From Vulcanimicrobiota bacterium (GTDB lineage: Bacteria; Vulcanimicrobiota; Vulcanimicrobiia; Vulcanimicrobiales; Vulcanimicrobiaceae): 33,017 bases of DNA. Under the pieces are notes generated by a model that was not told where the DNA came from, did not search any database, and saw only the letters and a list, made by a program, of their open reading frames with translations. This document shows positions 1-33,017 of this stretch, one piece after another; within the stretch, counting starts at the first letter, position 1, and every line of letters begins with the position of its first letter. Location of the stretch: contig JAFAXS010000139.1 in the NCBI GenBank assembly GCA_019240755.1, forward strand, positions 1 to 33,017, given 5' to 3'. The position numbers and the translations under genes are program-made.

Positions 1-594
1 CACATGCATCCCGACCATTTCTTCGATCTGGTCGCGCTGCGCCACGGGCTGAAATATGCCAACGCCGTCGGGAGAGAACGAATGCCGCTCTGGCTGCCGC
101 CGGGAGGAATCGAGATTTTGTCAACGCTCAGCACGCTCATCAGCGAAGGCGCCCGCCGTTCTTTTTTCGACGACGCCTATGCGATCCACGAATACGAGCC
201 GGCCGTACCCCTGTTCGTCGGCGGATTGCGCATAACGTTCGCGCGCACGCAGCACTTCATTTCCGCCTACGCGATTCGCGTGGAGCACGACGGCAAGTCT
301 GTTGCCTATTCGGCGGACACCGCGCCGTGCGATGCGGTGATCGAGCACGCCCGGGACACGGATTTATTTCTGTGCGAGGCCGCACTCGGCTTAGAGGCCG
401 AGCAGGGCGGACGAGGCCACTCCAACGCGTACGAAGCCGGTGAAATGGCCGCCCGCGCCGGCGCGAAACGTTTGGTGCTGACGCACTACCCGGCGAAATT
501 TTCAGCCGCGGAGCTCATCGCCGCGGCGCGTGCGCGCTTCAACGGACCTATCGAAGTCGCAAACGACGGTATAGAGGTGTCACTAGAAGCTTAG
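1..594 (+). CDS. MBL-fold metallo-hydrolase, 5'-truncated by the window edge
   Basis: This is the 3' part of a metallo-beta-lactamase-fold hydrolase. The first visible residues are HMHPDHFFD, the HxHxDH zinc motif, so the true start lies before base 1 and the ATG at base 4 is internal to that motif. Later metal ligands also fit the family: an Asp in AYSADTAPC, a GH pair in RGHSNAYEAG, and a His in LVLTHYPAKF. The ending, with an alpha segment followed by a short strand and NDGIEVSL, is typical of the RNase Z/ElaC-like and cyclic-nucleotide phosphodiesterase-like branch of this fold. The substrate cannot be told from the sequence. Its stop overlaps the stop of the convergent pyrE gene by four bases, so there is no room for a separate terminator. 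Confidence 0.85.
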   Translation, partial: HMHPDHFFDLVALRHGLKYANAVGRERMPLWLPPGGIEILSTLSTLISEGARRSFFDDAYAIHEYEPAVPLFVGGLRITFARTQHFISAYAIRVEHDGKSVAYSADTAPCDAVIEHARDTDLFLCEAALGLEAEQGGRGHSNAYEAGEMAARAGAKRLVLTHYPAKFSAAELIAAARARFNGPIEVANDGIEVSLEA

Positions 595-1121
595 TTATGC
601 GTTTGTGGGGTATCGCGAGGAAGGGAGAATGCGATCAGCGCGCGCACCGGCGCGAGGCCGCGGCTGACCACGGCGTAGGGCGTCACCTCTAAGCCCAGTT
701 CTCGGAGGCGCGCGGCGGCGGCCAGGAGCTCGTGGCCGCTCGTGACGACGTCCTCGAGCAACAGTACGTGCTGTCCGGTTTCATAGGGCCCCTCGACGTA
801 CTCGTTCGCGAACGCGCCGTAGGCTTTTGGTTTCTTGCGAACTGCGAGCAACGGTAGGCCGGAGAGCTGCGAGACCGCGGTGGCGATCACGACGCCGCCG
901 AGCTCCGTGCCCGCGATGAGGTCGGGATTCACCTCCGCGACGATCGGCGTGAAGAGCCGGGCGATGCGCCGCAAGACTTGCGGATCGGAGAACAAGCGAA
1001 ACTTGTCGATGTAATAGTCGCTGCGCGCGCCGCCGGCAAGGACGTAATCGCCGCGCGTGAGCGCGCGTTCGGCGATGATCTTGCGGAGCCACGCGACGTC
1101 AGAGAGGCCTAGATGCTCCAC
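591..1121 (-). CDS. pyrE: Orotate phosphoribosyltransferase
   Basis: It transfers orotate onto PRPP to form orotidine 5'-monophosphate, the fifth step of pyrimidine synthesis, in the cytosol. The 176-residue protein shows the PRPP-binding motif LLEDVVTSG near residues 121-129, a basic RKK run near 95-97 that fits the catalytic loop, and YYIDKFRLFSDP near 36-47, which matches the N-terminal orotate-binding region. The length is slightly short for the family (about 180-215 residues). Translation probably starts at a GTG that overlaps the end of the upstream substrate-binding-protein gene by 13 bases, indicating coupled translation. No other pyrimidine gene is nearby, so here it sits at the end of a functionally mixed operon. 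Confidence 0.9.
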   Translation of the reverse strand: MEHLGLSDVAWLRKIIAERALTRGDYVLAGGARSDYYIDKFRLFSDPQVLRRIARLFTPIVAEVNPDLIAGTELGGVVIATAVSQLSGLPLLAVRKKPKAYGAFANEYVEGPYETGQHVLLLEDVVTSGHELLAAAARLRELGLEVTPYAVVSRGLAPVRALIAFSLPRDTPQTHN

Positions 1122-2749
1122 TGCCAGGCGTTCCAGGATTCCAAGACCGGATTGGGATCGAAGCCTTTGAAATCCACGCTAATCGGCTCCATCTGCCGGC
1201 GCCACCAAAAGTAGATCTCGGGATTGTATTGCGCGAGCACTCGCTGAACTTGCGAGTAGGCCGCCTTGCGACTGGCACGGTCGTAGTGGGTGAGGGCGGC
1301 GGCCTGTGCGGCCTCCATCAGAGGATTGCAGAACCGCGTGTAGTTGTAGCCGCCGGGTGGAAAGTTGCGGCACAGGAACTGCGAGCTGTCGTCCGGATCG
1401 ATGCCGGCATACCACCCGTTGATCGAGAGATCGTACTTGCCCAACTGGAGGATTCCGCCCATGCCGGCCGGCGCGAACAGGATGGCGCCGGGGTACGACT
1501 TCACCTCGACTGCGATTCCCACGGCGTGTAGCATGGACTGCAACTCGACGGCGGCCTGACGGCGCGTCACGTTCGAATTATTTGTCACCAGCACGAGCGA
1601 CATCGTCTGGCCGTTCTTGCGCAGGATCCCATCGGGCCCCGGCGTCCAACCGGCCTGCCGCAACAGCGTCCGCGCCTTGACCGGGTCGTAAGGATAGCTG
1701 CGGACGTTGGGATCGAAGGCCCATAGCCAGTCGGGAATGTCTTCCGTCGCCGCCTTCATCTGACCGTAGGTCAGCGTGTCGACGAGCCGCGTCTTGTCGG
1801 TCGCGTACGCGATCGCGAGGCGAACGTTGGGGTCGGCGAGATACGGCTTGGCGGTGTTGATCTGTACGCGCTCGTAGCCGTTCACGTTCACGAAGACCAG
1901 GCGAATGTCGGGGACCGATTTGAGCGCCGGATACGTCTCCGGCGACGCCTGGAACATGAAGTCTATCGCGTGCGTCTTGAGAAGATTGACGGTCGTATTT
2001 TCATCGGGCACGATGCGGATGTCGATGCGGTCCAAGCCCGGTTTGCCCATGAAGAAGCCGTCGTTGCGCAGCAACGTGATGTGGTCGCCGTGCGACCATT
2101 GAGCGAAGCGAAACGGTCCGTCGCTGACGGTCGGCTCGTTGTTGAACGAGATCTGATTGAGGTCGGGATACTTGGCCAGCACGTGCGCGGGCGCGACCGG
2201 CATCGGCTGGTCGCTCATCGCGAAGAACGTATTGACGAAGGGCGAGAACCTCTCTTTGAGATGGACGACCGCGGTCCAATCGTCCGGTGTATCGATGCTG
2301 CGTATGTAGTCGTACCCGTGGCGGGAGACGATGTTGTTGGCCGAATTCATGATCGCTTGCCACGACCACTTCACGTCTTTGGACGTAACGCGCGCGCCGT
2401 CGGTCCACTTGGCGTCCTTGCGAAGGTGATACGTCACGGTCAGCCCATCACGACTGATGCCGCCGTTCTCTATGCTGGGAACGGCAGTGACCAAGATCGG
2501 CACCGGGTCGCCCTTGGCGTCGGCCGCGAGCAGCGGCTCGAACATCAGATCCGCGACGAACCCGTCGGTCGTATTGGAGTTCAGCAACGGATTGAGCGTC
2601 TTGACGTCGCTTTGAATCGCCACGCGAAGCATACCGGGACGCGTCCACGAGTGGCGCGCTCCGGCGGTGCCGTTCGAGATCTTTGTACAGGCGATAACCG
2701 CCAGCGTCAGCCCGAGCGCGGCTGCCACGCCGGCACGCGATAGGTTCAC
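1109..2749 (-). CDS. Oligopeptide-type ABC transporter substrate-binding lipoprotein
   Basis: A 546-residue extracytoplasmic solute-binding protein of family 5 (DppA/OppA-like). The N-terminus has a hydrophobic signal ending LAVIAC, a plausible lipobox with Cys21 as the lipidated residue. The body carries family signatures: MLRVAIQSDVKTLNPLL, then the FEPLL segment, then the YHLRKDAKWTDGARVTSKDV stretch (about residues 127-146), which is the classic SBP_bac_5 pattern. It should deliver peptides or a similar ligand to a permease, but no permease or ATPase subunit lies in the window, so the partner must be encoded elsewhere. The GTG start overlaps the TGA of the EF-G-like gene by four bases (GTGA), and its end overlaps the pyrE start. 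The ligand is not determinable. Confidence 0.88.
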   Translation of the reverse strand: MNLSRAGVAAALGLTLAVIACTKISNGTAGARHSWTRPGMLRVAIQSDVKTLNPLLNSNTTDGFVADLMFEPLLAADAKGDPVPILVTAVPSIENGGISRDGLTVTYHLRKDAKWTDGARVTSKDVKWSWQAIMNSANNIVSRHGYDYIRSIDTPDDWTAVVHLKERFSPFVNTFFAMSDQPMPVAPAHVLAKYPDLNQISFNNEPTVSDGPFRFAQWSHGDHITLLRNDGFFMGKPGLDRIDIRIVPDENTTVNLLKTHAIDFMFQASPETYPALKSVPDIRLVFVNVNGYERVQINTAKPYLADPNVRLAIAYATDKTRLVDTLTYGQMKAATEDIPDWLWAFDPNVRSYPYDPVKARTLLRQAGWTPGPDGILRKNGQTMSLVLVTNNSNVTRRQAAVELQSMLHAVGIAVEVKSYPGAILFAPAGMGGILQLGKYDLSINGWYAGIDPDDSSQFLCRNFPPGGYNYTRFCNPLMEAAQAAALTHYDRASRKAAYSQVQRVLAQYNPEIYFWWRRQMEPISVDFKGFDPNPVLESWNAWQWSI

Positions 2750-4797
2750 ACGGCCGCCTTCGGCGCGACGCGATTGCCCGGCAGGGGGTCGTAGCGCTCG
2801 TGCCGCCAGCTGTACGTGGCCAGCCCCTGCGTCGCCGTGCGAAGCTCGGTAATGTACCGCGAAAGCTCGACGGCCGGCACGAATGCTTCGACGACGTCGA
2901 AGCCGGGGCGCTCCGCGGGATTCATTCCGAGAATCTGGCCGCGCTTACCGGTCAACTGTTGAATCACCGTGGACGTGTAGTTCGACGGTACCGTGACTTT
3001 CACGGACGCGATCGGCTCCAGCACCACGGGATTGCACTTGGGGAGCGCCTCGCGCACGCCCATGCCCGCCGCCGTCTTGAACGACTGTTCGCTCGAGTCC
3101 ACGTCGTGGTATTGGCCGTCGTACAGCGTCACGTGCAAGTCGGTCACCGGATAGCCGTTCGGTCCGTGGGCCAGTGCCTCGCGCACGCCTTTCTCCACCG
3201 CCGGGATGAACTGACGCGGCACGACGCCTCCCACGATTTTCTCTTCGAAGCTGACGCCGGCGCCGCGGTCGCGCGGCTCGAAGCGGAGCCAAACGTCGCC
3301 GAACTGACCGTGGCCGCCCGTCTGATGCTTGTAGCGCGAATGGATTTCGGTCGATGAGGTGATCGTCTCTTGATACGGAATCGTCGCGGCGGCCGTCGCG
3401 ACCTCCACCTTATACTTGCGCGCCAGCCGCTCGACCGCAATCGAAACGTGCTGTTCGCCGCTTCCCAAGAGCAGCAGCTCGTGCGTCACGTCGGCGCGCT
3501 CCAGGCGCAGCGCCGGATCTTCGTCCACGATGCGCGCAAGCATCTGCGAGATCTTCGCTTCGTCGATGCGCTCCTTGGGCTTGATCGCGACGGCAAAGAC
3601 GGGCTCCGCGACGCCCGCCCGCGGTAAGAGCACCTTGTGTCCGTTGGACGTCAACGTGTCTCCCGTCGAAACCGACTCCAACCGGCCCAAAGCGACGATC
3701 GCGCCCGGACCCGCTTCGGTGATGGGCTCCTGTTTTTTGCCTTGCAGCCGGAAGAGACCGCCGAGGCGCACTTTTTCGCCGCTCTTGGTCGCGTTCGTCA
3801 GCGTCGAGTCGGCACGAATCGTTCCCGACAAGATTCGTGCGATCGACAGCTTCCCGCTCTGCGGATGGATGGACGTCTTGATGATGCGCGCGACGACGGG
3901 CGCGCTCGGATCTGGCGCGATCGGACGGCCTTCGGCATCGGTCTGCGGCGCTTGCGCCGGCGATGGAAACCACTGCTCGATCGCGCGAACCAGCGCGGGG
4001 ACGCCGGCGCCGGATGCCCCGGACGCCACGAGCACCGGAACGACTTGGTCGTGCGCGCACTCGGTGCAAAGATCCCGATCGATCTCGTCGGCGGGCGGCT
4101 CGATGCCCTCGAGGAGCTCTTCCATTAAATGGTCGTCGAAGTCGGCCATCGCCTCGAGCAACTCTCCGTGGCGCGCGCGCGCCGTCGCCTCCAAATCGCT
4201 TGGAAGGTCGGTCTCCGTTTCAACGCTCGCTGTGCCGCCCGACACCCCGAACGTGTACGCCTTGAGGTGCGCGAGATCCACGTAGCCGTGAAACTGGTCG
4301 GCGCTTCCGATCGGCCACTGCTCGGCGACGAGGTGACGGCCGTAGGCCTGCTGCAGCGCACCGAGCGTCGCTGCAAAATCGGCACCGGGCCGGTCCAACT
4401 TATTGATCACGAAGACGTGCGGCACGCGCGTTGCTTCGAGATGGTCAACGATCGTTTGCGTCTGAACGATGCGCGCGGGATCGGCTTCCACGACGATCAC
4501 GGCGGCGTCGACCCCGGCCAGTGCCTGTTTCGTCTCTTCGAAGAAGTCGACGAATCCCGGCGTGTCGACGATCGTGATGTCGATTCCGTCGGCGGTGGTG
4601 TGCGCGAAGGCGGCCGCCGTGGACTGCAGGTGCGAGATCTCTTCGGGCTCGTGATCCGTGACGGTCGAGCCTTCACCGACGGAGCCTCGCCGTCCGATCG
4701 CTCCGGTGTGGGCGAGGATCGCTTCGATGAGCGTCGTTTTTCCGCTGTGATGCGGACCGACGAATGCGATATTCCGGAGGCGTTCGATATCCGCCAA
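2746..4797 (-). CDS. EF-G-like translational GTPase (FusA2 type)
   Basis: A 683-residue GTPase with the EF-G domain order. G1 is GPHHSGKT (residues 14-21), G3 is DTPGF (78-82) and G4 is NKLD (132-135). Domain II and the domain III-V region follow, including GGHGQFGDVWLRF and GGVVPRQFIPAVEKGV typical of EF-G domain IV. The switch II His found in canonical EF-G (DTPGH) is Phe here. The general pattern resembles the EF-G-like FusA2 group, whose cellular role is poorly defined, rather than the housekeeping FusA; that subgroup assignment is from family memory. The TTG start has an AAGGA-type ribosome site about ten bases upstream. It lies 38 bases after the PHP gene and overlaps the lipoprotein gene, so it is probably co-transcribed with both. 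Confidence 0.85.
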   Translation of the reverse strand: MADIERLRNIAFVGPHHSGKTTLIEAILAHTGAIGRRGSVGEGSTVTDHEPEEISHLQSTAAAFAHTTADGIDITIVDTPGFVDFFEETKQALAGVDAAVIVVEADPARIVQTQTIVDHLEATRVPHVFVINKLDRPGADFAATLGALQQAYGRHLVAEQWPIGSADQFHGYVDLAHLKAYTFGVSGGTASVETETDLPSDLEATARARHGELLEAMADFDDHLMEELLEGIEPPADEIDRDLCTECAHDQVVPVLVASGASGAGVPALVRAIEQWFPSPAQAPQTDAEGRPIAPDPSAPVVARIIKTSIHPQSGKLSIARILSGTIRADSTLTNATKSGEKVRLGGLFRLQGKKQEPITEAGPGAIVALGRLESVSTGDTLTSNGHKVLLPRAGVAEPVFAVAIKPKERIDEAKISQMLARIVDEDPALRLERADVTHELLLLGSGEQHVSIAVERLARKYKVEVATAAATIPYQETITSSTEIHSRYKHQTGGHGQFGDVWLRFEPRDRGAGVSFEEKIVGGVVPRQFIPAVEKGVREALAHGPNGYPVTDLHVTLYDGQYHDVDSSEQSFKTAAGMGVREALPKCNPVVLEPIASVKVTVPSNYTSTVIQQLTGKRGQILGMNPAERPGFDVVEAFVPAVELSRYITELRTATQGLATYSWRHERYDPLPGNRVAPKAAV

Positions 4798-4835
4798 TGC
4801 TTTAGTTCCTTTGTCGAGAGAGTGCTGTACGAGAC

Positions 4836-6347
4836 TTAGCGCCGCTTCGCCGCGCTCTTTTTCTTTTTGACGGCTTTCTTCGCGGACCCGGCCGCGCGCC
4901 GCTTCGGCTTGGCCGGACGCCGTGCGGCAGGCTTCTTGCCAGTGCCCTTCTTGGCTTTGGCGGCGACGGCTTTTCGCGCCGTCTTCTTGACGCCTCGGCG
5001 CGCCGGCCGCTGCTTCGCGCGAACGCTGCGGGAACGTGGCGCCGAGCTCTTGCGGCTTTTTTTCGTTCGGGCCGCGGGTGCTTTTTTGCGCTTGGGCGAG
5101 CTGCTCGTCGTCTTCTTCTTTGCGGGCTTCGCCGGGCGAGCCGCTTTGGAGACCCGCGCGGCTTTCGCCTTGGTCGCCGAGGACGCCGATTCCGCAGTCC
5201 GTTTCGACGTACTCGCGGTTGCCGACGCTGCGGCACGCTTCCTCGGGCCGGCTCCTCGACCGGTCCGCGACAGCTCCGCGCGTCCTTCGGCCTCCTCGGG
5301 AAGGCCTAGTTCGGCGCGACCGTACCCGGTGATGCTGCTGCCGGGAGCGACCGGTTGACGCCGCGCCTTCGCATGCGCCTCGAGATGCTCGCGGGTCGCG
5401 CGTAATGCGACTCGTGCGAGCCGGCCGCCCACCGGAAAGACGATCTCGTTAATCTTCGCGTCATCGAGCAGCTTCAGCGCCTGATCGAAGCCGCCGCCTT
5501 GGTCTTTTGGGCTGTGCGCATCCGAGCCGATCGCGATCCCCACGCCCCGCGCTTTGGCTTTGCGGATCAGGCGCGCGTTCGCGTCGAGATATTTTTTGCG
5601 GCGATCGTCGGGCTGTCCGCGGTACAAAAGGCGAGTGTTGACCTCCACGGCCAAACTGCGTCGATGGGCCACGTCGAGCATCCGGTCTTCGTACTCTTCG
5701 AGCTTCTTTTGCGCCGGCCAACGTCCGAGCGCGGCGGGGACATAAAAATGGCCGATGACGTGCGCGGGGAGCTTCTCGAGATCGTCGAGCAGCTTCGCCA
5801 TGTAGAGCTCCCAAAGTTTGTCGGGTCCGATGACGTCGTGCAGCTGGGCGAACTCCGCATTGTCGAACGCCCACGGCCAATCGGTCCCTTTCTCGGGGTG
5901 CGTGATCGAAACGAAATGCACCGATCGGATGATTCCGTCGGGACGCATCGCGTCAACGATGTTCTGCGCATCCGGCCTCGCCCGGGGGTCGTTGTCCATC
6001 TCGGCGCCGATCGAAAAGCGCATCCCTCGGCGCAACCCCTCTGAGACGAGGGCAGCGTGCGCGATGTCCACGCCGGCCGTCTCTGCGGCGCCGAGCAGAT
6101 CGCCGGCTTGGGCTAAGTTGAGGGCCCTGCGGACCGTATTGACTGCACCCGGATCTTCGAAGGTCAGATAGTTCGAGTGATCCGCGACCATCAAGAACCG
6201 CGGGAAGCCACGACGGCACGCATGGTAGAACCAAAGGAAAAGCATGCGCGCCGAATACGCAATCGGCCGCTCCTCGCTATACGGGCGGTGTTCCCCTTTG
6301 GCATGACCATGAACGTCGGGAATCGCCGCAGTGCGGGGGTCGCTCAT
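4836..6347 (-). CDS. PHP-domain phosphoesterase with a histone-H1-like basic C-terminal tail
   Basis: A 503-residue protein. Residues about 1-310 are a PHP-family metal phosphoesterase: DVHGH at 11-15, ADHS at 55-58, a conserved Glu at about 116, IGHF at about 198-201 and SDAH at 275-278 fit the metal-binding motifs. Known PHP enzymes include histidinol phosphatases, nucleoside-bisphosphate phosphatases and the nuclease modules of some DNA polymerases, so the substrate is open. Residues about 365-503 are a low-complexity Lys/Ala/Arg/Pro/Ser tail with repeated KKA, AAK and SPKRKK-type motifs, resembling histone H1 or Hc1-like proteins and probably binding nucleic acid. It follows the alkyltransferase gene by 19 bases, which makes a DNA- or nucleotide-related role plausible but unproven. 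The ATG at 6345-6347 is used. Confidence 0.8.
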   Translation of the reverse strand: MSDPRTAAIPDVHGHAKGEHRPYSEERPIAYSARMLFLWFYHACRRGFPRFLMVADHSNYLTFEDPGAVNTVRRALNLAQAGDLLGAAETAGVDIAHAALVSEGLRRGMRFSIGAEMDNDPRARPDAQNIVDAMRPDGIIRSVHFVSITHPEKGTDWPWAFDNAEFAQLHDVIGPDKLWELYMAKLLDDLEKLPAHVIGHFYVPAALGRWPAQKKLEEYEDRMLDVAHRRSLAVEVNTRLLYRGQPDDRRKKYLDANARLIRKAKARGVGIAIGSDAHSPKDQGGGFDQALKLLDDAKINEIVFPVGGRLARVALRATREHLEAHAKARRQPVAPGSSITGYGRAELGLPEEAEGRAELSRTGRGAGPRKRAAASATASTSKRTAESASSATKAKAARVSKAARPAKPAKKKTTSSSPKRKKAPAARTKKSRKSSAPRSRSVRAKQRPARRGVKKTARKAVAAKAKKGTGKKPAARRPAKPKRRAAGSAKKAVKKKKSAAKRR

Positions 6348-6366
6348 GCCAAAGCGTGGTTGGCGT

Positions 6367-7098
6367 CTAGCGGCGGTAGCCCTCCATTTTCAGAAGACGC
6401 GCTTTCATTTCGCGGCCGTAAAAGTAATCGTGAAGATCGCCCGACGAATCGACGACTCGGTGGCACGGAAAGAGCAACGGCAAAGGATTGCGCGCCATCA
6501 CGCGCCCGACGGCGCGTGCCGCGCGTGGCTTACCGATTTGCATCGCCACCCACGCGTAGGAGCGCACTTCGCCGGGCGGTATCCGTGCCGCCGCGCGCAG
6601 CACGGCCTGTTCGAACGGCGTTAGGTCGCTGATATCCACGATGGCGTCGTCCACTTGCCACGTCGTGAAGAAACGGTCGAGAGCTTTGCGCAGCCACCCG
6701 GGCGCTTCGCCCACGACGACCGGGCGATGGAGCCTGCGCGCCGCGCGGGTCACCACCTCTTCGAGCGGCTCTCCGGTATCCAGGCTCAGATACGCCATTC
6801 TGTTCTGCTTGACGCCGACGAAGAGCGTGCCGAGCGGCGTTGTTATGGACGCCAGGACGATCGGCTGCTGGATCTTGCCGCGCAGCGCGGCGATGTGTGT
6901 AACGACCTTTTTCGCCAGGTCGCACGACGGTTCGGGAGGCGGCAAACTGGAGAGACAATACGCGACGCCTTCGTACTGCTCGTACATGTCCTGGCACGAG
7001 GGGCACGCCCGCAGATGAACGTGGACCGTATCCTTGAGCGTGGCTTGGCATTCGCCTCGCAGCTCGTCCCAGAGCGCTTCGACCTCACGACAACGCAT
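6367..7098 (-). CDS. Anti-sigma zinc-finger domain fused to O6-alkylguanine-DNA alkyltransferase
   Basis: A 243-residue two-domain protein. Residues 1-45 match a zinc-binding anti-sigma (ZAS) domain: Cys3, then His28-x3-Cys32-x2-Cys35 (HLRACPSC). Residues about 70-243 form a methylated-DNA-protein cysteine methyltransferase. PFEQAVLRAAARIPPGEV leads into the helix-turn-helix, RAVG supplies the Arg finger, and NPLP and PCHRV carry the acceptor Cys212, with a closing Glu in KMEG. All key repair residues are present. An ATG at 7096-7098 is preferred over an upstream TTG at 7131 because GGAAGGAG stands nine bases before it; the domain also begins there as in other ZAS proteins. It overlaps the sigma factor gene by 14 bases, as sigma/anti-sigma pairs often do. 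The fusion suggests an alkylation-sensing anti-sigma factor; this role is inference. Confidence 0.85.
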   Translation of the reverse strand: MRCREVEALWDELRGECQATLKDTVHVHLRACPSCQDMYEQYEGVAYCLSSLPPPEPSCDLAKKVVTHIAALRGKIQQPIVLASITTPLGTLFVGVKQNRMAYLSLDTGEPLEEVVTRAARRLHRPVVVGEAPGWLRKALDRFFTTWQVDDAIVDISDLTPFEQAVLRAAARIPPGEVRSYAWVAMQIGKPRAARAVGRVMARNPLPLLFPCHRVVDSSGDLHDYFYGREMKARLLKMEGYRR

Positions 7099-7771
7099 GT
7101 ACTCCAACTCCTTCCGGAACGAATCGCCCAATCTGGGGACCCAGAATACGCCGCAGAATTCGAACGGCGCGGTGCACGTGGGATTTGACCGTGCCGATCG
7201 GTTGATTCAGAATTTCGGCAATTTCCGGGTGGCTGCGGCCCTCGATAAATCGAAGGGTCGCCGCGGCGCGAAGATGCATCGGGAGCTGCAAGAGTGCCCG
7301 CTCGACCAGCGCGATCTCGGTGTTCTGTTCGACGATCTTCTCGGGCTGGGGCGGCCCCTCGTGCGACTCGCGTAAGATCGCGTCGGGGTCGGCCAGAGCA
7401 TCCAGCGCGACGTTCGTGGGGCGCTTGCTCCGCAGGCGGTTGCGCGTAACGTTCAGCGTGATCGTGTAGAGCCAGGGCTGCAGCCGAAGGTCGGCTCGCT
7501 GCTCCGGCGACATCTTGCCGAGCGCGCGGTATGCGCGGACGAACGCGTCCTGAACGATCTCCTCAGCGTCTTCCCGATTTCCCGTCATGCGCAAAGCAAA
7601 GCCGTAGAGGCGGCGCTGATAGTCATCGACGATCGCCTCGAAACTCTCGACGGTGGGTGCGGAGCCGTCCCGCGGCAAGTTCACCGCGGTGCGTCCCGAC
7701 GTTGTCGCTGATGGCACGAATACTCCCGTACTCCAGTGGTGCGAGCGCGCCCATATAGAGCCCCGGACCAC
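7085..7771 (-). CDS. ECF-family RNA polymerase sigma factor
   Basis: A sigma-70 protein of the extracytoplasmic-function type, which directs RNA polymerase to a small regulon. Region 2 is clear: the YQRRLYGFALRMTGNREDAE stretch followed by IVQDAFVRAYRAL, and LQPWLYTITLNVTRNRLR. Region 4 ends with RFIEGRSHPEIAEILNQPIG and then GTVKSHVHRAVRILRR, the -35-recognition helix-turn-helix. The first 40 or so residues are not conserved sigma sequence, so the annotated GTG at 7771 may be too far upstream; a GTG at 7684 is an alternative. The stop lies inside the 5' end of the anti-sigma/alkyltransferase gene, its probable regulator. The target promoter cannot be defined from this window alone. Confidence 0.9.
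   Translation of the reverse strand: MVRGSIWARSHHWSTGVFVPSATTSGRTAVNLPRDGSAPTVESFEAIVDDYQRRLYGFALRMTGNREDAEEIVQDAFVRAYRALGKMSPEQRADLRLQPWLYTITLNVTRNRLRSKRPTNVALDALADPDAILRESHEGPPQPEKIVEQNTEIALVERALLQLPMHLRAAATLRFIEGRSHPEIAEILNQPIGTVKSHVHRAVRILRRILGPQIGRFVPEGVGVHALS
7108..7115 (-). promoter_or_regulatory. Ribosome binding site deciding the start of the anti-sigma/alkyltransferase gene
   Basis: On the minus strand, GGAAGGAG is followed by nine bases and the ATG at 7098. It lies inside the end of the sigma factor coding region, so the two genes are probably translationally coupled. The more upstream TTG frame opening at 7131 has no comparable site. Confidence 0.7.
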
Positions 7772-7878
7772 CCTTGCTAGCCCCGAGGTTTCACGCTCGT
7801 CCTTAAAAACTCCTCAGACGCTCCGGGCGAGCGGTACGTCGGGGCAGGGGTTTCGAGCAGCGTTCCTAAAGCCTCGCT

Positions 7879-8271
7879 ATGCCGCAAGCTTTCGAGCCGA
7901 CTGAAGTCTCGCTTGACGCGTACACCATCTGTAGTTTTTTGCCGAAGATCGATAGTGCACGAGCGCTACCGCTCGTCTTAATCGGTTACCGCCGCACCGA
8001 AGATCCGTGGTTTCTCTGGCTCATTCCGGCCGAAGGCGTAGATCCGCAAGGACTCACCGACGATCCCTATTACGCGAAGGTCCTGCGCGATCCGAAGGCC
8101 TATTTTAAGAAAAAACTCGCGAAGTATATCGACGAAACCGGATCGGTGAAGCGCGGAATCGAGATGCTGATCGACTGCCATCAAAACCATCTCGCGTTCA
8201 CGCCGCTGACCGCGCTGCACGAGCAGCCGTTTAGGCATCCTCTCCAAGTCGAACTCGTCGGCGCCTTCTAA
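7879..8271 (+). CDS. Conserved-looking hypothetical protein, 130 residues
   Basis: I do not recognise this family. The product is a small, soluble, mixed alpha/beta protein without a signal peptide or membrane segment. It contains a Trp-rich stretch EDPWFLWLIPAEG (about residues 41-53), a Lys-rich segment YFKKKLAKYID and two His residues in DCHQNHLAF. It is transcribed away from the sigma factor gene across a 107-base gap and ends three bases from the convergent gene. It could be a small accessory protein; no function is proposed. Confidence 0.6.
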   Translation: MPQAFEPTEVSLDAYTICSFLPKIDSARALPLVLIGYRRTEDPWFLWLIPAEGVDPQGLTDDPYYAKVLRDPKAYFKKKLAKYIDETGSVKRGIEMLIDCHQNHLAFTPLTALHEQPFRHPLQVELVGAF

Positions 8272-8273
8272 AT

Positions 8274-8993
8274 TTAAAGCGAGGCGCGCATCGAGCGGCG
8301 GTAGACGATGCGCACCGGAACTTGGGCTGCCGGCCGGTGTTGACGCAAACGGGCGTCGATCGTCATGGTGACCGTCAGACCCAATAACAGCCCGCCGTCG
8401 GCAGAATAGTATGCGACGCCGTCCATTCGCAGCGTCCCCGCGACGGTCGCGTCTTCGTGGCCGGGAAGCGTTCCGGTCATCAACCCCGAGGCGTCGAACT
8501 GCACCGCGGTCGTTGGCCGACCGCCGATCGGTCCCGACGTTCCAGGCCGCAAGAAGCCGCGTAACAGTGCGGCGCCGCCGAGGGGCGACGTGGCTTCAAA
8601 CGGCACTGCGGAACGCAACCCGCGGATGTCGCGCAACGTCGAACGGTCGAGCCGGACGGCAAACGGCTGGTTCAAGATCGTGAGAAACTCGGGATCCTCG
8701 TCGAGCCGATCTTCGAAGCCGCCTTCAGAAGAGAACGTTTGAACGAAGTGCGCGTGCGCGGTGCTCTTGCCGTCGGGCGCCTCGCGCACGTAAGTCGCTT
8801 GCGCGTCGAAGCGCCATGCGTCTCCGGCGTGCGTGATCGTTAGCCGCTGGGACCCCGCATAGCGAACGCGCGAGTACGTTTGGGCCGATTCAATTCGATA
8901 GACGTCCTCACCGGCGGTTTGGTACTGCAGGGAGGCGTACGGGGAGACCGGCGCGGCGGTGAGCGCCGCGAGAAGAACAACGCCGAGAAGAAT
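8274..8993 (-). CDS. Exported hypothetical protein with an apparent ATT start
   Basis: A 239-residue protein of unknown family. If read from the ATT at 8991-8993, it begins with a hydrophobic signal-like segment (ILLGVVLLAALTAAPVSPYA) followed by a beta-rich domain. No in-frame ATG, GTG or TTG occurs before a GTG at 8789, and starting there would remove the signal segment and about 68 residues. A GGAG ribosome site stands six bases before the ATT. The reading frame upstream is closed by TAA at 9009-9011, the stop of the preceding gene, so an N-terminal extension is impossible without read-through. The signal lacks the usual positive n-region, which is a weakness. The mature part has repeated short beta patterns such as GTLRMDGVAYYSADGG and no recognisable catalytic motif. 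Confidence 0.55.
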   Translation of the reverse strand: MLLGVVLLAALTAAPVSPYASLQYQTAGEDVYRIESAQTYSRVRYAGSQRLTITHAGDAWRFDAQATYVREAPDGKSTAHAHFVQTFSSEGGFEDRLDEDPEFLTILNQPFAVRLDRSTLRDIRGLRSAVPFEATSPLGGAALLRGFLRPGTSGPIGGRPTTAVQFDASGLMTGTLPGHEDATVAGTLRMDGVAYYSADGGLLLGLTVTMTIDARLRQHRPAAQVPVRIVYRRSMRASL

Positions 8994-9003
8994 GGTGTGC
9001 TCC
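8991..9003 (-). promoter_or_regulatory. Shine-Dalgarno plus candidate ATT initiation codon
   Basis: On the minus strand the order is GGAG (9003-9000), six bases CACACC, then ATT (8993-8991), followed directly by codons for a hydrophobic segment. It lies just after the TAA of the upstream gene, which favours re-initiation. See the similar arrangement at 24358-24375. Confidence 0.5.
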
Positions 9004-9008
9004 GTGTG

Positions 9009-9341
9009 TTAGCGTGCTGTCTTTCGAGTTCGGTGGAGTGCGGCGCGCCGCCGGTGCGCGAGAAAGAATCGAACGTCGGCGCTGCGCTCGCAGACAACCA
9101 CGGCGTCGGCGTCCGTGAAGGACCTTCCGTCGATATCAATGATGAAGTCGCCGGCCGCTAAGCCCGCGAGCGTGCGCGCGACGCTGCGCGAGAATTTGTC
9201 GGCCGGTGCGCGTTGCCCGATCGCTTCGCGAACCGCGAAGCGAAGCAGGTCCGCGATGCGTAGCGGCGTCGCCCACGCAAAGGCGCTCGAGCCGCCGGCA
9301 GCGACGGCATGGAGATCGAGCGGGACCTTCACGCGGATCAT
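9009..9341 (-). CDS. Small protein with a PDZ-like C-terminal segment
   Basis: About 110 residues if started at the ATG 9339-9341; a TTG at 9404 is an alternative but would run into the divergent gene. The stretch AGLAAGDFIIDIDGRSFTD (about residues 60-80) resembles the conserved GLxxGDxIxxIdG core of PDZ domains, although the rest of a PDZ fold is hard to trace and no protease domain is visible. It ends in an Arg-rich tail. The neighbouring exported gene begins 15 bases after its stop, so the two are probably co-expressed. Function is unknown. A truncated or divergent peptide-binding module is the best reading. Confidence 0.45.
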   Translation of the reverse strand: MIRVKVPLDLHAVAAGGSSAFAWATPLRIADLLRFAVREAIGQRAPADKFSRSVARTLAGLAAGDFIIDIDGRSFTDADAVVVCERSADVRFFLAHRRRAALHRTRKTAR

Positions 9342-9391
9342 CGTGCGAGCAATTTCTGCTGCATCGAGGAGCCGCCTGCCATCGGGAATAA

Positions 9392-9802
9392 ATGATTGGG
9401 TCAATGTCCTTCGGGAATGTCCCGGCCGGGATTCTGGCGGGCACGGTCGAGAAGCTTCTTGCCAAGACAGACGAAGACGATCTCGCTGCTTTCTATGAAA
9501 GCGAGCTGTCAAAGATGCCGTCGGACGTCTTTGCCGCTTTCCTGGAAGCGATCTTCGCGGCGTTCCGCGAGCGCGGCGAATCGTCCGAGGATGCGGCCGA
9601 GGGCGCCCGAACGACGCTCGATCGAATAGCGGCGCGTGAGGATGGCGCGGCGCGCGCGCTGCTTGCGTACGCTCGCACTAATCCGGATCTCATTCGCGAG
9701 GCGACCGCGCTTCTCGTCGCGCGCCGGCCCGACCTCATCGGCATCCTTCCATCCGCGTTGCAGACCGCGTTGGCGGAGCGGCTGACGCAACCGACCGCGT
9801 AG
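9392..9802 (+). CDS. Hypothetical helical protein, 136 residues
   Basis: Not recognised. The sequence is rich in Ala, Glu and Leu and looks almost wholly alpha-helical, with an acidic N-terminal half (KTDEDDLAAFYESELSKM) and an Arg-containing C-terminal half. There is no signal peptide, membrane segment or metal motif. Translation may begin at 9392 or at the ATG 9404 four codons later; neither has a strong ribosome site. It is followed after ten bases by the membrane-anchored protein gene at 9813 and is probably co-transcribed with it. Confidence 0.55.
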   Translation: MIGSMSFGNVPAGILAGTVEKLLAKTDEDDLAAFYESELSKMPSDVFAAFLEAIFAAFRERGESSEDAAEGARTTLDRIAAREDGAARALLAYARTNPDLIREATALLVARRPDLIGILPSALQTALAERLTQPTA

Positions 9803-9812
9803 GAAACGCACG

Positions 9813-10616
9813 ATGTCCGAACCGCCTCGGCGGCGTCGCGTCGACGAGGAACGCGGAGAGGGACGCGGCGAGGGAGGTTTACCGCTCTTCCCGCTCGTCG
9901 TAGTCGTAATCTTAGCGGGACTGCTGCTCGGCGGCGTGCTGGCGCACTTCTTCGGCGGATCGAATCGCGCGCCGACCCCCGCGACGCGCGTCGCGGTCGC
10001 GCCGGCAACGCAGGCGCCGACCGTTGCGCCGACTCCGAGCGCCGCCCCGAGTGCGACGCCCTCGCCCGCGGCCGGCTCGCCAACCGCAATCCCGTCGCCG
10101 ACGCCGGCGCGACGTGCTACGCCCAAAGCCGCCGTTTCACCGGCCGCTCGGCCGACGGTCAAAGCGACGGCTGTCGCGCCGACGCCTACGCCCGCCGTCA
10201 TCACTCCAGCGCCGCGCCGTTCGGCGGCACCGTTACCGCGCGCGACGCCGCCGCCCGCGGCGACGCTGCATCCCGCGGCGACGCTGCACCCCGCGGCCCC
10301 ACGTCCGGTCGCGACGGCACCGGCGCCTTCCGTCGCAAGCGATCCTTCCGGCGTGGTGCGCGCCTACCTTGGCGCACTGGCGCGCGGCGATCGGCAGGCG
10401 GCATCGGGCTATCTTTCGCACGGTGCGCCGACGGAGAGCTTCATGACCGCCGATGCGCGCATCGCGGCAATTCGATCGGCCGCCATCGGTTCGCAACAGT
10501 ACCGCGTCACCGCCGACGTTCAAACCGGCAGCGGCGAATACTACGTGACGTTTACGGTTGCACCGGGGCCAGGGGGCCTACAGATCACCGACCACTACGC
10601 GATAAAAACGCAGTAG
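9813..10616 (+). CDS. Membrane-anchored protein with Pro/Ala/Thr linker and C-terminal NTF2-like domain
   Basis: A 267-residue protein in three parts. A charged N-terminus (PRRRRVDEE) leads into one membrane helix (LFPLVVVVILAGLLLGGVLA, about residues 25-44). A roughly 125-residue linker made almost only of Pro, Ala, Thr and Ser follows, holding a small direct repeat of AATLHPAATLHPA near bases 10258-10293. A C-terminal domain starts near GVVRAYLGALARGDRQAASG and looks like the NTF2/SnoaL or DUF4878-type fold, in which a helix pair precedes a curved sheet. The topology places the last domain outside the cytoplasmic membrane, held off by the flexible linker. Ligand and role are unknown. It ends three bases from convergent sufU. 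Confidence 0.65.
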   Translation: MSEPPRRRRVDEERGEGRGEGGLPLFPLVVVVILAGLLLGGVLAHFFGGSNRAPTPATRVAVAPATQAPTVAPTPSAAPSATPSPAAGSPTAIPSPTPARRATPKAAVSPAARPTVKATAVAPTPTPAVITPAPRRSAAPLPRATPPPAATLHPAATLHPAAPRPVATAPAPSVASDPSGVVRAYLGALARGDRQAASGYLSHGAPTESFMTADARIAAIRSAAIGSQQYRVTADVQTGSGEYYVTFTVAPGPGGLQITDHYAIKTQ

Positions 10617-10618
10617 CG

Positions 10619-11008
10619 TCACTCTTCATCGGGCCACGCCGCCAGCCGTCCAATCGCAGCGCTCTTCAAGACGCGCAAGCCGAGCATCGCGCACTTCATC
10701 CGGGTCGGACTGATGCCGATCCCGACGTTTTCCAGGACCGTGTCCTTGGAGAGCTTGGCGACGTCGGAAAGCTTCATGCCCTTCACCATCTCGCTCAACA
10801 TCGAAGCCGATGCCTGGCTGATCGCGCAGCCTTTACCGGAGAAGCGCACGTCCTGCACGACGCCGTCGTCGAGCTGGAGCTGCATTCGGATCTCGTCGCC
10901 GCATAGCGGGTTGAGGTCTTCGGCTTCGACGTCGGCACGCTCCAGCGTCCCGAAGTTTCGCGGATTGCGATAGTGATCCAGAATGTAGTCGCGGTAGAAG
11001 TCGTCCAT
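10619..11008 (-). CDS. sufU: SufU-type iron-sulfur scaffold / sulfurtransfer partner of SufS
   Basis: A 129-residue SufU. It accepts persulfide sulfur from the cysteine desulfurase SufS and passes it to the assembly complex; in studied Firmicutes it acts through a zinc site. The ligand set is visible: Cys36 and Asp38 in NPLCGDE, Cys61 in GKGCAIS and Cys106 in RMKCAML. The spacer between the second and third Cys is longer than in IscU, which marks the SufU branch (segment MVKGMKLSDVAKLSKDTV). It lies seven bases after sufS at the end of sufC-sufD-sufS-sufU on the same strand. A second U-type scaffold lies across the divergent promoter at 15006. Confidence 0.92.
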   Translation of the reverse strand: MDDFYRDYILDHYRNPRNFGTLERADVEAEDLNPLCGDEIRMQLQLDDGVVQDVRFSGKGCAISQASASMLSEMVKGMKLSDVAKLSKDTVLENVGIGISPTRMKCAMLGLRVLKSAAIGRLAAWPDEE

Positions 11009-11015
11009 GAGGAAC

Positions 11016-12311
11016 TTAGCGGTTAAAGACCGACGCCGCCTTTTCCAAGCCCGTGCAGAGCACGTCTACGTCGGCCGGCGTGTTGTAAATGTAGAACGAC
11101 GCTCGCGCCGTCGCCGACCACCCCATCTTCTCCATGAGCGGCATCGTACAGTGGTGCCCGGCGCGCACGCAGACGCCTTCGGTATCGAGTATTGATGCCA
11201 GATCGTGCGCGTGGATGTCGGCAAAGTTGAACGAGATGACGCCGGAGATGCGGTCGGGATCGCGCGGCCCGTAAATCGCGAGTCCCCGCCCTTCGAACTC
11301 GCCGAGACGCTCGAGGGCGTACGCGGTCAGGGAACGCTCGTGCTCGCGCACCCACGTCATGCCCACCTTCTCGAGATACTCGACCGCCGTACCGAAAGCG
11401 ATCGCGTCTGCGATGTTACCCGTCCCCGCTTCGAACCGGCGCGGCGGGTCGTTGAAGACCGTGCTCTCATAGCGCACGCGACGGATCATGTCGCCGCCCG
11501 AAAAGAACGGCGGCATCGTTTCCAGCAGCGCTTTCTTACCGTAGAGCGCCCCAATGCCGGTAGGTCCGAGCATCTTGTGTCCGCTGAACGCGTAGAAATC
11601 GGCGTCCAGCGCGTGAACGTCGAGCGGCAGATGGGGAGCACCCTGCGCGCCGTCTACGACGACGATGGCGCCGGCGGCATGCGCGCGCGAAACGATCGTT
11701 GAAATCGGCGCGATCGTTCCGAGCGTGTTGCTGACGTGCCCGAGCGCAACGAGCTTGCAGGCGTCGAGCAACGCGTCCAAATCGTCGAGAACGTGAATTC
11801 CGCGATCGTCGACGGGAAGAAAGCGCAGGTGCGCGCCGGACCGCTCGGCCAAGCGCTGCCACGGCACCAGATCCGAGTGATGCTCGAGCTCCGTGAGCAG
11901 GATGGCGTCGCCCGCACGCAGATGCTGCGCGCCCCACGAGTATGCGATCAAATTGATGGCTTCGGTCGTGTTGCGTACCCAGACGATTTCCGACGGGTCG
12001 GCGCCGACGAACCGCGCCACCTTGACTCGGGCGCGCTCGTACTCGTCGGTCGCGCGCGCGGCGATCTCGTAGACGCCGCGATGAATGTTGGCGTTGTACT
12101 GCTCGTAATATTCGACCAACGCGTCGATGACGCAGCGCGGCTTCTGCGACGTCGCCGCCGAATCGAGATAGACCAGCCGCTTTCCGCGCGACGTCGGCCG
12201 CGCGAGTATCGGGAAGTCCGCGATGATCCGTTGGACCTTCGACTCGGCGCTACGCGCAGCTCGTGCTTCGTCCCTCGACTCCGCTCGGGATGACAATGCC
12301 TGGTGAATCAC
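11016..12311 (-). CDS. sufS: Group II cysteine desulfurase SufS
   Basis: A PLP enzyme that takes sulfur from cysteine for Fe-S assembly. Visible motifs: YLDSAATSQKP (48-58), a His pair ELEHHSD (141-147), the PLP-phosphate region VDGAQGAPH (219-227), the PLP lysine Lys246 in FSGHKMLGPTG, and the persulfide Cys387 in VRAGHHC. The length of 431 residues includes about 25 extra N-terminal residues (SSRAESRDEARAARSAE) before the usual VQRIIADFPIL start. These are encoded by a repeat-like stretch at about 12262-12296. The GTG start overlaps the sufD stop as GTGA. No later ATG/GTG/TTG precedes the conserved core, so the extension appears to be translated unless a rarer start (ATC near 12224) is used. 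Confidence 0.93.
   Translation of the reverse strand: MIHQALSSRAESRDEARAARSAESKVQRIIADFPILARPTSRGKRLVYLDSAATSQKPRCVIDALVEYYEQYNANIHRGVYEIAARATDEYERARVKVARFVGADPSEIVWVRNTTEAINLIAYSWGAQHLRAGDAILLTELEHHSDLVPWQRLAERSGAHLRFLPVDDRGIHVLDDLDALLDACKLVALGHVSNTLGTIAPISTIVSRAHAAGAIVVVDGAQGAPHLPLDVHALDADFYAFSGHKMLGPTGIGALYGKKALLETMPPFFSGGDMIRRVRYESTVFNDPPRRFEAGTGNIADAIAFGTAVEYLEKVGMTWVREHERSLTAYALERLGEFEGRGLAIYGPRDPDRISGVISFNFADIHAHDLASILDTEGVCVRAGHHCTMPLMEKMGWSATARASFYIYNTPADVDVLCTGLEKAASVFNR
12262..12296. repeat. Dispersed-repeat-like sequence inside the 5' end of sufS
   Basis: The stretch around CCCTCGACTCCGCTCGGGA with the adjoining TGACA resembles a short intergenic repeat type I recall from several high-GC environmental genomes. 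It has short TCCC/GGGA inverted ends. Only one copy is visible in this window, so repeat status rests on memory. It encodes the non-conserved N-terminal extension of SufS. Confidence 0.35.
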
Positions 12312-13519
12312 GACAATTTGGCGGCGAGCTGGGCTCGGAGCTCCGCGCGCATGGCGTCGGTGGGAAAACGTTCGATCGCCGGCTCGAAAAAGCCGAGCGC
12401 GATCATGCGTTCCGCGGATTGGCGTTCGATGCCGCGGCTTTCCATATAGAAGATCTGGTCGGCGTCAATGGCCCCGACGGTCGCGCCGTGGTACGCCTTG
12501 ACGTCGTTCGCGCCGATCTCCAGCGCCGGAACGGAATCGATGTGCGCGCGCCGGGAGAGCAGCAACGCGTCGTCGCGCAGACGCGCGTCGCTGCCTTGCG
12601 CGTGCGGCGCGATCCGAATGTTGCCCAAGAAGCGAGCTTGACCATCCCCAAGCGCGGCCGATTTCACGAGCGTCTCCGAGGTTGCTTCGCCCGCGCGATG
12701 GTCGACGGTGCTGACGACGTCAACGTGTTGGCTCGCTGAGGGAAAGAACAGCGAGGTGATCTCGGCGTTGGCTCCGGGCGCGTCAATGCGCACGCTGATC
12801 TCGGAAGCGGCGAGGTCGGCGCCCAGCTCCGCCGACGCCCATGCCACCGACGCGTCGCGTCCGGGCAGCGCGATGCGGTGACTCAAGACGCGGCTCCCCG
12901 GGCCGGAATTTTGGATGACGGCGTACGTGACGGCGGCATTCTCGGCGGTAACGATTTCGGTAACGCCGCAGATAAAGGCGCCGGCGCCGCCGCTCACCTT
13001 TTCGATCACGGCGACGCGAGCGCCGCGCTCCACCAGCACGACGTTCCAAGGAAAGATCGCCTCGCCGTCGGCGGCACCGCAGTGAATCGAAATCGGTTCG
13101 TCGCACGCGCGATCCGCCGGAACGTAGACGAACGCGCCGCCGTTCGCGAACGCCGCGGCAAGCGCGCCAAACTTACCGTCGCCTGCCCCACTCCGTCCAA
13201 ACGCGCGAGCGAACAGCTCGGGATGGCGTTGCGCGGCGTCCGTCAGATTCGTCACGATGCAACCGGGGCCGCCGCCCTCGACGGTGACGGTCGCGGCGGA
13301 GCGGATCGCGTTGGGCTCCGGAACGATGCGCTCGAAATCAATGCGCCAAAAGCGCCCGGGTTTCTCGCGGCCGCTGCGCGTGGCTAAGAAGCGCTCCAGC
13401 GCGTCGCGCCGTTTCGCCGGCGACAGCACCGCCGCGTCGAGCTGCAGCGAATCGAGCCGCGCGAAGAGCTCCCGCCCGTCCTCCGTAGCCGCGGACGGCG
13501 ATTGGACCGCGCTAGACAA
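12308..13519 (-). CDS. sufD: Fe-S assembly protein SufD
   Basis: A 403-residue member of the SufB/SufD family. It forms part of the SufBCD scaffold on which clusters are built. The N-terminus is helical, the middle is the beta-helix region (for example VAVIEKVSGGAGAFICGVTE), and the C-terminus carries the hallmark AYHGATVGAIDADQIFYMES followed by a GFFEPAIERF helix. Length and the short N-terminal domain favour SufD over SufB (about 470 residues). The start is a TTG that overlaps the sufC stop by eight bases. The expected SufB partner is not in the window. Confidence 0.9.
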   Translation of the reverse strand: MSSAVQSPSAATEDGRELFARLDSLQLDAAVLSPAKRRDALERFLATRSGREKPGRFWRIDFERIVPEPNAIRSAATVTVEGGGPGCIVTNLTDAAQRHPELFARAFGRSGAGDGKFGALAAAFANGGAFVYVPADRACDEPISIHCGAADGEAIFPWNVVLVERGARVAVIEKVSGGAGAFICGVTEIVTAENAAVTYAVIQNSGPGSRVLSHRIALPGRDASVAWASAELGADLAASEISVRIDAPGANAEITSLFFPSASQHVDVVSTVDHRAGEATSETLVKSAALGDGQARFLGNIRIAPHAQGSDARLRDDALLLSRRAHIDSVPALEIGANDVKAYHGATVGAIDADQIFYMESRGIERQSAERMIALGFFEPAIERFPTDAMRAELRAQLAAKLS

Positions 13520-14273
13520 CGGCGCTCGTTCGCAGCGCGTCGTAGCCTTCCCGTTCGATTCTATGGGCCAGCTCGTGATCGCCCGTCGTCACGATGCGTC
13601 CGTCAATCATCACGTGAACGACGTCCGGCACGACGTACTGCAAGATCCGCGGATAGTGCGTGATGATCAGGAATCCGGTTGCGCGCCCTTCGTCGGAGGC
13701 ACGCAACGCCGCGATCGATTCACCGACTGCCCTGAGCGCGTCGATGTCGAGACCTGAATCCGTCTCGTCCAGCACCGCATATTTCGGCGCGAGCACCGCG
13801 AGCTGCAGCATCTCCAGGCGCTTTTTCTCACCGCCGGAAAAGCCATCGTTGAGGTAGCGCCCCATGAACGACGGCTCGATGCCGAGCTGCTCCATCTTCT
13901 CGAGCAGCAACGCGCGAAACTTGGCGGGCGGAAGATCGCCGGGGCGCTCCGCCTGACGCGCGGCGTGCAGGAAGTTCGCGACTTTTACGCCCGGAATCGC
14001 CGCGGGATATTGAAAGGATAGGAACAGGCCTGCGCGAGCCCGCTTGTCGGGCGAGAGGGCCAGCAGATCTTGACCGTCGAGCTCGACGCTCCCGGTCACT
14101 TCGTATTGGGGGTGCCCCGTCAGCGAAAAGGCGAGCGTTGACTTGCCGCTGCCGTTCGGCCCCATGAGGGCTGCGACGCGCCCCGATTCGACGTTCAGGT
14201 CAATCCCCTTCAGAATTTCATTGCCGGCGACGCGGCAGCGGAGATCGCGGATATGAAGGCCTTGCTGGGACAT
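13512..14273 (-). CDS. sufC: Fe-S assembly ATPase SufC
   Basis: An ABC-type ATPase that drives the SufBCD scaffold. Counting from the upstream ATG: Walker A GPNGSGKST at 41-49, a SufC-typical FSFQYPAAIPG stretch after it, the signature FSGGEKKR at 148-155, and Walker B with the catalytic Glu in YAVLDETDSGLD. Two ATGs are possible, at 14282 and 14273. The second is preferred because GGAAGCC precedes it and because the predicted -10 box (14286-14281) overlaps the first ATG. It is the first gene of sufC-sufD-sufS-sufU and is divergent from sufR. Confidence 0.93.
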   Translation of the reverse strand: MSQQGLHIRDLRCRVAGNEILKGIDLNVESGRVAALMGPNGSGKSTLAFSLTGHPQYEVTGSVELDGQDLLALSPDKRARAGLFLSFQYPAAIPGVKVANFLHAARQAERPGDLPPAKFRALLLEKMEQLGIEPSFMGRYLNDGFSGGEKKRLEMLQLAVLAPKYAVLDETDSGLDIDALRAVGESIAALRASDEGRATGFLIITHYPRILQYVVPDVVHVMIDGRIVTTGDHELAHRIEREGYDALRTSAVV

Positions 14274-14280
14274 GGCTTCC

Positions 14281-14348
14281 ATCGTAGCCGAGGCTCTCTT
14301 AGAAAGTCAAGGAAAAACTTTACTATCTCGGCGATCTCGTGGTACGAT
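14281..14348. promoter_or_regulatory. Mirror-symmetric divergent sufC/sufR promoters with shared palindromic operator
   Basis: Two promoters face away from one palindrome, AGTCAAG-N6-CTTTACT (14305-14324, six of seven positions paired). On the minus strand TTGACT (14310-14305), an 18-base spacer and TACGAT (14286-14281) lead to sufC. On the plus strand TTTACT (14319-14324), an 18-base spacer and TACGAT (14343-14348) lead to sufR. Both -35 boxes lie inside the palindrome, so one bound repressor dimer would block both. The -10 boxes end seven and nine bases before the sufC (14273) and sufR (14358) ATGs, so the mRNAs may be leaderless or nearly so. Binding by SufR is inferred from position. Confidence 0.6.
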
Positions 14349-14357
14349 AGCGCGCAG

Positions 14358-15005
14358 ATGCAGGTCGATCGCTTTTTTCAAACGACGCGGGGAAAGATCG
14401 TCAGCGAGTTACGCCGTCGCGGCTCCGCGACGGCGGCCGAGCTCGCGCGTTCGTTCGGCCTCTCTCCGAACGCCGTACGTCAGCAACTGACGATTCTCGA
14501 ACGCGACGGCCTCGTCGCCGAGCAATCCGTGCGGCGCGGTCCAACGAAGCCTACCTACGAGTTCTCGCTGACCGCCGACGCGGACCGGCTCTTTCCACAC
14601 AACTACGACCGTCTGCTGAGCGCGGTGCTGCGCGAGGTGCGCGATCAGTTCGGCGCGTCGGCCATCGGCCAGATCTTCGATGGCCTGTCGCGTCGCGCCG
14701 TCGAGCACGCACGCCGCGAAATCACCGCGACGCAACCGGAGCAGCGGGTGTCGCAGCTCACGCAGATGTTGCAGCGCAACGGCGTCCTGGCCGAATACAG
14801 TCTGATCGACGGCGGCTTCGCCTTGCACGAGCACACCTGCCCGTACTCGAGCACGGCGAAGGAGCATCCCGAAATCTGCAACGTGATCCATCACGTGATG
14901 GACGAGACGCTCGGCGGCAATCACGTTCAGACGGAGTCGCTCGCCCGCGGCGGCAAGGAGTGCCGCTTCGAACTACATCCGACGCAGAAGGAGTTGGTTG
15001 GATAG
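14358..15005 (+). CDS. sufR: SufR-like iron-sulfur-sensing transcriptional repressor
   Basis: A 215-residue regulator with an N-terminal winged helix-turn-helix (TAAELARSFGLSPNAVRQQL, about 25-44) and a C-terminal Cys cluster. Cys161 and Cys174 are spaced CX12C as in SufR, and the last Cys202 lies in GGKECRF. The cyanobacterial-type fourth Cys between them is absent (an Asn/His region instead), so three Cys are available for a [2Fe-2S] or [4Fe-4S] cluster. In known systems, apo-SufR releases the suf promoter when Fe-S supply is short. The ATG at 14358 is chosen, because residues before it show no conservation and would be read through the promoter. It is divergent from sufC and directly followed by the scaffold gene. 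Confidence 0.85.
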   Translation: MQVDRFFQTTRGKIVSELRRRGSATAAELARSFGLSPNAVRQQLTILERDGLVAEQSVRRGPTKPTYEFSLTADADRLFPHNYDRLLSAVLREVRDQFGASAIGQIFDGLSRRAVEHARREITATQPEQRVSQLTQMLQRNGVLAEYSLIDGGFALHEHTCPYSSTAKEHPEICNVIHHVMDETLGGNHVQTESLARGGKECRFELHPTQKELVG

Positions 15006-15494
15006 ATGAACTTTCCGAAGTTTCAGCGCCTCGTCGAGGAGCGCAGCGGATTTCGTACCATGGAATCGCCGACGGCGAGCGGCGAGTACTTCAGCGATTC
15101 CTGCGGCGACATGTATAACTTTTTCTTGAAGGTCGGCCCCGGCGCGGTAATCGACGACATCTCCTACTTTACGACGGGATGCGGCTTCGGCACCGCGACG
15201 TGCAGTTTGGTCGTTGAGCTTGCCAAGGGCAAGACCATTGACGAGGCCGCGGCCATTACGGCGGGCGACATCGAGGCGCAGCTCGATGGTTATCCGGAGA
15301 AGAAGAAAGACTATCCCGAGCGCGCGCTCGAGGCGCTGCACGTTGCGCTCGATGACTATCGCGGGAAGGTCGCTTCCGGCGCCGTCGCAGACTACGGAGC
15401 GATGCCGCGCGTTGAGGCGCCGAGCGCAGAGCCTGCGGCCGCCGCGCCTTCCGGCAACGGGCAACCGGAGAGAGTCGTCATCAGCCTGCGCTAA
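15006..15494 (+). CDS. NifU/IscU-like scaffold protein lacking the third canonical cysteine
   Basis: A 162-residue U-type Fe-S scaffold homologue. The first ligands are present (Cys33 and Asp35 in SCGDMY, Cys59 in GCGFGTATCS with an additional Cys66), followed by the family motif ELAKGKTIDEA (71-81). At the place where IscU has HCS, this protein has KDYPE (Tyr103), so the usual third Cys is missing; Cys66 might substitute. A Pro/Ala-rich tail (about 130-150) ends in RVVISLR. The gene starts at the base following the sufR stop and has an AAGGAG site in the sufR end, so the two are one operon. It may carry or repair clusters for SufR or the Suf machine; that is inference. Confidence 0.75.
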   Translation: MNFPKFQRLVEERSGFRTMESPTASGEYFSDSCGDMYNFFLKVGPGAVIDDISYFTTGCGFGTATCSLVVELAKGKTIDEAAAITAGDIEAQLDGYPEKKKDYPERALEALHVALDDYRGKVASGAVADYGAMPRVEAPSAEPAAAAPSGNGQPERVVISLR

Positions 15495-16443
15495 ACGCCG
15501 AAGAGAGCGCGGCCACCGCTTGCGGCTCGACCGGCAGCGAAGTGTCCTGATAACCTCGTAAGATTGCCGCCTGCGACGACACGTCGGGCGCGTGTTTCAG
15601 AACGTGGTTCATTCCCGGCACGATAACGAGCTTGGCCGAAGGGGCCGCGCGTTTGAGCGCTTGCGCATCCTCGACGCCGACTTGCACGTCGGCGGTGCCC
15701 TGCACGATCGTTATGGGTATCCGCAGCCGTGCGATCTCGGCGGCGGGGTCGTACTTGAACCACGCGATGAGGTAGGGTTGCACCGACGGGCGCAAAAGGA
15801 CGGCCAGTTCTTGCGGAACGTTCGGCACCAGGTGCCCCTGCTCGAGCCGTGCGATGATCTCGTCGCATCGCGCGTAGAGCGCGGGCGTTAGTCTTGGTTT
15901 GAGCTGTTCGCGCAGCAATACCGGCGCCGGCCGTCCGGCGCCTTCGAGGCTGACGAACGCATCCGCCGGCGCGCGATCGGCGGCGATCATCCCGATCAGC
16001 GATCCTTCGCTATGGCCTGCTACGATCAGCGCGGAGAACCGCGGATCCTTGCGCAGCAGACGCAGCCAGGCCGCCGCGTCGTCAACGTAATCGTCGAAGC
16101 GCAGCGCTGACTCGGACGTCAATGCGCCGCTGCTGGCGGCAACTCCCCGCTTGTCGTAACGAACGGACGCGATGCCCCGCTGCCTCAGAGCTTCGGCGAG
16201 CAGCGCGTAGGTGTTCGGCCGAATGCCAAGTCCGGAGTTGCCGTTGCGATCCGTCGGCCCCGACCCCGCGATGATGAGCACGAGCGGCGTGGCGCCTGCC
16301 GCCGCGGTCGTCAGGCTGCCGTGGATCGTGTCGGTCGCGGTTAGCAGCGCAACGTCTACGTCGCCGTCCGCTCGAGCATTACCGCGAATCGTTAGCGCGC
16401 CCGCGCTCATCGCCGCGCTCGTGAGAAAGGCTTTACGCTTCAC
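15481..16443 (-). CDS. Exported alpha/beta hydrolase
   Basis: About 320 residues. The N-terminus from the chosen GTG has KRKAFLTSAAMSAGAL, a signal-like segment ending near NARADG. The body is an alpha/beta hydrolase: oxyanion region LIIAGSGPTDRNG, nucleophile Ser in GHSEGS, the Asp in QGTADVQVG and the His in PGMNHVLK. This matches the prolyl-oligopeptidase/dienelactone-hydrolase-like esterases of the YqjL/DUF type, with unknown natural ester. The reading frame opens earlier (16527), but that part lies within thpR and is not conserved; the GTG at 16443 gives the signal peptide and an 11-base overlap. It is the last gene of the folD operon, and its 3' end overlaps the convergent scaffold gene by 14 bases. 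Confidence 0.8.
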   Translation of the reverse strand: MKRKAFLTSAAMSAGALTIRGNARADGDVDVALLTATDTIHGSLTTAAAGATPLVLIIAGSGPTDRNGNSGLGIRPNTYALLAEALRQRGIASVRYDKRGVAASSGALTSESALRFDDYVDDAAAWLRLLRKDPRFSALIVAGHSEGSLIGMIAADRAPADAFVSLEGAGRPAPVLLREQLKPRLTPALYARCDEIIARLEQGHLVPNVPQELAVLLRPSVQPYLIAWFKYDPAAEIARLRIPITIVQGTADVQVGVEDAQALKRAAPSAKLVIVPGMNHVLKHAPDVSSQAAILRGYQDTSLPVEPQAVAALSSAFSAG

Positions 16444-17005
16444 GGCCGAGCCGTACTGTGTCGAGCGCGATATAGCGCGACGTATTGCGCGCCATGTCCG
16501 GCCGCGATTCGAAGAGCGTAAGGGCACCGACGCGCAGAGTTATCGCCGCGAACTCGATCGCCGGGAGCGGTCGTACCGGAGGCTTCACTCGCGCGATCGT
16601 GACGTGGGCAATGGGATCGTCGCGGAAAGCGAACCCGAGCGACGCGTACCGCGCGCGCACGCCGGCGGCAAGCCGTCGGAACGCGGCGCCTTGCTCGCGC
16701 GCGCCGACGTATACGACCCGCGGCTTGCGCTCGTGCGGAAAAGCCCCGACTTTGTCGAGCACGACGCCGAACTCCGACGCGCTGCGCGACGCTGCCTGCA
16801 GGGCGTAGAGAATCTCATCGAGGCGTGGCGGTTCGACGTACCCTAAGAACGCGAGCGTGACGTGCAACTTTTCGGGAAGCTCGTATCTCGCCGCATAGCC
16901 GGTCTTCGAAAGCTGCGCCGCGACGGCGGTGCAGGCAGTGCGCGCGTCGTCGTCGAGCTCGATTCCTACGAAGAGCCTGCGTTTGCGCTCAGGACCGCCG
17001 CTCAC
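16433..17005 (-). CDS. thpR: RNA 2',3'-cyclic phosphodiesterase
   Basis: A 190-residue 2H phosphoesterase. It opens 2',3'-cyclic phosphate at RNA ends, and related enzymes ligate 2'-5' bonds. The two catalytic HxT motifs are clear: His48-Val-Thr50 in LHVTLAFLG and His134-Val-Thr136 in AHVTIARV. The family start RLFVGIELDD is at 10-19. It overlaps the MBL gene upstream as GTGA and the hydrolase downstream by 11 bases, so it is tightly coupled in the operon. Confidence 0.9.
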   Translation of the reverse strand: MSGGPERKRRLFVGIELDDDARTACTAVAAQLSKTGYAARYELPEKLHVTLAFLGYVEPPRLDEILYALQAASRSASEFGVVLDKVGAFPHERKPRVVYVGAREQGAAFRRLAAGVRARYASLGFAFRDDPIAHVTIARVKPPVRPLPAIEFAAITLRVGALTLFESRPDMARNTSRYIALDTVRLGREA

Positions 17006-17637
17006 TGAAGGTAGGGGTTCGTGCGCCGCTCGGCTCCGATCGTCGTGAAGGGACCATGTCCCGGAATGACCGGCGTCGGATCGGCGAACGGCATGAGCTT
17101 CGCGTGAATGGAGGCGACGATGTCGTCCATGGACGTGCCGCCAAGGTCCCAGCGGCCGATGGACCCCGCGAAGAGCGTGTCGCCGCTCAAGAGCGTGACG
17201 TTCGCTTCATTCCCGACGGCGAAGCAGACGCTTCCAGGTGTATGCCCCGGCGTGTGGAGGACCTCGACGTGCACCCCGCCGATGGCAATGCGCTCGCCGT
17301 CGCGCAAACCGCCGTCGAGCGCTACGACGTCCGGCGCCGCGGGCAACCCGAGCCATCCAGCCTGCAGCGCCAGCGTTTCATACAGAGGGAGATCGGCGGG
17401 ATGCAGGCGGGCGGCCGCGCCGGTGCTCTCCCGCAGGCGGCCCACGTCGCCGATGTGATCGATGTGCGCGTGCGTGTGCAACAAGAGCTTCGCGCGCCAA
17501 CCCTTCCGTTCGAGATGCGCGACGACTTGATCGACGCCGTCGCCCCCGTCCACGACGATCGCCTCGCCGCTGCGTTCGTCGGCAAGAATGGTGCAGTTGC
17601 ACGCGAGCGGCCCCACGGCAAATGTTTCGCGAATCAA
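17002..17637 (-). CDS. Glyoxalase II-like MBL-fold hydrolase
   Basis: A 211-residue metallo-beta-lactamase-fold enzyme with the motif HTHAHIDHIGD (zinc ligands His56, His58, Asp60 and His61). Later ligands lie in LHTPGHTPGS, SGDTLF and IPGHGP. This is the hydroxyacylglutathione-hydrolase-like group often called YcbL type. The start is a TTG forming TTGA with the stop of the flavin reductase gene; the reading frame extends further upstream, but that region is Arg-rich out-of-frame sequence of the neighbour. It probably hydrolyses a thioester. The thiol used by this organism is unknown. Confidence 0.87.
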   Translation of the reverse strand: MIRETFAVGPLACNCTILADERSGEAIVVDGGDGVDQVVAHLERKGWRAKLLLHTHAHIDHIGDVGRLRESTGAAARLHPADLPLYETLALQAGWLGLPAAPDVVALDGGLRDGERIAIGGVHVEVLHTPGHTPGSVCFAVGNEANVTLLSGDTLFAGSIGRWDLGGTSMDDIVASIHAKLMPFADPTPVIPGHGPFTTIGAERRTNPYLQ

Positions 17638-18116
17638 TCGACGTAGATCCCGAAGTCGTGAAAGCCGCCGTTGAAATAGCCGAGCGGTGAGCCGGGTCGT
17701 GCGCCGGCACCGACGACGTGGCCGATCAAGATCGAATGCGACCCGAAGTGGTACTCGTGCGCAACTTCGCAATCGAAGTGCGCAATCGTGCCGTGCAAGA
17801 CCGGTGCGCCCGTCGCGTCCGTGCCGTAAGCGATGTCCGCGAACTGACGCTCGCGGACCCTGCCGGAGAAGTGCTCGGCGAGACGCCGCTGATTGCCCGC
17901 GAGAACGTTGACGCAAAAGATGCGCGACGTCGAGATGAAGAGATAGCTGCGCGCCTCTCGATTGATGCAGATCAATAGCGACGGCGGATCGAGGGAGACG
18001 CTGGCGAGGGCGTTGACGGTGATGCCGCGCGGCTCGCCATCTTTCAAGCTGGTCACTACAGTAACGCCGGTCGGGACGTGGCGCATCGCGGTGCGAAACG
18101 CCGTTGGATCGATCAT
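17634..18116 (-). CDS. Flavin reductase-like FMN-binding protein
   Basis: A 160-residue protein of the flavin reductase (DIM6/NTAB, HpaC-like) family. Characteristic segments are FRTAMRHVPTGVTVVTS at the start, then GITVNALASVSLDPPSLL, which binds the FMN phosphate, and HFGSHSILIGHV near the end. Such proteins reduce free FMN for partner monooxygenases or bind FMN as a cofactor. No partner oxygenase is in the operon. It overlaps both neighbours by four bases (ATGA with the methyltransferase, TTGA with the MBL gene). Confidence 0.87.
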   Translation of the reverse strand: MIDPTAFRTAMRHVPTGVTVVTSLKDGEPRGITVNALASVSLDPPSLLICINREARSYLFISTSRIFCVNVLAGNQRRLAEHFSGRVRERQFADIAYGTDATGAPVLHGTIAHFDCEVAHEYHFGSHSILIGHVVGAGARPGSPLGYFNGGFHDFGIYVD

Positions 18117-18679
18117 CGCCGGCGCGCGCCTAGGGCCGCACCTGCGCCGATCGGCAAGAGCGTCGCATCGAGCGACGGATGCTCCAGGAAACGCCGCGTG
18201 AAACGAGCGTCGCGGACACAGTCGTTGAAAATTACCAGCCCGGAAAGCTTGAGCATCGGTATGACGAGGTCGAGATAATCATCGTATCGCGCATCGTCGC
18301 CTGCAGCGAAAACGATGTCGAGGTTACGCTGCGGAAAGTTTTCGAGCAGATCGTACGCGGGCGTGGTAAAAACTTCGATGTAATCGTCCTCCGCCGCCCG
18401 GCGGAAAAAGTCCAGCGCAACGCCGGCGCGGGCCGCTTCGTGCTCGATCGTCCAAATGCGGCCCGCCGGCGGCTGAGCGAGCGCCATCCAGAGCGTGGAG
18501 TAGCCGTAGGCCGTGCCAACTTCCAAAATGCGATTGGCCTGCATCGCCGTGACGACCGTCGAGAGAAAACGCCCCATCGGCCGGGAGATCAACGCGACGC
18601 GGTCGGCGGCGGCGCGCTCTTCAATTTCCACGAGCACCGGATGCGGCGGCCGCTGCAGCGCCTCCAGGTCGGGCGTCAT
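18113..18679 (-). CDS. O-methyltransferase (class I SAM-dependent, COMT/CCoAOMT-like)
   Basis: A 188-residue SAM-dependent methyltransferase. The SAM motif ILEVGTAYGYST stands at about 51-62, preceded by a region that ends in MGRFLSTVV as in caffeoyl-CoA-type enzymes. IWTIEHE supplies the ribose-binding acid. The usual metal-binding FIDADK motif is replaced by VFAAGDDARYDDY, so metal binding is uncertain. The substrate is unknown. ATGA overlaps join it to folD and to the flavin reductase gene. Confidence 0.85.
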   Translation of the reverse strand: MTPDLEALQRPPHPVLVEIEERAAADRVALISRPMGRFLSTVVTAMQANRILEVGTAYGYSTLWMALAQPPAGRIWTIEHEAARAGVALDFFRRAAEDDYIEVFTTPAYDLLENFPQRNLDIVFAAGDDARYDDYLDLVIPMLKLSGLVIFNDCVRDARFTRRFLEHPSLDATLLPIGAGAALGARRR

Positions 18680-19518
18680 TCCGCCGCCTTCACCACGTTG
18701 CGCAGCAGCGCGACGTTCGTGACCGGCCCTACGCCGCCCGGCACCGGGGTAATCGCGCCGGCTACCCGCACGGCGCTCTCGAAGTCCACGTCGCCTTTGA
18801 GCACGCCGTCAACCAGCGTCGTGCCCACGTCGATGACCGTCGCGCCCGGCATCAGGTCGTCGCCGCGAACGAGTCCCGGCACGCCGGCCGCAACGACGAC
18901 GACCTCCGAGAGCTTGACGTACGGTTGCAGCCCTCCGGATAAGCGATGCAGTATCGTGACGGTCGCGTCTTGCGCCAGCATGAGCATCGCGACGGGAGCG
19001 CCGACGACGACCGAACGGCCGATCATCACCGCACGGCGTCCGCGCAGGGGCCAGTGCGGACTACGTCCCAGCAAGAGCATTACCGCGGCCGGCGTCGCCG
19101 GGACGTATTGCGTGCCGCTGCCGAATGCCAGCTGGCCTTGATTCGTCGGATGCGAGCCGTCAACGTCCTTGTGCGGCGGAATCGCATCGGCGATCTCGCG
19201 AATCGAGAGATGCGCGGGCAACGGCTGCTGCAATAGCACGCCGTGCGTGTGCGGATCGCGACCGAGCCGCTCGAGGCACGAGCGAACCTCTTGCGTGCCG
19301 GCGCTTCGGTCCAATCGTTCTACCGCTACGACGATGCCGAGACGCTCGCCCGTGCGCGCGAGATTGCGCACGTACGCAAGACTGGACTCATCTTCTCCGA
19401 TGAAGACGATGGCCAATCGCGGTACGATTCCCCGTTCCCTCAACGCCGCGGTGCGCGCGCGAAGTTCGGTGCGCAGGTCGGCTGCGAGGCTTCGTCCATC
19501 GAGAATTTGGGCGGCCAC
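18676..19518 (-). CDS. folD: FolD-family protein with the catalytic lysine replaced by leucine
   Basis: A 280-residue member of the methylene-THF dehydrogenase/methenyl-THF cyclohydrolase family. Family motifs are present: LLQQPLP (95-101), PPHKDVDG (114-121), the Rossmann GRSVVVGAP and the ending TPVPGGVGPVT. However, where FolD has YVxxK, this protein reads YVRNL, placing Leu53 at the lysine essential for cyclohydrolase chemistry (codon CTC at 19360-19362). The usual PCTP segment is PATP. The GTG start is divergent from the thioredoxin gene. Either the enzyme keeps only part of the activity, or it is a paralogue with another role in this operon. No second folD is visible here. Confidence 0.85.
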   Translation of the reverse strand: MAAQILDGRSLAADLRTELRARTAALRERGIVPRLAIVFIGEDESSLAYVRNLARTGERLGIVVAVERLDRSAGTQEVRSCLERLGRDPHTHGVLLQQPLPAHLSIREIADAIPPHKDVDGSHPTNQGQLAFGSGTQYVPATPAAVMLLLGRSPHWPLRGRRAVMIGRSVVVGAPVAMLMLAQDATVTILHRLSGGLQPYVKLSEVVVVAAGVPGLVRGDDLMPGATVIDVGTTLVDGVLKGDVDFESAVRVAGAITPVPGGVGPVTNVALLRNVVKAAE

Positions 19519-19585
19519 GCCGACGGCGTTTCGGGCTCGAAGGAACGGAACCTGGACCCTCGCGCGGAAGCAGAGCGGTCCAGCG

Positions 19586-20116
19586 ATGTACCGTTATCTT
19601 CCGTGGCTCGTCTTGGCGGTCGGCGTCACTCTGATTGCGACCGTGTTCGAGCCGATGTTCGCGACGCGCGCCGTCAAGTCGGGGCCGCAGGGCTTCGCGG
19701 GGCAGGCGGCGCCCGTTTTCGCGTTGCAGGACGATCGCGGATCCACCGTCTCGTTGGACGCGTATCGTCACCGCATCGTCGTGATGAACCTTTGGGCATC
19801 GTGGTGTCCGCCGTGCCGCGAAGAGATGCCCGATCTGCAACGCCTGGCGGAACGCTACGGCGCGCGCGGCGTCGCCGTCGTCGGCGTGAACGAAGGCGAA
19901 TCGGTCGAACGGGCGCGTGCCTTCGCGGCGTCGCTGCGCATTCGTTTTCCCATTTGGATCGACTCCGCGGAGCGGTATGGTCGCGTGTACGGCGCTCTGG
20001 GACTTCCCACGACGGTCATCTTGAACGGTGAAGGCGTGGTGATCCGCGGCTTCGATGGACCGTTGACGTTCGATCAAATGGAAGCCGCTGCGTCTGCGGC
20101 GCTTCACGGTTCGTGA
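19586..20116 (+). CDS. TlpA/ResA-like membrane-anchored thioredoxin
   Basis: A 176-residue protein with an N-terminal membrane anchor (YLPWLVLAVGVTLIATVF, about 4-21) and a thioredoxin fold outside the membrane. The redox site is WASWCPPC (Cys74, Cys77), and GLPTTVIL carries the cis-Pro. These proteins reduce disulfides in apocytochromes or other exported proteins. The ATG at 19586 is chosen because it starts the anchor; the open frame upstream runs antisense through folD. The next gene overlaps by four bases (GTGA). Confidence 0.88.
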   Translation: MYRYLPWLVLAVGVTLIATVFEPMFATRAVKSGPQGFAGQAAPVFALQDDRGSTVSLDAYRHRIVVMNLWASWCPPCREEMPDLQRLAERYGARGVAVVGVNEGESVERARAFAASLRIRFPIWIDSAERYGRVYGALGLPTTVILNGEGVVIRGFDGPLTFDQMEAAASAALHGS

Positions 20117-21033
20117 CGCTCTGCACGGTCGCCGCTCTGGCGACGATAGTCTTGGTCGGCGCGCAGATCGTTCTTCCCGGCAAAGCGCTCTATCACTACG
20201 GATGGTATAACGTCGCAATCGCGGGTATGGCGGTCATCGTGGTCGTGGCGGCGCGCGCACCGCTGCGCTCCGCGCGTACGCGCGCCTTACGGGCCGGCAT
20301 TGCCGCCATTGTCTTCGGGTCGGCGATCGCCGCAGTGGCCGGCATCGCGAGCGGATTGTTCGGTCCGGAGAATCAGCAGGTCATCGGATCGCCGGCCCAA
20401 CGAGTCTCCGTCGAGGGCCTCGGCACGCTGGTCTTTCCCCTCGGCGTCGCTACGGCGGGAGACGATGCCGGCGTGCAACTTTTGCGACCGCTGCACGCGC
20501 CGCTCGAGATCTCGACCCGCTCGGGCAATCTCGGAAATTTCGTAGCACGCTCGATCGTGCGGACGGTCGTCGAGATCGACGCCCAAGACGCGTTCGGCAA
20601 TCGGCTCACCATCACGCAGCCGTCGGGACGCAGCTTTCTTTCGCCGGTCCTCTTGATGGAACACCGACAAACGATCGCGGGGTTTGCACTGCCCTTCGAC
20701 TCGTTCAACCTGCCCGCCGCGCATCGCATCGTCAAGGCGGTGCTCTTTTCGGCTGCCGAGGCCGCGATGTTTCAACGCGGAACGGAAGCACCCGCCGTTC
20801 TCTTCGCGGTTGACGACGAAAACGATCGGCCTCTGCCGCACGGCATCGGCTTGGCTGCAAGCGGCCGTCGCATACGCCTCGGCGGCTTACAGCTGCGGGC
20901 GGTCGTGGGGGCGTTTCCGGCCGTCGAGCTCGTCTCCGCGCCAAACCTGGTCGCGTCCATCGCGGGCGCGTTACTGGTCGTCGGCTCGACGACCCTCATT
21001 GCCCTGCAACGACGGCGCGCACGTTACGGATGA
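20113..21033 (+). CDS. Membrane protein with large extracytoplasmic beta domain, partner of the thioredoxin
   Basis: A 306-residue protein. The predicted order is three N-terminal membrane helices (about 3-20, 34-46, 62-83), an extracytoplasmic beta-rich domain of about 190 residues, and one C-terminal membrane helix (about 279-297). This topology resembles ResB/Ccs1 of cytochrome c assembly, and the TlpA/ResA-like gene just upstream would fit, but I see no convincing ResB sequence motif and the protein is shorter. The translation start overlaps the thioredoxin stop. Its 3' end overlaps the convergent glycosidase-family gene by 38 bases. It could equally be an unrelated membrane protein. Confidence 0.6.
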   Translation: MTLCTVAALATIVLVGAQIVLPGKALYHYGWYNVAIAGMAVIVVVAARAPLRSARTRALRAGIAAIVFGSAIAAVAGIASGLFGPENQQVIGSPAQRVSVEGLGTLVFPLGVATAGDDAGVQLLRPLHAPLEISTRSGNLGNFVARSIVRTVVEIDAQDAFGNRLTITQPSGRSFLSPVLLMEHRQTIAGFALPFDSFNLPAAHRIVKAVLFSAAEAAMFQRGTEAPAVLFAVDDENDRPLPHGIGLAASGRRIRLGGLQLRAVVGAFPAVELVSAPNLVASIAGALLVVGSTTLIALQRRRARYG

Positions 21034-23119
21034 CGACGCTTCCCTCCGATAGCTCGATGCCTTTTAAAGGAAGAACGTAGAGCGAGAACAGCCGCGCAGC
21101 GTCGGTGTCGGGCGGGAATCGAACGGTGACGGTTCGCCATCCCGGCTCGCCAAGTTGCGTCGCATCGAGGAGAACGTCTTCGTTGATCTGGTTGCGGACG
21201 TCTATGCGCAACCGGGCAGCGCTGCCGTCATCGCGCACGTCGAACGTGACGCCGAGCGTATCCGGCGGAAGCGGCAGATCGGAAACCGCATACGCGCCGC
21301 GCTCGCCGCCGGAGAACGAGAACGTGAGCGCAACGCAGCTCCCGCACCCGTAGCCCTTGACCAGTGATCCCGCGCCGCCGGAGGGATGCGTCAGGAACCG
21401 TGCGTGTGACGCGAACGCGAGCGCAACGTCGTGTGAGCCGACGGTGAGCGCAGTGCTTGCAACGGAGTTTCCGATGCGCACGCCGATGCGGGCGTCGCGT
21501 CCCGTCGCGCGATACACCCCGCGGCCATCAATGGAGCCGACAGTCGCGCTCCACCGCAACGCCGGCGGCAGGGCGAGCGGATAGCCGTCGCGGTCATAGG
21601 CTCGAGCCGTCAGCGCGATCGTCCCGTTCGGATTGACGTTCGGCCGTGCCGGAAAAATTTCGATGCGCGCCGGCGCGGCTGCGATCTCGAGTCCGACTTC
21701 GCCGCGCAATCGGCGATCTCGCAGCAGCACACGTCCCCAGCCCGGATTTCCCGCAACGAACGAGCCGTTGCGAAGCTCGCCTAACGAGGCGGGCGTGACG
21801 CGCGCCGCGATCGGGCCGAAACCGCCCACGACGTGATTCGCCGCATCCACCGCCGCGACGCGCAACGGCACTTCCGCTCCGGGAACCGCGCGCACGGTAA
21901 AGGGCCGAGCCACAAGGCGCACGGGCGGCCCGGTCTTGGCAAGGCTGTAAACGAAGATTCCATCGGCGACCGGGCGCTCGCGACCGTCGGAGGGCGAGTT
22001 GAGGACGCCGGCCTCAGCTTCTCCCAGGCGGCGCGCGACGATCGTCGACGATCCGCCTCCGTCAAAGAGCAGCCCCTCCTCGGCGCCGAGCGAGCGCATC
22101 AGTGCGGAAAACTCGCGCCGCGTTACTCCGACGCTCACGTCGGGTTGCCGTCCATCCACCTCGATCAGGTACAGCAGGCCGCCGCTCGTTATGGCCGTTC
22201 CCGAACACGGCATCCGTTTTTCGTTTTCGGCGCGGTACGGCGCGTCGCGGTCGTCGTACCACCGGCCGTCGTGAAGGATCAGCGCGCCGCCCCCGATTGC
22301 CTCCGTCAGCCGGTCGAGCCCGAACGGCTGCAGGTCGCCCGTCACGGTGATGAGATCGTTGACCTCGGGAACGTTGATGTAGCTGTAGTCGCTCGGTCCG
22401 ATCGCGACGTAATATCCGGGCGGCTGCTGCGCGGTATTGTCGGCGACGCCGGCAACCCGATAGCGGCCGAGCGGCGGCGCTTCGCCCAGCGGTTGCACTT
22501 TGACGAGCGTGACGTTCTCTTCGGGCGGCACTCGCCCGTAGAGCGGTGTGATCAGGGAGAGACCGCCGTTGGGAGGCATTTCGTCGATGCCTTCGAGCGG
22601 CATCGTCCGGGCGTCAATTTGGATCTCGCCCGAGAACGAGAACTCCGCGAAGTGCGGTGCTCCGTCCCGCGTGATCGCCAATGCGTAGCGCTTGTACGGC
22701 AACTGCAGCAGTGCGCCGTCGCGCACGACCATGCCGATCGGGCGATTCGTGTTGCCGATGTCAAAAAAATCTCCGTTCAGTCCACCCACAGCGCGATCGC
22801 GTCGCGCCATCGAGCCGACGGTCTCTCCTTTGGAGATCAGCGCATCGTCGGCCAAGATCACGCCGAGCTTCACGTCGGTCCTCGCCGTCTGCACGACGAT
22901 GACATGCACCGACAACGGGCCCGCGACCGTCCGAAGGCGGTAGTCGCCGTAATCGACGCCCGGCGCGACGTTTTCTATTGTCGGCGCCTGCGCGACGATC
23001 GCGGGGAAGGGAGCCGGCGGATCGAGCCGGTCGGGAAGCGTGGCCGCCCGCGCGGCGCTGCCGAGGCACGCGACGGCCGCGAAAACGAGAAGCGACGCTA
23101 GCCGGATCGTGAATGCCAT
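20996..23119 (-). CDS. Secreted phosphodiester glycosidase-family (NAGPA-like) protein
   Basis: A 707-residue exported protein. A signal peptide ends near SAARA (25). The central domain matches the NAGPA/DUF2233 phosphodiester glycosidase family, which in the human enzyme removes GlcNAc from mannose 6-phosphate diesters. Motifs are GGLNGDFFD (112-120), an IGGGALIL strand, and LLFDGGGSST around 346-355. The C-terminal half (about 385-700) is a set of beta-sandwich modules, including an Ig-like PNVNPNGTIALTARAYD segment and a last carbohydrate-binding-like module. Bacterial members act on cell-wall or exopolysaccharide phosphodiesters. It overlaps the beta-propeller gene by 22 bases and is the last gene of the operon. 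Confidence 0.85.
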   Translation of the reverse strand: MAFTIRLASLLVFAAVACLGSAARAATLPDRLDPPAPFPAIVAQAPTIENVAPGVDYGDYRLRTVAGPLSVHVIVVQTARTDVKLGVILADDALISKGETVGSMARRDRAVGGLNGDFFDIGNTNRPIGMVVRDGALLQLPYKRYALAITRDGAPHFAEFSFSGEIQIDARTMPLEGIDEMPPNGGLSLITPLYGRVPPEENVTLVKVQPLGEAPPLGRYRVAGVADNTAQQPPGYYVAIGPSDYSYINVPEVNDLITVTGDLQPFGLDRLTEAIGGGALILHDGRWYDDRDAPYRAENEKRMPCSGTAITSGGLLYLIEVDGRQPDVSVGVTRREFSALMRSLGAEEGLLFDGGGSSTIVARRLGEAEAGVLNSPSDGRERPVADGIFVYSLAKTGPPVRLVARPFTVRAVPGAEVPLRVAAVDAANHVVGGFGPIAARVTPASLGELRNGSFVAGNPGWGRVLLRDRRLRGEVGLEIAAAPARIEIFPARPNVNPNGTIALTARAYDRDGYPLALPPALRWSATVGSIDGRGVYRATGRDARIGVRIGNSVASTALTVGSHDVALAFASHARFLTHPSGGAGSLVKGYGCGSCVALTFSFSGGERGAYAVSDLPLPPDTLGVTFDVRDDGSAARLRIDVRNQINEDVLLDATQLGEPGWRTVTVRFPPDTDAARLFSLYVLPLKGIELSEGSVVIRNVRAVVAGQ

Positions 23120-24360
23120 ATCGCGACGGCGAGAGGATACCCACCCGTACGAAACGGCGCACCGGCGACGCGCCTGAGGGTCCCACCGTCAAAGACGTCG
23201 ATCCGGTCCGCGCCGGCGCAAGGAACGTAGAGGCGCCGCGCAACCGAATCGTAGGTCGGCTTCCACGGGGTCTGGCAGGTTTGCAGCGGCGCCCGCTGCT
23301 CGCGCAGCGTCCGGGCATCCAACACGTAGACCTCGGCGAGGGCTTCGTCCGTGACGAAGAGACGCTGCGAACGCGAATCGAGTGCCGCGCCGAGCGGAAA
23401 CGTCAGGGCGGCGCTATGCGCGACCACGCGCGGCATTCGCGCGCGCAGGTCGATCGCGACCGCCCGCCCCGGAGCACCAAAGGGCGAGCTCGTGCTTTGA
23501 TTGGCGATTGCGTACAGCCGAGTGCCGTCGGGCGACAGCACCAGAGAAAATACTCGTGGTACCGCGTTGAAGCGGCGCGCGCGTCGCATGGAGGCCTGAT
23601 CGACGACGGCGACGGTGCCGTCGTTGGTATTGGCAACGTACACGAGCCGGCGTGCCTGGTCGATCGCCAAGCCTTCGGCGGTCGCGCCGGTAACGACGCG
23701 CGCGGTTGCGCCGTCCGGCGCGATCCGCGTCAGGCCGCCGCTTCCGTCGAGGTCGCGATTGGTCACGAAGACGTTATGGTTTGCGCCGTCGATGGCAACG
23801 TCGTCGCCGAAGATAACGCCGTCCACGCGCACGACGCCCCAGGGCGATAGCGTCGCGAGCAACAGCTGCGAGCCTTGCGTATCGGTCGCGGCGATTCGGC
23901 CGAGGTCGTCCACGGCGGCGTCGCTTGGGGCTCCGCCGGTCGTCAGCACTCCGAGTACGGAAAAATCGCGCGAGTCGTGCACGACGATTCCGTCGTCGTA
24001 CGACGCGACGATCAGCAGTCCGCGGCGTGGGTCGGGAGGTGCGGCGATGCGCAGCCGCGCCGCGGCCAGGCCGTCGGCGTTGCCGGCGACCAAAAAGGCG
24101 CCCACCGCATCGGTTTGACGTGGAATTTCATAGCTGCCGCTCGAGGCGAGGCTTCCGGGACCGAGCAGCGCGACGTGATAAGGCGCCGAGAATCCGGAGA
24201 CGCGTACCGGCACGATGCTGCCCGGCAGGTACGGCCACGCAACCGTCGCGATCGTTCCGCTGGCGACGCGGTGCGCGGGCGGGCGCGCTATCGCCGCGAT
24301 GGAGAGTACGGCTGCGGCGAGCGCGGCAGCAGATTTGCAGAACGTCGGAAAGCGGAGAAT
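23098..24360 (-). CDS. Exported YncE-like beta-propeller protein with an apparent ATT start
   Basis: About 420 residues from the ATT at 24358-24360. Read this way it has a clear signal peptide (KSAAALAAAVLSIAAIA after a basic LRFPTFCK). The rest is a seven-bladed-type repeat region with recurring segments such as LVYVANTNDGTVAVVD, LVLSPDGTRLYAIA and RLFVTDEALAEVYVLD, as in YncE/lactonase-like propellers. The first ATG/GTG/TTG in frame is a GTG at 24213, which would delete the signal and about 49 residues. AAGGAGG stands eight bases before the ATT, inside the end of the upstream gene. The ligand is unknown. It is between a membrane protein and the glycosidase-family gene, so a role at the cell surface is likely. 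Confidence 0.7.
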   Translation of the reverse strand: MLRFPTFCKSAAALAAAVLSIAAIARPPAHRVASGTIATVAWPYLPGSIVPVRVSGFSAPYHVALLGPGSLASSGSYEIPRQTDAVGAFLVAGNADGLAAARLRIAAPPDPRRGLLIVASYDDGIVVHDSRDFSVLGVLTTGGAPSDAAVDDLGRIAATDTQGSQLLLATLSPWGVVRVDGVIFGDDVAIDGANHNVFVTNRDLDGSGGLTRIAPDGATARVVTGATAEGLAIDQARRLVYVANTNDGTVAVVDQASMRRARRFNAVPRVFSLVLSPDGTRLYAIANQSTSSPFGAPGRAVAIDLRARMPRVVAHSAALTFPLGAALDSRSQRLFVTDEALAEVYVLDARTLREQRAPLQTCQTPWKPTYDSVARRLYVPCAGADRIDVFDGGTLRRVAGAPFRTGGYPLAVAIWHSRSG

Positions 24361-24375
24361 CTCGCTATCCTCCTT
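24358..24375 (-). promoter_or_regulatory. Strong Shine-Dalgarno with candidate ATT initiation codon
   Basis: On the minus strand AAGGAGG (24375-24369) is followed by eight bases (ATAGCGAG) and ATT (24360-24358). The TAG stop of the DUF4337-like gene lies within the spacer. The codons after ATT encode a basic then hydrophobic signal peptide. This is the better of two ATT-start cases in the window. Confidence 0.65.
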
Positions 24376-24901
24376 GCGCCAATCCCATCGCGAGCAGCGC
24401 GAGGCCCAGCGTGCCGAGAATGCCGACTATCGGCAGAAGGTAGCGCGCCGCAACGAGCGCCGAGATCGAAACGAGCACGATCGCTATTTGAAACGACGCC
24501 GCCGCGTACTGCAGCATCTCGTAGGATTTCATCACCGACTGCGAGCGCTCGTCTTCGCTTGCGGCCTGGCGCTCTAACAGTTTCGCTTGCTCCAGCACTG
24601 AGGGAGCGGATTCCGTTTCCGTTGCCGCAGCGCCCTCCAGCTGTTTACGGATCTTGGCGTCGCGAACCAAGTCGGTCGAGATCAGCGCGCGATAGATGTT
24701 GAAGCGAATCTGCTTCGCCTCGTAGGCGTTGTACGTGTCCGTCGCGCGAGACTGCAGCAGAATCGCTTGATTCTTCGACGCGAGCGCCGTGATCGAGCGA
24801 TGATGCGCAAACAGCGTTCCCAATGCCGCCAGCACGGCGAGAATGGCGGCCGCGAGCGAGATCAGCCGGTTGGCGCCCCGCGCTTGCGGCCAGTGACTCA
24901 T
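24365..24901 (-). CDS. DUF4337-like membrane protein
   Basis: A 178-residue protein with one N-terminal membrane helix (LISLAAAILAVLAALGTLFA, about 13-32), a charged helical middle (SRATDTYNAYEAKQIRFN, then KLLERQAASEDERSQ), and two C-terminal membrane helices (about 135-150 and 155-172). This layout and the YNAYEAK pattern resemble DUF4337 proteins, of unknown function. The ATG at 24901 overlaps the hydrolase stop as ATGA. The open frame continues upstream through the hydrolase gene but is not coding there. Confidence 0.72.
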   Translation of the reverse strand: MSHWPQARGANRLISLAAAILAVLAALGTLFAHHRSITALASKNQAILLQSRATDTYNAYEAKQIRFNIYRALISTDLVRDAKIRKQLEGAAATETESAPSVLEQAKLLERQAASEDERSQSVMKSYEMLQYAAASFQIAIVLVSISALVAARYLLPIVGILGTLGLALLAMGLAQGG

Positions 24902-26190
24902 CGCAGCGCCTCGACGCGCTCTAAGGCTCGCGCGACGTCGCTTCCCGGCGCCACGGACGTCTCCGTCGTCTTGCGCCGGTCGAACGAAAAACTTGCGATG
25001 GCGAAGCCGCCGAACGTGCCGGCGATCACGCTGCCGTCGGGGTCGACGGCGAACGCGCGCTTGGCCCTGCGATCGAAAGCGATGACGTACAGACGTAACT
25101 CCAGAGCGCGAGCGCGAGCGAATCGTTCGACCCAAGTCGGTTCGAGATCGCTGGCCCACGCGACGAGCGCAACTCCGGCTTGCCGCAGCGGCACCAATCC
25201 CGCCGGATCGAGAACGACCTCGTCGCCGGCGACGAATGCTCCAATCCCCTGGGCTAGCGTGGAAAGGCGCGGCTCATCGTCGGGCGCAACGGCGTATCGG
25301 GCGTCCAAAACTTCGAGACGCTCGTCGATATCCGGCGGCAGAGGGGCAAACGAGATCGCGATGCGCAGCGGCTCGCAGTCCCGTCTCGTGTTTGCCGGCA
25401 GCCTGCGAAGAGGCGCGCGGTGAGGCTGGGGGTGCTCCGGCAGATCAATGCGCGCGCGCAGCGTCTCAGCCCGCCGCTCGCCGGCAATTGCAACGATCTC
25501 TCCATGGGCGTCAACGATCTGGCTCTTGCCGCAGTACGCGACCATGCCGAGCTCGCTTCCGCACTTGTTGGCGGCGATGAAGGGGACCCGGTTCTCGTAG
25601 GCGCGCACTCGTGCCAACAGGTCCGCCTGGACGTTGTCCAAGGCGGTCGGATTTCGTCCGCTGGTCACCCACGCGGTCGGCATCACCAGCGCGACGGCGC
25701 CGCGGTCGACCAGCGTGCTCGCAATGGTCGGGATTCGTCCGTCCGCGCAGATGAGAATGCCGAGGGTGCCCACGCTCGTCCGTATAGGCGCCAACCGTTG
25801 GCCGCGCGCGAACCAGCGCCGGTCGAAGTGCCACAAGAACAGCTTATCCGCGCGCCCCGCAATCGACCCGTCGCTGTCCACCACGATGGCGCTGTTGCGC
25901 ACCGTTCCATCGGCGCGCGCCGCCGCGCCCGCGACGATCACCGTTTCGGTGGTGCGTGCGATCTCGCGCAGTCGTTCGACGGCGGCGTCTACGGGCGCCC
26001 AATCGAGCGGCGCAGAGCCGAGCACGTAGGCGGGAAGCGAGCCTTCCGGAAGAACGACGAGATCGGCATCCGCGGCCGCGTCGCAGACGGCAGTAACGAT
26101 AGCGTCAACGCGGCGAGCAAAGTCGGCGCGATCGTGTGCCTCTAGTTGAACGGCGGCAACGCGAATGGAACGGCTCACGCGGGCGCTCAT
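24898..26190 (-). CDS. Tandem nitrilase-fold carbon-nitrogen hydrolase, second domain catalytically dead
   Basis: A 430-residue protein with two nitrilase-like halves. The first (about 8-270) has the full Glu-Lys-Cys triad: Glu49 in VLPEGS, Lys116 in RADKLFLW and Cys148 in LICADGRIP. It should cleave an amide or nitrile bond. The second half (about 280-420) follows the same fold order (GDEVVLDPAGLVPL, then AGVALVAWAS, then FAVDPDGSVIAG), but the Cys position reads VAGDE, so it lacks the nucleophile and probably binds or dimerises. No membrane helices are seen, unlike Lnt-type N-acyltransferases. The substrate is unknown. It is the first gene of the operon that runs down to the glycosidase-family gene; the divergent exported-protein gene lies across 130 bases. 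Confidence 0.85.
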   Translation of the reverse strand: MSARVSRSIRVAAVQLEAHDRADFARRVDAIVTAVCDAAADADLVVLPEGSLPAYVLGSAPLDWAPVDAAVERLREIARTTETVIVAGAAARADGTVRNSAIVVDSDGSIAGRADKLFLWHFDRRWFARGQRLAPIRTSVGTLGILICADGRIPTIASTLVDRGAVALVMPTAWVTSGRNPTALDNVQADLLARVRAYENRVPFIAANKCGSELGMVAYCGKSQIVDAHGEIVAIAGERRAETLRARIDLPEHPQPHRAPLRRLPANTRRDCEPLRIAISFAPLPPDIDERLEVLDARYAVAPDDEPRLSTLAQGIGAFVAGDEVVLDPAGLVPLRQAGVALVAWASDLEPTWVERFARARALELRLYVIAFDRRAKRAFAVDPDGSVIAGTFGGFAIASFSFDRRKTTETSVAPGSDVARALERVEALR

Positions 26191-26320
26191 TCGTGCTACG
26201 ATTAAACCGGCCCTTACGAGATCACGAGCGGGAAGGCCGGCGCGCGCGGGACGCGGAAACTAATTCACCCCAAAGGGCTGTATCGCGCTGTAGCGATACC
26301 CGAAGGGAGATTTTTCGCAC
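26191..26320 (+). promoter_or_regulatory. Divergent promoter region with structured leader of the exported protein gene
   Basis: A TACGAT -10-like box (26197-26202) has no clear -35 box. A stem CCGGCC (26207-26212) pairs with GGCCGG (26235-26240), extendable with a one-base bulge. A second perfect stem GTATCGC (26280-26286) pairs with GCGATAC (26293-26299) over a six-base loop, ending just before an AGGGAG ribosome site (26304-26309). The leader would be about 110 bases. I could not match it to a known riboswitch. Confidence 0.45.
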
Positions 26321-27043
26321 GTGAAACGTACGTTACCGACGTTATCGCTTGCGGTTGTGATCGCCGGAACCGCGCTGTTGTCTCAAGCTCCGGCTCATCC
26401 TGCGCCGTCCGCCGCAGCGACACCAAAGCCAAGCTCCGTACCGGCGAACGTTGGTCAAGCTGTTTCGAAAGACGTTTGCGCCTCGACCAAGAGCAAGTGG
26501 GCGCATCTTCAATGCGAGCAGTACAACAGCTCTGCCCCGGGCGACGAGTATTTCGGCCGGATGAAGATGAGTTATCTGGGCATCGACAATACGTATAAGG
26601 ACGGCGCGATCAGCGCCGGCGACTACTCGACCGATCCGCGTCTCATTTCGAAGCTGGATTTCGCAACCGACGCGTTGCGGCGCTGGGCCTCGAAGTATCC
26701 GCACGACCCGCAACTCGCGCGCGCGTACTTCTTGGGCGTGATGGTTCTCAGGAAGGTCTACACCCAACCGGAGCAAGACACTGCGTGGCAGTTCATCCAA
26801 ACGCTCGTCTCGCAGTATTCCGGCACCTATTTCGGCAGAGTGATGAAAAACAGCCTCGCCAAGGGCTTTACCGAGCACTTAATGGCGACGGCACAGGTCT
26901 GCCCGACTCCGCTTCCGATCGGCGTGGGCGTTATGCCCGAGGTGACGCCCGACGTCACCCCGACGCCGTCGCCTGCGCCGGGACATCCCGCGATCGTGGT
27001 CATCACGCCGCCGTGCGTGCCAACGAAAGCGGCGTCCTTGTAG
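26321..27043 (+). CDS. Exported protein of unknown function, 240 residues
   Basis: Not recognised. The GTG start with AGGGAG upstream gives a basic signal peptide (KRTLPTLSLAVVIAGTALLS) that ends near SQAPA. The mature part begins with a Pro/Ala/Ser-rich stretch, then two Cys (about 53 and 65) that could form a disulfide, then a helical region with patterns such as DPRLISKLDFATDALRRWA and DPQLARAYFLGVMVLRKVY, suggesting TPR-like helical pairs. The C-terminal 50 residues are Pro/Thr-rich with two more Cys. It stands alone, downstream of a structured leader, divergent from the nitrilase operon. Confidence 0.6.
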   Translation: MKRTLPTLSLAVVIAGTALLSQAPAHPAPSAAATPKPSSVPANVGQAVSKDVCASTKSKWAHLQCEQYNSSAPGDEYFGRMKMSYLGIDNTYKDGAISAGDYSTDPRLISKLDFATDALRRWASKYPHDPQLARAYFLGVMVLRKVYTQPEQDTAWQFIQTLVSQYSGTYFGRVMKNSLAKGFTEHLMATAQVCPTPLPIGVGVMPEVTPDVTPTPSPAPGHPAIVVITPPCVPTKAASL

Positions 27044-27074
27044 GGATTGATTCGCGGTCTGGCCGTCGCACCTA

Positions 27075-27126
27075 GGGATATGCCACCCTCGCTAATTCTC
27101 AGATTAATCGCTCGGGTGGCATACCC
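27075..27126. repeat. Large imperfect palindrome downstream of the exported-protein gene
   Basis: TATGCCACCC (27079-27088) pairs perfectly with GGGTGGCATA (27114-27123), extended by GGG at 27075 and CCC at 27124-27126 across one extra base. The loop holds AT-rich GCTAAT and ATTAATCGC, which can pair in turn. No T-run follows on the plus strand, so a simple intrinsic terminator is doubtful. It may act as an mRNA 3'-end stem, an operator, or a repetitive palindrome. Confidence 0.5.
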
Positions 27127-27164
27127 GCTCGGCGCTCGCGGCCAGACGCCGCGAAATAAAATGA

Positions 27165-27194
27165 AGAGGGCCTCTGCCGATGCAGAAGCCCTCT
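27165..27194 (-). terminator. Intrinsic terminator of the stalk-barrel gene
   Basis: A 13-bp stem with one mismatch (27165-27177 with 27182-27194) and the four-base loop CGAT. On the minus strand it is followed by a T-rich run (TCATTTTATTTC). It lies about 25 bases past the stop of the minus-strand gene at 27220. The plus-strand side has no T-run. Confidence 0.75.
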
Positions 27195-27219
27195 CGCGTT
27201 GTAGTTTGCCCTAGATCGT

Positions 27220-28554
27220 CTAGATCTTCAGGCCGATGCCCGCGTACGGACCGTATTCGGAGATTCCGATCGGCGCTGCATTGTACGCCCATCCACGATC
27301 GCCAAGGAAGCCGACTTCGATGAAGAGCGGGAACCCAGGGAACGTGTACGACACGCCAATGTCATACTTGAGCATGTTGTAGCCAACGTTGTACGTGCAG
27401 CTGGAACCCGTCGGGTTTCCGCACGCCAGCGGTGTGCTCGTGTAGTTGCCGTTGATTCCGAAGTAGTAGAGCGCGCTACCGTACCACGAGAAGACGCGGT
27501 CGAGGTCGGGCAGTTTTTCAAGTCCGACACCCGCGCCGGTCTCCTTGGGATAACCGTAGTTGTTGCCCCGCCACATGTAACCGCCCACGAGATAGATGCG
27601 CGGCTTGAGGATTCGAAGTCCGAGTCGCGCATCGAAATCGTAGTCTCGGCCTATGAACGCCGGCTGGAAGTACTGGCCGAGCCCACCGATGGTGGTCACG
27701 TAGCATTCCGGATCGTTCTTACCGGCACAGTTGTGCTGCCAGTTCCACTGACGGTAATCGACTTCGACCATGAACGGTAGCGCCATGATCGGAATCTCAA
27801 TTGCGCCGTGCAACCGGTACGAGAAACCGCCGTTGTTGTTCGTGCTGGTGTTGCCCGGTACGAATTCGTTGTACACCTTTGGTGAGAATATATAGTCACC
27901 GGCGACATAGAAGTCGTAGTATGGAGCGGGCGGCGGCGGTGGCGGCGGGGGCGGTGGCGGCATGGCCGACGGCGGCGGTGGTGCCGGAGGCGGCGGCGGC
28001 GTCGCCGGAATGTACCGAACGACGACCAAGTGACGATCGGGCACCCACTGCACGTATGCGCCCATGCCTTCCGAAATTACGCGGACCGGGACGAGTACCG
28101 TACCCTGATAAATCACGGGCGGTACGTCGAGCGGCCGGGTTTCGCCGTTGATGACGACTTCCGGCTTGCCGACGGTCACTTTGACTTCGGCGCCGGCTTT
28201 GCTGACCGTCGCCGTCTTGCTGCCCGCGTCATACGATACGGTCGCGCCCATCTGCTCGAACATCGAGCGCAACGGAATCAAAAGCGTTCCGCCGCGAACG
28301 AGTGCTGCGAGCACGCGACCCTGCTTGAGGATGTCGGGCTTGGTGTAGACGTGATGGTCATTGTAGAGAATTGGGATCTGTCCTGACGGCGGAGAACCGA
28401 AGTTCGCCGGCGGAGGAGAGGCCGGACCCTGATCCTGTGCGACCGCGTTGGTTCCAATGTTGCCATGCGATCCACCGGGATGGGCCGCGACCGCGGTGAA
28501 TCCTACGCCCACTGTCATCAGCAGGGCGAGGACTCCGGTGCTCAGTCGCTTCAA
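27220..28554 (-). CDS. Copper-amine-oxidase-type stalk domain fused to an outer-membrane barrel-like domain
   Basis: A 444-residue exported protein. The order is: a signal peptide (about 1-24, ending AVAA); a low-complexity Pro/Gln region to about 57; a copper amine oxidase N-terminal-like stalk (about 60-180, with LLIPLRSMFEQMGATVSYD and VLVPVRVISEGMGAYVQW); a poly-Pro linker (about 184-211); and a beta-barrel-like domain (about 212-444) with alternating aromatic/hydrophobic strands and Gly-rich turns. The C-terminus is GIGLKI, not the usual terminal Phe. It is probably an outer-membrane protein whose stalk binds the cell wall or other periplasmic structure; this is inference. The TTG start has AGGAGG five bases before it. 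It is followed by an intrinsic terminator. Confidence 0.8.
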   Translation of the reverse strand: MKRLSTGVLALLMTVGVGFTAVAAHPGGSHGNIGTNAVAQDQGPASPPPANFGSPPSGQIPILYNDHHVYTKPDILKQGRVLAALVRGGTLLIPLRSMFEQMGATVSYDAGSKTATVSKAGAEVKVTVGKPEVVINGETRPLDVPPVIYQGTVLVPVRVISEGMGAYVQWVPDRHLVVVRYIPATPPPPPAPPPPSAMPPPPPPPPPPPAPYYDFYVAGDYIFSPKVYNEFVPGNTSTNNNGGFSYRLHGAIEIPIMALPFMVEVDYRQWNWQHNCAGKNDPECYVTTIGGLGQYFQPAFIGRDYDFDARLGLRILKPRIYLVGGYMWRGNNYGYPKETGAGVGLEKLPDLDRVFSWYGSALYYFGINGNYTSTPLACGNPTGSSCTYNVGYNMLKYDIGVSYTFPGFPLFIEVGFLGDRGWAYNAAPIGISEYGPYAGIGLKI

Positions 28555-28681
28555 TGTGTCCTCCTAGTTGAACAATTGAGACTTTAGGCTTGCCATCCGC
28601 TGGCCCAAATCGGACAGCCGGCAACGCCTTTGGCGTCCTCTTCGGGAGGAAACGATTGCCTCCCCTGCACTAAGAGCCGCT
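28555..28681 (-). ncRNA. Structured intergenic leader of the stalk-barrel gene (candidate cis-regulatory RNA)
   Basis: The 127 bases between the thioesterase stop and the stalk-barrel TTG can fold on the minus strand into a GGGAGG/CCTCCC hairpin (28644-28664, loop of nine bases). An ACGCC/GGCGT hairpin with a three-base loop follows (28624-28636), then a GC-rich segment, then AGGAGG. GGCAA and TTGCC segments could also pair as an alternative fold. I could not assign it to a known family. No T-run follows the first stem, so it is not a terminator of the upstream gene. Confidence 0.4.
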
Positions 28682-29077
28682 TTAGGCCAGCTTTTCTTGG
28701 AGTTTTGCCAAGAATTTGGCCCTGTCGATGATGTATCGCTCGTGGCTCCCTTCGGCGACGGCTTCTTGCTCGTCGAAGACCTGCACGGCGAAACTGACGC
28801 GAGGGCCATCGAGCATGACGACCTCGACTTCGGTGCGCACGATGAATCCGACCGGAACCGGCTTACGATGCTCCAAATCGATGTGCGTTCCCAACGTGAT
28901 TTGGCCGCCGCGCAGAATCGGCTCGACGCACGCGATCGCCGCGCTCTCGACCAGCTGGACGAGCATCGAGGTCGAGAGCACGTCCACGCCTTTGTTCCCG
29001 GCCTTCTCGGCCGTCATCCACTCTTCGACCCGGCTTTGGAGGCTGTACGAGCGCCCGATGTCGAGTTTCACGCTCAT
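28682..29077 (-). CDS. FlK-like acyl-CoA thioesterase (hot-dog fold)
   Basis: A 131-residue hot-dog-fold protein. Features of the fluoroacetyl-CoA thioesterase-like family are present: VLSTSMLVQLVESAAIACVE (about 33-52, containing the conserved Thr/Ser and Glu positions), then TLGTHIDLEHRKPVPVG with the family His (about 62-78), then a VEVVMLDGPRVSFAVQVFDE strand pair. Such proteins hydrolyse short acyl-CoA or related thioesters. The acyl group here is unknown. It starts with ATG at 29077, divergent from the efflux adaptor gene, and precedes the stalk-barrel gene by 127 bases. Confidence 0.82.
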   Translation of the reverse strand: MSVKLDIGRSYSLQSRVEEWMTAEKAGNKGVDVLSTSMLVQLVESAAIACVEPILRGGQITLGTHIDLEHRKPVPVGFIVRTEVEVVMLDGPRVSFAVQVFDEQEAVAEGSHERYIIDRAKFLAKLQEKLA

Positions 29078-29199
29078 GCCCGGGGGAGATACGCCCTGCA
29101 GCCAAAGACCTCATGCCGGGGTTACTGAATCAAAAGGCGCGTCGTACCGTATATCACTAGCGTGAGGCTTGCCTCGTAAGGACTGCCTGAGAAGGAATA
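29078..29199. promoter_or_regulatory. Divergent promoter region between thioesterase and efflux adaptor
   Basis: This 122-base gap has a TATATC box (29150-29155) that could serve as a -10 box for the adaptor gene, and a small perfect palindrome GAGGC-TT-GCCTC (29164-29175) just downstream that could be an operator. An AAGGA ribosome site stands before the ATG at 29200. The assignments are weak; there is no regulator gene adjacent. Confidence 0.35.
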
Positions 29200-30474
29200 A
29201 TGCTGAGGATGACTTCGTGTTCGCCCCAACTGCGGGTGAGATTTTTGATGCTGGCCGTCGCACTCGCCACGGCGACGGGCGCCGGCTGCGGCAAAAAGCC
29301 CGACCAGGGGCCTATGCCGCTGACGGTCGATGCCGCCGCCGCGACGCGTCAGACGCTCGCGACGTACGTGACGCTCGACGGCCAAATCGCTCCGCTGGAG
29401 CAATCGACGCTGGCGTTTCAGCAAAGTGGTACGATCAACCATATCGCCGTCAACATCGGCGACATGGTCCATCGCGGCGACCTCTTGGCGACGATCGATC
29501 CATCCACGCTGCAAGCGCAGCTCTCGCAAGCGCAAGCGCAGGCGGCGCAATACTCCGCCTCGGCGCAAGGCGCGGTCGTGGGGTATCCCGTGCAGGTTCA
29601 GGCGAATCAGGCCGCCGTGCAAACCTCGAAGGCATCGCTGGACAATGCGCGCCTCGTCTACGAACAGAACGAGCAGCTCTACAAACAGGGCTACGTGTCC
29701 GAGACGCAGCTGCAGCAATCCCGATCGAACTACGTGCAGGCACAGCAAACCTACAACAACTCCGTCGTGGCCCTGCGCAACAATCAAGTCAGCGCGCAGA
29801 ACGTACGAGCCCAAGAGGCTCAAGCCGCCGCCGCCGGCGCACAGGCGCACGTGATCAGCACGCAGTTGTCGCAGACCTATCTGTACGCACCGTACGACGC
29901 CGTCGTCGCGAACCGGCTCGTCGATCCGGGCGCCTTTGCGTCGCCGTCGCAGCCGGTGTTGCAAGTGGCGCGAATCGATCGCGTCTGGATCAACGTCAAC
30001 GTCCCGGATGAAGACCTCGCGTACGTGCATCCGGGCACGCAGGTGACGTTCCAGTCCACGTCGTTGCCGGGACGGACGCTTCACGCCGCCATCCAGACCG
30101 TCAACTCCGTGCCGACGTCGGGAACGCTCTCCTACCTCGCGCGCATCGAGCTGCAGAACCCCGGCTACGCGCTACGTGGCGGGATGCTGGTCTCGGTCAC
30201 GCTGACGAAGTCGCGTGCCGTTGGGGCGATCGTCGTCCCCCGCAGCGCCGTCGCGCAAACGCCCAACGGCGACATGGTCTACACGATCGCCGACAACAAG
30301 GCGCAGGCGGTACCGGTGAAGGTCGGCGTCCAGACCGACACGATGGCGCAGGTGATCAGCCCCCGCGTCCACCCCGGAACGATGGTGATCACGACACGTC
30401 CCGACGCGCTGAAGGACGGCAGCCTCGTGGCCATCGCAGGCGCGAGCGGACCCAACGCGGGCACGGTGCATTAG
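29200..30474 (+). CDS. RND-type efflux periplasmic adaptor lipoprotein
   Basis: A 424-residue membrane-fusion protein. A signal peptide ends in ATGAGC, giving a lipobox with Cys30. The lipoyl-like half AVNIGDMVHRGDLLATID leads into a long Gln/Ala-rich coiled-coil hairpin (about 105-215, with EQLYKQGYVSETQLQQS). The lipoyl return half is TYLYAPYDAVVANRLVDPGAF. A beta-barrel domain (VWINVNVPDEDL) and the membrane-proximal domain (VVPRSAVAQT) follow. It would bridge an inner-membrane pump and the TolC-like channel encoded next. No pump gene follows, so the transporter partner is elsewhere. The ATG at 29200 has AAGGA four bases upstream. Confidence 0.92.
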   Translation: MLRMTSCSPQLRVRFLMLAVALATATGAGCGKKPDQGPMPLTVDAAAATRQTLATYVTLDGQIAPLEQSTLAFQQSGTINHIAVNIGDMVHRGDLLATIDPSTLQAQLSQAQAQAAQYSASAQGAVVGYPVQVQANQAAVQTSKASLDNARLVYEQNEQLYKQGYVSETQLQQSRSNYVQAQQTYNNSVVALRNNQVSAQNVRAQEAQAAAAGAQAHVISTQLSQTYLYAPYDAVVANRLVDPGAFASPSQPVLQVARIDRVWINVNVPDEDLAYVHPGTQVTFQSTSLPGRTLHAAIQTVNSVPTSGTLSYLARIELQNPGYALRGGMLVSVTLTKSRAVGAIVVPRSAVAQTPNGDMVYTIADNKAQAVPVKVGVQTDTMAQVISPRVHPGTMVITTRPDALKDGSLVAIAGASGPNAGTVH

Positions 30475-30477
30475 AAG

Positions 30478-32085
30478 ATGAAGCGACGGATGCTCCCGGC
30501 GCGAGGGCTTCTCACCGCACTCGCGCTCGGTTCCCTCATGACCGGCGTGGCGTTGGCTCAGAACGTTCCGCCGCCGAGTTCCATGCAGCCGGTGCCCGGC
30601 GTCCAAATGCCGTCGCCATTGCCGCAACCCACGGTCAGCGGCACGCCGATTCCGTATCCGGCGTATGGAGTTCCCGCGCCCGACGTCGTCCAGTTAACGC
30701 CGAAGAAGGGCGTTCCGCAGTCGATTTCGCTGGCTGACGCCATCCGGATCGCGGTCGCGCTGTCGCCGACCTTCGCTCTGCAAAATGCACAGTGGGCGGC
30801 GATCCATGCCAAATACGAGTCGTCGAAGCAGGCATATTACCCGAGCGTCAGCGGGAACGCGACGCTAGGGAAGTCGTACAGCAATGGAACGACGGCGTCA
30901 ACCGGCGGTGCGGGCAGCCCGAGCGCGACGCCGAGCCCCGCAATCGTTCCGAATGCCGCATTCGGCTTGGCGACGCCCGCGGCGTACTCGCAAGCGACGG
31001 TGACGAACGAGTCGGCTACCATTACCGTTACTCAGCTGATCTACGACGGTGGCCGAACCATCGCGGCGATTCGTGCGGCCAAGGCCGCCGACATCGCCGG
31101 TCGGGCAACGCTTCTGCGGCAGCTGCAGACGCTGGCCTTGACCGTGGCTAACGCGTACTACGCCGTCCTGGAAGACAACGCGACTGTGGCCGCCGACGCC
31201 CAACTGGTCCGCGAGTTCGAAATCAACGTGGCGTCAGTGGCGGCCCAGATCCGCAACGGGGCGGCGGCGCGCTCCGACATCGCGGCCGCGCAGTTTCAGG
31301 TGGCGCAGGCCCGCGGTCAGCTGGTAACCGCTCAAGGGACCGCAATCGGGGCTCAGGCAACGTTCGCTACGACGCTCGGTCTCGATGCCGACTCTGAAGT
31401 CGTACCCAAGTCACGGATCGCGCAGCCGGCCGCCCCAAATCTGTCGTATGCAGGCGCACTGAAGCGCGCGCTCGTCATGCGCCCCGACTATATCTCTGCG
31501 GCCTATAACGTTCAGTCTGCTCGCGAGAACTTGCGCTACGCCAAACTGGCCCGGTTCCCGGTTCTCGCGGCGGGTGCCACCGACGGCATCAGCCGGCAGT
31601 TCATCAACTGCTTTTCAACCACAACGACCGTCAAGAATGGCAATGTCATCGGAATCTCCGAATGCCCGGGACCGCAGAGCTGGTCGAACAGCAAGACGCT
31701 GGGCCTCAGTCTTAGCGTCCCGATTTACGACCAGGGAGTCACGAATTACAACATCGCGGTCGCGCAGTCGCAGTTGGACCAGGCCAACGCGACGCTCAAC
31801 TCGACGCGCCTGACCGTTGAATCCGACGTTCGCTCGGCGCTGGCGACCTTGATTTCGGCTCGTGCATCGCTCGTACAGGCCGGCTTAGAGCTGCGGTCGG
31901 CGCAGGTCACGCTGGACGCAACCCAGGCACAGTATAAGGTAGGAGCGACGACCATCCTTAACGTCGTTACGGCGGAGGCAAACCTTTCGACCGCCCAATC
32001 CGCCTACATTACCGCGCTCTATAGCGTCCAGACGGCGCAACAGAACTACCTCTACGCGACGGGGCTCAGCGACGTTCAAATCTAA
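30478..32085 (+). CDS. TolC-like outer-membrane efflux channel
   Basis: A 535-residue outer membrane factor. A signal peptide ends near GVALAQ, followed by a Pro-rich linker (about 30-75). Two TolC repeats follow: the first starts SLADAIRIAVALSPTFALQNA (about 82-102) with helices such as LALTVANAYYAVLEDNATVA. The second starts SYAGALKRALVMRPDYISAA and ends with YKVGATTILNVVTAEANL. Both have the usual long helical hairpins and short barrel strands (LSLSVPIYDQG). It starts three bases after the adaptor stop and works with it in export across the outer membrane. Confidence 0.93.
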   Translation: MKRRMLPARGLLTALALGSLMTGVALAQNVPPPSSMQPVPGVQMPSPLPQPTVSGTPIPYPAYGVPAPDVVQLTPKKGVPQSISLADAIRIAVALSPTFALQNAQWAAIHAKYESSKQAYYPSVSGNATLGKSYSNGTTASTGGAGSPSATPSPAIVPNAAFGLATPAAYSQATVTNESATITVTQLIYDGGRTIAAIRAAKAADIAGRATLLRQLQTLALTVANAYYAVLEDNATVAADAQLVREFEINVASVAAQIRNGAAARSDIAAAQFQVAQARGQLVTAQGTAIGAQATFATTLGLDADSEVVPKSRIAQPAAPNLSYAGALKRALVMRPDYISAAYNVQSARENLRYAKLARFPVLAAGATDGISRQFINCFSTTTTVKNGNVIGISECPGPQSWSNSKTLGLSLSVPIYDQGVTNYNIAVAQSQLDQANATLNSTRLTVESDVRSALATLISARASLVQAGLELRSAQVTLDATQAQYKVGATTILNVVTAEANLSTAQSAYITALYSVQTAQQNYLYATGLSDVQI

Positions 32086-32094
32086 CTAGCCTAA

Positions 32095-33017
32095 ATGGTG
32101 GGCCAATCGGCGCCGCTGCCTGCTACGGTCTCCGACCCGATCAATTCCGCGATCCTGGCCGTCTCGGAGGATCGGCTGAGCGGTTTTCAGATCGATCCGT
32201 TCGGCGAGATAGCCGCGCGCGCGGGCATCGACGCGCAAACCGTCATCGACCGCGTTCGCGCCATGCTTGCCGCCGGCACGATCCGCCGCGTGCGTCAGAC
32301 GCTGCTCGCGACGAACTTGGCGGCTGGCGCGCTCTGCGCGTGGGAAGTTCTGCCGGCGCGTTTAGATTTAGCCTTCGACTTTATGTTCCGCGTCGATCCG
32401 TTCTCGGGACACGTCGTCATCCGGACGGCGGATGCGGCGACGGCGGGAAGCTCGTACCGCTTGTGGACGACGCTGAAGGTTCCACAAGGATTCTCGTTGC
32501 GCAAGCACGCGCAGTGGCTCGCCGCCCAAGTCGGGGCCGATCGTTTCCGCCTGATGCCTGCGAAGATGCTCTTCGCGCTCGGCGTTGGACACGTCCGTCG
32601 GCGCGGTTTGCCCCCCGGGGCGCGCGCCGCCGAACCGGCACGGCCGCTACCTGCCGGGATCGTGGAGCTTTCTACGCTCGAATGGCGAGCGTTGACCGCG
32701 CTCAAGCGCGAGTTTCGCTCCGAGGAACTCGTGCGCGACCTTTGGCGAGCGCGCGCGGCCGAAGCGGGCCTCGACCTCGATAGGTTCGTCGCAATCGCGC
32801 GAACGCTGCAGGAGCGAGGGGTGATCGGGCGATTCTCGACCTTCCTCGAGCACGTGAAGCCGACGGCGGGCAACGAGCGCGTGACGCGATATAACGCGCT
32901 CTTTCATTGGGCCGTTCCGCCCGGGATGGAGGTTGCCGCGGGTTGCGAGGTCGGCCGCCACTACGCGATCACCCACGCATACTGGCGCGAGGGCGGTCCC
33001 GAGTTTCGCGACGTCAA
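32095..33017 (+). CDS. Tandem AhbA/AhbB-like (siroheme decarboxylase / Lrp-type) protein, cut by the window end
   Basis: At least 307 residues, open to the last base. Two Lrp-like halves are visible. The first (about 12-175) has a winged-helix part (FQIDPFGEIAARAGIDAQTV, then GTIRRVRQTLL) and a ligand part with SYRLWTTLKVPQGF and RLMPAKMLFALGV. The second begins about residue 195 with LEWRALTALK, GVIGRFSTFLEHV, then RYNALFHWAVPPG and ITHAYWREGG. These patterns match AhbA/AhbB, the two subunits that decarboxylate siroheme in the alternative heme pathway, here apparently in one chain. An Lrp/AsnC-type regulator is the alternative. In the first half the family His/Tyr segment is altered (GHVVIRTA). 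The ATG is ten bases after the TolC-like stop. Confidence 0.7.
   Translation, partial: MVGQSAPLPATVSDPINSAILAVSEDRLSGFQIDPFGEIAARAGIDAQTVIDRVRAMLAAGTIRRVRQTLLATNLAAGALCAWEVLPARLDLAFDFMFRVDPFSGHVVIRTADAATAGSSYRLWTTLKVPQGFSLRKHAQWLAAQVGADRFRLMPAKMLFALGVGHVRRRGLPPGARAAEPARPLPAGIVELSTLEWRALTALKREFRSEELVRDLWRARAAEAGLDLDRFVAIARTLQERGVIGRFSTFLEHVKPTAGNERVTRYNALFHWAVPPGMEVAAGCEVGRHYAITHAYWREGGPEFRDV

Follow-up and report, generated by a model that had tools for sequence, protein, structure and literature searches.

Introduction

O6-alkylguanine-DNA alkyltransferases (AGTs) are consumed by the reaction they carry out: each molecule acts only once and irreversibly, and after alkylation an AGT is altered in conformation and loses stability. 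Zinc anti-sigma (ZAS) domains hold ECF sigma factors between regions 2 and 4, and in RsrA and RshA the ZAS domain senses through its own cysteines. In Ada, the same alkyl-transfer chemistry is used for feedback (PMC2753364, PMC6818145). A review, citing Casas-Pastor et al., places 6-O-methylguanine DNA methyltransferases in the conserved neighbourhood of group ECF122 and counts ECF122 among the groups without a cognate anti-sigma factor (PMC8999054); by that description, a linkage between ECF sigma factors and AGTs was already known.

Here we describe a locus of a soil bacterium in which an ECF sigma gene adjoins a gene encoding a ZAS anti-sigma domain fused to an AGT. The locus lies in a stretch of 33,017 nucleotides that was analysed as a whole (the window), and its features are as follows.

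6367..7098, minus strand: fusion gene encoding a ZAS anti-sigma domain and an O6-alkylguanine-DNA alkyltransferase, 243 aa, identified by Pfam and homologues
6370..6861, minus strand: alkyltransferase domain, residues 80-243, with the acceptor Cys212 of PCHRV at 6463-6465
6874..7098, minus strand: anti-sigma domain, residues 1-75, with four predicted helices and zinc ligands C3, H28, C32 and C35
7085..7717, minus strand: ECF sigma factor, likely start GTG 7717, 210 aa; the ORF is open to GTG 7771
7766..7793, minus strand: predicted autoregulatory ECF-type promoter, TGAAACCTCGGGGCTAGCAAGGGTGGTC, found at the corresponding position in most of the order

Comparison with described systems

With the soluble anti-sigma factors ChrR, RsrA and RshA and the membrane proteins RsiW and RslA, the fusion shares a Cys...HxxxCxxC four-helix domain adjoining an ECF sigma gene, and with ChrR it also shares a C-terminal sensor domain, which in ChrR is a cupin. 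It differs from the soluble ZAS anti-sigmas in that its sensor is a DNA-repair enzyme, and in that the presumed signal is DNA alkylation rather than singlet oxygen or thiol oxidation.

The likeness to Ada of E. coli is proposed here to be one of a suicide alkyltransferase that would sense its own alkylation and induce its own synthesis. Moreover, acidobacterial and actinobacterial versions of the module carry Ada's N-terminal zinc methyl-acceptor domain (Ada_Zn_binding, here Ada_Zn). The proposed output, however, is an ECF sigma factor with its anti-sigma domain, whereas that of Ada is AraC-type DNA binding, and the domain order is ZAS-AGT(-Ada_Zn). The window version has neither Ada_Zn nor a helix-turn-helix (HTH), and the acidobacterial proteins have Ada_Zn and no HTH; judged by domain content, the fusion is Ada-like in logic and is not a member of Ada.

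As regards ECF122, the window sigma has the group's conserved neighbouring AGT, and the window module is possibly ECF122-related, while the loci from Actinobacteriota are probable members of that group. The difference from ECF122 as listed is that here the methyltransferase itself bears an anti-sigma domain. Among the open-licence papers searched, no description was found of an AGT-anti-sigma fusion, nor of the Ada_Zn version beside an ECF sigma gene, nor of the shared promoter.

The fusion protein and its two domains

The fusion ORF runs from ATG 7098 to its stop at 6367 on the minus strand, and the sigma gene ends at 7085, in agreement with the 14-bp overlap of the two genes that had been read from the sequence by the earlier note. 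That note had also placed a ZAS motif in the first 45 residues. The motif itself is upheld by profile matches and invariant ligands, but the domain extends further, to about 75 residues. The Pfam model zf-HC2 matches residues 6-36 of the fusion with an E-value of 0.0018 and 18.8 bits, short of the gathering score of 22.2. Since this match falls below threshold, the zinc domain was checked in three further ways. First, a whole-fusion profile of 33 sequences matched RsiW, for which a structure has been solved, at an E-value of 6e-4, and a profile of the anti-sigma domain (the first 79 residues), for which the fusions of Acidobacteriota and the phylum's ordinary anti-sigmas were also included, matched the solved structures of RsiW (2e-8), RslA (1e-4) and RsrA (0.005). 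Second, profile-profile comparison with anti-sigmas of the phylum gave a probability of 97% over residues 1-71. Third, in the two acidobacterial homologues scanned, zf-HC2 scores above its gathering threshold. On the evidence of these profiles, the sub-threshold match on the fusion is a true ZAS anti-sigma domain.

The predicted model of the zinc domain consists of four helices over about 75 residues, and the best Foldseek match to this domain alone is RsiW, at a weak E-value of 0.58. The upstream Cys and the HxxxCxxC motif lie within this four-helix domain, and the ligands C3, H28, C32 and C35 are invariant in 84 of 84 homologues, as is W10 in the 84 fusion sequences. Beyond the zinc site, most homologues have a further Cys pair, C48-x2-C51, of which the window protein has C48 and, at the second position, S51 (residues 48-68, positions 6893-6957, minus strand). 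Moreover, C59 is present in 54 of the 84, and H68 of the linker is invariant. It is possible that C48, C51, C59 and H68 form an extra metal or redox site.

The remainder of the protein is an AGT. DNA_binding_1 matches residues 161-240 (E 6.6e-29, Pfam), the fold of the modelled fusion corresponds to those of M. tuberculosis OGT and the C-terminal domain of Ada, and a Foldseek search with the whole model returned AGTs only. The motifs RAVG, NPLP and PCHRV, from which an intact alkyltransferase had been proposed, proved to be invariant or nearly so among the 84 homologues. Residues Y181, W183, N204, P205, C212, H213 and E239 are shared by all 84 sequences and R195 by 83 of them, so that the PCHR acceptor Cys, the Cys-His-Glu triad, the Asn hinge, the Arg finger and the Tyr of the AGT family are all present. 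The invariance of the zinc-site and AGT residues indicates that both domains are under selection, the alkyl acceptor included. By sequence, the protein is filed both as a ZAS anti-sigma factor and as an AGT; sigma binding, sigma inhibition and alkyl transfer are predicted activities.

One part of the active site is unusual. In place of the GYxGG motif of ordinary AGTs, the active-site loop of the fusion reads LHxYxYG, with a conserved His and Tyr, and in alignment H223 and Y227 correspond to human G156 and G160. Given this departure from the usual AGTs, the substrate range or rate of the enzyme may differ.

The sigma factor and its promoter

The sigma gene product has Sigma70 regions 2 and 4 only (PF04542 and PF08281 in Pfam; TIGR02937), as is characteristic of ECF (group 4) sigma factors. 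Its start had been listed at 7771, a position that falls within the predicted promoter's -10 element. Promoter position and homologues together make GTG 7717 the likely start. In most of the order, the sigma gene begins at a conserved ATG (MSALAPL...). An ATG also follows the promoter in the window, at 7752-7754 on the minus strand, and there, as in L006, L017-L019 and L095, it is out of frame with sigma, an arrangement that recurs in separate lineages. In these loci sigma probably starts at a later codon, which in the window is GTG 7717.

In all three phyla in which the module was found, the operon begins with an ECF-type promoter of about TGAAAC-N16-GTGKTY. Allowing up to two mismatches, TGAAAC-N16-GTGGTC or a close variant precedes sigma in 58 of the 82 Eremiobacterota loci, in nearly all of them at the same distance. 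In most Eremiobacterota loci about 12 bases separate the promoter from the conserved sigma ATG, a spacing that points to a leaderless or nearly leaderless message. In Acidobacteriota, CGAAC-N16-GTGT occurs before sigma in 12 of 12 loci (shuffles, at most 3), and in one actinobacterial group GAAAC-N17-TGTT does so in 16 of 18 (shuffles, at most 4).

Each of nine genomes of the genus carries the strict form of the promoter exactly once, at the sigma-fusion operon, and the reversed control gave zero matches; the strict actinobacterial pattern likewise occurs once per genome in nine of 12 genomes, always at the sigma operon. A search for a wider regulon with a relaxed promoter pattern did no better than the reversed control, and since no regulon was found beyond the operon, a broad alkylation response is not supported. 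These motif counts strongly suggest that sigma autoregulates its own operon and has a very small regulon.

Conservation within the order and neighbouring genes

A full-length fusion with 45-86% identity is encoded in 93 of the 103 genomes of the order, which come from two families (f1 and f2) of the window's class, Candidatus Eremiobacterota. In five others the fusion is present as fragments, mostly at contig ends, and the five that lack a full match are genomes of 61-88% completeness. With full-length fusions in 93 genomes and in acidobacterial relatives, an origin of the fusion by frameshift or chimera, including the refuting case named in the earlier note, that homologues would have the two domains as separate genes with a frameshift here, is ruled out. 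In the third family of the class and in the rest of the phylum, only free AGTs were found and the fusion was not.

The question of whether an ECF sigma gene always accompanies the fusion can be answered affirmatively, as each of the 83 further loci examined has one directly upstream, in most cases overlapping by the same 14 bp. A tandem or displaced sigma gene seemed to be present in four loci (L017-L019 and L095), with an apparent gap of about 650-670 bp; the alignments had overrun a stop, and the true overlap is again 14 bp. One genome (G038) contains two copies of the module, L016 and L095, the second cut by a contig end, reflecting either a duplication or a binning error. Elsewhere in the phylum, sigma orthologues are only 30-39% identical, and several of the neighbours read beside them are ordinary membrane anti-sigmas.

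The overall reading of the earlier note, in which a true ZAS domain is fused to an intact AGT and paired with an ECF sigma factor, has held order-wide and in Acidobacteriota. Its further suggestion that the neighbouring PHP gene takes part in the response finds no support: synteny of the PHP gene with the sigma-fusion pair is kept across the order, but in most genera a pyroglutamyl-peptidase gene separates it from the fusion, and the genes there run fusion, pyroglutamyl peptidase and PHP, with an EF-G-like GTPase next. The intervening gene had been considered as a candidate alkylation-repair gene and was rejected on its identification as a pyroglutamyl peptidase. None of these order-wide neighbours is a repair gene, and this counts against an alkylation-sensor model. 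The PHP-family phosphoesterase itself (4836-6347, minus strand) possesses a long Lys/Ala/Pro-rich, histone-like tail.

Other alkylation-repair genes do occur in the window genome. One encodes a free Ogt (L001), and another an AraC-AGT, after which comes a 2OG-Fe(II) oxygenase-like ORF (L002). An alkyltransferase-like protein with PAHRV instead of PCHRV is also encoded (L004, 1468-1974, minus strand). The sigma-fusion pair is thus not the genome's only alkylation system.

Related modules in other phyla

A scan of 84,980 species genomes yielded 78 loci, all but three of which appear to be the Eremiobacterota module. Two of the three exceptions are full-length matches in Acidobacteriota (L183 and L184), where an ECF sigma gene shares 11 bp with the gene for a protein of 295-298 aa that combines ZAS and AGT with a C-terminal Ada_Zn, the last scoring above the gathering threshold in the two acidobacterial proteins scanned. 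Among 396 acidobacterial genomes, 12 full-length ZAS-AGT-Ada_Zn proteins were found, each adjoining an ECF sigma gene, together with eight AGT-Ada_Zn proteins that have a short N-terminus and whose genes overlap or abut a sigma gene. Among 396 actinobacterial genomes, 27 loci (L217-L243) combine an ECF sigma gene with a short-N-terminus AGT-Ada_Zn, usually with a 4-bp overlap. Profile alignment of these actinobacterial proteins with the fusion begins at about residue 50, in the region of the fourth anti-sigma helix, and the short N-terminal stretch may, as no more than a suggestion, be what is left of an anti-sigma domain. The actinobacterial and some of the acidobacterial sigma partners have no zinc motif, which implies either that a short N-terminal stretch suffices or that the partner is not an anti-sigma factor there. 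What is constant across the phyla is sigma and AGT, and the usual addition is Ada_Zn, the domain with which Ada itself senses phosphotriesters.

Searching plasmids with the fusion gave no full-length match and led to operons of Tsukamurella and Nonomuraea. The Tsukamurella plasmid operon (L097, 1896-4854) consists of ogt, sigma-70, AGT, 2OG-Fe(II) oxygenase and alkB genes, nearly all joined by short overlaps, and no zinc anti-sigma motif was found in it.

In the AGT tree, a single supported clade (SH-aLRT 95), separate from Ogt and Ada, unites the ECF-linked AGTs of the three phyla. It also takes in four AGTs without a sigma partner, and it excludes four short forms from Acidobacteriota and the AGT of the Tsukamurella operon. 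The window sigma joins the actinobacterial sigmas weakly in the sigma tree (81), a placement compatible with a possible single origin of the sigma-AGT module. Three free acidobacterial AGTs (L204, L208 and L210), for which neither an anti-sigma domain nor a sigma neighbour was found, group with the ZAS-AGT-Ada_Zn clade and are possibly descendants that left the sigma system.

Proposed mechanism and alternatives

The fusion probably acts as an anti-sigma factor in the cytoplasm and uses a working suicide repair enzyme as its sensor, with alkylation freeing sigma and sigma restocking the enzyme. In the unreacted protein, the N-terminal four-helix zinc domain would keep the co-translated ECF sigma factor inactive. 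Cys212 would then accept an alkyl group from O6-alkylguanine in an irreversible, single-turnover reaction, upon which the AGT domain, like other alkylated AGTs, would shift in conformation or be destabilised and release sigma. The freed sigma would transcribe its own operon from TGAAAC-N16-GTGGTC, producing more sigma and fresh AGT/anti-sigma, and the fresh, unalkylated fusion would recapture sigma and turn the loop off. We infer sigma binding, alkylation as the trigger, release and the direction of the switch from the architecture described above. Because the molecule consumed would also be the inhibitor, the module would amount to a stock-control circuit for a consumable enzyme. We put at somewhat better than even the chance of the broader proposal, namely that the repair enzyme is itself the anti-sigma factor, such that one lesion repaired equals one inhibitor consumed and one sigma freed, and that this constitutes an Ada-independent, sigma-factor adaptive response in at least three phyla. 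With one inhibitor lost per lesion, the demand for repair would be read out stoichiometrically as transcription.

Other explanations are conceivable. Soluble anti-sigma ZAS domains are commonly redox sensors (PMC8999054), and the module could be a redox or zinc switch in which the ZAS cysteines sense oxidative or electrophile stress and the AGT is no more than a useful product, whose fusion lets its level act back on sigma. The extra Cys pair by the zinc domain would suit such a switch, although its incompleteness in the window protein would not, and across phyla the ZAS motif is dispensable whereas the AGT is kept and the domain added, Ada_Zn, is an alkylation sensor. A constant AGT, a variable ZAS and an added Ada_Zn favour alkylation sensing, and we regard the redox explanation as unlikely. 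It is also conceivable that binding of the AGT to alkylated or damaged DNA, and not alkyl transfer, pulls the anti-sigma off sigma or brings sigma near lesions, as AGTs bind DNA via this same domain and conservation extends to the Arg finger R195 and to Y181. A protein that sensed by binding alone could, however, do without its acceptor, as alkyltransferase-like proteins do (including the PAHRV protein of this very genome), and the invariance of Cys212 makes this possibility highly doubtful.

Finally, the two domains could be tethered constitutively, fused for co-regulation only, with sigma obeying another signal and the state of the AGT having no effect. The moderate variability of linker residues 46-78 is counted in favour of such a tether, but H68 within the linker is invariant, and three phyla keep sigma and AGT in overlapping genes despite differing N-terminal parts and the repeated presence of Ada_Zn; this explanation we consider very improbable.

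Significance

If the proposed alkylation-sensing mechanism is true, the module would represent a second, unrelated answer to the problem solved by Ada, that of restoring the supply of a repair enzyme when every repair destroys a molecule of it, and would provide an example of an anti-sigma factor that reads DNA damage directly by its own chemistry. Moreover, it would offer a function and a partner for ECF122-like sigma factors, which the review lists as without an anti-sigma factor. The module is compact, with two genes and one promoter, and it occurs in phyla in which inducible alkylation repair has been little studied.
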